From assembly GCF_000377785.1 (NCBI RefSeq), contig NZ_KB898724.1:372001-436000 (forward strand): a stretch of DNA of 64,000 bases, given 5' to 3'. This document shows, in pieces, positions 1 to 64,000 of this stretch. Every line of letters starts with the position of its first letter. Position 1 is the first letter of the stretch. Under the pieces are notes generated by a model. The model was not told the DNA's origin and made no database searches. It saw nothing but the letters and a program-made list of their open reading frames with translations. Made by a program: the position numbers and the translations under genes. Origin of the DNA: Thioalkalivibrio sp. ALJ24 (GTDB lineage: Bacteria > Pseudomonadota > Gammaproteobacteria > Ectothiorhodospirales > Ectothiorhodospiraceae).

Positions 1-451
1 TGGCGTCGCGGGTCTCAGGGGCGGGGTTGTTCAGGTCGGCCGCATGGGTCTCGTCGAACAGGCCGGCGCGCTGACCGTAGGCCAGGGCGTTTTCGGAGAT
101 GTCGATGCCGGTGGTGTGCATCGGCAGGCGGCGCGGCTTGCTGATGGTGTTGCAGACCGTTTCCGAAGCCCAGTTCTCGCGGATCTCGTCCACGGTCATG
201 TTGTGCACGGCGGCCATGGTGGTGTTGCCGAAGCAGCAGGCCAGGTCGACGTAGTTGAGGGTGCGGCCCTTGGCGGCCTGCTGCTCCGCCCACGGCAGGA
301 TGAGCCGGTCGAAGGTCTGCCGGTTGAAGTCGTCGGAGATGTAATCCAGCGCATCGATGATGCGCTCCTTGAACGGCACCGGCGTCTCGGCGACGTAGAT
401 GTCGTCAAAATGCTGTTTCTTCTCCTCGGTCTTCACTTCGGACTGGCTCAT
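1..451 (-). CDS. Class I SAM methyltransferase-like protein, 3' end cut off by the window edge
   Basis: Only the first 150 codons are present; the gene runs off base 1. The ATG at 451 follows a GAGGG ribosome site about 10 bases upstream. After a charged lead (MSQSEVKTEEKKQHF) the chain shows YVDLACCFGNTTMA near residue 68, shaped like the glycine-rich SAM-binding motif I of class I methyltransferases but with CC in place of the usual GCG, and then TGIDISENALAYG near residue 113, shaped like motif II with its acidic residue. The substrate cannot be guessed. It is divergent from the phosphomannomutase gene. The fold assignment is moderate and rests on these two motifs. Confidence 0.55.
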   Translation of the reverse strand, partial: MSQSEVKTEEKKQHFDDIYVAETPVPFKERIIDALDYISDDFNRQTFDRLILPWAEQQAAKGRTLNYVDLACCFGNTTMAAVHNMTVDEIRENWASETVCNTISKPRRLPMHTTGIDISENALAYGQRAGLFDETHAADLNNPAPETRDA

Positions 452-626
452 CGGGGCAAACCCTCATCATTGGAAAGCCCGATAGTTTCCGGCCAAATCA
501 CCCGCACCGTCAAGAAAACAACGCCGCCGCCCGCCCCGCACGGGCCTTCCACCTGACGGCCCCGGGCGGTAGCCTTCGTCAAGCGGCTCGTTGCGGGGGG
601 CGGCGTCGAGTCTGAAAAGGAGAGAC

Positions 627-1988
627 ATGAACCTGGACTGTTTCAAGGCGTACGACATCCGCGGGCGGGTCCCGTACGAGCTGAACGAGCGGGTGGCGTA
701 CACCATCGCGCGGGCCGTGGCCGAGGAACTGGGGCCGCAGATGGCCATTGTCGGTCGCGACGTGCGCCTGACCAGCCCGGCGCTGGCGGCAGCGGTGATC
801 GACGGGCTCTCGGCCGGGGGCTGCGACGTGGCCGACATCGGCCTGTGCGGCACCGAGGAGGTGTACTTCGCCACCGCCTACTACCGCGCCGGGGCGGGGA
901 TCATGGTCACCGCCAGCCACAACCCCATGGACTACAACGGGCTCAAGATCGTGCGCGAGGGCGCGCGGCCGGTGAGCGCGGACACCGGGCTGGAGGCGAT
1001 CCGCTGGCGAGCCGAGAACGGCGGCTTCAGCCCGCGGGTGCGCGGGCGTACCGGCCGCCTGTACCACCGCGAGGCCTACATCCGCCACCTGCTGAGCCTG
1101 GTGGACCCCGAGGTGATGCCGCCGCTCAACCTGCTGGTGAACCCCGGCAACGGCGGGGCCGGGCCGGTGCTGGACGAACTGGACGCCCACCTGCCGGTGG
1201 AGCTGATCCGCGAGAACGCGGAGCCGGACGGCAACTTCCCCAACGGCATCCCCAACCCCATGCTGGAGGAGAACCGTCGCTACACCGGCGACGCGGTGCT
1301 TTCCTTCGGCGGCGATCTCGGCCTGGCCTGGGACGGCGACTTCGACCGCTGCTTCTTCTTCGACTCGCATGGCGAATTCGTCGAAGGCTACTACATGGTC
1401 GGCCTGCTGGCCGAGGCCAGCCTGCGCGCCCAGCCGGGCGGCGGGCAGGGGACCCGCGTGGTGCACGATCCGCGCCTGACCTGGAACACCATCGAGATGG
1501 TCGAGGGCGCCGGCGGCGTGCCCGTGCAGAGCAAGGCCGGCCACGCGTTCATGAAGGAGACCATGCGCCGCGAGAACGCCGTGTACGGCGGCGAAATGAG
1601 CGCCCATCACTTCTTTCGCGACTTCTACTACTGCGACTCCGGCATGCTGCCCTGGCTGCGGGTGGTCGAGCTGATGGGGCGGCGCGAGCAGTCCCTGCGC
1701 GAGATGGTGCGTGAACGCATGGAGCGCTTCCCCTGCAGCGGCGAGATCAACTTCCGCGTGGACAACATGATGGACGTCATCCACCGCGTGATGGTCGCCA
1801 CCGACGCACAGTCCGGCCACATCGACCGCACTGACGGCATCAGCGTCGAATTCCCCGAATGGCGCTACAACCTGCGCGGTTCCAACACCGAACCCCTTCT
1901 GCGGCTCAATGTCGAGACCCGCGGCGACCGCCACCTGCTGCACCGTCAGGTCGAACACATCTCCGCCATCATCGAGGGCGGTGAATAA
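627..1988 (+). CDS. Phosphomannomutase / phosphoglucomutase
   Basis: A 453-residue alpha-D-phosphohexomutase that interconverts mannose-6-P and mannose-1-P (possibly also the glucose phosphates), feeding GDP-mannose and surface polysaccharide synthesis. The active-site phosphoserine lies in TASHNP (Ser97). The metal loop is DGDFDR at 236-241. The sugar-binding loop GGEMSAHHF and the C-terminal phosphate loop RGSNTEP are both present, so the enzyme looks complete. The start at 627 is preceded by AAAAGGAGAGAC, a strong ribosome site; the upstream reading frame is not needed. Family members include AlgC, CpsG and ManB, and the sequence alone does not decide mannose against glucose preference. 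It stands alone, next to the pilin genes. Confidence 0.92.
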   Translation: MNLDCFKAYDIRGRVPYELNERVAYTIARAVAEELGPQMAIVGRDVRLTSPALAAAVIDGLSAGGCDVADIGLCGTEEVYFATAYYRAGAGIMVTASHNPMDYNGLKIVREGARPVSADTGLEAIRWRAENGGFSPRVRGRTGRLYHREAYIRHLLSLVDPEVMPPLNLLVNPGNGGAGPVLDELDAHLPVELIRENAEPDGNFPNGIPNPMLEENRRYTGDAVLSFGGDLGLAWDGDFDRCFFFDSHGEFVEGYYMVGLLAEASLRAQPGGGQGTRVVHDPRLTWNTIEMVEGAGGVPVQSKAGHAFMKETMRRENAVYGGEMSAHHFFRDFYYCDSGMLPWLRVVELMGRREQSLREMVRERMERFPCSGEINFRVDNMMDVIHRVMVATDAQSGHIDRTDGISVEFPEWRYNLRGSNTEPLLRLNVETRGDRHLLHRQVEHISAIIEGGE

Positions 1989-2310
1989 TCCGTGGCACCG
2001 GATTGGCACACACCCAGCCGTCCCGTGAAAAAACTATGTAGGGGTTATATCTGGTATCTCAATTGGGGCAAAGGGCAAATGATGTTAGGGACACCGGTCG
2101 ACGCAGGTCTGCTTGAGCGAGGCTTATTGGTCGGATGGCACGGTCGAGCCGTCGCTGGAGGCGGTCGAAGTTCAAACCGAGTATGGGCTTGATCCGTCTG
2201 TTGAACGGTGGAGTTGTTGGACCGAATAGCCTTTTTCGATGTAAGAGTCAGGATCTGCCAAGTGAATCCGGGATGAGTGGCGGCCGCCCGACTTGTGTCT
2301 TAGCGATGGG
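1989..2310. other. Intergenic stretch of lower GC, no gene called
   Basis: This 322-base gap between the phosphomannomutase and the second pilin is clearly richer in A/T than its surroundings (for example bases 2025-2085). No frame gives a convincing protein. A GTTCAA/TTGAAC inverted repeat at 2170-2175 and 2201-2206 could form a weak hairpin. One plus-strand frame stays open for about 46 codons up to a TAG near 2226 but has no start or family match that I recognise. It may be decayed foreign DNA. Confidence 0.4.
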
Positions 2311-2733
2311 CTATTGACACGCTCGAGGAAGATACTGGCCGTCGACTGTGCCATCAGTGCAATCCCAGCCACTTATTTGGGCAGTACCTTCTTTTGGCGA
2401 GAGCACGACCGTTTCACCGTCAAGATTCCCTGATCCGAAGGTGATGGTTATGATTCCCCCGGCGTCGAGCTCGACCTGATCCACGTAGCGCCCTTCCAGG
2501 GTTCCATCGTAGATCGTGGAAATCTCGCCTCCCTCTGGATAGGACTGATTTTCGTTATAGAACGCCGCTATAGAAGAGCGCAAGTCAGCGGATACGGTGA
2601 TCGCCTCGGAGGCTTGGGCGCGAGTCGTGTAGTTCTGATAGGCAGGTAATGCGATAGCCGCAAGAATCCCAATGATCGCGACTACGATCATGAGTTCGAT
2701 TAGAGTGAAACCTGGCTGTTTCTTGTAGCTCAT
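2311..2733 (-). CDS. Type IV pilin, second copy
   Basis: A 140-residue type IVa major-type pilin. Residues after the short leader MSYKKQPG match the prepilin peptidase site G/FTLIELM, with Glu at mature position 5. A hydrophobic helix follows ([17 protein letters not shown]). Two C-terminal cysteines (WDC and RACQ) would form the usual disulfide loop. The processed subunit would be assembled into pili by the PilBCMNOPQ machinery, none of which is in the window. It lies downstream of the first pilin on the same strand, but a terminator-like hairpin sits between them. I see no sigma-54 promoter and no good ribosome site directly ahead of it, so it may be poorly expressed or a variant cassette. 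Confidence 0.9.
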
Positions 2734-2900
2734 TGTATGCACCGTTTTGAAATGATTGTTCGAGCGTGAATTAGCGCACAAGATTACAAGTCAGGCTGCA
2801 GGTGAAGTGTCGAGCGACCGAAATGCCTTTGGATGGTTATCCGGCTAACAGAGTACTCGAGTCTTTCTTGGAAAGGCTGCGAAAACCATGGGATTTTGAA

Positions 2901-2929
2901 TGAAAGCCCCCGGCACAAGGCCAGGGGCA
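2901..2929 (-). terminator. Rho-independent terminator after the first pilin
   Basis: Read on the minus strand just past the first pilin stop, GCCCC-T-GGC pairs with GCC-G-GGGGC around a five-base loop and is followed by TTTCATT. The T tract is short but the position is right for ending the pilin transcript before the second pilin gene. Confidence 0.6.
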
Positions 2930-2944
2930 GAGGGGCAGGTTCAA

Positions 2945-3379
2945 TTATTGGCAAGCGCGAGGGAGGAGGTTTTCAGACGGTCCCTCGCAATCCCAGCCCG
3001 TGATCTGACGGCCGTCGACAACGGGAGTAAGAATCAGGTCGTCTTCATCAGAGAGGGCTCCGGAGTCGAAAGGAATAGTGATCTCCCCGTCTGAACCCAC
3101 CGATACGGTGCCGATGTATTGCCCGGAGAGGTCGCCGGCGGTGGTCGAGATCGCGTCGTCGTTCTCTACGTCATCAAGAGAGCCTTCCTGTGAGAAGTAA
3201 TCGGCGATGTCGGCCCGAAGGCCTGCAGTGGCCGAGAAGCCCTCAGAAGCCTGTGCCCGAGCCGTGTAATCCTGATAAGCCGGCAGCGCGATGGCGGCCA
3301 GGATGCCGATGATCGCGACCACGATCATCAGTTCGATCAGTGTGAAGCCCTGCTGGGCGGATTTCCTGATGTTCTGCAT
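2945..3379 (-). CDS. pilA: Type IV pilin, first copy (PilA-like)
   Basis: A 144-residue prepilin with leader [11 protein letters not shown], cleavage before FTLIELM, Glu5 and a hydrophobic N-terminal helix nearly identical to that of the second pilin. The two then diverge over the exposed middle but share the ending WDC...LPRACQ, the C-terminal disulfide loop. The start at 3379 follows CAAGGAGTAGCACC; a longer upstream frame has no ribosome site. A sigma-54 promoter (3453-3469) lies about 75 bases ahead, which is how pilA is controlled by PilR in Pseudomonas. The likely role is the main pilus subunit for twitching, adhesion or DNA uptake. Confidence 0.92.
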
Positions 3380-3452
3380 GGTGCTACTCCTTGTTTTTTG
3401 GAGGGGGATGGAGCCGAAGCTCGGCTGCCAAGAGGGCAGCTGTCCTGGTGGT

Positions 3453-3469
3453 TGCAAGTGGGGTGCCAA
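3453..3469 (-). promoter_or_regulatory. Sigma-54 (RpoN) promoter of the first pilin
   Basis: On the minus strand the sequence reads TTGGCAC-CCCAC-TTGCA, matching the -24/-12 consensus TGGCAC(G)N4TTGC(A) with correct GG-to-GC spacing. Transcription would start near 3443, giving a leader of about 64 bases before the pilin ATG. Such a promoter needs an AAA+ enhancer-binding activator; the TGAC/GTCA array at 3667-3728 is a candidate upstream site. Confidence 0.8.
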
Positions 3470-3666
3470 ATCCACCGCAAGTCGTGACAAAGAGGCCGAG
3501 GAGCCGTGCTTTGGGGGGCTTTCCGGCGGTGTAGGAGGAGTGGCTTTTGGCGTTATGGCGGGCCTTCGCCGCGTGTTGCGGGTGCGGGCGGGCCAGGGAT
3601 CGGGCGCGTGTTCGTGGGGCTCGGGCTGGTCCCGTGGACTGTTCGCGCCGGTGGCCGAAGTTCCGG

Positions 3667-3728
3667 AGTGACACTAGGCGTCACTTGGGGTGACCATATT
3701 TGTCACCCGGGTGACGCCCTTGGTCAGG
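3667..3728. promoter_or_regulatory. Array of three TGAC-N7-GTCA palindromes (six phased half-sites)
   Basis: TGAC occurs at 3669, 3691 and 3712, and GTCA at 3680, 3702 and 3723. Each TGAC/GTCA pair has a 7-base spacer, and half-sites recur every 11, 11, 11, 10 and 11 bases, close to one DNA turn, so all lie on one face of the helix. The middle copy is the best, with arms GGGTGAC and GTCACCC. This looks like a co-operative operator or enhancer for a dimeric regulator. It lies about 220-285 bases upstream of the inferred pilin start and about 220-280 bases upstream of the next gene on the plus strand. Confidence 0.7.
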
Positions 3729-3945
3729 GCGTGGTTATGTCCGACTGCAGAGGTCGGATTCGGCTGGGGTGTCGATGCGCGAGTGACCGCTGCGGATACG
3801 GGTAGGTGGCGCGGAGCATACGAACCCCTCTGCCATCGGATCCTTGTGGGGGCGGGTGTGCAGGGGAATAATCCGGTTCAAGCGGCGGCGTGCTTGTGGG
3901 TGAACGGACTGACACCGGGAAAGGTTGATCGTCGGCAGGTATCCC

Positions 3946-4605
3946 TTGAAGAAACAAATTATCTACAGCGTGTTTCTGGCGGCCATCTTCGGGTTTCCCG
4001 GGGTGGTCTCGGCCGATGTTGAGGTGCATGCCGTATTCGACGGACAGGCGGTGATCTCAGTGGACGGCGAGCGGGCGCTGGTCAACGAGGGCGAGGCCGG
4101 GCCGGGCGGGCTGCGGCTGCTGCAGACCGGCAGCGGGCGGGTGCAGGTGGAGCATGAGGGCGAGACACTCTGGCTGGAGCGGGGCGGGGCGGCCGGGAGC
4201 CGTACGGCTGGCGGGTCGCGCAGCGGAGAAGAAAGTGCGTCCGGCCCCGGGGTGAGCGTCCATCCCGACTCGCGTGGGCGGCTCACCGCCACGGTGGGTG
4301 TGAACGGCCGGGCGATCACCATGGAGGTCGATCGGGAGGCCGAGTCGGTGATGCTGCGCGAGCGCGACGCCGAACGCGCCGGAGTGGATGCCGACGCCGG
4401 GAGTACCGTGCACCTGCGGACCGACCGGGGGCGCGTGGACGCGCGCCGGGTCACGCTGGACGAGGTGCGGGTGGGTAGCATCCGCCGCAGTGGCGTGAGC
4501 GCGGTGATCGTGCCGGACGATCACATTCCCCGCGCGGTGATGGGGCAGACTTTCCTCGATCGGGTGGAGGTCGAGTCCAGCGGTGATGCGTTGATTCTGC
4601 GGTAG
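3946..4605 (+). CDS. Secreted retropepsin-like (clan AA) protein lacking the active-site signature
   Basis: A 219-residue exported protein. The TTG at 3946 gives a classic signal peptide (MKKQIIYSVF then a hydrophobic stretch to VVSA, about residue 23) and has GGCAGG just upstream; a TTG seven codons earlier would hide it. The C-terminal half (about 108-212) follows the plan of small bacterial retropepsin-like proteins: VNGRAITMEVD, then DAERAGV, and MGQTFLDRVEV where the family has a GMSFL-type motif. The catalytic Asp-Thr-Gly-Ala is here Asp129-Arg-Glu-Ala, so aspartic protease activity is unlikely. The linker 80-108 is Gly/Ser rich. Probably a periplasmic binding or scaffold protein. Confidence 0.6.
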   Translation: MKKQIIYSVFLAAIFGFPGVVSADVEVHAVFDGQAVISVDGERALVNEGEAGPGGLRLLQTGSGRVQVEHEGETLWLERGGAAGSRTAGGSRSGEESASGPGVSVHPDSRGRLTATVGVNGRAITMEVDREAESVMLRERDAERAGVDADAGSTVHLRTDRGRVDARRVTLDEVRVGSIRRSGVSAVIVPDDHIPRAVMGQTFLDRVEVESSGDALILR

Positions 4606-4726
4606 GGGCTGTTCGCCTGCGAGCAGGGTCCCACGGGCGGGCTGCGGCGAGACGCAGCCGGACGGAACCGGTACCATCCGTTGCCTGTACGTACCCAATC
4701 CCTGATCAATCGGAACGAATGCTGTC

Positions 4727-7822
<3,096 letters not shown>

Positions 7823-7991
7823 GCCGCCAGCCCCCTGGCCGAATGTGCGGCCGATTGCGTGGCGTCGGGGGAGTAATCGGGTGCCTCGCAGCGTCCAATG
7901 ATGTCGAGGGGCCGGAAAATCAGGTGGAGCCCCGCGGCAGGCCGGTCTGCCACGCCTGTCCAGTGACGCAGCGGTCCGCAAGGAGGTTGGC

Positions 7992-9077
7992 GTGTTGGGG
8001 AAAACGGGATCCGGTAGCGACAGGCGTTCGGGGCGGCGGCTTGCGGCGTGGAGCGCCGTGCTCATGCTCGCGCTGGTGTGGTGGGCGGCCGGTTCGCCGG
8101 TGCTGGCGGACGAGCCGGTGCCGGAAGCCCGCGAAACCGAGGGCCTGCAGTTCGACGACACCCCGCGCCGGATCGGCCTGGGTACGCCCGACTGGTTCCA
8201 GCCGAGCTTTCTCGATCTCGAGGAGGATCTGGAGCTGGCGCGCGAGCGCGGGCGCAAGGGACTGGCGGTGTATTTCGGCATGGATGACTGCCCCTACTGC
8301 GAGGCGCTGTTCGAGGAGAACTTCAGTCAGGACGACATCCGTTCCTATCTGTCCGCGCACTTCGACGTGATCGCGATCGACGTGCTGGGGAATCGCGAGG
8401 TGACCACCCTGGAGGGTGAGACCCTGGAAGAAAAGGAATGGGCGCGCAGCCTGGGGCTGAACTTCACGCCGTCGCTGGCGTTTTTCGACGTCGATGGCGA
8501 GGGCATCCATGCGATGCGCGGCTATTATCCCCCTTACCGCTTTCGCGCCCTGCTGGAGTACGTGATCGACCGGCACGACCGGGAGGAGAGCTTCCGCGAG
8601 TACCTGGACCGCGCCGATCCGCCGCCCAAGTTCGATCTCGAGGACATCAACCAGCGGGATTTCTTCGATCCGCCGCCGCACGACCTGGATCGCACCCGGG
8701 AGGCGGGCGAGCGGCCCCTGGTGGTGTTCTTCGAGCGCGAGGCCTGCCACGCCTGCGACATCCTGCATTCCGAGCCGCTGCAGAACCGGCAGGTGCTGGA
8801 GCAGATCTCGTTGATGGACGCGGTGCAGCTGGACATGGGCGACGACGAGACACCGGTGGTCACCCCCGATGGCCGCGAGACCACGGCAGACCGGTGGTCC
8901 CGGGATCTGGACATCCACTGGGCACCCAGTATGGTGTTCTTCGACGAGCAGGGGCAGGAGATCATCCGCCTGGACTCGGTCGCCCATCTCAACCGCGTGC
9001 GCAACGTGATGGAATACGTGCTGACTCGCGGCTACGAGGATTTCGACACCTTCGAGCGCTGGCGCGCCCAGCGCTGA
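7992..9077 (+). CDS. Periplasmic protein with two thioredoxin-fold domains
   Basis: A 361-residue protein starting at a GTG five bases after AGGAGG. A signal peptide runs to SPVLA (about 39). Two thioredoxin-like domains follow. The first (about 70-195) has Cys100-Pro-Tyr-Cys103 and a cis-proline in FTPSLAFFD; the second (about 235-350) has Cys252-His-Ala-Cys255 and WAPSMVFFD. Both resemble the SoxW/DUF255-like single-domain thioredoxins of sulfur oxidisers, here duplicated in one chain. The likely role is periplasmic thiol-disulfide exchange, perhaps passing electrons between its own domains or to a Sox-type partner; the partner is not in view. The next gene starts 14 bases later and may be co-transcribed. 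Confidence 0.8.
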   Translation: MLGKTGSGSDRRSGRRLAAWSAVLMLALVWWAAGSPVLADEPVPEARETEGLQFDDTPRRIGLGTPDWFQPSFLDLEEDLELARERGRKGLAVYFGMDDCPYCEALFEENFSQDDIRSYLSAHFDVIAIDVLGNREVTTLEGETLEEKEWARSLGLNFTPSLAFFDVDGEGIHAMRGYYPPYRFRALLEYVIDRHDREESFREYLDRADPPPKFDLEDINQRDFFDPPPHDLDRTREAGERPLVVFFEREACHACDILHSEPLQNRQVLEQISLMDAVQLDMGDDETPVVTPDGRETTADRWSRDLDIHWAPSMVFFDEQGQEIIRLDSVAHLNRVRNVMEYVLTRGYEDFDTFERWRAQR

Positions 9078-9090
9078 CTACGGACGCATC

Positions 9091-9558
9091 ATGCACTTCG
9101 AGCAGGATTTCATAGGCGAGCACCGCGATGTCTTCGAACGGATCGTGGCCCGCGCGCACAAGGTCGCCGTGGTGATCTTCGTGATCACCTTTCTGGCGTA
9201 TGGTGTGGCGGCCTGGATGGCGTTCAACGAGCAGCCCTGGGTCGCGCTGATCCTGGCGACGCTGGCGTATCTGTTCTTTCGCCAGTTCCGGCTGGTGTCG
9301 CTGGGGCTGGCGCGCACCGGACTGCGCGGCGAGACGGGGACCGCGGAGCCGCTGAAGGCGCTGGATCTGGCGCTGGAGAAAGATGGCGCCCACGCGGTGC
9401 TCTCGGAGGTGGAGAATCACCTGCGGGCGATCGACGGGGACGGTGGCAAGCCGGGCGACTCGGGCGGCCCGGGCGAGGAGTCCGCGGGACCGGCCCGCCG
9501 CGGTGCGACCGGGGAAACCGGGGAAGGGCCCCGGGGCGGGGACCGGGACGGTTCCTGA
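9091..9558 (+). CDS. Small inner-membrane protein with a glycine-rich tail, function unknown
   Basis: 155 residues. Two hydrophobic segments (about 24-47 and 50-66) are followed by a cytoplasmic-looking region (EPLKALDLALEKDGAHAVLSEVENHLR) and then about 40 residues of Gly, Pro, Glu and Arg that look disordered. It follows the double-thioredoxin gene by 14 bases, so it is probably in the same operon. No catalytic motif is seen and I do not recognise the family. Confidence 0.6.
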   Translation: MHFEQDFIGEHRDVFERIVARAHKVAVVIFVITFLAYGVAAWMAFNEQPWVALILATLAYLFFRQFRLVSLGLARTGLRGETGTAEPLKALDLALEKDGAHAVLSEVENHLRAIDGDGGKPGDSGGPGEESAGPARRGATGETGEGPRGGDRDGS

Positions 9559-9576
9559 GGACGGCGTGCCGTCGGG

Positions 9577-9900
9577 TCAGAGTTCGATCGACGTGCCCAG
9601 CTTGCCGCCCAGCACCCGGGCCAGGGTGGTTTCCAGGGACTCGCCGGTGCGGTCATTCTGCCACTGGCCGGCGGCCTCGTCGTAGCCGAAATGCGCCGGG
9701 CCTTCCGGTGAGGACAGCCAGATCTGCTCGGCCGCTTCCTGACGGTTGAGGATTATCTGCGCCCCGTCCTCGAACTCCAGCGTCAGCACGCCGTCGATCA
9801 GATCGATGTCGAGATCGGCCAGTTCGGGATGGTCGCTCAGGCGGGCGTGGATGTCGTCCAGGGTCTGTTCGGCGAACACGGCGAAGGATGGCTGGCTCAT
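9577..9900 (-). CDS. cyaY: CyaY, bacterial frataxin
   Basis: 107 residues, the normal frataxin length. It binds iron and modulates IscS/IscU iron-sulfur cluster assembly in the cytoplasm. The N-terminal acidic helix (EQTLDDIHARLSDHPELADLDID) is the iron-binding ridge. The beta-sheet core has the typical DGVLTLEFEDGAQIILNRQEAAEQIWLSS and a partly kept GPAHFGYDE. The ATG at 9900 is preceded by GGAGACCCC. It converges with the small membrane protein (only 18 bases apart). No isc genes are nearby. Confidence 0.93.
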   Translation of the reverse strand: MSQPSFAVFAEQTLDDIHARLSDHPELADLDIDLIDGVLTLEFEDGAQIILNRQEAAEQIWLSSPEGPAHFGYDEAAGQWQNDRTGESLETTLARVLGGKLGTSIEL

Positions 9901-9966
9901 GGGGTCTCCGGCTGCGGTGGGCGAACGTCTGTGCGGCGGATTATAGGGAGTGCGGGCGCGGCCTGC

Positions 9967-10341
9967 CTATCCACCCGCGCGCCATGCGGCGATCGCCACG
10001 GCGATCCAGCCGAGGATGAACAGGGTACCGCCCACCGGGGCGACGGCACCCAGCACGCGGGGCGCGCCCAGCGCCAGCCCGTACAGGCTGCCGGCGAACA
10101 GCAGGATCCCGGCGATGAAGGCGGCCGCGGCGGCGGTGGCCCAGCCGCTGGCCAGCTGGCTCCACAGCGCGGCGATCAGCAGCAGTCCCAGTGCGTGGAT
10201 GAAATGGTACTGCACGCCGGTGTGCCAGGTGTTGAGGGCACGTTCGGACAGGCGCTGTTCCAGGGCGTGGGCGCCGAAGGCCCCCAGCACCACGGCGATC
10301 GCGGCCAGCGCGGCCCCGATGACGATCAGGGTGCGGACCAT
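9967..10341 (-). CDS. DUF423 family membrane protein (YgdD-like)
   Basis: 124 residues with four predicted membrane segments. It begins MVRTLIVIGAALAAIAVVLGAFGAHALE, the signature start of the DUF423/YgdD family. The motif NTWHTGVQYHFIHALGLL in the second segment is also typical. The function is not established in this family. The start follows the stop of the upstream small protein gene by five bases, so the two are co-transcribed. Confidence 0.88.
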   Translation of the reverse strand: MVRTLIVIGAALAAIAVVLGAFGAHALEQRLSERALNTWHTGVQYHFIHALGLLLIAALWSQLASGWATAAAAAFIAGILLFAGSLYGLALGAPRVLGAVAPVGGTLFILGWIAVAIAAWRAGG

Positions 10342-10346
10342 GGGCG

Positions 10347-10694
10347 TCAGCCGTTGTCGTCCATGTCGCTGTCGATGTCGCGGCCGGGTACCCAGCCTTG
10401 CGCGCGGGCGCGTTCGATCGCTTCGTTGTGGATGCGCTCGTGGCGCTCGCGCAGGTCTTCCGGCAGGGCCGAGGGGCGCAGGCCGTACTCGTCCCACTTG
10501 GCGTTGACCTGATTCTGCAGGGCCTGGATCTGGCCGATCTCCCAGCCCTCGCAGGTCTGGTCTTCCGGCAGGATGCCGAACACCCAGGCATCGCGGATGA
10601 TGTTGCCGATCGGCGTCATGCCGCCGTAGAGGTCGTTGTCGAGACCGACGTAGCGCCGGTCGCTGCGGATGGATTCTCGATTGGAGGTAGGCAT
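10347..10694 (-). CDS. Conserved small soluble protein of unknown function
   Basis: 115 residues, no membrane segment or signal peptide. Notable segments are YVGLDNDLYGGMTPIGNIIRDAWVFGILPE near residues 15-43 and GWEIGQIQALQNQVNAKWDEYG near 50-71; the rest is charged helix with an acidic end (DIDSDMDDNG). I recall similar short proteins in related sulfur bacteria but know no function. The start MPTSNRES at 10694 is chosen because the frame upstream is an antisense shadow of the Rieske-like gene. It probably forms one transcript with the DUF423 gene. Confidence 0.7.
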   Translation of the reverse strand: MPTSNRESIRSDRRYVGLDNDLYGGMTPIGNIIRDAWVFGILPEDQTCEGWEIGQIQALQNQVNAKWDEYGLRPSALPEDLRERHERIHNEAIERARAQGWVPGRDIDSDMDDNG

Positions 10695-10750
10695 GGCGCT
10701 AGTGTATGCCCACGGTCCCCGCCCGTGAAGGGGCCGACGGAGGTGAGACG

Positions 10751-11335
10751 GTGGTCGAGATGCGTGAACCGGACCCGGGCACCGCGCTGCGGCGCCTGCG
10801 GTTGCGGGTGCTGCTGAAACTGATGGCGCTCGGCGGCGTGGCCGCACTGGCGCTGGCGTTCTCCGTGCAGTTCGTGTCGCTGCCCGGCGGCTCGGCCCCG
10901 CAGCCGCGTACCCTGGATCTGACGGCGATCGAAACCGGCGAGGTGAAGCGGCTGCGCTGGAACGGCCGTCACGTGCTGGTGGTGCATCGCGATGCGAAGC
11001 TGCTGGACTCGCTGGATTCGATCGAGGCGGAGGCCCTGCGCGACCCGCGGGCGCGCCGCGGGCGTCAGCCGGAGGGGCTGGCGCTGCCCGAACGCAGTTT
11101 CGCGCCGGACTGGCTGGTGGTCTACGGCGAAAGCGCGGATCTGGGCTGCGAGCTGGACCTGGTGCATCCGGATGACGCCGATGGCTGGCCCGGCGGCTTC
11201 GAGGATCGCTGTCGCGGCGGACGTTACGACGCCGCCGGGCGGGTGTTCCGCGACCAGCCCGGGGCACGCAACCTGGAGATCCCGGAATACCGCATGCACG
11301 GGGATGGGGAGCGCCTGATCCTCGGCGAGTCCTGA
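10751..11335 (+). CDS. Rieske-fold membrane protein with all four cluster ligands replaced
   Basis: 194 residues from a GTG preceded by GGAGGTGAG. A single membrane helix (about 21-42) is followed by a domain that reads like the cytochrome bc1 Rieske subunit: LDLTAIETGEVKRLRWNGRHVLVVHR, LRDP, APDWLVVYG, then the two cluster loops and GRYDAAGRVF...NLEIPEY. Loop 1, normally CTHLGC, is Ser128-Ala-Asp130-Leu-Gly-Cys133. Loop 2, normally CPCHGS, is Asp152-Arg-Cys154-Arg155-Gly-Gly. The two Cys and two His ligands are gone while both disulfide cysteines (133, 154) remain. It cannot hold a [2Fe-2S] cluster; a structural or assembly role is possible. No petB/petC is nearby. Confidence 0.72.
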   Translation: MVEMREPDPGTALRRLRLRVLLKLMALGGVAALALAFSVQFVSLPGGSAPQPRTLDLTAIETGEVKRLRWNGRHVLVVHRDAKLLDSLDSIEAEALRDPRARRGRQPEGLALPERSFAPDWLVVYGESADLGCELDLVHPDDADGWPGGFEDRCRGGRYDAAGRVFRDQPGARNLEIPEYRMHGDGERLILGES

Positions 11336-11379
11336 TGGTTCTTCGGGCGTGGCGGCCGCGCAGGGGACAGAGGGGCGCT

Positions 11380-12201
11380 TCAGGGGTGCTGATCCTCGGT
11401 GTCGCCTTTTGAGCCTTCGGCGTGATCATCGCGTGTGCCGCGATAGAGATCGAAGCGAACGGCGCGGCCTTCGATCGCCGAGACCGGTGTGCCGCCGGGC
11501 AGGGGGTTGGCACCGGCGGGGCGCTTGACCACCACGCGGCCGCGCGTGGCGGGGATCAGCGCGACCAACGTAGCGGCCGCGTCATTCTCCTCGGCATCTT
11601 CTGCCGGGTCGTCCATCAGCGCCTGCAGGACCTGCATGTCCTTCTTGACCGCGGCATTCTTGCGCCGCTGCGGGAACATCGGGTCGAACACCGCCGCGTC
11701 GGCCGGCGCGGGCAGGGCGTCGCCGGTGAACGCCTGCGGGAACAGGTGCACGCGGGCGACGCTGGCGGCCAGCGCCGGATCGCCCGCCTGCGCGGCGCGC
11801 TGCAGGGCATCCTCCAGCAGCAGGGCGACCACCGGGTGGCGCTCGAAGGCGCTGACCCGCCATCCCCGCGCGGCCAGCAGCAGGGTGTCGCGTCCCAGTC
11901 CGGCGGAGGCATCCACCACGTGCGCATCGTCGCCGATGCGTCCGACCGCGCGCACCAGGGTCTCGTGGCTAGCGCGGGCGTGGCGGTAGCCCTGTCGCCC
12001 GCGAACGAAGTCCGGGGTCAGGCGCAGCGGGGTCCTGCCGCCCGGCAGGACCAGTGACAGGCAATCCGCCTCGACTTCCAGAACCAGCACCGCGGGGCCC
12101 GCATGCGCATAAGCGGCGGCGTCCAGGCGCTCCTGCAGGGCCCGTGCGCGTTCGCGGGCGCGCGGGTCGTCCTGCGGGACCGGGCGCAGTTCAAGCGGCA
12201 T
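11380..12201 (-). CDS. rsmJ: RsmJ, 16S rRNA (guanine-1516-N2)-methyltransferase
   Basis: 273 residues. The SAM-binding motif is VDASAGLGRDTLLLAARGWRVSAFERHP, and the family signature FDPMFPQRRKNAAVKKDMQVLQALM is clear. It methylates G1516 of 16S rRNA in the small ribosomal subunit. The start MPLELRPV at 12201 is taken because the upstream extension is low-complexity and antisense to nothing conserved. Towards the C-terminus the chain is extended by an acidic, disordered-looking tail (TRDDHAEGSKGDTEDQHP). It is 14 bases downstream of slyX. Confidence 0.9.
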   Translation of the reverse strand: MPLELRPVPQDDPRARERARALQERLDAAAYAHAGPAVLVLEVEADCLSLVLPGGRTPLRLTPDFVRGRQGYRHARASHETLVRAVGRIGDDAHVVDASAGLGRDTLLLAARGWRVSAFERHPVVALLLEDALQRAAQAGDPALAASVARVHLFPQAFTGDALPAPADAAVFDPMFPQRRKNAAVKKDMQVLQALMDDPAEDAEENDAAATLVALIPATRGRVVVKRPAGANPLPGGTPVSAIEGRAVRFDLYRGTRDDHAEGSKGDTEDQHP

Positions 12202-12215
12202 CGTGGGTGGCCGCT

Positions 12216-12455
12216 TCAGTAATGCGGCGGTGGCGGCTCGGGCAGATCCGGCCCACCACCGCTGCCGCCACCGTCGGCGGCCTCGAGCGCCCGCAGGCGG
12301 GCGTGGAGCCACTCGATCTGACGGGTCAGGTCGCGGTTCTCCTGCTGCAGTTCGGCCTGCACCCGGGCCTGTTCCTCCTGGGTGAACTCCAGATAGGCGA
12401 GGCGTTCTTCGAGCTGCGCGATGCGCTGTTCGGGGGTGAGGTCGCTGGCGGCCAT
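12216..12455 (-). CDS. slyX: SlyX family protein
   Basis: 79 residues, almost entirely one coiled coil (EQRIAQLEERLAYLEFTQEEQ...LTRQIEWLHARLRALE), ending with a Gly/Pro-rich tail PPPPHY, the hallmark end of SlyX proteins. The biochemical role of SlyX is unknown. The ATG at 12455 has GGGAG upstream. It lies 19 bases after the dehydrogenase gene on the same strand, forming a likely operon with that gene and rsmJ. Confidence 0.88.
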   Translation of the reverse strand: MAASDLTPEQRIAQLEERLAYLEFTQEEQARVQAELQQENRDLTRQIEWLHARLRALEAADGGGSGGGPDLPEPPPPHY

Positions 12456-12474
12456 GCGGGCTCCCGGTGCGTGG

Positions 12475-13476
12475 TCAGTCCACGCGGTTGCGCGGCTCGC
12501 CGGCGGCGAAGGCGCGGATGTTGGCGGCAATCTCCTCCAGCACGGCCTGGCGCGCCGAGCGCGCGGCCCAGGCGGTGTGCGGGGTCAGCACCAGGCGCGG
12601 CAGGTCGGCGGCGAGCAGGGGATGATCGGACGGCGGCGGTTCGGGCTCGAGCACGTCGATGCCGGCACCCCCGAGGCGCCCTTCGCGCAGGGCCCGGGCC
12701 AGGGCCCGTGGCTCCACCAGGCCACCGCGGGCGGTGTTGATCAGCAGGCCGTCGGGCCCCAGGCGGTCCAGGGCGTCTTCGTCGATCAGGTTGCGGGTGG
12801 CGTCGGTCAGCGGGCAGTGCAGCGAGATCACGTCGCTGGTCGCCAGCAGCGCCGGCAGGGGGACGCGCCCGTTATCGGCGGCGGGATCCGCGTCGTCGCG
12901 CAGGCTGGCGGCGTAGCTCACCTGCATGCCGAAGGCTTCGGCCAGGCGCGCGGTGGCCTGCCCGAGGACGCCGCGCCCGACGATGCCCATGCGCATGCCC
13001 GACAGGGTGCGGATCGGGTGGTCGAGCAGGCAGAACTGGTCGGACTCGCTCCAGCGCCCGGCGCGGATGTCGGCACGGTAGTCGTCCAGCCGGGTGACCA
13101 GGGTCAGCAGCAACGCCATCACGTGCTGGGCTACCGAGTCGGTGGCGTAGTCGCGCGCGTTGGCCACGGCGATGCCGAGCTCGCGCGCCGCCGCCACGTC
13201 GATGTTGTTGAAGCCGGTGGCGGCCGCGCAGATCAGTCGGAGGTGCGGGCTGCGCGTGAGCACCTCGTGGTCGAGGACGACCTTGTTGGTGATGGCGATG
13301 TCGGCCCCGCGCAGGCGTTCGATGATGGCCTCGGGGTCGGCCGGCGTGCGCTCGCAGCGCACCCAGCCGGGGACGGCGCCATCCAGCACGGCAAAGTCGA
13401 GGTCGTCGCGGTCCACGGTGGCCGCGTCGAGGAAGACGGCGCGGCGGGCGGATGACAGGAGGTCGGGTTCGGCCAT
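12475..13476 (-). CDS. D-isomer-specific 2-hydroxyacid dehydrogenase (hydroxypyruvate/glycerate reductase type)
   Basis: 333 residues. The NAD-binding loop is GIVGRGVLGQATARLAEAFGM. Catalytic residues of the family are seen in INTARGGLVEP (Arg), the Glu within DVLEPEPP, and TPHTAWA (His). The closest type is glycerate dehydrogenase/hydroxypyruvate reductase (HprA), which reduces hydroxypyruvate or glyoxylate in the cytoplasm, but substrate preference cannot be fixed from sequence. The start at 13476 (MAEPDLL) fits the family; the longer frame adds a basic, Pro-rich lead with no ribosome site. Confidence 0.85.
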   Translation of the reverse strand: MAEPDLLSSARRAVFLDAATVDRDDLDFAVLDGAVPGWVRCERTPADPEAIIERLRGADIAITNKVVLDHEVLTRSPHLRLICAAATGFNNIDVAAARELGIAVANARDYATDSVAQHVMALLLTLVTRLDDYRADIRAGRWSESDQFCLLDHPIRTLSGMRMGIVGRGVLGQATARLAEAFGMQVSYAASLRDDADPAADNGRVPLPALLATSDVISLHCPLTDATRNLIDEDALDRLGPDGLLINTARGGLVEPRALARALREGRLGGAGIDVLEPEPPPSDHPLLAADLPRLVLTPHTAWAARSARQAVLEEIAANIRAFAAGEPRNRVD

Positions 13477-13532
13477 GGTGTTCAGTTCGGGTAGCGGGCG
13501 GGCCTGGGTCCTGGCGGGCAAGGGGCCCAATG

Positions 13533-13558
13533 AAAAGGGCCCCGCCGGAGCGGGGCCC
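13533..13558 (-). terminator. Rho-independent terminator after the BI-1 gene
   Basis: On the minus strand GGGCCCCGC pairs with GCGGGGCCC (through a short TCCG loop) and is followed by TTTTC. It lies 42 bases past the stop of the BI-1/YccA gene and before the dehydrogenase gene. Confidence 0.8.
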
Positions 13559-13599
13559 GCATGCTGGCGAGACCGGGCAGACCCGGCCCCGGCCGGCCG

Positions 13600-14289
13600 T
13601 TAGTTGTCGCCCATGAACGCCTGGAACAGGTTCAGCATGTGCAGGAACATCACATACAGGTTTGCGTACAGCGACACCGTCATCACCACGTAGTTGGTCT
13701 CTTCGTCGTGGATCATGCGGCTGGTGTCGAACAGGATGGCCGCCGACAGCAGCATCACCACGGCCGCGGAGATGGCCAGCGACAGCGCCGGGATCGCCAG
13801 GAAGATGTTGGCGACGATCGCCAGCAGGGCCACGATCAGGCCGACCACGATGAAGCCGCCGAGGAAGCTGAAGTCCTTCTTGGTGGCCAGGGCATAGCCG
13901 GACAGCGCCACGAAGGCCACGGCGGTGGCGGTGAACGCGTTACCGACGATCTGTGGCCCGTTCGGCAGCCCCAGGTACATGGTCAGGATCGGGCCGAGGA
14001 AGAAGCCCAGGATGCCGGTAAAGGCAAACGTCAGCACCAGGCCCCAGACCGAGTTGCGCAGGAAGTGGATGGCGAACGGGCCGCCGATCAGCACGCCCAG
14101 CATCACGATCCAGTGGACCGGCGGGGCCCCGATCGCCATGGCGATGAAGGCCGTGACCGCGCTGAAGGCCAGGGTCATCGCCAGCAGGGTGTAGGTCTGG
14201 CGAATGACCTTGTTGGTGGAAATGGTCTCGCTGATCGACCCGGTGCTGGACGGGTTGCGTTTCGAGCGGACGATCTGGTCTCTGGACAC
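13600..14289 (-). CDS. Bax inhibitor-1 / YccA family membrane protein
   Basis: 229 residues with seven hydrophobic helices in the TMBIM (BI-1) arrangement, ending with DTSRMIHDEETNYVVMTVSLYANLYVMFLHMLNLF, where the Asp and the last half-helix match the pH-sensing di-aspartyl region of the family. The start is a GTG at 14289 behind AGGAGGTAGCGACC. Family members are inner-membrane proteins; YccA inhibits the FtsH protease, and BsYetJ leaks calcium. Which applies here is unknown. A strong terminator follows, and the SulP gene upstream is 70 bases away on the same strand. Confidence 0.88.
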   Translation of the reverse strand: MSRDQIVRSKRNPSSTGSISETISTNKVIRQTYTLLAMTLAFSAVTAFIAMAIGAPPVHWIVMLGVLIGGPFAIHFLRNSVWGLVLTFAFTGILGFFLGPILTMYLGLPNGPQIVGNAFTATAVAFVALSGYALATKKDFSFLGGFIVVGLIVALLAIVANIFLAIPALSLAISAAVVMLLSAAILFDTSRMIHDEETNYVVMTVSLYANLYVMFLHMLNLFQAFMGDN

Positions 14290-14359
14290 GGTCGCTACCT
14301 CCTGTGGTTCGTAATCCGTTCAGTGTACCGTCGGGCGCCCTCGGATGCAGCTTGCCCGG

Positions 14360-16462
14360 TCAGCCGCGGCTTTCCTCGCCGGCATCCGCTTCGACCCGGG
14401 TTTCGCCCACGCGTTCCCGGCAGACCTCCACCGCGCGGTCGGTGCTGCGGAAGATGTTGTCCTTGCCGATGATCTCGTCGAGGCCGGTACGTTCCATCAC
14501 CTCCAGCACCTGCGCCTTCACGCCGGCAAACACCAGGGTGACGCCGCGGGCCTTCAGGCGGTGCACCAGCTGGTGCACGGTCTCCTCGCCGGAGGCGTCG
14601 ATTTCGTTGATGCCCTTGCCGACGATGATGATGTAGCGGGCCTGTGGATGGCTGGCCGCCAGGTCCAGCACCGCGTCCTCGAAATACGGCACGTTGGCGA
14701 AGTACAGCGAGCCGTCGAAGCGCATCAGCGCGATCTTCTCCTCGGTCTGCAGGCCGTAGCGCTGCGCCTCGCGCAGCGTGCCGTCCTCGTAGCGCGCCAG
14801 TTCGCACACCCGGGGCTGCATCGAGCGGTACAGGTAGAGGATGATCGCCAGCCCGGCGCCGGCCAGGATGCCGTAGTCCAGGTTGGGGGCCATCGCCAGG
14901 GTCGCGAGGAAGGTGACGATGGCGGCGATGCCGTCGTGCTTGTTCGCCACCCAGGCGTGCTTGATCGCCTTGAAGTTCACCAGCCCGGCGACGGCCATCA
15001 TGATGATGGCGGCCAGCACCGACTCCGGCAGGTGGTAGATCAGGGGCGTGAGGAACAGCAGGGCGATGCCAATGAGCACCGCGGTGAAGACCGAAGACAG
15101 CCCGGTCCGCGCGCCCGAGTTCAGGTTGACCGCGGAGCGCGAGAACGAGCCCGATACCGGGTAGCCCTGAGTGAAGCCACCGGAGATGTTCGCCAGCCCC
15201 TGGCCGATCAGTTCCTTGCTGGGGTCCAGACGCTGCCCGGTGCGCGCGGCCATCGCCTTGGCGATCGCGATGGCTTCGGTGAAGCCCACCAGCGCGATCA
15301 CGAAGGCGCTGGTCAGCAGCATGGTGATGTTGCCCAGGCTCAGCTCCGGCAGCGAGGGGGTGGGCAGGCCCTGCGGCACGCTGCCGACCACGTTGCCGCC
15401 GCCGTCCAGGTGGATGGTGTCGTTGTCGACCCGCTCGATGCGCCAGGCGGTGCGGTCGGCCCGCTCGCGCTCGGCGTCGGTCAGGTGGTCGTCGCGGATA
15501 TAGCGGGCCGGTTCGTCGTCTTCCCCGCTGACGCGGCGCAGCGTGATGTCGCCGAGCTGCTCGCGCAGTTCGCGCAGTTCGTTGCGTTGTTCATCGCGCT
15601 GCAGATCGAGGGTGTCGATCTCGTGGCGCAGGCGTACGGCCTCGGCCCGACCAACCTCGTCGACCTCCGCTTCCAGCTCGCGGATCTGCTGGTCCAGCTC
15701 GCTGACCGTCTCCGAACGGGCATCGACCTCCTCGGCGAGGGCGACCACATCGCCCGGCGCCACGTGCTCGCTGGCGACCTCGGCCTTCTGTTCGTACCCC
15801 AGGGCCCAGCTCAGGAGGATGGTGATGACCACCGCCGCCAGCACCCCGGGGATCTTCGGAACCACCCGCTTCATCAGCACCATCAGTGCGATCGCGCCGA
15901 GCCCGAAGGCGAGGGTCGGCAGGTGGACGTCCCCGATCTGCTGGATCACGCCCCACAGGCCGACCATGAAGTGGCCGCTGGTGTCCACCGGTACGCCCAG
16001 CAGCTTGTTCAGCTGCGACAGCGCGATGATGATCGCGGCCGCGTTGGTGAAACCGACAATGACCGGGTGGGAGATGAAGCTGACTACCGTCCCCAGCCGG
16101 AACAGGCCCAGCACCAGCTGGATCACCCCGACCAGGAAGGCCAGCGCGATCGCCAGCGCAATGAACTCGGACGAGCCCTCGGCCGCGAGCGGGATCAGGG
16201 CCGAGGCCGTGAGCAGCGAGACCACAGCCACCGGGCCGGTGGCCAGCTGGTTCGAGGAGCCCCACAGGGCCGCGATCATCACCGGCAGCAGGGAGGCGTA
16301 CAGGCCGTAGACCGGCGGCAGGCCCGCGAGCTGGGCATAGGCCATGGACTGCGGGATGAGGACCAGGGCGACCGAGATGCCGGCGATCAGATCCGCGTTG
16401 ATGCTTTCCTTGGTCGGGCGCCAGCGCAGGAAAGGAAACAGGTTGAGGAGCATCGAGTTCAT
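14360..16462 (-). CDS. SulP family anion transporter with STAS domain and coiled-coil insertion
   Basis: 700 residues. The first half of the membrane domain (about 20-222) starts with the SulP signature LIPQSMAYAQLAGLPPVYGLYAS. The second half runs from about 375 to 560, and a STAS domain from about 580 to 690 contains GINEIDASGEE. Between the halves, where the family has a short linker ending in GxIPxGLP, lies an extra segment of about 135 residues (225-360) rich in Glu, Arg and Leu in heptads: a coiled coil plus a small sheet-like part. By topology this faces the periplasm. Substrates in the family are sulfate, bicarbonate and other anions; none can be assigned. The start follows GAGACCGACCGCG. 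Confidence 0.9.
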   Translation of the reverse strand: MNSMLLNLFPFLRWRPTKESINADLIAGISVALVLIPQSMAYAQLAGLPPVYGLYASLLPVMIAALWGSSNQLATGPVAVVSLLTASALIPLAAEGSSEFIALAIALAFLVGVIQLVLGLFRLGTVVSFISHPVIVGFTNAAAIIIALSQLNKLLGVPVDTSGHFMVGLWGVIQQIGDVHLPTLAFGLGAIALMVLMKRVVPKIPGVLAAVVITILLSWALGYEQKAEVASEHVAPGDVVALAEEVDARSETVSELDQQIRELEAEVDEVGRAEAVRLRHEIDTLDLQRDEQRNELRELREQLGDITLRRVSGEDDEPARYIRDDHLTDAERERADRTAWRIERVDNDTIHLDGGGNVVGSVPQGLPTPSLPELSLGNITMLLTSAFVIALVGFTEAIAIAKAMAARTGQRLDPSKELIGQGLANISGGFTQGYPVSGSFSRSAVNLNSGARTGLSSVFTAVLIGIALLFLTPLIYHLPESVLAAIIMMAVAGLVNFKAIKHAWVANKHDGIAAIVTFLATLAMAPNLDYGILAGAGLAIILYLYRSMQPRVCELARYEDGTLREAQRYGLQTEEKIALMRFDGSLYFANVPYFEDAVLDLAASHPQARYIIIVGKGINEIDASGEETVHQLVHRLKARGVTLVFAGVKAQVLEVMERTGLDEIIGKDNIFRSTDRAVEVCRERVGETRVEADAGEESRG

Positions 16463-16704
16463 CGCGGTCGGTCTCGGATTGCGCCCCGTCGCCGGTCCCC
16501 GGGGCGGTCACTGGAAAACACGCCGACGGCGCAGGCCGTGGCTCTTCGCCCGGCACCGGGTCAGGGGGCTCGGCGCCGGCGCCGAATCGCGGGAGGCGGG
16601 ATTCGGCCGGGACTGGTCGGATGCCTGATTCTACGGAAAGCCGTTATTTTCTTCTATCAAACTCTTTCTATGCGATGCATACCGGGCGGGCTATGGAGCG
16701 CGAG

Positions 16705-16733
16705 TTGCCAGCGGGGAGGCGGTCGCGGAGAAT
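16705..16733 (+). promoter_or_regulatory. Sigma-70 promoter candidate for tRNA-Ser(UGA)
   Basis: TTGCCA and GAGAAT are separated by 17 bases, and transcription would start a few bases before the mature tRNA at 16744. The -35 box is good and the -10 box is weak. Confidence 0.5.
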
Positions 16734-16743
16734 GTGCGCCGCC

Positions 16744-16833
16744 GGAGAGGTGGCAGAGTGGTTGATTGCACCGGTCTTGAAAACCGGCAGGGGTGCAAGC
16801 CCCTCGAGGGTTCGAATCCCTCCCTCTCCGCCA
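16744..16833 (+). tRNA. tRNA-Ser (anticodon UGA)
   Basis: A 90-base gene with encoded CCA. The acceptor stem is GGAGAGG/CCTCTCC with discriminator G. The anticodon stem-loop is CCGGT-CTTGAAA-ACCGG, giving UGA. A long variable arm (class II) and the GGTTCGAATCC T-arm are present. It reads UCA and other UCN codons. It shares its 3' quarter with the tRNA-Ser(CGA) gene nearby. Confidence 0.96.
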
Positions 16834-16867
16834 GCATTTGATCCGCAGGAGGCAGTAGCGCAGCCCC

Positions 16868-16896
16868 TTGACCGAACGACGGCGTGGGCTTACCTT
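16868..16896 (+). promoter_or_regulatory. Sigma-70 promoter for tRNA-Val
   Basis: TTGACC, a 17-base spacer and TACCTT lie directly ahead of the tRNA, placing the start about six bases before its first base. tRNA-Val can therefore be made independently of tRNA-Ser(UGA). Confidence 0.72.
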
Positions 16897-16908
16897 ACGC
16901 ATCTTCCG

Positions 16909-16983
16909 GGGCGGTTAGCTCAGCGGTAGAGCACTGCCTTCACACGGCAGGGGTCGCTGGTTCGAACCCAGCACCGCCCACCA
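16909..16983 (+). tRNA. tRNA-Val (anticodon CAC)
   Basis: 75 bases including CCA. The acceptor stem is GGGCGGT/ACCGCCC with discriminator A. The D-arm starts TAGCTCAGCGGTAGAGCA. The anticodon arm is CTGCC-TTCACAC-GGCAG, reading GUG codons, and the T-arm has GGTTCGAACCC. The molecule looks complete. Confidence 0.96.
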
Positions 16984-16996
16984 GATTTCCCGGAGA

Positions 16997-17028
16997 AGCG
17001 GCCCGTGGCATTGCCCGGGCCGCTTTTT
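16997..17028 (+). terminator. Terminator of the plus-strand tRNA pair
   Basis: AGCGGCCCG and CGGGCCGCT form a stem of about nine pairs, followed by TTTTC, 14 bases after tRNA-Val. Confidence 0.85.
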
Positions 17029-17065
17029 CGTGTGGGGTGTTGCCCGGTGCGACAAACCACCCACG

Positions 17066-17117
17066 AAAAAGGGGCCACATGGGCCCCTTTGCCTGAATCT
17101 GGCGGAGAGGGAGGGAT
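17066..17117 (-). repeat. Duplicated tRNA-Ser(CGA) 3' tail plus its terminator
   Basis: Bases 17067-17117 repeat 17252-17302 with differences only in the hairpin loop. On the minus strand the copy consists of the last 18 bases of tRNA-Ser(CGA) (part of the T-arm, acceptor strand and CCA, 17100-17117), an 11-base link and the hairpin AAAGGGGCC/GGCCCCTTT. The rest of the tRNA is missing. The layout is that of an attachment-site repeat or a truncated tandem tRNA copy. Confidence 0.75.
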
Positions 17118-17251
17118 GACTCGCCACGTTGTGGCTCGCCCTTCGGGCCATCGCCTGCGGCGATGTTCGGGCTCCGCTGTTGCGTCGCCCGTCAAACCCG
17201 GCTTTTTCATTCCTCGGGTTCGAATCCCTCCGGCCATGCGGGTATGCATAC
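17118..17251. other. 134-base segment between the two tRNA-tail copies
   Basis: No gene. It holds two tight hairpins (GCCC-TTC-GGGC, and ATCGCC-TGC-GGCGAT) and, near 17214-17236 on the plus strand, GGGTTCGAATCCC followed by TCCGGCCA, which resembles a T-arm and CCA end of another tRNA. It looks like scrap DNA from tRNA 3' ends or the remnant of a small mobile unit. Confidence 0.5.
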
Positions 17252-17275
17252 AAAAGGGGCCATGCGGGCCCCTTT
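17252..17275 (-). terminator. Terminator of tRNA-Ser(CGA)
   Basis: Minus-strand hairpin AAAGGGGCC-CGCAT-GGCCCCTTTT beginning ten bases after the CCA end of tRNA-Ser(CGA). The A run on the other side makes it bidirectional. Confidence 0.8.
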
Positions 17276-17284
17276 GCCTGAATC

Positions 17285-17374
<90 letters not shown>

Positions 17375-17502
17375 GTACTGTGACTGCCCCGGGGTGGCCC
17401 CGACCGCCGTCAGCAGCGCTGCGCATCCTAGCAGATCCCGGGGGCGGTGCGGTAGGCCTTGCCCGGACCGGGTTCCCCGGGGGCGAGGCATCACTTCGCG
17501 GG

Positions 17503-18147
17503 TCACGGCATCAGGCGGGTGATCTCCCAGTTTTCGCCGTTGTGATGGTAGGTGAAGCGGTCGTGCAGGCGGCTGGCGCGGCCCTGCCAGAATTCGAACA
17601 GATAGGGGGTCAGGCGGTAGCCGATCCAGGCGGGGTCGCGCGGCACGTTGCCGTCGGGGTACTGGCGTTCCAGTTCGGTGACGCGCTGTTCCAGGGCATC
17701 ACGGTTGTCGACCGGGTGACTCTGCAGCGAGGCTACGGCCGCCATGCGGCTGCCGGCGGGGCGCTGGGCGAAGTATTCGTCGGCCAGTTCGCCGGGCAGG
17801 GCATGGACGCCGCCCTCGATGCGGACCTGACGTTCGGTCTCGGGCCAGTAGAACAGCAGTGCGGCGCGCGGATTTTCGGCGAGGTCGCGGCCCTTGTGGC
17901 TGCGCGAGTCGGTGTACCAGCAAAGGCCTTCCGCGTCGAAGTGCTTGAGCAGGACGATGCGTGCCGATGGCTGGCCGTCGGCGTCCGCGGTGGCCAGGGT
18001 CATGGCGGTGTGTTCCGGGTTGCCGGCTTCGCGGGCGTCCTCCAGCCAGCGGGCCAGGAGCGGGGTCGGCTCCGCGCTGAGGTCGCTGCGGCGCAGTTCG
18101 GCGCGGGTATAGTCGCGACGTGTGTGGCGGTGGTCGACCTGGTTCAT
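17503..18147 (-). CDS. pdxH: Pyridoxamine/pyridoxine 5'-phosphate oxidase
   Basis: 214 residues. This FMN enzyme oxidises PNP or PMP to pyridoxal 5'-phosphate, the last step of vitamin B6 synthesis and salvage. Family segments seen are RRDYTRAELRRSDL at the start, PSARIVLLKHFDAEGLCWYTDSRSHKGRDLAENPRAALLFYWPETERQVRIEG for FMN and phosphate binding, and the C-terminal FWQGRASRLHDRFTY. The start MNQVDHRH at 18147 has GGGAG upstream; another Met 12 codons earlier is possible. It is divergent from the CDGSH-glutamate synthase gene. Confidence 0.94.
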   Translation of the reverse strand: MNQVDHRHTRRDYTRAELRRSDLSAEPTPLLARWLEDAREAGNPEHTAMTLATADADGQPSARIVLLKHFDAEGLCWYTDSRSHKGRDLAENPRAALLFYWPETERQVRIEGGVHALPGELADEYFAQRPAGSRMAAVASLQSHPVDNRDALEQRVTELERQYPDGNVPRDPAWIGYRLTPYLFEFWQGRASRLHDRFTYHHNGENWEITRLMP

Positions 18148-18301
18148 GCGGGGCTCCCGGGTGCAGATGGCACGATCGCTCATGATACGCCGACAGGCGT
18201 CATCGCGCCCAGATGGTGCCGCTGCGTCGGGCGGTTTGCGCCGGGGCGCGGGTTTGTGGGTTCATGTCGGGGTGAGCCGGACAACCCGACAGGAGGACAC
18301 G

Positions 18302-19873
18302 ATGAGCCGACCCGTGATTGCGGCACTGGAACCGCGTGGCGTGGAGCTGGAGAAGGGGAAGGAGTACTACTTCTGCCGATGCGGACGTTCGGCCAGCCAG
18401 CCGTTCTGCGACGGTTCCCACGCGGGGACGGGCATCGGGCCGCTGGCGTTTACCGCGCAGGAGGATGGCGAGGCGTTCCTGTGCCAGTGCAAGCAGTCCG
18501 GCAACCTGCCCTACTGTGACGGTACCCACGCCGGGCTGGACGCGCAGGTCGGCGAGGCGCCGGAACCCGCGTCGGAGCCGGGCGGGAACGCCGGGAACGG
18601 CGGATCCGACGCACCGCCGGAGCCGCGCGCGACCGAGACCGAGCCGCATGTCGAGTTCATTCATGCGCTGGCGCGCGACGGCCTGGAGGGGCTGGGCGCT
18701 CACGGACCCACGGTAGCGATGGGCGTGCCGCGCGACGAACTGCCGGGCTGGGATGCGCTGCAGCTGCTGGCGGCCCAGCTGGCGAGCCGGCCGCTGGAGG
18801 CCGGGGCCGAGGTGGCCACCGAGCTGGTGATCGGGCCGCAGGCCCAGCGCCCGCTGCGCCTTGCCATGCCCTGGCTGGTGACCGACATGAGCTACGGATC
18901 ACTGTCGCGTGAGGCGCGGATGGCGCTGGCGCGGGGCGCCGAGCAGGCCGGCACCGGGGTGTGTTCCGGCGAGGGCGGCATGTTGCCCGAGGAGGCGGAG
19001 GCCGCCTCGCGCTACCTGTTCGAGCTGGGGCCGGCGCATTTCGGTTACGAGGACACCGTGCCCGAGCGGGTGCAGGCCTTCCATTTCAAGGCCGGACAGG
19101 CAGCCAAGACCGGCGTGGGGGGCGTGCTGCCCGGGAGCAAGGTAACCGACGAGATCGCGGCCGCGCGCGGGATCGAGACCGGGCGCGACGCGGTCTCGCC
19201 GCCCGCGGATCCGGCGCTGCGCACGCCGGAGGATTTCCGCCGCTTCGCGGACGACGTGCGCCAGCGCTCCGGCGGAATCCCGGTCGGGTTCAAGCTGGCC
19301 GCGCACCACATCGAGGCGGACATCGACTTCGCCCTGGATGCCGGCGCCGACTACATCATCCTCGACGGTCGGGGTGGCGGGACGGGCGCCGCCCCGGCGC
19401 TGTTGCGTGACCACATGGGGGTGCCGACCATGGCGGCGCTCGCCCGCGCGCGGCGACACATGGATGTGACCGGGGCCTCGGGCCGGGTGACGCTGCTGGT
19501 GACCGGCGGGCTGCGCACCCCGGCGGACTGGGTGAAGGCCCTGGCACTGGGGGCCGACGGCGTGGCCCTGGGCAACGCCGCGCTGCAGGCGATCGGCTGC
19601 GTGGGCGCCCGCATCTGCCACACCAACCAGTGCCCGACCGGAGTGGCCACCCAGGATCCACGGCTGCGGGCACGCCTGGATGTGGAGACCGGGGCGGCGC
19701 GGCTGGGCCGCTTCCTGACCGATGCGACCGAGCTGACGCGAGTGCTGGCGCGGGCCTGCGGTCATGCGCGGCTGGAGGACTTCGGCCCCAACGATCTGTC
19801 GACCTTCGACGCCGACCTGGCGCGGCTGACCGGCGTGCAGTACGCCGGCGTGCGCGACGCCCCGGGCATGTAG
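18302..19873 (+). CDS. Fusion of two CDGSH iron-sulfur domains with a glutamate synthase FMN domain
   Basis: 523 residues, start behind AGGAGGACACG. Two mitoNEET-type zinc-finger-like motifs come first: Cys25-x-Cys27...Cys36-Asp-Gly-Ser-His40 and Cys61-x-Cys63...Cys72-Asp-Gly-Thr-His76, each expected to bind a [2Fe-2S] cluster through three Cys and one His. A Pro/Gly/Glu linker (about 80-118) leads to the FMN-binding domain of the glutamate synthase large subunit (about 119-523), including [11 protein letters not shown] and [15 protein letters not shown], the C-x5-C-x4-C site of the 3Fe-4S cluster. The glutaminase domain and GltD are absent, so it is not ordinary GOGAT. Probably a cytoplasmic flavin/iron-sulfur oxidoreductase. 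Confidence 0.85.
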
Positions 19874-19997
19874 ACGGCGTGTAAAAGTCAGCGGGATGCC
19901 CCTGCCGCGCGCGGGCCCGGTTGAAGACCGGGCCGTGTGCGCGTGTAATGGCCGATTACCCGATCGCAGTGCTCCGGAGCTCCCGGAACGAGGCCGC

Positions 19998-22289
19998 ATG
20001 TCCGCTTCCGTACCCGTTATCGCCGACGAGACCGTACCCGGTCTGTTCGACCGCCGTCCGTACTGGGCCAAACGCTTCGGCACGGCGCCGTTCCTGCCGA
20101 CCACGCGCGAGGAAATGGACCAGCTCGGCTGGGACTCCTGCGACATCGTGCTGGTCACCGGCGATGCCTACGTCGACCATCCCAGCTTCGGCATGGCCAT
20201 CATCGGCCGGCTGCTGGAGGCGCAGGGCTTTCGCGTCGGCATCATCTCCCAGCCCGACTGGACCTCGGCCGAGCCGTTCCGTGCGCTGGGGCGGCCGAAC
20301 CTGTTCTTCGGCGTGACCGCCGGGAACATGGACTCGATGGTCAATCACTACACCGCGGAGCGGAAGAAGCGCTCCAACGACGCCTATACCCCCGGCGACG
20401 TGCACGGCAGGCGCCCGGATCGCGCGGTGATCGTGTACAGCCAGCGGGTGCGCGAGGCCTTCCGCGACGTGCCGGTCGTGATCGGCGGGATCGAGGCCAG
20501 CCTGCGGCGCATCGCCCATTATGACTACTGGCAGGACAAGGTGCGCCGCTCGGTGCTGCTGGATTCGCGCGCGGACATCCTGCTGTTCGGCAACGCCGAG
20601 CGCGCGCTGGTGGAGCTGGCGCATCGCGTGGCCGGGGGCGAGCATCCGCGCGAAATTAACGATCTGCGCGGCACCGTGTTCCTGCGTGACCGGGTGCCGG
20701 GCGATCACGTGGTGCTGGATTCCTCCGAGGTGGATACCCCGGGGCCAGTGGATGCGAACCCGGATCCCTATGCGGAGACCTCGGCGCAGGCCTGCGCGAG
20801 CGGGCAGGCATCGGGCACGCAACCCGGATCCGGGGGCGATGCGGAAGCGCAGGTGGTGCGCTTCCACCGCGAGATCCCGAAGGGCACGCCGCGCAGCCGC
20901 ACCGTGATCCGCCTGCCGGCCTTCGAGCAGGTGAAGGGCGACGCGGTGCTGTACGCCCATGCCTCGCGGGTGATGCACCTGGAGACCAACCCGGGCAACG
21001 CGCGGGCGCTGGTGCAGCGCCATGGCGACAAGGAGCTGTGGCTCAACCCGCCGCCGGTGCCGCTGTCGACCCCGGAGATGGACGCGGTGTTCGACCTGCC
21101 CTATGCGCGCGCGCCGCATCCGTCCTACGGCGATGCGCGCATCCCGGCCTGGGAGATGATCCGCTTCTCGGTGAACATCATGCGCGGCTGTTTTGGCGGG
21201 TGCACCTTCTGTTCCATTACCGAGCATGAAGGCCGCATCATCCAGAGCCGCTCGGAGGACAGTATCCTGCGCGAGATCGAAGAGATGCGCGATCGCGTGG
21301 AGGGCTTTACCGGGGTGGTCTCGGATCTCGGCGGGCCCACCGCGAACATGTACCGCCTGGTCTGCAAGGATCCGGAGATCGAGAAGAACTGCCGGCGCCT
21401 GTCCTGCGTGTATCCCGGGATCTGCTCCAATCTCAATACCGACCATGCCCCGCTGATCCGCCTGTATCGCAAGGCGCGCGAGCTGCCGGGGGTGAAGAAG
21501 GTGCTGATCGCCTCGGGTCTGCGCTACGACCTGGCGATCGAGTCGCCGGAGTACGTGAAGGAGCTGGTGACGCACCATGTCGGCGGGTATCTGAAGATCG
21601 CGCCGGAGCACACCGAGGAAGGCCCGCTCGGTCACATGATGAAGCCGGGGATGGGTACCTACGACCGCTTCAAGGCGATGTTCGACAAGTATTCGAAGGC
21701 GGCGGGCAAGGAGCAGTACCTGATCCCGTACTTCATCGCCGCGCATCCGGGCACCACCGACGAGGACATGCTCAACCTCGCGCTGTGGCTCAAGCGCAAT
21801 GGCTTCCGCGCCGACCAGGTGCAGGCCTTCCTGCCCAGTCCCATGGCCCTGGCCACCGCGATGTGGCACACCGGGCGCAACCCGCTGCGGGGCGTGCGGC
21901 GCAGGGCCGATTCACGGCTTGCCGTGTCCCGCGGGGCGCGGGCGCGGCGGCTGCACAAGGCGTTTCTGCGCTATCACGACCCGGATAACTGGCCACTGCT
22001 GCGTGATGCGCTGAAGCGCATGGGCCGGCGCGACCTGATCGGCAACGGCAAGCACCACCTGATCCCCACCTGGCAGCCGGCGGGTACCGGGGGCAAGGGG
22101 GGCAGCAAGGGCGGCGGGGCACGACCGGCCGCCGGCGGGCGCGTGACCCGCGGCGGCAAGGCGCTCCGGCAGCGCGGCGGCGAGGTGCGTACCCAGCACC
22201 TGGGCGTGGAGAAGGCCGCACGGCCGGCCCCGACCGGCCGCAAGCCGGGCCGCAAGGGTGGCCCGAAGAAGGGGCCGGGGAAACGGTAG
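19998..22289 (+). CDS. YgiQ family radical SAM protein
   Basis: 763 residues. An N-terminal domain of the YgiQ type ([35 protein letters not shown]) precedes a radical SAM core with [10 protein letters not shown], the C-x3-C-x2-C site for the 4Fe-4S cluster, and continues through [20 protein letters not shown] to a basic, Gly/Lys-rich tail of about 75 residues ([18 protein letters not shown]...KKGPGKR) that could bind nucleic acid. The reaction is unknown. The start at 19998 (MSASVPV) is preferred because upstream residues are not family-like. It converges with the SDR gene across a repeat. Confidence 0.9.
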
Positions 22290-22295
22290 GGGCCG

Positions 22296-22380
22296 CCTCC
22301 CGGCCGATGGGGGCCGGGTCTGATGGCGGATCGGCCAGGGGGGTGGCCTCCCATCGGCGGGTTCGCCTCCTGCCGGTGGG
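22296..22380. repeat. GC-rich intergenic repeat, copy 1
   Basis: This segment shares with 26951-27036 the pattern CTCC(C)GGCCGAT..GGGCC, a short variable stretch, GGATCGGCCAGGGG, TGGCCT, and then GTT(C/T)GCCTCC. The GGCCGAT and ATCGGCC arms can pair. Both copies sit between convergent genes in the same orientation, as REP-like elements or bidirectional transcription barriers do. Confidence 0.6.
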
Positions 22381-22422
22381 TCAGGGAACGGTGGAGGGCT
22401 GGCCTCCTGCGGGCAGGGCGGC

Positions 22423-23229
22423 TCAGCCGTCGTAATCCGGGGGCAGGGGGCGGATCGGGAGGTGGCCTTCCAGGCGCAGGTTGTGGCCGGTGACAGCCGG
22501 GTCGCCGGGGTCGAGGAAGTAGAGATACGGGCCCACGGTGTCCTCGGGCGCCGGCAGGCTGGCCGGGTCTTCGCCGGGGTAGTGCGCGCGGCGGAAGCGG
22601 GTGCGCACCGGGCCGGTGTCCACGCCGTTGACGTGGATGAAGCCGCCCTCGTGGCGTTCCTCGCGATGCAGGATCTCCAGAAGGGCCTCCTGCGCTGCCT
22701 TGGCCATGCCGAACGCGCCCCAGTAGGCGCGCCGGGCCTCCTGAGTGGAGATCACCAGGCTGCCGACGGGACTGGCCTCCAGCAGCGGGATCACCGCCTG
22801 CACCAGGAAGAACGGCCCGTTCAGGTTGGCGTTGATGACCTTGAACCACAGCTCGGGGTTGTACTGCTTCAGCGGGGTCAGGGTGCCGGCCCAGCCGGCG
22901 TTCAGCACCACCCCGTCCAGACGACCGAGCGAGTCGCGGATGCTTTCGGCCATGTCGCCGTAGTCCTTGATCGTCGCCCCCTCGTGGTTCAGCGGATAGA
23001 TCGCCGGCTGCGGGTGCCCGGCCGCCTCGATCGCGTCGTACACGCGTTCGAGGCCCTTGATGTCCTTGTCCAGCAGGACCACCACGGCACCGGCGGCGGC
23101 GCAGGCCTCGGCCACCTGGCGCCCGATGCCGTCGGCCGCGCCGGTGACCAGGATCACGCGGTCGGCGAAGGCGCCGGGTTCGGGGCGAAAGTCGATCAGC
23201 TTCGCGATGTCGAGCGGGGTGTCGGTCAA
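22423..23229 (-). CDS. Short-chain dehydrogenase of YciK type, catalytic Tyr replaced by Phe
   Basis: 268 residues. The start is a TTG at 23229 behind GGAGGAACTCTC, overlapping the hpnE stop by three bases. The NAD(P)-binding motif TGAADGIG (29-36) and the LNAG motif (109-112) are normal. At the catalytic site the family YxxxK is Phe173-Gly-Met-Ala-Lys177 (codon TTC), so the usual proton donor is missing, although a Tyr lies four residues earlier. Placement directly behind hpnD-hpnE suggests a role tied to squalene/hopanoid or membrane lipid metabolism, or a non-catalytic one. Activity should not be assumed. Confidence 0.82.
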   Translation of the reverse strand: MTDTPLDIAKLIDFRPEPGAFADRVILVTGAADGIGRQVAEACAAAGAVVVLLDKDIKGLERVYDAIEAAGHPQPAIYPLNHEGATIKDYGDMAESIRDSLGRLDGVVLNAGWAGTLTPLKQYNPELWFKVINANLNGPFFLVQAVIPLLEASPVGSLVISTQEARRAYWGAFGMAKAAQEALLEILHREERHEGGFIHVNGVDTGPVRTRFRRAHYPGEDPASLPAPEDTVGPYLYFLDPGDPAVTGHNLRLEGHLPIRPLPPDYDG

Positions 23230-24563
23230 GAGAGTTCCTCCATGAGCAGATCCGCCGATTCTAAACCGGAGCGCACCGCGGCTTCGAGGGTGGACGGCAG
23301 GCCGGGGACCAGATAATCCCCGGCCAGGACCACGCCCGGGCGGGGCGTACGCGGCTGTGGACGGCGTGCATCGACCCCGCAGCGCGCGTCGAAGGTGGCG
23401 CGGCGTTCGCAGACTGCGTGACGCGCGACCGGGGTGTCCAGCCCGGGCACGCAGCGGGCCAGTTCCGCGGCCACCGTGGCGCAGCGGGTGTCGGCGTCCA
23501 TCGGGGCCGCGTCGTCGGCGGCCGAGGTGACCACGGCCAGCCATTCCGGGTGCCCGGCGATCCGGCGCGGCACCGCCCACTGGCCGTACTGCCCCAGCAG
23601 GCCGAGCATGGGCGGCAGTTCCGCCGGGAGCGGGTACGGATAGCGCAGGTAAACGGTACAGATGCTGCGCGCACCCAGTTCGTTGATGCGGTCGCGGGTG
23701 TCGTCCAGATCCTCGCCGGGCGGGAGCAGCCCGGCGGCCGCCGCCGGGGTGGTGGCCAGGATCACGGCGCGTGCCTCGATGCGTTGGCCCCCGCGATCCT
23801 CCAGCGTGACCGCCGATGCCCCCGAACCGGGCGCCTCGATACCCCGGACGCGTCGCCCGAGGTCGATCGTGGCACCGTGCTCGCGCAGTTCGGCGACCGC
23901 CGGTTCCGGGTAGATCGCCCCCAGCGGTTGGGTGGGCAGCAGCAGGCGTGCGGCCTCCGGGCCGCGGGTCAGGGCCTCACGCAGCACCTCGCGCAAGACC
24001 CGCGCCGAGGCACTGCGCAGCGGGGTGTTCATGATCGCCAGACACAGCGGTTCCCACAGGCGTTCGATCAGTGCGGGTGGCTGGTGATGGTGCTGCAGCC
24101 AGGCCCGCACCGATACGTCTTTTTGCAGCGGGCCGTGCAGCAGGCCGACCGCGCCCAGGGTCGCGCGCAGCCGTACGCGCAGGGGTTCGTCCCGCAGTGC
24201 GGTGAACAGCGCGCGGCCCAGCGCCGGCAGGCGCGGCGAGGCCGGGTTCAGGCGCAGCGCCTCGGTGCCGTCGGCGGCGTGCAGTTCGAGGCCAAAGGGC
24301 AGGGCGTGAAAGGCCTGCTCCGGGTCGACGCCCACGGAGCGGATCTGCGCCAGCGCCGCTTCGCAGGCGCCCACCAGGATGTGCTGGCCGTTGTCCAGTG
24401 TGGTCCCGGCCAGGGTCAGGCTGCGGGCGCGACCGCCGGCCACCGCTGCACTGTCCAGAAGGTGGACCGGATGGCCGACCCGTGCCAGCGCGAGCGCGGC
24501 GGTGAGGCCGGCCCAGCCGGCTCCGACCACCGCCACCGGACGGGCGTCGGGCGCGACGGACAC
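23226..24563 (-). CDS. hpnE: HpnE, hydroxysqualene dehydroxylase (FAD-dependent)
   Basis: 445 residues. Begins at a GTG with an N-terminal FAD-binding motif VAVVGAGWAGLTAALALARVGHPVHLLDS, then GGRARSL and LDNGQHILVG, both characteristic of HpnE; the C-terminal flavin motif is GVVLAGDYLVPGLPSTLEAAVRSGLESA. In the known three-step route HpnC and HpnD turn farnesyl diphosphate into hydroxysqualene and HpnE removes the hydroxyl group to give squalene. It lies six bases behind hpnD. No hpnC is seen in the window. Confidence 0.92.
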   Translation of the reverse strand: MSVAPDARPVAVVGAGWAGLTAALALARVGHPVHLLDSAAVAGGRARSLTLAGTTLDNGQHILVGACEAALAQIRSVGVDPEQAFHALPFGLELHAADGTEALRLNPASPRLPALGRALFTALRDEPLRVRLRATLGAVGLLHGPLQKDVSVRAWLQHHHQPPALIERLWEPLCLAIMNTPLRSASARVLREVLREALTRGPEAARLLLPTQPLGAIYPEPAVAELREHGATIDLGRRVRGIEAPGSGASAVTLEDRGGQRIEARAVILATTPAAAAGLLPPGEDLDDTRDRINELGARSICTVYLRYPYPLPAELPPMLGLLGQYGQWAVPRRIAGHPEWLAVVTSAADDAAPMDADTRCATVAAELARCVPGLDTPVARHAVCERRATFDARCGVDARRPQPRTPRPGVVLAGDYLVPGLPSTLEAAVRSGLESADLLMEELS

Positions 24564-24569
24564 GCGGGC

Positions 24570-25424
24570 TCAGCCGCGCCGGCGGTCGCGGCGCAGGCGG
24601 CGGTAGGTGCGCCAGGCGATCCACAGCTTGCGCAGCGGGGTCAGGTGCACCCGGTGTTCCAGCACGCGGTAGCCGTCATCGGCGATCTCGTCCAGCAGGC
24701 GGCGGTAGATCGCGGCCATGATCAGGCCCGGGCGCTGGGCGTAGCGGTCCGCGGCCGGCAGTTCGGCCTCGGCCTTGTCGTAATAGCGTCGGGCGCGCTC
24801 TGCCTGTTCGGCGAACAGCGCGCGGTGGCGGTCGTCGGTGAGGTTGCGCTGGAACTCCTCCGGGCGCACGCCGTGTTTCTGCAGCTCGTCCATGGGGATG
24901 TACACCCGCCCGCGCATCGCGTCCTCGTGCACGTCCCGCAGGATGTTGGTCAGCTGCAGGGCCATGCCGAGGTCGTGGGCGTACTTGAGCGTGCCGCGCT
25001 CGGTGAAGCCGAAGATGTGCGCGGAAAGGATGCCGACCACGCTGGCCACGCGGTAGCAGTACAGCGAGAGCGTGGTGAAATCGGGGTAGCTGTCGTAGTC
25101 GAGATCCATCTGCATGCCGTCGATGATCTCGTCGAAGTACTCGCGGCCCAGGTCGAAGGGCGCCAGATGCGGTTGCAGGGCGCGGGTGATGGGGTGCTGG
25201 GGGTCACCGTCGTACAGCCGTTCGATCTCGCCGCGCCACCAGTCCAGCTTGGTGCGGGCGACCGATTCTTCGCTGGTCTCGTCGACCACGTCGTCCACCT
25301 CGCGGCAGAAGGCGTACAGCGCGGTGATCGCGCGGCGGCGGTCGTCCTCGAGGAAACGGAAGGCGTAGTAGAACGAGGAGCCGCTTTTCGCGGCTTTTTC
25401 TTCGCAGTATTCGTCGGGTGACAT
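24570..25424 (-). CDS. hpnD: HpnD, presqualene diphosphate synthase
   Basis: 284 residues of the squalene/phytoene synthase family. The first Asp-rich motif is REVDDVVDET (about 41-50) and the second is LTNILRDVHEDAMRGRVYIP (about 158-177), which bind Mg-diphosphate. The start MSPDEYCEEKAAKSGSSFYYAFRFL is typical of HpnD. It condenses two farnesyl diphosphates to presqualene diphosphate. It heads the hpnD-hpnE-SDR cluster and is divergent from hemN (123 bases between starts). Confidence 0.93.
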   Translation of the reverse strand: MSPDEYCEEKAAKSGSSFYYAFRFLEDDRRRAITALYAFCREVDDVVDETSEESVARTKLDWWRGEIERLYDGDPQHPITRALQPHLAPFDLGREYFDEIIDGMQMDLDYDSYPDFTTLSLYCYRVASVVGILSAHIFGFTERGTLKYAHDLGMALQLTNILRDVHEDAMRGRVYIPMDELQKHGVRPEEFQRNLTDDRHRALFAEQAERARRYYDKAEAELPAADRYAQRPGLIMAAIYRRLLDEIADDGYRVLEHRVHLTPLRKLWIAWRTYRRLRRDRRRG

Positions 25425-25547
25425 GGTTTCTCGGGCCGGGCCGGTTGTGCGCGCAGAGGCTAGCATAAGGCGGGTCGGGTGACCTGCCTCAAGCCCCGGC
25501 GTGTGAACCGGGGATATCATGGGCCCAGCCGCCCACAGGAGTCCCCG

Positions 25548-26942
25548 ATGGAACAGAACCTGATCTTCGACCGCGAGATGCTGAAGCGCTACGACGTCAG
25601 TGGTCCGCGCTACACGTCCTATCCCACCGCGCCGCAGTTCCACGAGGGGTTCGACGACACCACCTATGCGACGCAGGCCGAGCGTTCGCAGGCCGACGGC
25701 GTCATGCGGCCGCTGTCGCTGTACGTGCACGTGCCGTTCTGCGACACGGTGTGTTTCTACTGCGCCTGCAACAAGGTGGTGACCGGCAATTACGAGCGCG
25801 CACGCACCTATCTGGACTATCTGGATCAGGAGATCGCGCTGCAGGGGCGTCTGTTCCGGCCGGAGCGCCCGGTGGAGCAGCTGCACTTCGGCGGCGGCAC
25901 GCCCACCTATCTCAGCGATGCCGATCTGGACCGGGTGATGGATTCGCTGGGTCGCAACTTCAACCTGGCGGAGGGGCCGGAGCGCGAGTTCTCCATCGAG
26001 ATCGACCCGCGGGCGCTGCGCGAGGGCACGCTGCCGCTGCTGGCCGAGCGCGGCTTCAACCGCATCAGCCTGGGGGTGCAGGACTTCGACCCGGATGTGC
26101 AGCAGGCGGTGAACCGCATCCAGCCGTTCGAGGTGACCGCCGGGGCGATCGAGCAGGCGCGGGCCTGCGGGTTCGAGTCCACCAACGTCGACCTGATCTA
26201 CGGTCTGCCGCGGCAGACGGTGGAGACCACGCGGCAGACCCTCGAACGCACCCTCGAGCTGCGGCCGGAACGGCTGGCGATCTACAACTATGCGCACCTG
26301 CCGGAACGCTTCAAGGTGCAGCGTCAGATCAACGAGGACGAGCTGCCGTCGGCGGCGGAGAAGCTGGCGATCCTGGAGACCACCATCGGCATGCTGACCG
26401 ATGCCGGGTATGTGTACATCGGTATGGATCACTTCGCGCTGCCGGACGACGAGCTGGCCCGTGCCCAGCGGGCCGGTACCCTGCAGCGCAATTTCCAGGG
26501 CTATTCCACGCGTGCCGACTGCGACCTGGTGGCGATGGGGCCGACCGCGATCGGGCGCATCGGGGATACCTACAGCCAGAACGTGCGCGAGCTGGAACAG
26601 TACTACGCGCGCCTGGATGCCGGTCGCCTGCCGGTGTTTCGCGGCATCGTGCTGTCGGATGATGACCGCCTGCGGCGCGAGGTGATCACCGACATCATGT
26701 GCCACTCGTACCTGGACTTCGTCCGGGTGGAGGCCCGCCACGGGATCGATTTCCGCGACTATTTCTCCGACGAGCTGGAACGGCTGGCCGAGATGGAACG
26801 GGACGAGCTGGTGCGCGTGGGCGAGCGCGACCTGGAGGTCCTGCCACGCGGGCGCATGCTGCTGCGCAACGTGGCCATGGCCTTCGATGCGTGGCTGGAC
26901 CGGCCCGAGGCCGCCCCGGTGAAATACAGCCGGGTGGTGTAG
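25548..26942 (+). CDS. hemN: Oxygen-independent coproporphyrinogen III oxidase
   Basis: 464 residues, the full HemN length. The radical SAM cluster motif is CDTVCFYCACNK (C-x3-C-x2-C plus the extra Cys of HemN). YTSYPTAPQFHEGF at the N-terminus, LHFGGGTPTYLS, and the C-terminal HemN domain are present. It converts coproporphyrinogen III to protoporphyrinogen IX for haem synthesis when oxygen is low. The start at 25548 follows CAGGAGTCCCCG. I find no clear FNR box upstream. It is followed by the second copy of the intergenic repeat. Confidence 0.95.
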   Translation: MEQNLIFDREMLKRYDVSGPRYTSYPTAPQFHEGFDDTTYATQAERSQADGVMRPLSLYVHVPFCDTVCFYCACNKVVTGNYERARTYLDYLDQEIALQGRLFRPERPVEQLHFGGGTPTYLSDADLDRVMDSLGRNFNLAEGPEREFSIEIDPRALREGTLPLLAERGFNRISLGVQDFDPDVQQAVNRIQPFEVTAGAIEQARACGFESTNVDLIYGLPRQTVETTRQTLERTLELRPERLAIYNYAHLPERFKVQRQINEDELPSAAEKLAILETTIGMLTDAGYVYIGMDHFALPDDELARAQRAGTLQRNFQGYSTRADCDLVAMGPTAIGRIGDTYSQNVRELEQYYARLDAGRLPVFRGIVLSDDDRLRREVITDIMCHSYLDFVRVEARHGIDFRDYFSDELERLAEMERDELVRVGERDLEVLPRGRMLLRNVAMAFDAWLDRPEAAPVKYSRVV

Positions 26943-26950
26943 GGGGCCGA

Positions 26951-27036
26951 CCCTCCGGCCGATCCGGGCCGACGGGATGTCGTGGCCGGATCGGCCAGGG
27001 GCTGGCCTTGTATGTTTGCCTCCGGGCGATTGGCCC
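26951..27036. repeat. GC-rich intergenic repeat, copy 2
   Basis: Between the convergent hemN and wrbA ends, GGCCGATCCGGGCC pairs with GGCCGGATCGGCC (one bulged base; 26957-26996), and the inner GAC/GTC can add pairs. The right side continues AGGGG..TGGCCT and GTTTGCCTCC as in copy 1 at 22296-22380. No T run follows, so it is not a standard terminator. Confidence 0.6.
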
Positions 27037-27045
27037 CAGTGGGGG

Positions 27046-27669
27046 TCAGCCGTTGGCGGCCTGACCCAGCTTCTGGGCGCGGGCGACTTCGGCGACGTGG
27101 CGTCCCTGAGATTCGGCCATGCCCAGTTCCGCCTCGGTGGGCTGGCGGCTGCCGTCGCCGTCGGCCAGGGTGGTGGCGCCGTACGGGGTACCCCCGCTGA
27201 TCTGGCCCATTTCCAGCAGGCGCTTTTCGGTATACGGCAGGCCGACGATGGTCATGCCGAAGTGCATCAGATTCACGATGGTGGAGACCAGGGTGGTCTC
27301 CTGACCGCCGTGCTGGCTGGCGGTGGAGCCGAACACGCTGCCGATCTTGCCCACCAGGCGGTCGTTGAACCACAGCGAACCGGTCTGATCCAGGAAGTTC
27401 GCCATCTGGGCGGCCATGCGGCCGTAGCGTGTGGGGGTGCCGATGATGATGGCGTCGTAGTCGGCCAGCTCCTCGGGGCGGGCGATCCCGGCCGGCTGGT
27501 CGAGCCGCGCGCCGGCGTTGCGGGCGACGTCCTCCGGCATCAGCTCGGGGACTCGCTTGATGGTGACCTCGGTGTCGGCCACGCTGCGCGCGCCGCGGGC
27601 CTCGGCTTCGGCCATCTGCTCGATGTGGCCCCAGGTGGAGTAATACAGAACGAGGACTCGGGTGGTCAT
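27046..27669 (-). CDS. wrbA: WrbA, NAD(P)H:quinone oxidoreductase
   Basis: 207 residues. Flavodoxin fold with the FMN phosphate loop [12 protein letters not shown] at the N-terminus, then [24 protein letters not shown] and [14 protein letters not shown], both diagnostic of WrbA. It reduces quinones by two electrons, a protection against redox stress. The ATG at 27669 is preceded by GGGAGCCCGTG; a GTG one codon earlier is an alternative. Confidence 0.95.
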
Positions 27670-27759
27670 CACGGGCTCCCTGAATGGAATGGATGTCGAG
27701 AGCTTAGGTCCTGCACGGCCGAATGAAAATCGCCATTTTGGCGATATCTTTTTCGATTT

Positions 27760-30561
27760 TTACGAATGTTTTTGGTTGGCGGCCAGTGGTGTCAATGGCC
27801 CGCCGCCGGCGGCGAGTGCCTCGATGGTGTCGATCGGGGCGGGGCGCCCGTACAGGAACCCCTGGAAGTGCCAGCAGCCGAGGTGCATCAGGAAGGCGCG
27901 CTGCTCCTCGGTCTCCACCCCTTCGGCGATCACGTCCAGCCGCAGGGTGGTGGACAGGTTGACGACCATCTCGGCGATCGCGGCGTCGTTGGGATCGTCG
28001 AGGATGTCGCGCACAAAGGACTGATCGATCTTCAGCTGCGACAGCGGCAGCCGCTTGAGGTAGGCCAGCGACGAGTAGCCGGTCCCGAAGTCGTCCAGCG
28101 CAAAGCCGATCCCCAGCTCGCGCAGCCGCTGCATGTTGGCGATCGCGTGTTCGATGTCCTCGAGGAGCATGCTCTCGGTGATCTCGAGCTTCAGCCGGTC
28201 GCCGGGCGCCCCGGTCTCCTGCAGCATGGCCGCCAGCTCGTTGACGAAATGGCCGTGCCGGAACTGCCGCGCACTCACGTTCACCGACAGGATCAGGTCG
28301 CGCAGCGCCGGGTCGTGCTGCCAGCGGGCCAGCCGCCGGCAGGCCTCTTCCAGCACCCGCTGGCCGATGATCACGATCAGGCCGGTCTGCTCGGCCACCG
28401 GGATGAACTCCGCCGGCGAGATCGGCCCGCGCTCGGGGTGCGGCCAGCGCAGCAGCAGCTCGGCACCCACCGGCCGGTCGTCACTGTTGACCTGTAGCTG
28501 GCAGTGGACCTCGAATTCGTCCCGGCGCAGGGCCTCGCGCAGCTCCGCCTCGAGCCGGAAACGGGCTTCCACGGCACGGTGCAGCTCCGGGTCGTAGAAG
28601 CGTACGGTGTTGCGCCCGGCGTTCTTGGCCCGGTACATCGCGAGGTCGGCCTGCTTGAGGACCTCCTGGACCCCGATGTCCTCACCGTCGAACAGGGTGG
28701 CGCCGACGCTCGGGCTGACATGGCGATCCTGCCCGCCGATCGGGAACGGTTCGCGCATCAGTTCGATCAGCTTGCGGCCGACGGCCTCGGTCTCGGCCGC
28801 CGCACGGTCGCGGTCCGGATGCAGGCCGTTGAGCACCAGCACGAATTCGTCGCCGCCCAGGCGTGCGAGGGTGTCGGTCTCGCGGGTGGAGGTGCTCAGG
28901 CGTGCGGCGACCTGCTGCAGCAGTTCGTCGCCTACCGCGTGCCCCAGGGTGTCGTTGATGTCCTTGAAGTTGTCCAGATCGAGGAACACGGCCGCGCCGT
29001 GCATTCCGGTCCGATGGGCATGCGCCAGGGCCTGATGCAGGCGGTCATGCAGCAGGGTCCGGTTGGGGAGGTGCGTCAGGTTGTCGAAAAACGCCAGACG
29101 GCGGACCTCTTCCTCGGCGCGCTTGCGGGCGTTGATGTCCATCAGGGTCCCGAACAGCGCGGTTACGCGGCCGCGTTCGTCGCGGCGCGTGCTGGCGAAC
29201 ACGCGGACCCAGCGGGCGTCGCCGTCGCGGGTCCGCAGCCGGATCTCCTCGGCGAAGTCGCGGTCTTCCTCGCTCTGCATCAGGGCCTGGCAGATCCGAT
29301 CGGCCTCGTTCGGGTCCTCGGCGACGATGAATTCGCGCAACGGGCGGCCCAGACTCTCGTGGACCGGAAAACCGGTCAGCTTTTCCCAGGCGGGGTTGAG
29401 CAGGGTCCAGCGGCCCTCGGCATCGGTGCGGAAGATCACCTCGGAGATGTTGTTGACCACCTCCTCGTAGCGGGATTCGCTCTCATGCAGCGCGGCGGCG
29501 GCCTGTCGGTGCGCGGTGATGTCCAGGGTCAGCCCGCGCAGGACCGGGCGTGCCTGTTCGTCCGCGGCCCAAGAGAGGATGTCGCGCAGCCAGATCCAGT
29601 GACCGTCGCGGTGGCGGAATCGATAGTCCACCATTCTGGGCTGTTTCGATGCATCGCGCGAGACCTCCTGCACCCGGCGCAGGTCCTCGGGGTGGATGCG
29701 GCGGACCCGCAGTCCGGCCAGTGACAGGCGTTCGACCGGGTAACCCAGCAGGTGGCGGGTGTCACCGGCGACGAACTCCCAGCCACCGGTCTGCGGGTTG
29801 GCTTCCCACAGGATCGCATCGGCCCCGGCGAGCATGGATTCGAGGCGCGCGACCGAATGGTTGAGCTGCCGGTTCTGCTGGCGGATCTCGTCCTGAGTGA
29901 TCTCCAGATGGGCGGCGACGTTGTTGAAGGTGCGGGCGAGGTCGCCAAATTCATCGTTGGAGGTGACCTCCACGCGGTAGTCCAGTTCCCCCTCCTGCAG
30001 GGCCTGACCGCCCTGCTTGAGCCGCCGCAGGCGACGGGTGACGACCAGGCTGAACAGCGTGGCGGCGAGAATGGACAGCGTGAGCACGCCCACCGCCAGG
30101 GCGATGTTGCGCTCCATCAGATCGGTGGCGAGTGCATCGATGTCATCGGTCGAATAGCCGACGACGATCGAACCCAGGTACTGTTCCGCCAGTTCCACCG
30201 GGATGCGCATCTCCAGCTCGCCGGGTTCCTGGCGCAGGCCCTCGTCCAGCGGAAGGTCGCCCGGGACCGAGCCGGCCTCGGCCATGGCCCGTGCCTCGGC
30301 ATCCTTGACCACCGCATACTGCAGGGTGGTGTCCTGTTTCAGCTCGTCCAGCATTTCCTGCAGCATGCCCGGATCGGCATAGGCCAGTCCCGGGCTGAGG
30401 GCGGAGCCCAGCAGCCGGGTCTGCTGATCTGCGAAGCGTTCCAGCACCTCGTCCTGATTGTCGCGGATCTGAGTGGTTCCGCTGACGATCAGCACGGTGA
30501 TCATCACGGCCTGGATGGCGACCGTACCGATCGCGATCTGCGCGGCGAAATTCAGGCGCAT
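27760..30561 (-). CDS. Membrane sensor with HAMP, two PAS, GGDEF and EAL domains
   Basis: 933 residues. A membrane helix (9-29), a periplasmic sensor of about 120 residues, a second helix (152-174) and a HAMP domain (175-225) are followed by PAS domains at about 245-355 and 362-480. The GGDEF domain has intact GGDEF (569-573) and an RETD inhibitory site (560-563) five residues before it. The EAL domain has ELL (701-703) and the catalytic NVSARQF, EITES, DDFGTG, KID and EGVET segments, so both c-di-GMP synthesis and breakdown are possible. It is the last gene of the PhnD-DoxX operon, so the periplasmic binding protein may feed its sensor. Confidence 0.93.
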   Translation of the reverse strand: MRLNFAAQIAIGTVAIQAVMITVLIVSGTTQIRDNQDEVLERFADQQTRLLGSALSPGLAYADPGMLQEMLDELKQDTTLQYAVVKDAEARAMAEAGSVPGDLPLDEGLRQEPGELEMRIPVELAEQYLGSIVVGYSTDDIDALATDLMERNIALAVGVLTLSILAATLFSLVVTRRLRRLKQGGQALQEGELDYRVEVTSNDEFGDLARTFNNVAAHLEITQDEIRQQNRQLNHSVARLESMLAGADAILWEANPQTGGWEFVAGDTRHLLGYPVERLSLAGLRVRRIHPEDLRRVQEVSRDASKQPRMVDYRFRHRDGHWIWLRDILSWAADEQARPVLRGLTLDITAHRQAAAALHESESRYEEVVNNISEVIFRTDAEGRWTLLNPAWEKLTGFPVHESLGRPLREFIVAEDPNEADRICQALMQSEEDRDFAEEIRLRTRDGDARWVRVFASTRRDERGRVTALFGTLMDINARKRAEEEVRRLAFFDNLTHLPNRTLLHDRLHQALAHAHRTGMHGAAVFLDLDNFKDINDTLGHAVGDELLQQVAARLSTSTRETDTLARLGGDEFVLVLNGLHPDRDRAAAETEAVGRKLIELMREPFPIGGQDRHVSPSVGATLFDGEDIGVQEVLKQADLAMYRAKNAGRNTVRFYDPELHRAVEARFRLEAELREALRRDEFEVHCQLQVNSDDRPVGAELLLRWPHPERGPISPAEFIPVAEQTGLIVIIGQRVLEEACRRLARWQHDPALRDLILSVNVSARQFRHGHFVNELAAMLQETGAPGDRLKLEITESMLLEDIEHAIANMQRLRELGIGFALDDFGTGYSSLAYLKRLPLSQLKIDQSFVRDILDDPNDAAIAEMVVNLSTTLRLDVIAEGVETEEQRAFLMHLGCWHFQGFLYGRPAPIDTIEALAAGGGPLTPLAANQKHS

Positions 30562-30602
30562 GCCGTCAGGGGCGCGGGGCCGGGGTCCGGGGTGGCCGGG
30601 CG

Positions 30603-30995
30603 TCAGCCACGATTCAGGGCATAGCGGCCGGCCCCGGTCAGCGCGAGGGCGACGGCGGCGAACAGGAACATCCCCTGCAGTTCCAGCGCCCAGCCGCCGT
30701 GAGCCGTCAGGTCGGTCAGTTCGTCGGCATGCGCCAGTGCGATGGCGAACACCATGTTGATCGCGATCAGCAGCGCGCCGATGCGGGCATAAAGCCCGAG
30801 AATCACCATCACCGGGGCCAGCACCTCGCCGATGTAGACGCCCCAGGCGACGATCGCGGGCATGCCCGCATCCACCACCATGGACTCGATGCCTCCGACC
30901 CCGCCGAGGATCTTGTCGATGCCGTGCAGCAGCATCATCACGCCCAGCGCGAGGCGCAGGATCAGTTTGCCGATGTCATCCAGTGTGCTGTCCAT
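30603..30995 (-). CDS. DoxX family membrane protein
   Basis: 130 residues with four hydrophobic helices. It starts with ILRLALGVMMLLHGIDKILGG, the DoxX-family signature, and has GLYARIGALLIAINMVFAIALAHADEL in the middle. Members range from thiosulfate:quinone oxidoreductase subunits to poorly understood redox-stress proteins. With no DoxA-like partner here, thiosulfate oxidation is only a possibility. It is 23 bases downstream of the PhnD-like gene and 41 bases upstream of the GGDEF/EAL gene, so all three are one operon. Confidence 0.82.
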   Translation of the reverse strand: MDSTLDDIGKLILRLALGVMMLLHGIDKILGGVGGIESMVVDAGMPAIVAWGVYIGEVLAPVMVILGLYARIGALLIAINMVFAIALAHADELTDLTAHGGWALELQGMFLFAAVALALTGAGRYALNRG

Positions 30996-31018
30996 GATGT
31001 TCTCCCGTCGGGGCGGTG

Positions 31019-31945
31019 TCAGTTCGGGTTTTCGGGCGCATTTTCAGGGGCCGGTTCGCCCTGGTGTTTCAGGACCGATTCCATAGACGGGACAAGGGTG
31101 GGGATATCATCCATGCCAGAGGCCTCGAAGCCGCGATGGCCGATGCGTCCCAGACGTTCCCGGCCATCGGGCGAGTCGTCCAGACCGGCGAGTTCCTCCG
31201 CCAGCTCCGGCCCTGCGGTCAGCCGGTCATCATGCGCCATGATGACGGCGCCCGGAAATGGAGCGGTGCGCAGCAGCATGCGTACGAGCTGGCCGTCCTC
31301 CAGCGAGACCAGGCGGCCGGCATCCGGGCGCGGGGACCGCTCCGCCCCGGGGTCGTCGTCCACTACCATGACCGCGGCCTCCGCAAGCCCGCGGTCCATG
31401 GCCATCAGGGCCGTATCGTGGTGGGGATAATAGAGATACTCGGGCCGTTTTTCCGCCAGTGGTATCTCCAGCAGCGAGCGCACGGCCACCGCCCCCATGC
31501 TCAGCCGGGGCGGCGACGCGATGGTCCGTCCACCGAGCTGGTCCACCGACCCGACCCCGGAATCCACCGGGGTCACGACCAGTGCCGACAGCCGGTCGGA
31601 GGCTGCGACCAGCGGGCGATAGCCGCCTTCTTCGCGGGCGTGGCGGACCAGATGGGCCCCGGTCAGAAGCAGGTCGTAGTGGCCCTCGGCAGTGCGCTTG
31701 ATGAAGGTCTCGAAATCGCGCGCCGTCTCGATGACCACCTCGCGTTCGAGGGTCCCGGCCAGCCAGTCGCGCAACGGCGCGTAGCGCTGAAAGAGGGTCC
31801 TGGGCGTGGCAAACGGGAGGATGCCCAGGGTCACGGGGTCGGCCGCGCTTCCCTCGGCCGGCTGCGCGGACGCCGACATCGCGCCGGGCAAGGCGAAGAT
31901 GGCCAGCAGGAGGAGGGCGGACAGCAGCGAGGGAGGGCGGGGCAT
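31019..31945 (-). CDS. PhnD-like periplasmic substrate-binding protein
   Basis: 308 residues. A signal peptide (LLSALLLLAIFALPGAMSASA) precedes a type 2 periplasmic binding fold of the phosphate/phosphonate group: LGILPFATPRTLFQRYAPLRDWLAGTLEREVVIETARDFETFIKRTAEGHYDLLLTGAHLVRHA. The start at 31945 has GGAG seven bases upstream; an earlier Met does not. No transporter ATPase or permease is next to it. Instead it heads an operon ending in a c-di-GMP sensor, so it probably signals ligand to that protein rather than importing it. The ligand is unknown. Confidence 0.82.
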   Translation of the reverse strand: MPRPPSLLSALLLLAIFALPGAMSASAQPAEGSAADPVTLGILPFATPRTLFQRYAPLRDWLAGTLEREVVIETARDFETFIKRTAEGHYDLLLTGAHLVRHAREEGGYRPLVAASDRLSALVVTPVDSGVGSVDQLGGRTIASPPRLSMGAVAVRSLLEIPLAEKRPEYLYYPHHDTALMAMDRGLAEAAVMVVDDDPGAERSPRPDAGRLVSLEDGQLVRMLLRTAPFPGAVIMAHDDRLTAGPELAEELAGLDDSPDGRERLGRIGHRGFEASGMDDIPTLVPSMESVLKHQGEPAPENAPENPN

Positions 31946-32204
31946 CGACGGCTCCGGTGCGCGAAGCATTTCCCCTCAGAGTGTAGTGGAAGCGCGTCAG
32001 CGGCCGCAGCGCCTCAGTTGGGTGGTACAGGCTCGACGGATTGTTGACGCATCGGAGGGTCCGGGGGTGTCCGGTGGTTGCGAGTGTCGGATGTCCGTCG
32101 GTTCGGAGGGCCTCCGCAGCGACGAATGGGTGGTCCGGATCTTGCTCCGGTTCCGGTAAACCGGCACGGCCGGCGTGCATCGCCGCGCCGCGACAGGAGC
32201 AAGC

Positions 32205-33287
32205 ATGACACAGTGGCTGGATGGATTGGCGAGCACCCTGCTGGGGGCGCTGGAGGCGCTGACGCCGATTACGGTGATCGGTGCGTTTTCCCTCGGGCTG
32301 CTGGTCCTCTTCGGGCTGGCGCTGGGGGCGATGGTGCTGGGTCGCGCGGCCCGACTGCAGGCCGCGGCCCCGGCGCTGCTGACCACGCTGGGCATCCTCG
32401 GGACGTTCCTCGGGGTGGCGATCGGGTTGCTGGATTTCGATGCGGCACGGGTGGAGGCGTCGGTGCCGGCCCTGCTGGAAGGGCTGAAGCTGGCCTTCGT
32501 CACCAGCATCGTGGGCATAGCGCTGGCGGCCCTTTTGCGCCTGCTGCAGGTGCTGCGTCCCCAGCCGGCGGCCGGGAATGATCCGGATGTGGCCGGGGGC
32601 GAGGGCGCCGCGGGCGGCAACGCGTTGCCACAGGATCCGACCCTGGTGCCGGAGCTGCTGCGTGAACAGCGTGATGCGATGCAGGCGGTGGCGCAGCGGC
32701 TGGAGGCCATGGATCGCGGCCTGGAGGAGCGTCAGCAGCGCCAGCATCGCGAGACCCTGGAGGCCCTGGAGGGCCTGGCCGAACGCATGAGCGAGATGAG
32801 CAGCGGCCATCTGGTGGCCGCCCTGGAGCAGGTGATCCGCGACTTCAACACCCGCCTTGGCGAACAGTTCGGCGAGAATTTCCGCCGCCTGGATGCCTCG
32901 GTGGGCCGCCTGCTGGAGTGGCAGGGGCAGTACCGCGACCAGATGGAGGAACTGCGGCGGGCCTTCGATCAGGCCCGCGAGGGCATGGAGCACTCCGGCG
33001 CCAGTCTGGAGAAGCTGACCGATCAGGCCTTCCGTATCACCCGGCACGTGGAGGATCAGGAATCGACGCTTTCCAGCCTGCGCCGCGAGACGGTGGAGCT
33101 GGAGGCTCTGCTGGGTTCCATCGCGGCGCTGCGTGACCGTGCGACCGAGGCCTTCCCGGCGATGGATGCGCGGCTGGAGGGCATGCTCGAAAGCCTCGAG
33201 AACGCGATCGAGGCCGGACGGGCGGCGCAGGCCCGCTGGTCGTCGGATGGCGAGCGCAGCATGGCGGTGGCCGGGGGTCGTTCGTGA
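32205..33287 (+). CDS. MotA/TolQ/ExbB-type motor stator resembling ZorA
   Basis: 360 residues, start behind GACAGGAGCAAGC. Three membrane helices (about 20-46, 57-76 and 93-117) enclose TTLGILGTFLGVAIGLLDF, the motif that ZorA and other MotA-like proteins share. A cytoplasmic tail of about 240 residues (118-360) is nearly all coiled coil, as in ZorA but shorter. Such proteins form a pentamer around a MotB/ZorB dimer and turn when protons or sodium flow. It overlaps the OmpA-domain gene by four bases (GTGA). No ZorC, ZorD or ZorE is present, so it is called only by similarity of plan. Confidence 0.75.
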   Translation: MTQWLDGLASTLLGALEALTPITVIGAFSLGLLVLFGLALGAMVLGRAARLQAAAPALLTTLGILGTFLGVAIGLLDFDAARVEASVPALLEGLKLAFVTSIVGIALAALLRLLQVLRPQPAAGNDPDVAGGEGAAGGNALPQDPTLVPELLREQRDAMQAVAQRLEAMDRGLEERQQRQHRETLEALEGLAERMSEMSSGHLVAALEQVIRDFNTRLGEQFGENFRRLDASVGRLLEWQGQYRDQMEELRRAFDQAREGMEHSGASLEKLTDQAFRITRHVEDQESTLSSLRRETVELEALLGSIAALRDRATEAFPAMDARLEGMLESLENAIEAGRAAQARWSSDGERSMAVAGGRS

Positions 33288-34108
33288 TCCTGCGACGGCT
33301 GTTCGCCCGGCACAGGCCCGCCACGGGGGACACCGCCTCCGAGCAGGGCTCGCAGTGGCTGGCGGTGGCCGACCTGATGGCCGCACTGATGATGATCTTC
33401 CTGTTCATCGCGGTGCTGCACATGGTGCAGGTCGAACGCTCGCAGGCGGCGCAGGAGGAGACGCGCAGCGAGGCGCTGGCGCTGCGTGATGCGATCCACG
33501 CGGCCCTGGCGGACGAGTTCGCGGAGGATCTGGAGCGCTGGAACGCCGAACTCGACCGCGAGGATCTGACCCTCAGCTTCCGCGAGCCGGAGGTGCTGTT
33601 CGAACAGAGTTCGGCGAGCATCCGCCCGCGCTTCGAGACCATCCTCGAGGACTTCATGCCGCGTTATGCGGAACGGCTGCGGCCGTTTGCCGGGGTGATC
33701 CGCGAGGTCCGCATCGAGGGGCATACTTCCAGCGAGTGGGCCGGCGCCGAGGACGCGAGCGAGGCCTATTTCGCCAACATGGACCTGAGCCAGCGGCGCA
33801 CCCGCTCGGTGCTGGAGTTCGCCTGGGGGCTGGACGGCCTGCGCGGGGAAGACTGGTTCCGTGACCGGGTCGCGGCGGTGGGGATGTCGTCTTCGCGCCG
33901 GGTGCTGGACGCGCAGGGTCGCGAGGACCGCGAGGCGTCGCGGCGGGTGGAATTCAGCGTGCTGACCGATTTCGAATCGCGCCTGCTGGGCGAGCAGGCC
34001 GGTGCGGGCGCGGATTCGGGTACGGGCGGCGGGCAGCTCAGCCCGATCCCTGCCCCCCTGCCCCTGCGGGGAGCGGCTCCGCCGACGGGGGCGCCGACGC
34101 CCGGATAG
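33284..34108 (+). CDS. MotB/ZorB-like protein with OmpA peptidoglycan-binding domain
   Basis: 274 residues from a GTG that overlaps the previous stop. One membrane helix (about 24-49) carries Asp30 in WLAVADLMAALMMIFLF, the position of the ion-carrying Asp of MotB and ZorB. A coiled stretch (50-90) leads to an OmpA-like domain (about 95-230) with LFEQSSASIRP, RIEGHTSSEW and NMDLSQRRTRSVL, for cell-wall anchoring. The last 40 residues are Gly/Pro-rich and disordered. They overlap the 3' end of glnD on the other strand by 71 bases. With its partner it should make a wall-anchored rotary motor unit. Confidence 0.78.
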   Translation: MILRRLFARHRPATGDTASEQGSQWLAVADLMAALMMIFLFIAVLHMVQVERSQAAQEETRSEALALRDAIHAALADEFAEDLERWNAELDREDLTLSFREPEVLFEQSSASIRPRFETILEDFMPRYAERLRPFAGVIREVRIEGHTSSEWAGAEDASEAYFANMDLSQRRTRSVLEFAWGLDGLRGEDWFRDRVAAVGMSSSRRVLDAQGREDREASRRVEFSVLTDFESRLLGEQAGAGADSGTGGGQLSPIPAPLPLRGAAPPTGAPTPG

Positions 34109-36749
34109 CCTCCACCAGCGCCGCACGCAGGCGTTCGCATTCCTCCGTGGTTAGCGGGCGGTCACCGTCGGTGGTGAGGGTGAAGCTGTCCTCCACCTGT
34201 TCCCCGGCGGTGGCGATGCGGGCGGTACGGATGTCGATGTCGTGCTCGCTCAGGACATGTCCGATGGTGGAGAGCAGACCCGGCCGATCCAGCGCACGGA
34301 TGCGCATGCGGGTGGTGCCGGTGGGCGACTCTTCCTCGAAATCCACCCGGGTATCCACGTCGAAGTGCTTCAGACGGCGCGGCAGCTGGCGCTGCACCGG
34401 GGCGGGCATCTCCGGGCCCTCACGCAGGACGTGGTTGAGGGTCGCGCAGATCTCCTCGGTGCGGTAACCCGATTCCACCGTCTGGCCGGCGCCCTCCAGC
34501 ACCAGGAAGGTGTCGAGGCTGTGGCCGTCGGCGGTGGTGATGATGCGGGCATCCACGATGTCCAGACCCAGCTGGGTCAGCGCGGCGGTGATCCGTGCGA
34601 ACAGCCGCGGGAGATCCTCGGCGTAGACGAAGACCTCGGTGCTGCCGCGCGAGGTACGCGGGCGCACCAGGACCAGCGGCAGATCGTCGAGATCGTTGTT
34701 CAGCAGGGCCTGGGTGTGCCAGGCGATCTCGTCGGGCGAATGGCGCAGGAAGTACTCGTCATCCAGGCGTTCCCACAGGCTGTCCGCGCGCTGTGCATCG
34801 ATGTCCTGTTGCGCCAGCAGTTCCAGGGCCTCGTCCCGGGTCTGGCGGATCTGCTCCTCGAGGTCCGGCGGGCGGTCCAGTCCGCGGTCGAGGACATTGC
34901 GCGTGGCATGGTAGAGGGTCTGCAGCAGTGAATCCTTCCAGCTGTTCCACATCTCGGGGTTGGTCCCGCGGATGTCGGCGATGGTCAGCAGATAGAGGAA
35001 ATTGAGGCGCTCCCGCGTACGCACCTCGCGGGCGAACTCCATCACCACGTCGGGATCGGAGATGTCCCGGCGCTGGGCAGTCAGCGACATCAGCAGGTGC
35101 GAGCGCACCAGCCAGGCCACCAGCCCGGCGTCCGTCTCGGACAGCCCGTGTTGCTGGCAGAAATGCAGGGCGTCGTGCGCCCCGAGTTCGGAGTGATCGC
35201 CGCCGCGGCCCTTCGCGATGTCGTGGAACAGCGCGGCCAGGACCAGGCGTTCGGGGCGTTCCAGGCCGGCGTGGATCTCGCTGGCCAGCGGGTGTTCGTG
35301 AGCGAACTCGGGCAGCGCCAGGCGGCGGGCGTTGCGCACCACGTGCAGGGTGTGTTCGTCGACCGTGTACACGTGGAACAGGTCGTACTGCATGCGCCCG
35401 ATGATGCGGCCAAAGGCGGGCAGGTAGTTGCCCAGCACGCCGTAGCGGTTCATACGTCGCAGCTGGCTGGTGATGCCGCGCGGGGCGCGCAGGATCGCCA
35501 TGAACAGGTCGCGGTTGAGCCGGTTGCGGCGGAAATGGCCGTCGATCAGGTGTCGGTGCGCCCGGATCAGGCGCACCGTGGAGGCGCGGATGCCCTGGAT
35601 TTCCGGGTACTGCTGGAGAATCCGGAACACCTCCAGCAACGCCGGCGGGTAGATCATGAAGACCTGGTCGTGGGCGACCTCGAGATAGCCGCCGCGGACC
35701 TGGAAGCGCGGATGGATGCGGTCGGGCTCCTGCAGCTGTTCCGGGTCGTCCAGGATCGCCTCGTTGAAATGCTGCAGCAGCAGCTCGTTGAGCCGTTCCA
35801 GGTCGCTGATGGTGCGGAAATAGCGCTGCATGAACTGCTCGACCGCACGATTCTGGTTCTGATCGACGAAACCGAAGGTGCTGGCCAGCTGACGCTGCAG
35901 GTCGAACAGCAGGCGGTCCTCGCGGCGTCCGGCCAGCATGTGTAGGGCAAAGCGCACTCGCCAGAGGAAATTCTGTCCCTCCGCCATCTCCTGGTATTCG
36001 CCCTCGCGCAGAAAGCCCAGCGAGACCAGTTCCTCGATCCGTTCGGCGCCGAAATGACGCTTGGTGACCCAGCCGATCATCTGGATGTCGCGCAGCCCGC
36101 CCGGACCTTCCTTGACGTTCGGTTCCAGACGGTAGGCGGTCTCGCCGAAACGGCGATGGCGGGCCTGCTGCTCGGCCAGCTTGGCGGCGTAGAAACTGCG
36201 CGAGTCCCACACCCGGTCGGCCTCGATCGCCGCGCGGAACTCGTTGAACAGGGCGAGGCTGCCGCTGAGATAGCGGGATTCGATCAGGTTGGTGACCACC
36301 GTGATGTCGTCGCGCGCCTCGCGGGTACAGTCGGCGATGCTGCGTACGCTGTGTCCCACCTCGATGCCGATGTCCCAGAGGAAGGTCACGAATTCGCCCA
36401 GGCGTTCGTCCAGGCGGGGGTCCCGTTCCGGGTCCTCGACCAGGATCTGGAGGTCGATGTCGGAGGCCGGGTGCAGCTCGCCGCGCCCGTAGCCCCCCAC
36501 CGCCACGAGGCACAGGCGCGGGTCGCCGGCCAGCCCGAACTGGGCCCAGATCAGGCACAGCAGTTCGTCGATGCGGCGGGCATAACCGAAGATCAGCTCT
36601 TCGATCGCCACGCCGTCGCGAAATCCCTGGTACTGCCGGTCCACCAGCGCGCGCCGGTACTCGCGAAAACGCGGGATGTCCCCGGGATGCCGGCTCAGGG
36701 CCTGGTAGTCATCGCCGGGGGCGGATTCCGGTGCGGCGGCGTGTGTCAT
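34038..36749 (-). CDS. glnD: GlnD, [protein-PII] uridylyltransferase / uridylyl-removing enzyme
   Basis: 903 residues. The nucleotidyltransferase site is VAVGGYGRGELHPASDIDLQIL, followed by the GlnD helical region, the HD hydrolase site LAALFHDIAKGRGGDHSELGA, and two ACT domains at the C-terminus (VFVYAEDLPRLFARITAAL and IRALDRPGLLSTIGHVL) that sense glutamine. It modifies PII according to nitrogen status. The start MTHAAAPE at 36749 is just 8 bases from the map stop; a 67-codon upstream extension is an antisense shadow of map. Its tail overlaps the ZorB-like gene. Confidence 0.95.
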   Translation of the reverse strand: MTHAAAPESAPGDDYQALSRHPGDIPRFREYRRALVDRQYQGFRDGVAIEELIFGYARRIDELLCLIWAQFGLAGDPRLCLVAVGGYGRGELHPASDIDLQILVEDPERDPRLDERLGEFVTFLWDIGIEVGHSVRSIADCTREARDDITVVTNLIESRYLSGSLALFNEFRAAIEADRVWDSRSFYAAKLAEQQARHRRFGETAYRLEPNVKEGPGGLRDIQMIGWVTKRHFGAERIEELVSLGFLREGEYQEMAEGQNFLWRVRFALHMLAGRREDRLLFDLQRQLASTFGFVDQNQNRAVEQFMQRYFRTISDLERLNELLLQHFNEAILDDPEQLQEPDRIHPRFQVRGGYLEVAHDQVFMIYPPALLEVFRILQQYPEIQGIRASTVRLIRAHRHLIDGHFRRNRLNRDLFMAILRAPRGITSQLRRMNRYGVLGNYLPAFGRIIGRMQYDLFHVYTVDEHTLHVVRNARRLALPEFAHEHPLASEIHAGLERPERLVLAALFHDIAKGRGGDHSELGAHDALHFCQQHGLSETDAGLVAWLVRSHLLMSLTAQRRDISDPDVVMEFAREVRTRERLNFLYLLTIADIRGTNPEMWNSWKDSLLQTLYHATRNVLDRGLDRPPDLEEQIRQTRDEALELLAQQDIDAQRADSLWERLDDEYFLRHSPDEIAWHTQALLNNDLDDLPLVLVRPRTSRGSTEVFVYAEDLPRLFARITAALTQLGLDIVDARIITTADGHSLDTFLVLEGAGQTVESGYRTEEICATLNHVLREGPEMPAPVQRQLPRRLKHFDVDTRVDFEEESPTGTTRMRIRALDRPGLLSTIGHVLSEHDIDIRTARIATAGEQVEDSFTLTTDGDRPLTTEECERLRAALVEAIRASAPPSAEPLPAGAGGQGSG

Positions 36750-36757
36750 CAGACAGC

Positions 36758-37543
36758 TCAGGCCGCGAGCTCGCGGGGCGGGGTTTCGTCCTTGCGCAGG
36801 GTAAGGATCTCGTAGCTGTCCTCGGTCACCAGCAGGGTGTGCTCCCACTGAGCGGAGGGGCTGCGGTCCTTGGTGACCGCGGTCCAGCCATCGGCCAGGA
36901 CTTTCGTGTGGCGCTTGCCGGCGTTGACCATGGGTTCGATGGTGAAACACATGCCGGGCTCCAGCACCATTCCGGTCCCGGGTTTGCCGTAGTGCAGGAC
37001 CTGCGGATCCTCGTGGAAATTGCGGCCGATGCCGTGGCCGCAGAACTCGCGCACCACGGAGCAGCGCTGCTTCTCGGCATAGGTCTGGATCGCGTGGCCG
37101 ATGTCACCGAGGGTCGCGCCGGGGCGTACCTGCTGGATGCCGAGATACATGCCGGTGCGGGCCACATCGATCACCCGCTGCGCCTGGATGCTCGGCTTGC
37201 CGATGGTGAACATGCGGCTGGTGTCGCCGTGGAAGCCGTCCTTGATGACGGTGACGTCGATGTTGATGATGTCGCCGTTTTTCAGCGTGCGCTCGCCCGG
37301 AATCCCGTGGCACACCACGTGGTTCACCGAGGTGCAGACCGATTTGGGGAAGCCGCGATAGTTCAGCGGCGCCGGAGTGGCCTGCTGCTCGTTCACGATG
37401 TAGTCGTGACAGATGCGGTCGATCTCGTCGGTGGTGGTGCCGGCCACCACGTGCGGCTCGATCATCTCCAGGACCTCGGCCGCCAGACGGCCCGCGACGC
37501 GCATGTGTTCGATCTCTTCCGGGGTCTTGATGGTGACGGACAT
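36758..37543 (-). CDS. map: Methionine aminopeptidase, type I
   Basis: 261 residues. The five metal ligands are all recognisable: two Asp in GDIINIDVTVIKDGFHGDTSRMF, His in CGHGIGRNFHEDP, Glu in TIEPMV, and Glu in WEHTLLVTE. It removes the N-terminal Met from new proteins. The start at 37543 follows GGAGACCACC. It is divergent from rpsB, the common gammaproteobacterial arrangement, and glnD follows on the same strand. Confidence 0.97.
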   Translation of the reverse strand: MSVTIKTPEEIEHMRVAGRLAAEVLEMIEPHVVAGTTTDEIDRICHDYIVNEQQATPAPLNYRGFPKSVCTSVNHVVCHGIPGERTLKNGDIINIDVTVIKDGFHGDTSRMFTIGKPSIQAQRVIDVARTGMYLGIQQVRPGATLGDIGHAIQTYAEKQRCSVVREFCGHGIGRNFHEDPQVLHYGKPGTGMVLEPGMCFTIEPMVNAGKRHTKVLADGWTAVTKDRSPSAQWEHTLLVTEDSYEILTLRKDETPPRELAA

Positions 37544-37601
37544 GGTGGTCTCCGGTCGCGGCATGGCGGGGCGCGCAGGGCCCCCCGAGGGCCGTGCGCG
37601 C

Positions 37602-37631
37602 TTGGTTCGAATAACCGTTCTATGCTATAAA
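37602..37631 (+). promoter_or_regulatory. Promoter candidate of rpsB-tsf
   Basis: TTGGTT and TATAAA (preceded by TGC, an extended -10 form) are 18 bases apart. Transcription would start near 37638, leaving a leader of about 140 bases before rpsB. A structured leader bound by S2 is known for rpsB in gammaproteobacteria; I did not fold this one. Confidence 0.55.
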
Positions 37632-37779
37632 GCGCGCGCTTCGCTGGCAATTGAGCGGAGTTCACAAACCTGAATCCACACACGTATCGACACGGTCTGT
37701 CGGGTGCTGGTTCGCTCGGGCGAGCCGGTTTCAGGCCGGGATGCGTGGAGGCCTAACCCGTACAACAGGAGAATACTCA

Positions 37780-38535
37780 ATGTCCCTCGTGACCATGCGT
37801 CAGATGCTGGAGGCCGGCGTCCATTTCGGCCACCAGACCCGTTACTGGCACCCCAAGATGGCGCCGTACATCTTCGGCGAGCGCAACAAGATCCACATCA
37901 TCAACCTGGAAAAGACCCTGCCGATGTTCAACGATGCGTTGAACTTCCTTGGCAAGGTCGCGGCCGATGGCGGCCAGATCCTGTTCGTCGGCACCAAGCG
38001 TTCCGCGCGTGACGTGGTCGCCGAAGAGGCCCGCCGCGCCGGCATGCCGCACGTGACCCACCGCTGGCTGGGCGGCATGCTGACCAACTTCAGCACCGTG
38101 AAGCAGTCGATCAAGCGTCTCAAGGATCTCGAGACCATGGACGCCGACGGCTCCTTCGAGGTGCTGAACAAGCGCGAGGCCCTGTCCCGCCGTCGCGAGA
38201 AGGACAAGCTCGATCGCAGCCTGGGCGGCATCAAGGACATGAACCGCATGCCGGACGCCATGTTTGTGATCGATGTCGGGTACGAGCGCATCGCGGTCAA
38301 CGAGGCGAAGAAGCGGGGCATCCCGGTGGTCGCCGTGGTCGACTCGAACAACCCGCCGGATGGCGTGGACTACGTGATCCCGGGCAATGATGACGCGATG
38401 CGCGCGATCCAGCTGTATGTCGCCGCGGTCGCCGACACCATCATCGAAGCCAAGGGCACGATGACCACCGCCGCCGGCGAAGAGGCGTTCGGTCAGGCCG
38501 AAGCCGCCGAAGCCCAGGCCGCCGACCAGGCTTGA
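37780..38535 (+). CDS. rpsB: Ribosomal protein S2
   Basis: 251 residues. Begins [27 protein letters not shown], the universal S2 start. [34 protein letters not shown] and [33 protein letters not shown] are all conserved. It is part of the small ribosomal subunit and is needed to bind S1. The C-terminus has an Ala/Glu-rich extension. The start at 37780 follows CAGGAGAATACTCA. tsf follows 62 bases on. Confidence 0.98.
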
Positions 38536-38597
38536 TGCAACCGGCCGGTCGCGCTGCCCGCGGCCGGCCCCGCAAGACATTTCAGGAGTCATTACCG

Positions 38598-39467
38598 ATG
38601 GCAATCACTGCTGCCCAGGTTAAGGAACTGCGCGAACGCACCGGCGCAGGCATGATGGAATGCAAGAAGGCCCTCACCGAGACCGATGGTGATCTCGAGG
38701 CCGCCGTGGAGGCCATGCGCAAGTCCGGCATGGCCAAGGCCGACAAGAAGGCCGACCGCGTGGCCGCCGAAGGTCGCGTGGAGATCGTCAGCGAGGGCAA
38801 CCGCGCGGTGATCGTGGAGGTCAACTGCGAGACCGACTTTGTTGGCAACGATGACAACTTCCGTGCGTTCGCCACGCGCTGCGCGCAGACCGCGCTCAAC
38901 ACCTCGGCCTCCGACGTGGATGGCCTGATGAACGAAGAGGTCGAGGGCGAGAAGCTGGAAGAGCATCGCACCCAGCTGGTCGCCAAGGTCGGCGAGAACG
39001 TGCAGGTTCGCCGCTTCGAACGCCTCAATGCCGAGGGTTCGCTGGGTGCCTACCAGCACGGCGCACGCATTGGCGTGCTGGTTGCGCTGGACAAGGCCGA
39101 TGACGAGCTGGCCAAGCACATCGCCATGCACATCGCCGCCAGCCATCCGGTGTGCGTGGACGAGGACGAGGTGCCGGCGGAAATGCTCGAGAAGGAGCGC
39201 GCGATGTTCAAGGCCCAGGCCGAGGAGTCGGGCAAGCCGGAGAATATCATCGAAAAGATGATCGAAGGCCGGATCCGCAAATATCTGGGCGAGATTACCC
39301 TGGTGGGGCAGGCGTTCGTGATGAACCCCGACCAGACCGTGGGCGACCTGCTCAAGGAGAAGGGCGCGAAGGTCACCGGCTTCGTCCGCTACGAGGTGGG
39401 CGAGGGCATCGAGAAGAAGACCGAGAACTTCGCCGAAGAAGTCATGGCGCAGGCCCGCGGAGCCTGA
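38598..39467 (+). CDS. tsf: Elongation factor Ts
   Basis: 289 residues. The N-terminal UBA-like module [22 protein letters not shown] and the core TDFVGND motif that inserts into EF-Tu ([13 protein letters not shown]) are present. It exchanges GDP for GTP on EF-Tu. The start follows CAGGAGTCATTACCG. A terminator lies directly after it, so pyrH-frr is a separate or attenuated unit. Confidence 0.98.
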
Positions 39468-39473
39468 GTCGAC

Positions 39474-39502
39474 GGGCCGGACCGGGAGGTCCGGCCCTTT
39501 TT
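39474..39502 (+). terminator. Terminator between tsf and pyrH
   Basis: GGGCCGGACC and GGTCCGGCCC pair perfectly over ten bases around GGGA, followed by TTTTTC; it begins seven bases after the tsf stop. Confidence 0.92.
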
Positions 39503-39573
39503 CTGCAACCGGATTTCGTAACAGGATTCCGTTCCGCCCCGATTTACCCGTTCCAGCCCGAGAAAGGAGCCCG

Positions 39574-40308
39574 ATGAGCCAGGACACGCAGCCCGCCTAC
39601 CGACGCATCCTGCTGAAGCTGAGCGGAGAGGCCCTGCTCGGAGAACACCACTATGGTGTCGACCCGGCGGTGCTGTCGCAGGTGGCCGAGGAGGTCTGTG
39701 AACTGTCCCGGCGCGGGGTCGAGGTCGGCATCGTGATCGGCGGCGGCAATATCTTCCGCGGCGCGGGGCTGGCCGAGGGCGGCGTGGACCGCGTGACCGG
39801 CGATCACATGGGCATGCTGGCCACGGTCATCAATGCCCTCGCGCTGCAGGATGCGATCGAACGGGCCGGGCGGTTCAGCCGGGTGATGTCGGCGATCCGC
39901 ATCAACCAGGTCTGCGAGGATTACATCCGCCGTCGGGCGGTGCGACATCTGGAGAAGGGTCGCGTGGTGGTGTTCGCCGCCGGGACCGGCAATCCGTTCT
40001 TCACCACCGACTCGGCCGCCAGCCTGCGGGCGATCGAGATCAACGCCGATCTGATGATCAAGGCGACCAAGGTCGACGGGGTTTACGATGCCGATCCGGT
40101 CACGCAGGCGGATGCCCGGCGCTTCGACCGGCTGACGTTCGACGATGCGCTGGAACGCCGGCTGGGCGTGATGGACACCACCGCTCTGGTGATGTGCCGT
40201 GACAACCAGCTGCCGATACGAGTCATGAACATGTTTGCGAAGGGGGACCTGCAGCGCCTGGTGATGGGCGAATCGGTAGGAACCCTGGTCGAGGGATCCA
40301 GGCAATGA
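39574..40308 (+). CDS. pyrH: UMP kinase
   Basis: 244 residues of the amino acid kinase family. The ATP site [14 protein letters not shown] is at the N-terminus; [14 protein letters not shown], the UMP site [18 protein letters not shown] and [20 protein letters not shown] follow. It makes UDP from UMP in the cytoplasm. The ATG at 39574 is behind GAAAGGAGCCCG. It overlaps frr by four bases (ATGA). Confidence 0.97.
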
Positions 40309-40862
40309 CAGATGCGACGATCAAGGATGCGCGCGAGCGCATGGACAAGACGCTGGAATCGCTGCGTGCGGAACTGGGAAAGATCCGCACCGGACGTGCC
40401 CACCCCAGCCTGCTGGATCACGTGCACGTCGAGTACTACGGGACCGAGGTGCCACTGAACCAGGTGGCCAACGTGAATGCCGAGGATGCCCGTACGCTGG
40501 CAGTGCAGCCCTACGAGAAGGACATGATCGGCAAGATCGAGAAGGCGATCATGACCTCGGATCTGGGGCTCAATCCCTCGTCGCAGGGCATGGTCATCCG
40601 CGTGCCGCTGCCGGCGCTGACCGAGGAACGCCGGCGTGAGCTGGTCAAGGTGGTCAAGTCCGAGGCCGAGGGCGCGCGGGTGGCGGTGCGCAACATCCGC
40701 CGCGACGCGAACAACGTGTTCAAGCAGAAGGTCAAGGACAAGGAGATCTCCGAGGACGACGAGAAACGCGCACAGGACGAGATCCAGAAGCTCACGGACG
40801 ATCACATCGCCCGCATCGACAAGATGCTGGGCGAGAAGGAAAACGAGCTGATGGAGGTCTGA
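40305..40862 (+). CDS. frr: Ribosome recycling factor
   Basis: 185 residues, the standard length. [30 protein letters not shown] and the helical bundle with [39 protein letters not shown] are conserved. With EF-G it splits the ribosome after termination. Its ATG overlaps the pyrH stop. Confidence 0.97.
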
Positions 40863-40873
40863 CGGAACGCGTC

Positions 40874-41629
40874 ATGCCGGATCCGGATCCGACCATGACC
40901 GCCGTCGATGCCGTGTTGCCCGCCCATGTGGCGGTAATCATGGACGGCAATGGCCGCTGGGCCGAGACCCGCGGTCAGCCACGGGCGGCCGGTCACCGCG
41001 AGGGGCTGGGCGCGACCCGTGAAGCCGTGCGCTTCTTCGGTGAACGCGGCGTTCGGGCGCTCACCCTGTTCGCCTTCAGCAGCGAGAACTGGCGCCGCCC
41101 GCGCGAAGAGGTGGAGGCGCTGTTCGATCTGTTCGTCTCCGCGATCGAGGGAGAACTCCCGGAACTGCTGGAACGGGGCGTGTGCCTGCGTTTCATCGGT
41201 GAGCGTGCCCGATTCCCGGATGAACTCCAGCAGCGGATGGGCGAGGCCGAGAGGCGCACCGCGGAGAACGGTGGTCTGGAACTGGTGATCGCACTGGGTT
41301 ATGGCGGGCGCTGGGACATGCAGCAGGCCGCGCTGCGCTGGGCCCGGGCGCAGGGCGATGAAGCCCGCGCGGACGACGAGGCCGGGCTTGCGCGTTACCT
41401 GAGCACCGCCGGGCTGCCGGACGTGGACCTGCTGATTCGCACCGGGGGAGAACAGCGCATCAGCAACTTCCTCCTGTGGCAGGCGGCCTACGCCGAGCTG
41501 CTGTTTGTCGATACCCTCTGGCCGGACATGACCACGGACGATTTCGAGCGGGCGCTGCAATGGTATGCCGGGCGCCAGCGGCGGTTCGGCGGTGTCCCCG
41601 GGACGCAGGGCGAGGCGGTGAATGCTTAA
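40874..41629 (+). CDS. uppS: Undecaprenyl diphosphate synthase
   Basis: 251 residues. The catalytic VAVIMDGNGRWAE loop, SSENWRRPREEV and LLIRTGGEQRISNFLLWQAAYAEL are intact. It extends farnesyl diphosphate with eight isoprene units to the carrier lipid used for peptidoglycan and O-antigen. The ATG at 40874 has no strong ribosome site; the Met seven codons on is an alternative. It overlaps cdsA by eight bases. Confidence 0.96.
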   Translation: MPDPDPTMTAVDAVLPAHVAVIMDGNGRWAETRGQPRAAGHREGLGATREAVRFFGERGVRALTLFAFSSENWRRPREEVEALFDLFVSAIEGELPELLERGVCLRFIGERARFPDELQQRMGEAERRTAENGGLELVIALGYGGRWDMQQAALRWARAQGDEARADDEAGLARYLSTAGLPDVDLLIRTGGEQRISNFLLWQAAYAELLFVDTLWPDMTTDDFERALQWYAGRQRRFGGVPGTQGEAVNA

Positions 41630-42449
41630 GCAGCGGGTGATCACGGCCAGTGCGCTGGGGCTGCCGGCGCTGGCGCTGATCGCCTGGGGGCCGGCCTGGG
41701 CGGTGCTGATCCTGGTGGCCGCAACCCTCGGGCTGGCGGCCTGGGAGTGGGCGACCCTGGCGCAGCTACCGGGGACCGGCACACGCGTGGCCTGGACCGC
41801 GGCGGTGGTCGCAGGGATCGCCCTGGCCGCGCCGCTGGGCGGTGCCGGTGCGGAGCTGGCGCTGGTGCTGCTGGGCGTGGTGGTGTGGGGCGCGGCGGCG
41901 CTGTCCCTGCCTTTTTATCATCCGGACACCGCACGGGATGCCGTGTGGCGGCCGCTGCTGCAGATCGCGGGATTGTTGATGATCATCCCGGCAGGGGCGG
42001 CCATTCTCGCGTTGCACCGGATTGAACCGCTGCTGGTGGTCTACCTGATCGTGATGATCGGGCTGGCGGATACCGGGGCGTATTTCGCCGGGCGCCGCTT
42101 CGGCCGGACCACGCTGGCCCCCGAGATCAGCCCCGGCAAGACCCGCGAGGGGCTGATGGGCGGCATGGCCATGGTGTTCGTGTTCGCAGTGCTGGTTGCG
42201 GTGGCCACGGATCTGGACCCGATGGACGCTCTCCCGTTCGTCCTGCTGTCGCTGGTGGTGGGGCTTATCTCGGTGGTGGGGGACCTTTTCGAAAGCATTC
42301 TCAAACGCCGCACCGGGGCCAAGGACAGCGGTTCCTTGCTCCCGGGGCACGGCGGTATTCTGGACCGGGTGGACAGTCACCTGGCCGCCGCGCCGGTGCT
42401 GGCGGGCGGACTCTACTGGCTGCAGCTGTGGCCGACACCCGCCATCTGA
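41622..42449 (+). CDS. cdsA: Phosphatidate cytidylyltransferase
   Basis: 275 residues with about seven membrane helices. The CDS signature is near the C-terminus: [36 protein letters not shown], holding the metal-binding Asp residues. It makes CDP-diacylglycerol from CTP and phosphatidate in the inner membrane. [15 protein letters not shown] upstream is also conserved. Confidence 0.96.
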
Positions 42450-42486
42450 ACGCAGGGCGCGGGGCGCACCGATTCGCGAGCATCCC

Positions 42487-43689
42487 ATGAGCAAGCAACA
42501 GATCACCATCCTCGGCTCCACCGGCTCGATCGGGCTCAGCACCCTGGACGTGGTAGCACGGCAGCCGGAGCGCTTCGAGGTGTACGCGCTCACCGCCCAA
42601 CGCAACGTGGAACGCATGGTGGCGCAGTGCCTCGAATTCCGTCCGCGGGTTGCGGTGATGGTTGAGCCCGAAGCGGCCGACGCGCTGCGCGATTGCCTGG
42701 CCGCGGCCGGCTGCGACACCGAGGTGCGCGGTGGAGCGCAGGCGCTGGTTGAGGTCAGCCGAGCGCCCGAGGTGGATGCGGTGATGGCAGCCATCGTGGG
42801 CGCGGCGGGGCTGCTGCCCACCCTGGCGGCGGCGGAGCATGGCAAACGGGTGCTGCTGGCGAACAAGGAAGCGCTGGTGATGTCGGGCGCCCTGCTGATG
42901 GACGCGGTGGGCCGCTCCGGTGCCCGGCTGCTGCCGATCGATTCGGAACACAACGCGATCTTCCAGTGCCTGCCGAACGGCTACACCTGCGCCGATCCGG
43001 TGACCCCGCACGGGGCCAGCCGCATCTGGCTGACCGCCTCCGGCGGGCCGTTTCGCGAGCGGGCGCTGGAGACCTTCGGCGATATCACGCCGGACGAGGC
43101 CTGTGCCCACCCGAACTGGGACATGGGCCGCAAGATCTCGGTGGACTCGGCGACCATGATGAACAAGGGGCTGGAGCTGATCGAGGCCTGCTGGCTGTTC
43201 GCGGTGCCGCCCTCGAGCATCCAGGTGGTGCTGCATCCCCAGAGCATCGTGCATTCCATGGTCGCCTACGAGGACGGTTCGGTGCTGGCGCAGCTGGGTA
43301 ATCCCGACATGCGCACGCCGATTGCCCATGCCCTCGCCTGGCCGCAGCGCATGGAGTCGGGGGTGCAGGCGCTGGATCTGCTGAGCATGGGGGCGCTGGA
43401 ATTCTCCGAGCCCTGCGCCACGCGCTATCCGGCCCTGCGCCTGGCCCAGCGTGCGCTGGAAAAGGGCGGGACGGCCACCGCGGTGCTCAATGCCGCCAAC
43501 GAGGTGGCGGTCGAGGCCTTCCTCGACGGGGCGCTGGCGTTCGATGGCATTCCCGCATTGATCGAGGCGACGCTGGAAGGCGTGGAGCCGGAACCCGCGG
43601 ATACGCTGGAAGTCGTACTGGATGCCGACGCGCGCGCACGGGCGCACGCGCGGGACTGGCTCGAGATGCGGGGGCGTGAAGCGGTGTGA
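42487..43689 (+). CDS. dxr: 1-deoxy-D-xylulose 5-phosphate reductoisomerase
   Basis: 400 residues. NADPH site [19 protein letters not shown], metal/substrate site [15 protein letters not shown], flexible loop [11 protein letters not shown] and [26 protein letters not shown] are all present. It commits carbon to the MEP isoprenoid pathway, which also supplies UppS and the hopanoid genes. Start MSKQQITIL at 42487; the frame upstream is the shadow of cdsA. Confidence 0.97.
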
Positions 43690-45050
43690 CGGGATTTCTG
43701 ACCAGCCTGCTGGCGTTTGTCGTGGCGATCGGGGTGCTCGTCACGGTGCACGAGTACGGCCATTTCCTCGCCGCCCGGTTGATGGGGGTGCGCGTCCTGC
43801 GCTTCTCCGTGGGCTTCGGGCGACCGCTCTGGTCCCGCCGGTTCGGTCGCGATCGAACCGAGTTCATGGTGGCCACCATTCCGCTGGGCGGCTACGTGAA
43901 GATGCTCGACGGGCGCGAGAGCGAAGTCCCGCCCGGCGAGGAGCACCGTGCCTTCGACCGCAAGGGGCTGGGGGCGCGTACGTTCGTGGTGCTGGCCGGT
44001 CCGGGGGCCAATTTCCTGCTGGCCATCGCGGTGTTCGCGCTGATGTTCATGATCGGCGTCGGCGGCGTGCGGCCGGTGGTGGGCGAGATTACTCCGGACT
44101 CGCCGGCGGCGCAGGCCGGCCTCGAGCGCGGCGAAGAGATCGTGCGCATCGCCGGGCGCGAGGTGACCGACTGGGAGCAGGCCAACCTGCGCCTGCTTGA
44201 CCATGCCGTACGGGGTGATACGGTGCCGCTCGTGGTGCGCGACGCCGACGGTCGCGAGGTCGAACGGCGGCTGGATCTGGGTGCGCGCTCGGAATTGCTG
44301 GGCGAGGGCCAGTTTCTCGATCGTCTGGGCATCGCCCCCTACCGGCCCCAGCTGGAGCCCCGGATCGGCGAGGTCGAGTCCGGCTCGCCGGCCGACCGCG
44401 CCGGGCTGCAACCCGGCGACCGGGTAGTGGCGATGAACGGCGACACCGTGGAGGACTGGAGCGACTGGGTCGAACGGATCCAGGCGCGCGCCGGTACCGA
44501 ACTGGAGGTCACGCTGGAGCGCGACGGGGCCCGGCAGCAGGTGACCCTGACGCCGGATGCGGTGGAGACCGACGAGGGGACCATCGGGCGGATCGGCGCC
44601 GGCGTCGACACCGATCAGCCGGGCATGCGCGAGCTCGGCGTGATCGTGCGTCAGGGCCCACTGGAGGCCGCGGGCTCCGGCGTGGTGCGGACCTGGGAGG
44701 TGACCACGCTGACCCTCGGGATCCTGTGGCGCATGATCACCGGCGAGGCCTCGGTCAAAAACATCAGCGGACCGGTTACCATAGCGGAGTTTGCCGGCAC
44801 GTCCGCGGTCATCGGGATCTCCGCGTTTCTCGGATTTCTCGGGATCGTCAGCGTGTCGCTGGGGATCATCAATCTGCTGCCGATTCCGATGCTGGACGGC
44901 GGGCACCTGCTGTATTACGCGGCCGAGGCCGTGAAGGGCAGTCCGGTGTCGGAGCGCACCCAGATCGTGGGACAGCAGATCGGTCTGCTCATGGTCGCGG
45001 CATTGATGATCCTCGCCTTCTACAACGACTTGACACGGTTGTTCGGCTGA
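43686..45050 (+). CDS. rseP: RseP site-2 protease
   Basis: 454 residues from a GTG overlapping the dxr stop. The zinc site is HEYGH (22-26) in the first membrane helix, and the second part is [16 protein letters not shown]. Two periplasmic PDZ domains lie between (about 115-190 and 205-280). It cuts the anti-sigma factor RseA within the membrane during the envelope stress response and clears signal peptides. It lies just ahead of bamA, as in E. coli. Confidence 0.96.
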
Positions 45051-45089
45051 CCTGAACCGGTGCCGGACGCCCTCCACCTGGCGGACAGC

Positions 45090-47423
45090 ATGGCGCGACA
45101 TAGCTTGAAAGGATGGGCCCTGCTCGGGCTGGTGACCCTCGCGGGCCCGGCCTGGGGACAGGCCTACCAGATCGAGGACATCGAGATCGAGGGGCTGGAA
45201 CGCATCACCGCGGGGACCGCCCTGAGCTATCTCCCGGTCGAGGTCGGCGACACCTTCGACGACAGCCAGACCCCGGAGGTGATCCGCGAACTGTTCCGCA
45301 CCGGTTTCTTTGATGACGTTGAGCTTGCCCGCCGCGGCGACGTGCTGGTGGTGATCGTTTCCGAGCGCCCGGCGATCAACGAGATCCGCTTCTCCGGTAA
45401 CGACGAGATCCCGGACGAGGGCCTGCAGGAGGCGCTGGAATCGGTCGGACTGCGCAGCGGCCGGGTGTTCAACCGGACACTGCTGGACCGCATCGAGAAC
45501 GAACTACGCGAACAATATTTCGCCCGCGGGCGGTACAACGTGGCCATCGACGTCGACATCCAGGAACTGCCGCGCAACCGGGTGGATGTCGACATCGACA
45601 TCACCGAGGGTCCGCAGGCAAAGATCCGCGGCGTGAACCTGGTCGGCAACCAGGCCTTCGACAACCGCGAGCTGCTGGGTGACTTCGAGTCCGGCGTGCC
45701 GCGCTGGTGGCAGTTCTTCTCCAGCCGCGACGACTACTCGCGCGAGAAACTCTCCGGGGATCTCGAGACCCTGCGCTCGCGCTATCTGGATTCGGGCTTC
45801 CTCGAGTTCGATGTCGATTCCACTCAGGTGACCCTGTCGCCCAACCGTGAGGACCTGTTCATCACGATCAACGTGGACGAGGGCGAGCCCTATACCCTGG
45901 TCGGGACCGAGCTGGCCGGGGAGTTCGTGATCCCCGAGGACGAACTGCGTTCGCTGATCGAGGTGGACCTGGACGAGCCGTTCTCGCGCAGTCAGGTGAC
46001 CGAATCCGCGGAGCGCATCTCCGAACGCCTGGAGCGCGAGGGCTACGCCTTCGCCAACGTGAACCCGGTGCCCGACGTTGACGAGGACAACCGCGAGGTC
46101 ACGGTCACCTTCTTCGTGGACCCGGGTCCGCGGGTCTACGTGCGCCGCATCAACATCTCGGGCAACGAGAACACCGAGGACAACGTCTATCGGCGCGAAC
46201 TGCGGCAGATGGAGTCGGCCTGGTACAACGGCGCGCTGATCGAACGTTCGCGGGTGCGGCTGCAGCGCCTGCCATTCGTCGCCAGCGTCAACGTCGAGAC
46301 GCGGCGGGTGCCGGGGTCGGACGACGAGGTGGACCTGGACATCAGCGTGACCGAACGCCAGTCCGGCGCGCTGTCGCTGGGCGCCGGCTATTCGCAGAAC
46401 CAGGGCCTGCTGCTGTCCGGTTCGATCTCGCAGGACAACTTCCTCGGCACCGGGAACCGTTTCTCCGCGGAGATCAGTACCTCTGACGTGAACCGGGTGT
46501 TCCGCATGGACCTGACCAACCCGCACTACACCCCGGCGGGTGCCAGTCGCGGGTTCTCGGTGTTCTACCGCGAGGTCGATGCCGAGGAGGCCAACATCTC
46601 GCGCTATTCCACCGACCGCTACGGCTTCAACGTGACCTACGGCATCCCGCTGTCGGAAGTCGACCGGCTGCGGATCCGTCCCGGCTTCGAGCACATCGCG
46701 GTCAATACCGTGGACCACACCGGGGGACGGACCGGCACCCCGGTGGAGATCCGCGACGAGCTGGACGAGTTCGGCGATACCGCCAACCTGTTCAAGCTGG
46801 AGACCAGCTACATCCACGACACCCGTGATTCCACCACCTTTGCCACTCAGGGCCGGCGGCATCGCGTGAGTGCGGAGCTGGCGATCCCGGGCAGTGATCG
46901 CGAGTTCTACAAGCTGACCTACTCGGGCGAGGAGCTGTTCCGCCTGAGCGAGCGGTTCACCTTTTCGTTCTCCGGTGGCGTTGGCTATGGTGATGGCTTT
47001 GGCAGTGACGAGCTGCCGTTCTTCGAACGGTTCTTCGCCGGCGGGATCCGGTCGGTGCGTGGTTACGAGGACAACCGGCTGGGCGACCTGCGCCCGCTGC
47101 GCAACGGCCAGCCCGCGACCCGGGACGAGAACGACGATCCCTATGGCGGACGTCTGCGCACCACGTTGTCCGGCGAGCTGTTCTTCCCGGCCCCGTTCGC
47201 CGTGGACAACGACGGCATCCGCATGAGCACGTTCGTGGACGCCGGCAACGTGTTCAATGACCCGGGCGATTTCGATGCCGGCGAACTGCGCGCCGCGGCC
47301 GGCGTGGCCCTGACCTGGTTCTCGCCGGTGGGGCCGCTGAGCTTCAGCGTGGCCGAGCCGCTGAACGACGAGCCGGGTGACGACACCCAGAGCTTCCAGT
47401 TCCAGCTGGGTGCGGGATTCTGA
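45090..47423 (+). CDS. bamA: BamA, outer membrane protein assembly factor
   Basis: 777 residues. A signal peptide ends at GPAWGQA. Five POTRA domains follow (about residues 24-420), and the Omp85 barrel ends in FQFQLGAGF with the terminal Phe needed for insertion. The barrel motif RSVRGYEDNRLG (loop 6, the VRGF/Y motif) is present. It folds beta-barrel proteins into the outer membrane. The Met at 45090 is preferred over a GTG ten codons earlier because it starts a clean signal peptide (MARHSLKGW). Confidence 0.96.
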   Translation: MARHSLKGWALLGLVTLAGPAWGQAYQIEDIEIEGLERITAGTALSYLPVEVGDTFDDSQTPEVIRELFRTGFFDDVELARRGDVLVVIVSERPAINEIRFSGNDEIPDEGLQEALESVGLRSGRVFNRTLLDRIENELREQYFARGRYNVAIDVDIQELPRNRVDVDIDITEGPQAKIRGVNLVGNQAFDNRELLGDFESGVPRWWQFFSSRDDYSREKLSGDLETLRSRYLDSGFLEFDVDSTQVTLSPNREDLFITINVDEGEPYTLVGTELAGEFVIPEDELRSLIEVDLDEPFSRSQVTESAERISERLEREGYAFANVNPVPDVDEDNREVTVTFFVDPGPRVYVRRINISGNENTEDNVYRRELRQMESAWYNGALIERSRVRLQRLPFVASVNVETRRVPGSDDEVDLDISVTERQSGALSLGAGYSQNQGLLLSGSISQDNFLGTGNRFSAEISTSDVNRVFRMDLTNPHYTPAGASRGFSVFYREVDAEEANISRYSTDRYGFNVTYGIPLSEVDRLRIRPGFEHIAVNTVDHTGGRTGTPVEIRDELDEFGDTANLFKLETSYIHDTRDSTTFATQGRRHRVSAELAIPGSDREFYKLTYSGEELFRLSERFTFSFSGGVGYGDGFGSDELPFFERFFAGGIRSVRGYEDNRLGDLRPLRNGQPATRDENDDPYGGRLRTTLSGELFFPAPFAVDNDGIRMSTFVDAGNVFNDPGDFDAGELRAAAGVALTWFSPVGPLSFSVAEPLNDEPGDDTQSFQFQLGAGF

Positions 47424-47449
47424 GGGGCGGCGACGCCCCGGGAGGAGGC

Positions 47450-47965
47450 ATGAAGGCCTGGATAACGGGCGGAATCGGCCTGGCACTGGTGCTGGCCGGC
47501 TGGATGGCGGTACCCGCCGCGGCCGGTGCCCAGACCGTGGGCTATGTGACCATGAACCGGATCCTCGAGGACTCGCCCCAGGCCGAACAGGCGATGCGCG
47601 AGCTGGAGGAGGAGTTCTCCCCGCGCGATTCCGAGCTGGTGGCCGAGCGCGAGGAACTGCAGCGCATGCGCGACCGTCTGGAGCGCGAGGGGGACATGAT
47701 GGACCCCTCCGACCGGGCCTCGCTGGAACGCGAGTTCTCGGCGCGTTCGCGCGAGTTCCGGCGTGCTCAGGAGAGCTTCTCGGAGGACCTCAACGTGCGC
47801 CGCAACGAGGAACTGTCGCGGCTGCAGCGGCGCATCAACGATGCCATCGCGGAACTGGCGCGCGAGCGCGACATCGACGTGATCCTGACCGAGCGCAACG
47901 TGCTCTACGCCTCGGATCGCGTGGACATCACCGACGACGTGCTGGCCGCGATGCAGAGTGACTGA
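47450..47965 (+). CDS. skp: Skp/OmpH periplasmic chaperone
   Basis: 171 residues. Signal peptide to AAAGAQ, then [28 protein letters not shown] and long charged helices that form the Skp tentacles, ending in the short strand [23 protein letters not shown]. It holds unfolded outer-membrane proteins for BamA. The start is behind GGGAGGAGGC. The stop overlaps lpxD by eight bases. Confidence 0.93.
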
Positions 47966-48971
47966 CCCGAACGGCATCGATACCGCGACCCTCGCGCGTC
48001 TGGTCGGGGGCGAACTGGAGGGGGATCCGGGCCGCCGGATCCGCGGGCTGGCGACGCCCGAGCGGGCCTCTGAGGATCGGCTGGCGTTCGTGATGCGGGC
48101 CGATGATCCGCCACCCGGTCTGGCGCAATCACATGCCGGGGCGCTGCTGGTGCCCGCCGATCTCCCTGGCGACAGGCTGCCGGCGACCGCCGCCTGCATC
48201 CGTGTGGCATCCGTCTATCCCGCCTACGCCCGCATCAGTCAGGCGCTGGCCGCGAACGCGCGCCGGCGCGAGGCGGGCGTGGCGGCATCGGCGAGCGTCG
48301 ATCCGTCCGCGCAGGTGGATCCGGAGGCGGCCGTGGGCGCGGGGGCGGTGATCGCCGCCGGGGCCCGGGTCGGGGCGGGCGCGGTGGTGGGGGCGCGCGC
48401 GTACGTCGGCCGCGATGCCCGTATCGGGGCGCGGACCTTCCTGCACCCCGGGGCCTGCGTGCTGGATGGGGTGGTGCTGGGCGAGCGCTGCATCGTGCAT
48501 GCCGGGGCGGTGCTCGGGGCCGATGGTTTCGGTTTTGCCCCGGAGGACGGGGCATGGCTCAAGATCGAGCAGGTGGGCGGGGTCCGCGTGGGCGACGACG
48601 TGGAGATCGGGGCCAATTCGACCATCGATCGGGGGGCGCTGGAGGATACCCGCCTCGGTGATGGTGTGAAGATCGACAACCTCGTTCATGTTGCCCATAA
48701 CGTCGAGATTGGAGACCATACGGCGATTGCCGGGTGTGTCGGGATCGCGGGCAGCGCCCGCATTGGCCGGCACTGCGCCATCGGTGGCGGGGCAGGGATC
48801 CTCGGGCATCTGCGGATTGCCGATCACGTGACGATCCATGCGATGACCCTGGTGACCCGCAGCATCGACCGGCCCGGGCACTACGCCTCGGGGGTGCCCC
48901 ACCAGGAGGCCCGGCTGTGGAACCGGACCCTGGCCCGGCTGCGGCGCCTGGGTCGGCGCGCGCGCGACTGA
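47958..48971 (+). CDS. lpxD: UDP-3-O-(3-hydroxyacyl)glucosamine N-acyltransferase
   Basis: 337 residues. N-terminal uridine-binding domain, then a left-handed beta helix of hexapeptide repeats (about 105-300) with [42 protein letters not shown], and the catalytic His in [22 protein letters not shown]. It adds the second acyl chain in lipid A synthesis. If GnnA/GnnB act here, its acceptor would be the diamino sugar. GTG start within skp. Confidence 0.95.
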
Positions 48972-49033
48972 AAGCAGCGGGGCATCCGAGGACGCCCGGC
49001 ACAACAACAAGACAAGAACACAGGATACGCCCC

Positions 49034-49492
49034 GTGGATGCCCTCGACGTTCAGCAGATCATGCAGTACCTCCCCCATCGCTACCCGTTCCTGATGGTGG
49101 ACCGAGTGGTGGAGTGCGAACCCGGCGAGCATCTGGTGGGGCTGAAGAACGTCAGCATCAACGAGCCGTACTTTCAGGGGCATTTCCCGGTCAAGCCGGT
49201 GATGCCGGGGGTGCTGATCCTGGAGGCGCTGGCGCAGGCCACCGGGCTGCTGGCCTTCAAGACCGAGGAGGCGCGCGGCGAGAATCAGGACAAGCAGCAG
49301 CTCTACCTGTTCGTGGGCATCGACGAGGCGCGATTCCGTCGCCAGGTGGTCCCCGGCGACCAGCTGGACCTGCGGGTGGAACTGACGCGCACGGTGCGCG
49401 GGATCTGGCGTTTTGACGCCGAGGCGAAAGTCGGCGGCGAGACCTGCGCCACCGCCGAACTGATGTGTGCGGGCAAGGAAATCGAGGCGTGA
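49034..49492 (+). CDS. fabZ: 3-hydroxyacyl-ACP dehydratase
   Basis: 152 residues. Begins at a GTG ([25 protein letters not shown]). The catalytic His lies in [14 protein letters not shown] and the Glu in [11 protein letters not shown]. It removes water from 3-hydroxyacyl-ACP in fatty acid synthesis and competes with LpxA for the same substrate, which explains its place in this operon. An AGGA lies eight bases ahead of the GTG. Confidence 0.96.
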
Positions 49493-50271
49493 TCGACTCG
49501 CGTGCGGACATCCATCCCAGCGCCGAGCTGGACAGCTCGGTGGAGGTCGGGCCGTTCTCGGTCATCGGCCCCAACGTGCAGATCGGCGCGGGCACCCGGG
49601 TCGGGCCGCATGTGGTGATCAACGGTCCCACCGAGATCGGTCGCGACAACCGCATCTTCCAGTTCTCCTCGATCGGCGAGGAGCCCCAGGATACGAGCTA
49701 TCGTGGGGAGCCCACCCGGCTGGTGATTGGCGACCGCAACGTGATCCGCGAATCGGTGACCCTCAGCCGGGGAACCGCCAAGGGCCTGGGCGAGACGGTG
49801 ATCGGTCATGACAACCTGATCATGGCCTATGTCCACATCGCCCACGACTGCACCATCGGCAGCGAGATCATCTTCTCCAACGCCACTTCGCTGGCGGGGC
49901 ACGTGGAGATCCATGACAAGGCCACCCTGGGCGGTTTCACCTTGGTGCACCAGTTCTGCCGCGTGGGGACCTTTGCCTTCACCAGCATGGGCTCGGCCCT
50001 CAACCGCGATCTGCCGCCGTACTGCCTGGCCAGTGGCAACTACGCGCGGCTGATCGGCATCAACAAGATCGGGCTGCGCCGCAACGGGTTCAGCGACGAG
50101 GCGATCCAGGGTCTGCATCGGGTGTTTATCCGCGGCATGCGCGGGCGCGCCGGACGCGAGTCGCATCTCGACGAGATGCTCGCGGAGACCGACATCCCCG
50201 AGGTGCGTGACCTGATCCATTTCGTCCAGGGCTCGCGCCGCGGCATCCTGCGCGGCGGTCGCCAGCACTGA
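49489..50271 (+). CDS. lpxA: UDP-N-acetylglucosamine acyltransferase (LpxA)
   Basis: 260 residues from a GTG overlapping the fabZ stop. Hexapeptide beta helix with [32 protein letters not shown], including the catalytic His pair, and the C-terminal helices starting [19 protein letters not shown]. It attaches the first 3-hydroxyacyl chain. Next door, on the other strand, gnnA and gnnB would turn its sugar into a 3-amino form, so this LpxA is probably an N-acyltransferase at that position, as shown for Acidithiobacillus. Confidence 0.95.
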
Positions 50272-50357
50272 TCGCACGGGGCATGTGTCGGGCCCCGGCA
50301 TGCAGGGGCCGCCTTGCCGGCGAACCAGGGACAAACGCGTTGACCCCGTACGGCGCG

Positions 50358-51539
50358 TCAGTCGGCGGGCAGCAGGTGTCCGTGCTCCAGCATCTCGGCG
50401 GCCGCCGCGGCCACGCGGCGATCGGCGCCGCCGTCGCCCAGTCTTTCCCGTACCCGCGACAGGCGCTCGCGCATCGCCTCCAGGCGTTGCGGTTCCCGCA
50501 GCAGGGCGTCGGCGTCGTCGGTTAGGCGTTGCGGGTTCGCGTCGTGCTGCAGGTATTCGGGGACGACCCCTTCCTCGGCGACGATGTTGACCAGCGCGAT
50601 GTGCTCCAGGTGCACCAGCCGGCGGAACACGAAATGCGACAGCGCGCCCATGCGGTAGAACACCAGCATCGGTGCGCGCAGCAGGCCGGCCTCCAGGGTG
50701 GCGGTACCGGAGGCGGTCAGCAGCAGGTCGGCACCCGCCATCACCGCGTGGGTACCGTCCTCGCCCCCGACGTAGTCCAGCGGCGGTGCGCCGCCGGGCT
50801 CTGAATCTTCGCCATGTGAGGGCGCCAGTCCGGCCAGCCGCTCGGGGGTGACCCCGGGGGCCAGACCCACCGCGAAGCGCAGATCCGGATGTCGATGGTG
50901 CAGCCGCCGCGCGATCTCCAGAAGCAGGGGCCAGTGGCGCTTGAGCTCGCCGCTGCGACTGCCCGGGAGCAGGCCGATCACCCGGGTATCGGCTGCCACG
51001 CCCAGGCGTTCGCGCAGGGGCGGTTCCGGCGCCTGCACGCGGTCGACCAGGGGGTTGCCGACATAGCGTACCGGAACGCCGGCGCGTTCATAGATCGCGG
51101 TCTCGAACGGGAACAGCACGGCCATCGCATCCACGTGGCGGCGGATGCGCCGGATGCGACCGCTGCGCCAGGCCCAAAGCTGCGGGCTGACGTAGAACAG
51201 CACCGGGATGCCCAGGCGTTTGGCATGCGCGGCCAGGCGCAGGTTGAATTCGACGTAGTCGACCAGTACAAGCAATGCAGGGCGGGTGGTCTCGAGGTGA
51301 CCGCACATGCGGCGGAACAGCCGCCGCAGCCGTGGGTAGTTCACCAGCACGTCCACCAGCCCGACCACCGCCAGTTCTTCCACGTCGATGCGGGTGTCGA
51401 CGCCGGCGGCGCGCATGCGTTCGCCGCCCATCCCGGAGAAACGCAGGTCGTCGGCATGCCCGGAGAGTTCCCGCACCAGCCCCGCGCCCAGGGCGTCGCC
51501 GGAGGTCTCCCCGGCGCAGACGACGACTTCCCGGCTCAT
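50358..51539 (-). CDS. lpxB: Lipid-A-disaccharide synthase
   Basis: 393 residues. Glycosyltransferase family 19: AGETSGDALGAGLVREL at the start, FSGMGGERMRAAGVD, YVSPQLWAWRSGRIRRIRRHVDAMAVLFPFE, and LLTASGTATLEAGLLRAPMLVFYRM. It joins UDP-diacyl sugar with lipid X to give the lipid A disaccharide. The ATG overlaps the gnnB stop by four bases (ATGA), so it is coupled to gnnA-gnnB rather than to lpxA, which is on the opposite strand. Confidence 0.95.
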   Translation of the reverse strand: MSREVVVCAGETSGDALGAGLVRELSGHADDLRFSGMGGERMRAAGVDTRIDVEELAVVGLVDVLVNYPRLRRLFRRMCGHLETTRPALLVLVDYVEFNLRLAAHAKRLGIPVLFYVSPQLWAWRSGRIRRIRRHVDAMAVLFPFETAIYERAGVPVRYVGNPLVDRVQAPEPPLRERLGVAADTRVIGLLPGSRSGELKRHWPLLLEIARRLHHRHPDLRFAVGLAPGVTPERLAGLAPSHGEDSEPGGAPPLDYVGGEDGTHAVMAGADLLLTASGTATLEAGLLRAPMLVFYRMGALSHFVFRRLVHLEHIALVNIVAEEGVVPEYLQHDANPQRLTDDADALLREPQRLEAMRERLSRVRERLGDGGADRRVAAAAAEMLEHGHLLPAD

Positions 51540-52633
51540 GCCAGGGTGCGGCGGATCCGTTCGACGATGCGATCGACCTGGGCGTCTTCCAGCTCGGGGA
51601 AAATCGGCAGGGACAGGCAGCGCGCGGCCACTGATTCGGTCACCGGCAGCGATTCGGGTTCGCCATCGGGCTCGGCAAAGGCCTTCTGCTGGTGCAACGG
51701 CACCGGGTAGTAGATCGCGTTGGCGATGCCGTCCTCGGTGAGCGCGCTCATCAGCGCCTCGCGGTGGTCGGTCAGCAGGGTGTACTGGTGATACACGTGC
51801 ACGCCGATCCCGTCCTCGTGCGGGGTCTCCACAGGCAGACCTTTCAGGCCCTCGCTGTAGCGCGCGGCCACGCGCCGGCGCTCGGCGTTGTAGTGGTCGA
51901 TGTGCGGCAGCTTGCAGCGCAGGATCGCGGCCTGCATCTCGTCCAGGCGCGAGTTGTAGCCGATCTCGTCGTGGTAATAGCGGACGCTGGAGCCGTGGTT
52001 GCGCAGGCGGCGCAGGGCCTCGGCCGAGGACGGACAGGAGGTGGTCACCAGCCCGCCGTCGCCAAAGGCGCCGAGGTTCTTGCTGGGGAAGAAGCTGAAC
52101 GCCCCGAATGCGGTAGTGGAGCCGGTCTGTGCGCCGTCGATGCTCGCGCCGAAGGACTGGGCGCAGTCCTCGATGACCAGCAGCTTGTGGCGCTCCGCGA
52201 TCTCGCGGATGCGCGGCAGATTGGCCGGCTGGCCGAACAGGTGCACCGGCAGCACGGCACGGGTGCGCGGGCTGATCGCCGCCTCGATCTGCTCCGGGTC
52301 CAGATTGAAGGTCCGCGGCTCGATGTCCACGAACACCGGCTCGGCGCCGAGGTAGCGGATGGCCTCGGCGGTGGCGATGAAGGTGAACGGCGTGGTGATG
52401 ATCTCGTCACCGGGTCCGACGCCCGCGGCGTGCAGAGCCAGCTGCAGGGCGTCGGTGCCGGAGGCGCAGGTGATGGCGTGTTCCACGCCGAGGTAGTCGG
52501 CCAGCTCCTCTTCCAGCGCCTGGACATTGGGTCCGAGGATGAAACGGGCGCCCTGCAGGACTTCCTGCAGGGCGGCATCGATCTCGGTACGCAGCGACTG
52601 GTACTGCCGCTGCAGGTCGACCATGGGGATCAC
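51536..52633 (-). CDS. gnnB: GnnB-like aminotransferase for the lipid A diamino sugar
   Basis: 365 residues of the DegT/DnrJ/EryC1/StrS PLP family. The internal-aldimine Lys is Lys185 in SFFPSKNLGAFGDGG; Asp156 in VIEDCAQSFGA supports the cofactor. Start is a GTG at 52633 behind CAGGAGCCCGCCC. Proteins of this type also make other amino sugars (WbpE). The gene order gnnA-gnnB-lpxB with 4-base overlaps, opposite lpxA, points to GnnB, which transaminates UDP-3-keto-GlcNAc to UDP-GlcNAc3N. No O-antigen genes are near to support the WbpE reading. Confidence 0.8.
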   Translation of the reverse strand: MIPMVDLQRQYQSLRTEIDAALQEVLQGARFILGPNVQALEEELADYLGVEHAITCASGTDALQLALHAAGVGPGDEIITTPFTFIATAEAIRYLGAEPVFVDIEPRTFNLDPEQIEAAISPRTRAVLPVHLFGQPANLPRIREIAERHKLLVIEDCAQSFGASIDGAQTGSTTAFGAFSFFPSKNLGAFGDGGLVTTSCPSSAEALRRLRNHGSSVRYYHDEIGYNSRLDEMQAAILRCKLPHIDHYNAERRRVAARYSEGLKGLPVETPHEDGIGVHVYHQYTLLTDHREALMSALTEDGIANAIYYPVPLHQQKAFAEPDGEPESLPVTESVAARCLSLPIFPELEDAQVDRIVERIRRTLA

Positions 52634-53640
52634 GGGCGGGCTCCTGTTGCCGGTTCGAGAGAAGTGTGCGGGCCATCCGCGCGGCCCATCACGTTGAGGT
52701 TGGCCTGCACCAGCTCGGTGATGCGGCTGGCGGTCTCCAGCGCACGCTGACCGGCGCGGCCGCTGACCAGCACCGGGGCGTCGCCGCGCGCGGCGGCCAC
52801 GAACGCGCGGATCTCTGCGAGCAGCGCGTCGGCCTCTTCGAACACGCGTTCGTCGCGGTGGATGTCGGGGGCGCCGGTCTCGGGATCGACATCGCCGAGG
52901 CGGTTGAACGACAGGATGCGGTTCTGGAAATCCACCGACGCGTAGGCATGCGACTGGAAGATGCGCATCCGCCGCTCGGACTTGGTGCTGATGCGGCTGG
53001 AGGTGACGTTGGCCACGCAGCCGTCCTCGAATTCCAGGCGCGCATTGGCGATGTCGATGTCGCCGGTCAGGACCCGGGCCCCGGAGGCGCGGATCTCGGC
53101 CAGCGGCGAATCCACCAGGGCGAGGATGATGTCGATGTCGTGGATCATCAGGTCCAGCACCACCGAGACGTCGGTCGCGCGCGGCTTGTACGGCGCCAGC
53201 CGGTGCGACTCGATGAAGCGCGGGTGCAGCGGATTCTCGGTCAGCTGGCGCAGGGCGGCGTTGAAGCGTTCCAGATGCCCGACCTGCAGCACCACCCCGC
53301 GTTCCTCGGCCAGCCGATTGAGGGCCTCGGCCTCGTCCAGCGTCGCGGTGATCGGCTTTTCCACCAGCACGTGGCAGCCGGCGTCGAGGAAATCGCGGGC
53401 GATCGCGTAGTGCAGGGTGGTGGGCGCGGCGATGGAGACCGCGTCCACCCGGCCGATCAGCGCGCGGTGGTCGGTCTCGGCCGCACAGCCGTGTTCGTCG
53501 GCGATCCGGCGGGCGGTGTCGGGGTCGGCATCGGCCACCGCCACCAGCTCGGTATCCGGGAGGGCGGCGTATTTGGCCGCATGCCAGCGGCCGAGATGGC
53601 CGACACCGACGGCGGCGCAACGCAGGGGATTCTGGGACAT
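52630..53640 (-). CDS. gnnA: GnnA-like oxidoreductase for the lipid A diamino sugar
   Basis: 336 residues of the Gfo/Idh/MocA family. The NAD loop is AAVGVGHLGRWHAAKY, and the catalytic motif VLVEKPITAT has the conserved Lys. It should oxidise the 3-OH of UDP-GlcNAc to the ketone used by GnnB. It is the first gene of the gnnA-gnnB-lpxB operon; its stop overlaps the gnnB start (GTGA). rnhB is divergent, 121 bases away. Confidence 0.8.
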   Translation of the reverse strand: MSQNPLRCAAVGVGHLGRWHAAKYAALPDTELVAVADADPDTARRIADEHGCAAETDHRALIGRVDAVSIAAPTTLHYAIARDFLDAGCHVLVEKPITATLDEAEALNRLAEERGVVLQVGHLERFNAALRQLTENPLHPRFIESHRLAPYKPRATDVSVVLDLMIHDIDIILALVDSPLAEIRASGARVLTGDIDIANARLEFEDGCVANVTSSRISTKSERRMRIFQSHAYASVDFQNRILSFNRLGDVDPETGAPDIHRDERVFEEADALLAEIRAFVAAARGDAPVLVSGRAGQRALETASRITELVQANLNVMGRADGPHTSLEPATGARP

Positions 53641-53761
53641 GTTGGGATGCTCGGTCCGGAGGGGGCTATGCTAGGATTTCTGCGCCATTGTAACGGATCC
53701 CCCGGATGGCGTGCGGCGCGCGGCCGGACGGGGATCGCACGCGGAAAGCGGGAGCGGCTGG

Positions 53762-54381
53762 ATGAGCGGGAATGCAGGCGGGGCGCAGTGGGTCGCGGGG
53801 GTCGACGAAGTGGGTCGCGGACCGCTGGCCGGGCCGGTGGTGGCCGCGGCCGTCATCCTGCCGCAGGAGTTCGACGCCCCGGGCCTGACGGATTCGAAAA
53901 AACTAACCGCGCGCCGGCGCGAGGCCCTGGACGAGCAGATCCGCGACGGTGCCCTGGCGTGGGCCCTGGGGCGTGCCGAGGCCGCCGAGATCGACCGCCT
54001 GAACATCCACCGCGCGACACTGCTGGCGATGCAGCGGGCGGTGCAGGCCCTGGATCCGGCCCCGACGCACCTGCTGGTGGACGGACGCTTCACACCGGAG
54101 GGCCCGTGGACCGCGGAGGCACGGGTGGGCGGTGATGGCAGCGTCGCCGCGATCAGTGCCGCCTCAGTGATCGCCAAGGTGGCGCGGGATCGGGAGCTGC
54201 GCGCGCTGCACGAGCAGTGGCCGGCATACGGCTTCGACCGCCATGCCGGTTACCCGACCGCCGCGCACCGTGCGGCCCTGGAACGCCACGGTCCGTGTCC
54301 CGCGCATCGTCGCAGCTTTGGCCCGGTGGCGCGCGCACTGGCGTCTGCCGAGGAACCGACCGCGGAAGAACGGGGGCACGC

Positions 54382-54385
<4 letters not shown>
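53762..54385 (+). CDS. rnhB: Ribonuclease HII
   Basis: 207 residues. [21 protein letters not shown] holds the first Asp-Glu pair of the active site, and [11 protein letters not shown] and [20 protein letters not shown] the others. It cuts RNA at single ribonucleotides in DNA. The start [10 protein letters not shown] at 53762 follows GGGAG. It overlaps dnaE by four bases. Confidence 0.95.
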
Positions 54386-57975
<3,590 letters not shown>

Positions 57976-58060
57976 CCGGCCGTGCCCGTTGGTGTAAAGC
58001 GGCAGGGCTGTCAATTCGTTACACTCGCGACCCGAATCCGCGACTGACTGGAAACCTTGC

Positions 58061-59000
58061 ATGAACCCGGAATTTCTCGACTTCGAACAGCCGATCGCCG
58101 AGCTGGAGGCCCGCATCCGCGACCTGCAGTACGTGGGGGATGACACCGAGGTCAATATTCAGGAAGAGGTCCAGCGACTGCAGGACAAGTGCCAGTCACT
58201 GACCGAGAGCATCTTCTCCAAGCTCACGCCGTGGCAGATCGCCCAGCTGTCGCGCCACCCGCGGCGCCCGTACCTGCAGGACTACATCCCGGCCCTGTTC
58301 GAGGAGTTCGAGGAGCTGCACGGCGATCGCGCCTATGCCGACGACCCCGCGATCGTCGGCGGCATCGCCCGCTTCGACGGGCGGCCGGTGATGATCATCG
58401 GCCACCAGAAGGGGCGCCAGACCCGCGAAAAGGTGCACCGCAATTTCGGCATGCCGCGCCCGGAGGGCTATCGCAAGGCCCTGCGCCTGATGGAGATGGC
58501 CGAGCGCTTCCGCATGCCGGTTTTCACCTTCATCGACACCCCGGGTGCCTATCCCGGCGTGGGGGCCGAGGAGCGCGGCCAGAGCGAGGCGATCGCGCGC
58601 AACCTGCGGGTGATGGCGCGGCTGGACACCCCGATCATCGCCACGGTGATCGGCGAGGGCGGTTCCGGCGGCGCGCTGGCGATCGGCGTGGGCGACGCGA
58701 CCCTGATGCTGCAGTACTCGACCTACTCGGTGATCTCCCCGGAGGGCTGTGCCTCCATCCTGTGGAAGAGCGCGGAGAAGGCCGCCGACGCCGCCGAGGC
58801 CCTGGGCATCACTTCCGGGCGCCTGAAGGAGCTGGGCCTGATCGACCGCGTGATCGAGGAGCCGTCGGGCGGGGCCCATCGCGACCCGGAAACCATGGCC
58901 GAACATCTGCGCACGGCACTGACCGAGACCCTGGGCGGCCTGGAACGGCTGGACCCGGGCAAGCGCCTGGAACGGCGCTACCGCCGGCTGATGGACTACG

Positions 59001-59026
<26 letters not shown>
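58061..59026 (+). CDS. accA: Acetyl-CoA carboxylase carboxyltransferase alpha subunit
   Basis: 321 residues. Start [76 protein letters not shown] and [18 protein letters not shown] form the crotonase-type active site. With AccD it transfers the carboxyl group from biotin to acetyl-CoA, the first step of fatty acid synthesis. tilS begins inside its last 26 bases. Confidence 0.97.
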
Positions 59027-62229
<3,203 letters not shown>

Positions 62230-62238
62230 GGAGGCGGT

Positions 62239-64000
<1,762 letters not shown>

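Follow-up and report, generated by a model that had tools for sequence, protein, structure and literature searches.

A conserved Rieske-type protein without cluster ligands in Thioalkalivibrio and its relatives

Can a Rieske protein that has lost every ligand of its [2Fe-2S] cluster still be a working protein, and what might it do? This question is raised by a gene, here called RieskeL, in a 64,000-nucleotide stretch of the Thioalkalivibrio sp. ALJ24 genome (the window; contig NZ_KB898724.1, positions 372,001 to 436,000). A first-pass annotation made from the letters had read the product as a Rieske-fold protein without cluster ligands but with both disulfide cysteines, and had proposed that the folded domain is kept for another role and is not simply decaying. 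It had also described the reading frame and ribosome site as intact, and they are: the open reading frame runs to a stop codon at 11333-11335, and a ribosome-binding-like sequence stands upstream.

10751 to 11335, plus strand: RieskeL, cluster-free Rieske paralogue of 194 amino acids, with a GTG start at 10751.
10739 to 10746, plus strand: ribosome-binding-like GGAGGTGA, read by eye, with 7 nucleotides between GGAGG and GTG.

The Rieske relationship of the window protein, judged by sequence comparison, is far beyond chance. RieskeL matches NCBIfam TIGR01416 (Rieske_proteo) with E 4.4e-24 and 85.4 bits, below the curated cut-off of 97.4 bits, and 37 of 37 cluster-less members scanned match this model at E 0.001. 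A Pfam scan up to E 10 listed no Rieske model (PF00355, Rieske_2) for the window protein, nor did a scan to E 0.1 for the 37 cluster-less members; a Pfam DUF4350 match (E 0.016, 16 bits against a cut-off of 30.4, in one of the 37 members) was taken as chance. The best phmmer match in the PDB was 8smr_C (E 3.3e-23), a bc1 iron-sulfur subunit from Pseudomonas aeruginosa according to the entry title. Structure prediction points to the same family. The AlphaFold2 model of the window protein, built from 37 rows (pLDDT 88.6, pTM 0.72), consists of one helix at residues 9-42, a low-confidence linker at 43-47 and then the head. Judged by their titles, the 50 PDB rows listed by Foldseek all belong to bc1-type complexes or to isolated Rieske proteins, and the first listed match has E 1.5e-15. 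The model aligns with the bc1 Rieske chain of Pseudomonas (8smr_Z) at Z 22.9 (rmsd 4.0, 187 residues) and with 7yr9_A, the Thermochromatium tepidum PetA that is among its two closest solved folds, at Z 22.1 (rmsd 1.5, 141 residues). A divergent member, L072, which is 30% identical to P0001, gave a model of pLDDT 86.8, built from 16 rows that include the ligand-bearing L070; it matches 8smr_Z and 7yr9_A at Z 21.1 and 20.4. Computation therefore supports the Rieske fold named by the first-pass annotation, and places it in the bc1 type.

RieskeL resembles PetA, the bc1 Rieske protein of TIGR01416, in its N-terminal helix, linker, head fold and disulfide cysteines, and the two share the core residues R80, D98, P107, R115, D160, G163-R164-V165, N174 and P178. 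Unlike PetA, the RieskeL family is without all four ligands, usually has no RRxF motif and forms a separate branch; there is no cytochrome b gene near the searched RieskeL loci, and the window protein stays under the TIGR01416 cut-off. A Rieske fold without a cluster has a precedent in NirD, the small subunit of nitrite reductase, and a cluster-free Rieske fold is what we propose for RieskeL. NirD is cytoplasmic and belongs to another Rieske branch.

The changes in RieskeL can be located by alignment in the loops that carry the cluster in normal Rieske proteins.

11132 to 11149, plus strand: former cluster loop 1, S128-A-D130-L-G-C133, placed by alignments.
11204 to 11221, plus strand: former cluster loop 2, D152-R-C154-R155-G-G, placed by alignments.
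11246 to 11275, plus strand: equivalent of the bc1 loop that we take to be the 'Pro loop', F166 to L175, with the family-specific Q169; P170 is kept here.

In the alignment with 8smr_C, S128, D130, D152 and R155 lie under the Cys/His ligand positions and C133 and C154 under the disulfide cysteines. Alignment to the genome's own petA (CTHLGC / CGCHGS) gives the identical register. The two alignments thus agree that all four ligands are replaced, as had been claimed, and none of the four is kept in the window protein. We read 103 distinct sequences, counting identical aligned sequences once; 24 have all four ligands, 79 have none, and there are no intermediates. The searches behind the 79 used profiles made from cluster-less members, which may miss distant ones, and the 79 include L071, counted from a C-terminal fragment (a second L071 fragment without ligand columns was set aside). 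All show the same kind of replacements as the window protein. Position 128 is G in 49, S in 26, A in 3 and D in 1; position 130 is D in 67, A in 5, G in 3, E in 2 and T in 2; position 152 is D in 77 and E in 2; position 155 is R in 72, G in 4, D in 2 and A in 1. C133 and C154 are both retained in 79/79, and the residues flanking Cys154 are charged in most cluster-less members. The residues that are conserved at 90% or more and are unlike those of intact Rieske rows are R19, K23, R73, D152, R155, Y159 and Q169; the comparison for R19 and K23 could draw on 12 and 13 of the 24 intact rows, respectively. In the loop from F166 to L175, P170 occurs in 24 of the 79 cluster-less sequences, the window protein included, versus 24 of 24 intact rows, and P172 is outside the eight commonest residues in cluster-less rows versus present in 19 of 24 intact rows.

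We considered whether the ligands had merely shifted. Since the 79 homologues give the same columns and no His or third Cys is conserved among them at 90% or more, a shifted register is unlikely and was rejected. L070 is a normal ligand-bearing Rieske protein and was removed from the cluster-less family; L206 and L207 are normal Rieske proteins as well. In L132, L133, L134, L179, L171, L173 and L177, acidic 130 and Arg155 are both lost, while D/E152 and both cysteines are kept.

Positions 130 and 155 are, in a normal Rieske protein, the two His ligands of the same iron. In the cluster-less family, an acidic residue at 130 is always accompanied by Arg155 (69/69), and a non-acidic residue at 130 comes without Arg155 in 7 of 10 sequences; L199, L200 and L202, from three genomes of one order, have Ala130 yet keep Arg155. 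The association gives a Fisher p of 4e-8 in a test that ignores relatedness. By corrected mutual information (74 rows), the pair ranks second of 14,549 column pairs, in a run that predates the three exceptions and leaves out L071. On a first tree, the two positions changed together on 4/4 independent paths (p 0.125), and on a second tree, with the exceptions included, on 3/4 paths (p 0.25); in each case, the paths are too few for significance. The covariation is thus supported by computation, and it is suggestive of an acid-Arg salt bridge, D130-R155, that may replace the His-Fe-His link.

The N-terminal part of the protein bears on where the head is placed and how it gets there.

10775 to 10876, plus strand: N-terminal helix, model residues 9-42, taken as a membrane anchor, with conserved R15, R19 and K23.

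This helix is probably a membrane anchor, and the basic N-terminus points to an N-inside topology. Normal Rieske proteins are Tat substrates because they are exported with their cluster. The RRxF-type (twin-arginine) motif is absent from the window protein, and a strict motif of this type near the helix is found in 14 of 19 intact rows versus 2 of 75 cluster-less rows. In L025, one of these two, the motif precedes the likely start; among the five intact rows missing the strict motif, three have KRR-type variants. As Tat serves cluster-loaded Rieske proteins, loss of the motif fits export in the unfolded state, and we infer that the cluster-less proteins use a Sec-type route.

Trees were built without the four ligand columns and without L071, and they are unrooted. 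One branch divides cluster-less from intact rows in both the first tree (58 and 19 rows, support 100/99) and the second (53 and 23 rows, 100/100, with a bootstrap that was not quite settled). This one-branch origin is supported by computation, and a single loss of the cluster ligands is the simplest reading of the unrooted trees. Seven pairs, hand-chosen from 12 sequences with some sequences shared between pairs, were used to estimate dN/dS. The loosest value, 0.259, was that of the window protein and its T. halophilus homologue, a pair in which change is faster in the first 50 codons than in the head, and the other six were 0.121, 0.105, 0.054, 0.067, 0.079 and 0.116. These estimates support purifying selection on RieskeL. 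A RieskeL fragment with one TGA inside was seen at G042:C477:19314-19583, in a genome of the same family that is 82% complete; it is the only paralogue copy seen with an internal stop.

RieskeL is a conserved family and not a one-off, which makes the claim stronger than first stated. The samples of the window's family and order are the same 47 genomes, and P0001 was matched in 46 of them; the T. halophilus homologue is 88% identical. A profile search of the 47 gave 40 high-scoring matches (>170 bits) and the stop-containing fragment in G042, whereas five genomes had only a match of petA-like score (ligands unread) and one had no match. The 37 relative loci come from Thioalkalivibrio, Ectothiorhodospira and MAGs of Chromatiales, Granulosicoccaceae and unplaced Gammaproteobacteria; without the normal Rieske locus L070, 36 cluster-less loci remain, some on short contigs. 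Among 369 genomes sampled evenly across the class, a cluster-less member is present in at least 15, which carry eight family codes; the loci read were the best 30, which gave 12 of these genomes, and a few more, with further searches giving the other three. The order of genome G397 gave matches at E 1e-46 in 26 of its 48 genomes, and the distinct loci read there are cluster-less. A phylum sample of 398 genomes gave three matches at E 1e-44, a threshold that would miss weaker members, and only the window's own was cluster-less. A D-x-C-R DNA pattern was found in 17 of 369 class genomes, with a backwards control that also matched some genomes, and an open reading frame check of these loci recognised the family in L074, L077 and L078 only. 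Searches of the open-licence literature, at the level of abstract openings, gave no description of a cluster-less bc1 Rieske paralogue.

The genome also has a normal petA away from RieskeL. When the 2.8 Mb genome was searched with PF00355, four matches lay above the cut-off, the RieskeL gene not among them. One of the four is petA, which has both loops intact (CTHLGC, CGCHGS) and a twin-arginine stretch at its start, and it adjoins a cytochrome b gene: the following open reading frame, of 469 amino acids, starts at the petA end and matches Cytochrome_B PF00033 at E 2.2e-70. The surroundings of RieskeL are different.

10347 to 10694, minus strand: 115-amino-acid protein (DNDLYGGMTPIGNIIRDAWVFGIL...), divergent from RieskeL, with a homologue in 29/36 cluster-less loci.
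9577 to 9900, minus strand: frataxin CyaY, present in 22/36 cluster-less loci.
11380 to 12201, minus strand: RsmJ-type methyltransferase (PF04445), convergent with RieskeL, present in 31/36 cluster-less loci.

RieskeL is flanked by opposite-strand genes, and therefore it has no operon partner within the window. The 115-amino-acid protein, for which no Pfam or NCBIfam match was found at E 0.01, is a candidate partner or just a neighbour. The 36 cluster-less loci also contain a 2-hydroxyacid dehydrogenase (28), a Bax1-I membrane protein (28), SlyX (19) and a DUF423 protein (18). Among ten class-sample loci, RsmJ is present in 8 and the 115-amino-acid protein in 4. Other cluster-less loci have DUF520, amidase and HAD-hydrolase genes nearby, presumably YajQ, GatA and SerB. 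The genome's own cytochrome b found no match in 56 loci (0.84 Mb) around cluster-less members. The locus is inherited in place, away from bc1 genes. A function based on an operon was rejected, as the neighbours look like a vertically conserved housekeeping region and not a functional pair. The best reading of RieskeL is that of an ancient paralogue of the cytochrome bc1 Rieske protein, passed on mostly by vertical descent, in which the metal site has been rebuilt.

Two further observations concern the neighbourhoods. The window at 7992-9077 (plus strand) encodes a 361-amino-acid protein with Thioredoxin_2 PF13098 at residues 88-188, in two matched stretches, and with two CxxC motifs, CPYC and CHAC; it is followed by a 155-amino-acid protein without a family. 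Of the 36 cluster-less loci, 18 have a match to the first of these proteins and 28 to the second. In a MAG (L066:7246-10537), the paralogue start overlaps the end of a dihydroorotate dehydrogenase gene (PF01180), and Oxidored_molyb and Ferric_reduct genes, which we take to be msrP- and msrQ-like, stand before the paralogue on the other strand.

As the ligands are lost, the fold is kept and relatives have the same form, RieskeL probably has a different, non-electron-carrying job. Conserved orthologues and dN/dS below 0.3 support the earlier idea of a folded, cluster-free domain kept for another role. As a whole, the best explanation, which we regard as reasonably probable, is that RieskeL is a cluster-free, membrane-tethered, non-redox binding or scaffold head. 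The N-terminal helix, N-inside by its charge, would tether the Rieske head in the periplasm, and the head would hold no [2Fe-2S] cluster; with the cofactor absent, RieskeL should not carry electrons. The two-His site would now usually be an Asp/Glu-Arg pair (D130-R155), and one Cys-ligand site would be Asp or Glu (D152). The C133-C154 pair would staple both loops, presumably as a disulfide that forms once the protein has left the cytoplasm by a Sec-type route, since most members have no Tat-like motif. A putative partner would be contacted by two surfaces, the remodelled tip with D152, R155, Y159 and Q169 and the basic side of the helix with R15, R19 and K23, and the head on its flexible tether might work as a non-redox binding or scaffold element.

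We favour this tethered non-redox binding head, and its main rival is a 'dummy' linked to bc1. Because helix, linker and head are all as in bc1 Rieske proteins, some bc1 link may still exist: RieskeL could dock on cytochrome b/c1 or pair with PetA and act as a placeholder, assembly guard or brake. We regard this as doubtful. In its favour are the homology to PetA, which extends over the helix, the short linker and the head, and a second Rieske-type match of petA-like score that accompanies RieskeL in 40 of 41 genomes of the order and in 12 of 12 class genomes with cluster-less best loci, in both cases mostly unread by residue; however, a Rieske match is nothing unusual in the class, where 247 of 369 genomes have one at E 1e-33. 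The missing cytochrome b in the 56 loci and the mostly unkept loop prolines P170 and P172 also speak against it. Moreover, the second His ligand of a bc1 Rieske protein meets the quinol, and this residue is Arg in 72/79. That a cluster-free 'dummy' head is kept in part of the Gammaproteobacteria to occupy or guard a Rieske docking site, in bc1 or another membrane complex, as a redox-silent regulator, seems to us rather unlikely.

Both cysteines are present in 79/79 despite the lost cluster site, and charged residues stand beside Cys154 in most members, as might be expected of a periplasmic thiol switch in which C133-C154 opens and closes and the head reports the redox state of the envelope. 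We find this improbable, because ordinary bc1 Rieske proteins have this Cys pair as a structural disulfide, a role that explains the retention without a switch; furthermore, R155 is lost together with D130 in several lineages, but the cysteines stay.

A different metal or cluster could be bound at new ligands such as the conserved acidic residues, position 152 being Asp/Glu in 79/79 and position 130 acidic in 69/79. A putative immature form of T. tepidum PetA is reported to have zinc chloride at the cluster site (PDB 7yr9; PMC10492824); its head, as proposed for RieskeL, folds without [2Fe-2S]. Unlike RieskeL, the Zn-bound form is a state of a normal PetA, and in our alignment, the 7yr9 sequence keeps the Cys/His ligands. 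A new metal is very hard to credit for RieskeL, since neither a His nor a third Cys reaches 90% conservation and the covariation of 130 with Arg is more in keeping with a salt bridge than with a ligand role. Finally, relaxed constraint alone could yield ligand loss in a decaying petA duplicate, but the open frame, dN/dS of 0.05-0.26 (below 0.3 in 7/7 pairs), orthologues across the order and the same kind of replacements in distant lineages lead us to reject a pseudogene virtually outright, in line with the earlier view that this is not simple decay.

In summary, a cofactor domain has apparently turned cofactor-free, with a ligand pair replaced by an acid and an Arg that covary, and with both disulfide cysteines retained. 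Because this replacement is visible, the family lends itself to testing how a metalloprotein fold withstands the loss of its metal. If the 'dummy' reading were true, RieskeL would be a pseudo-subunit analogous to a pseudokinase. It also follows that profile searches may name such proteins bc1 iron-sulfur subunits, although every cluster ligand is lacking.
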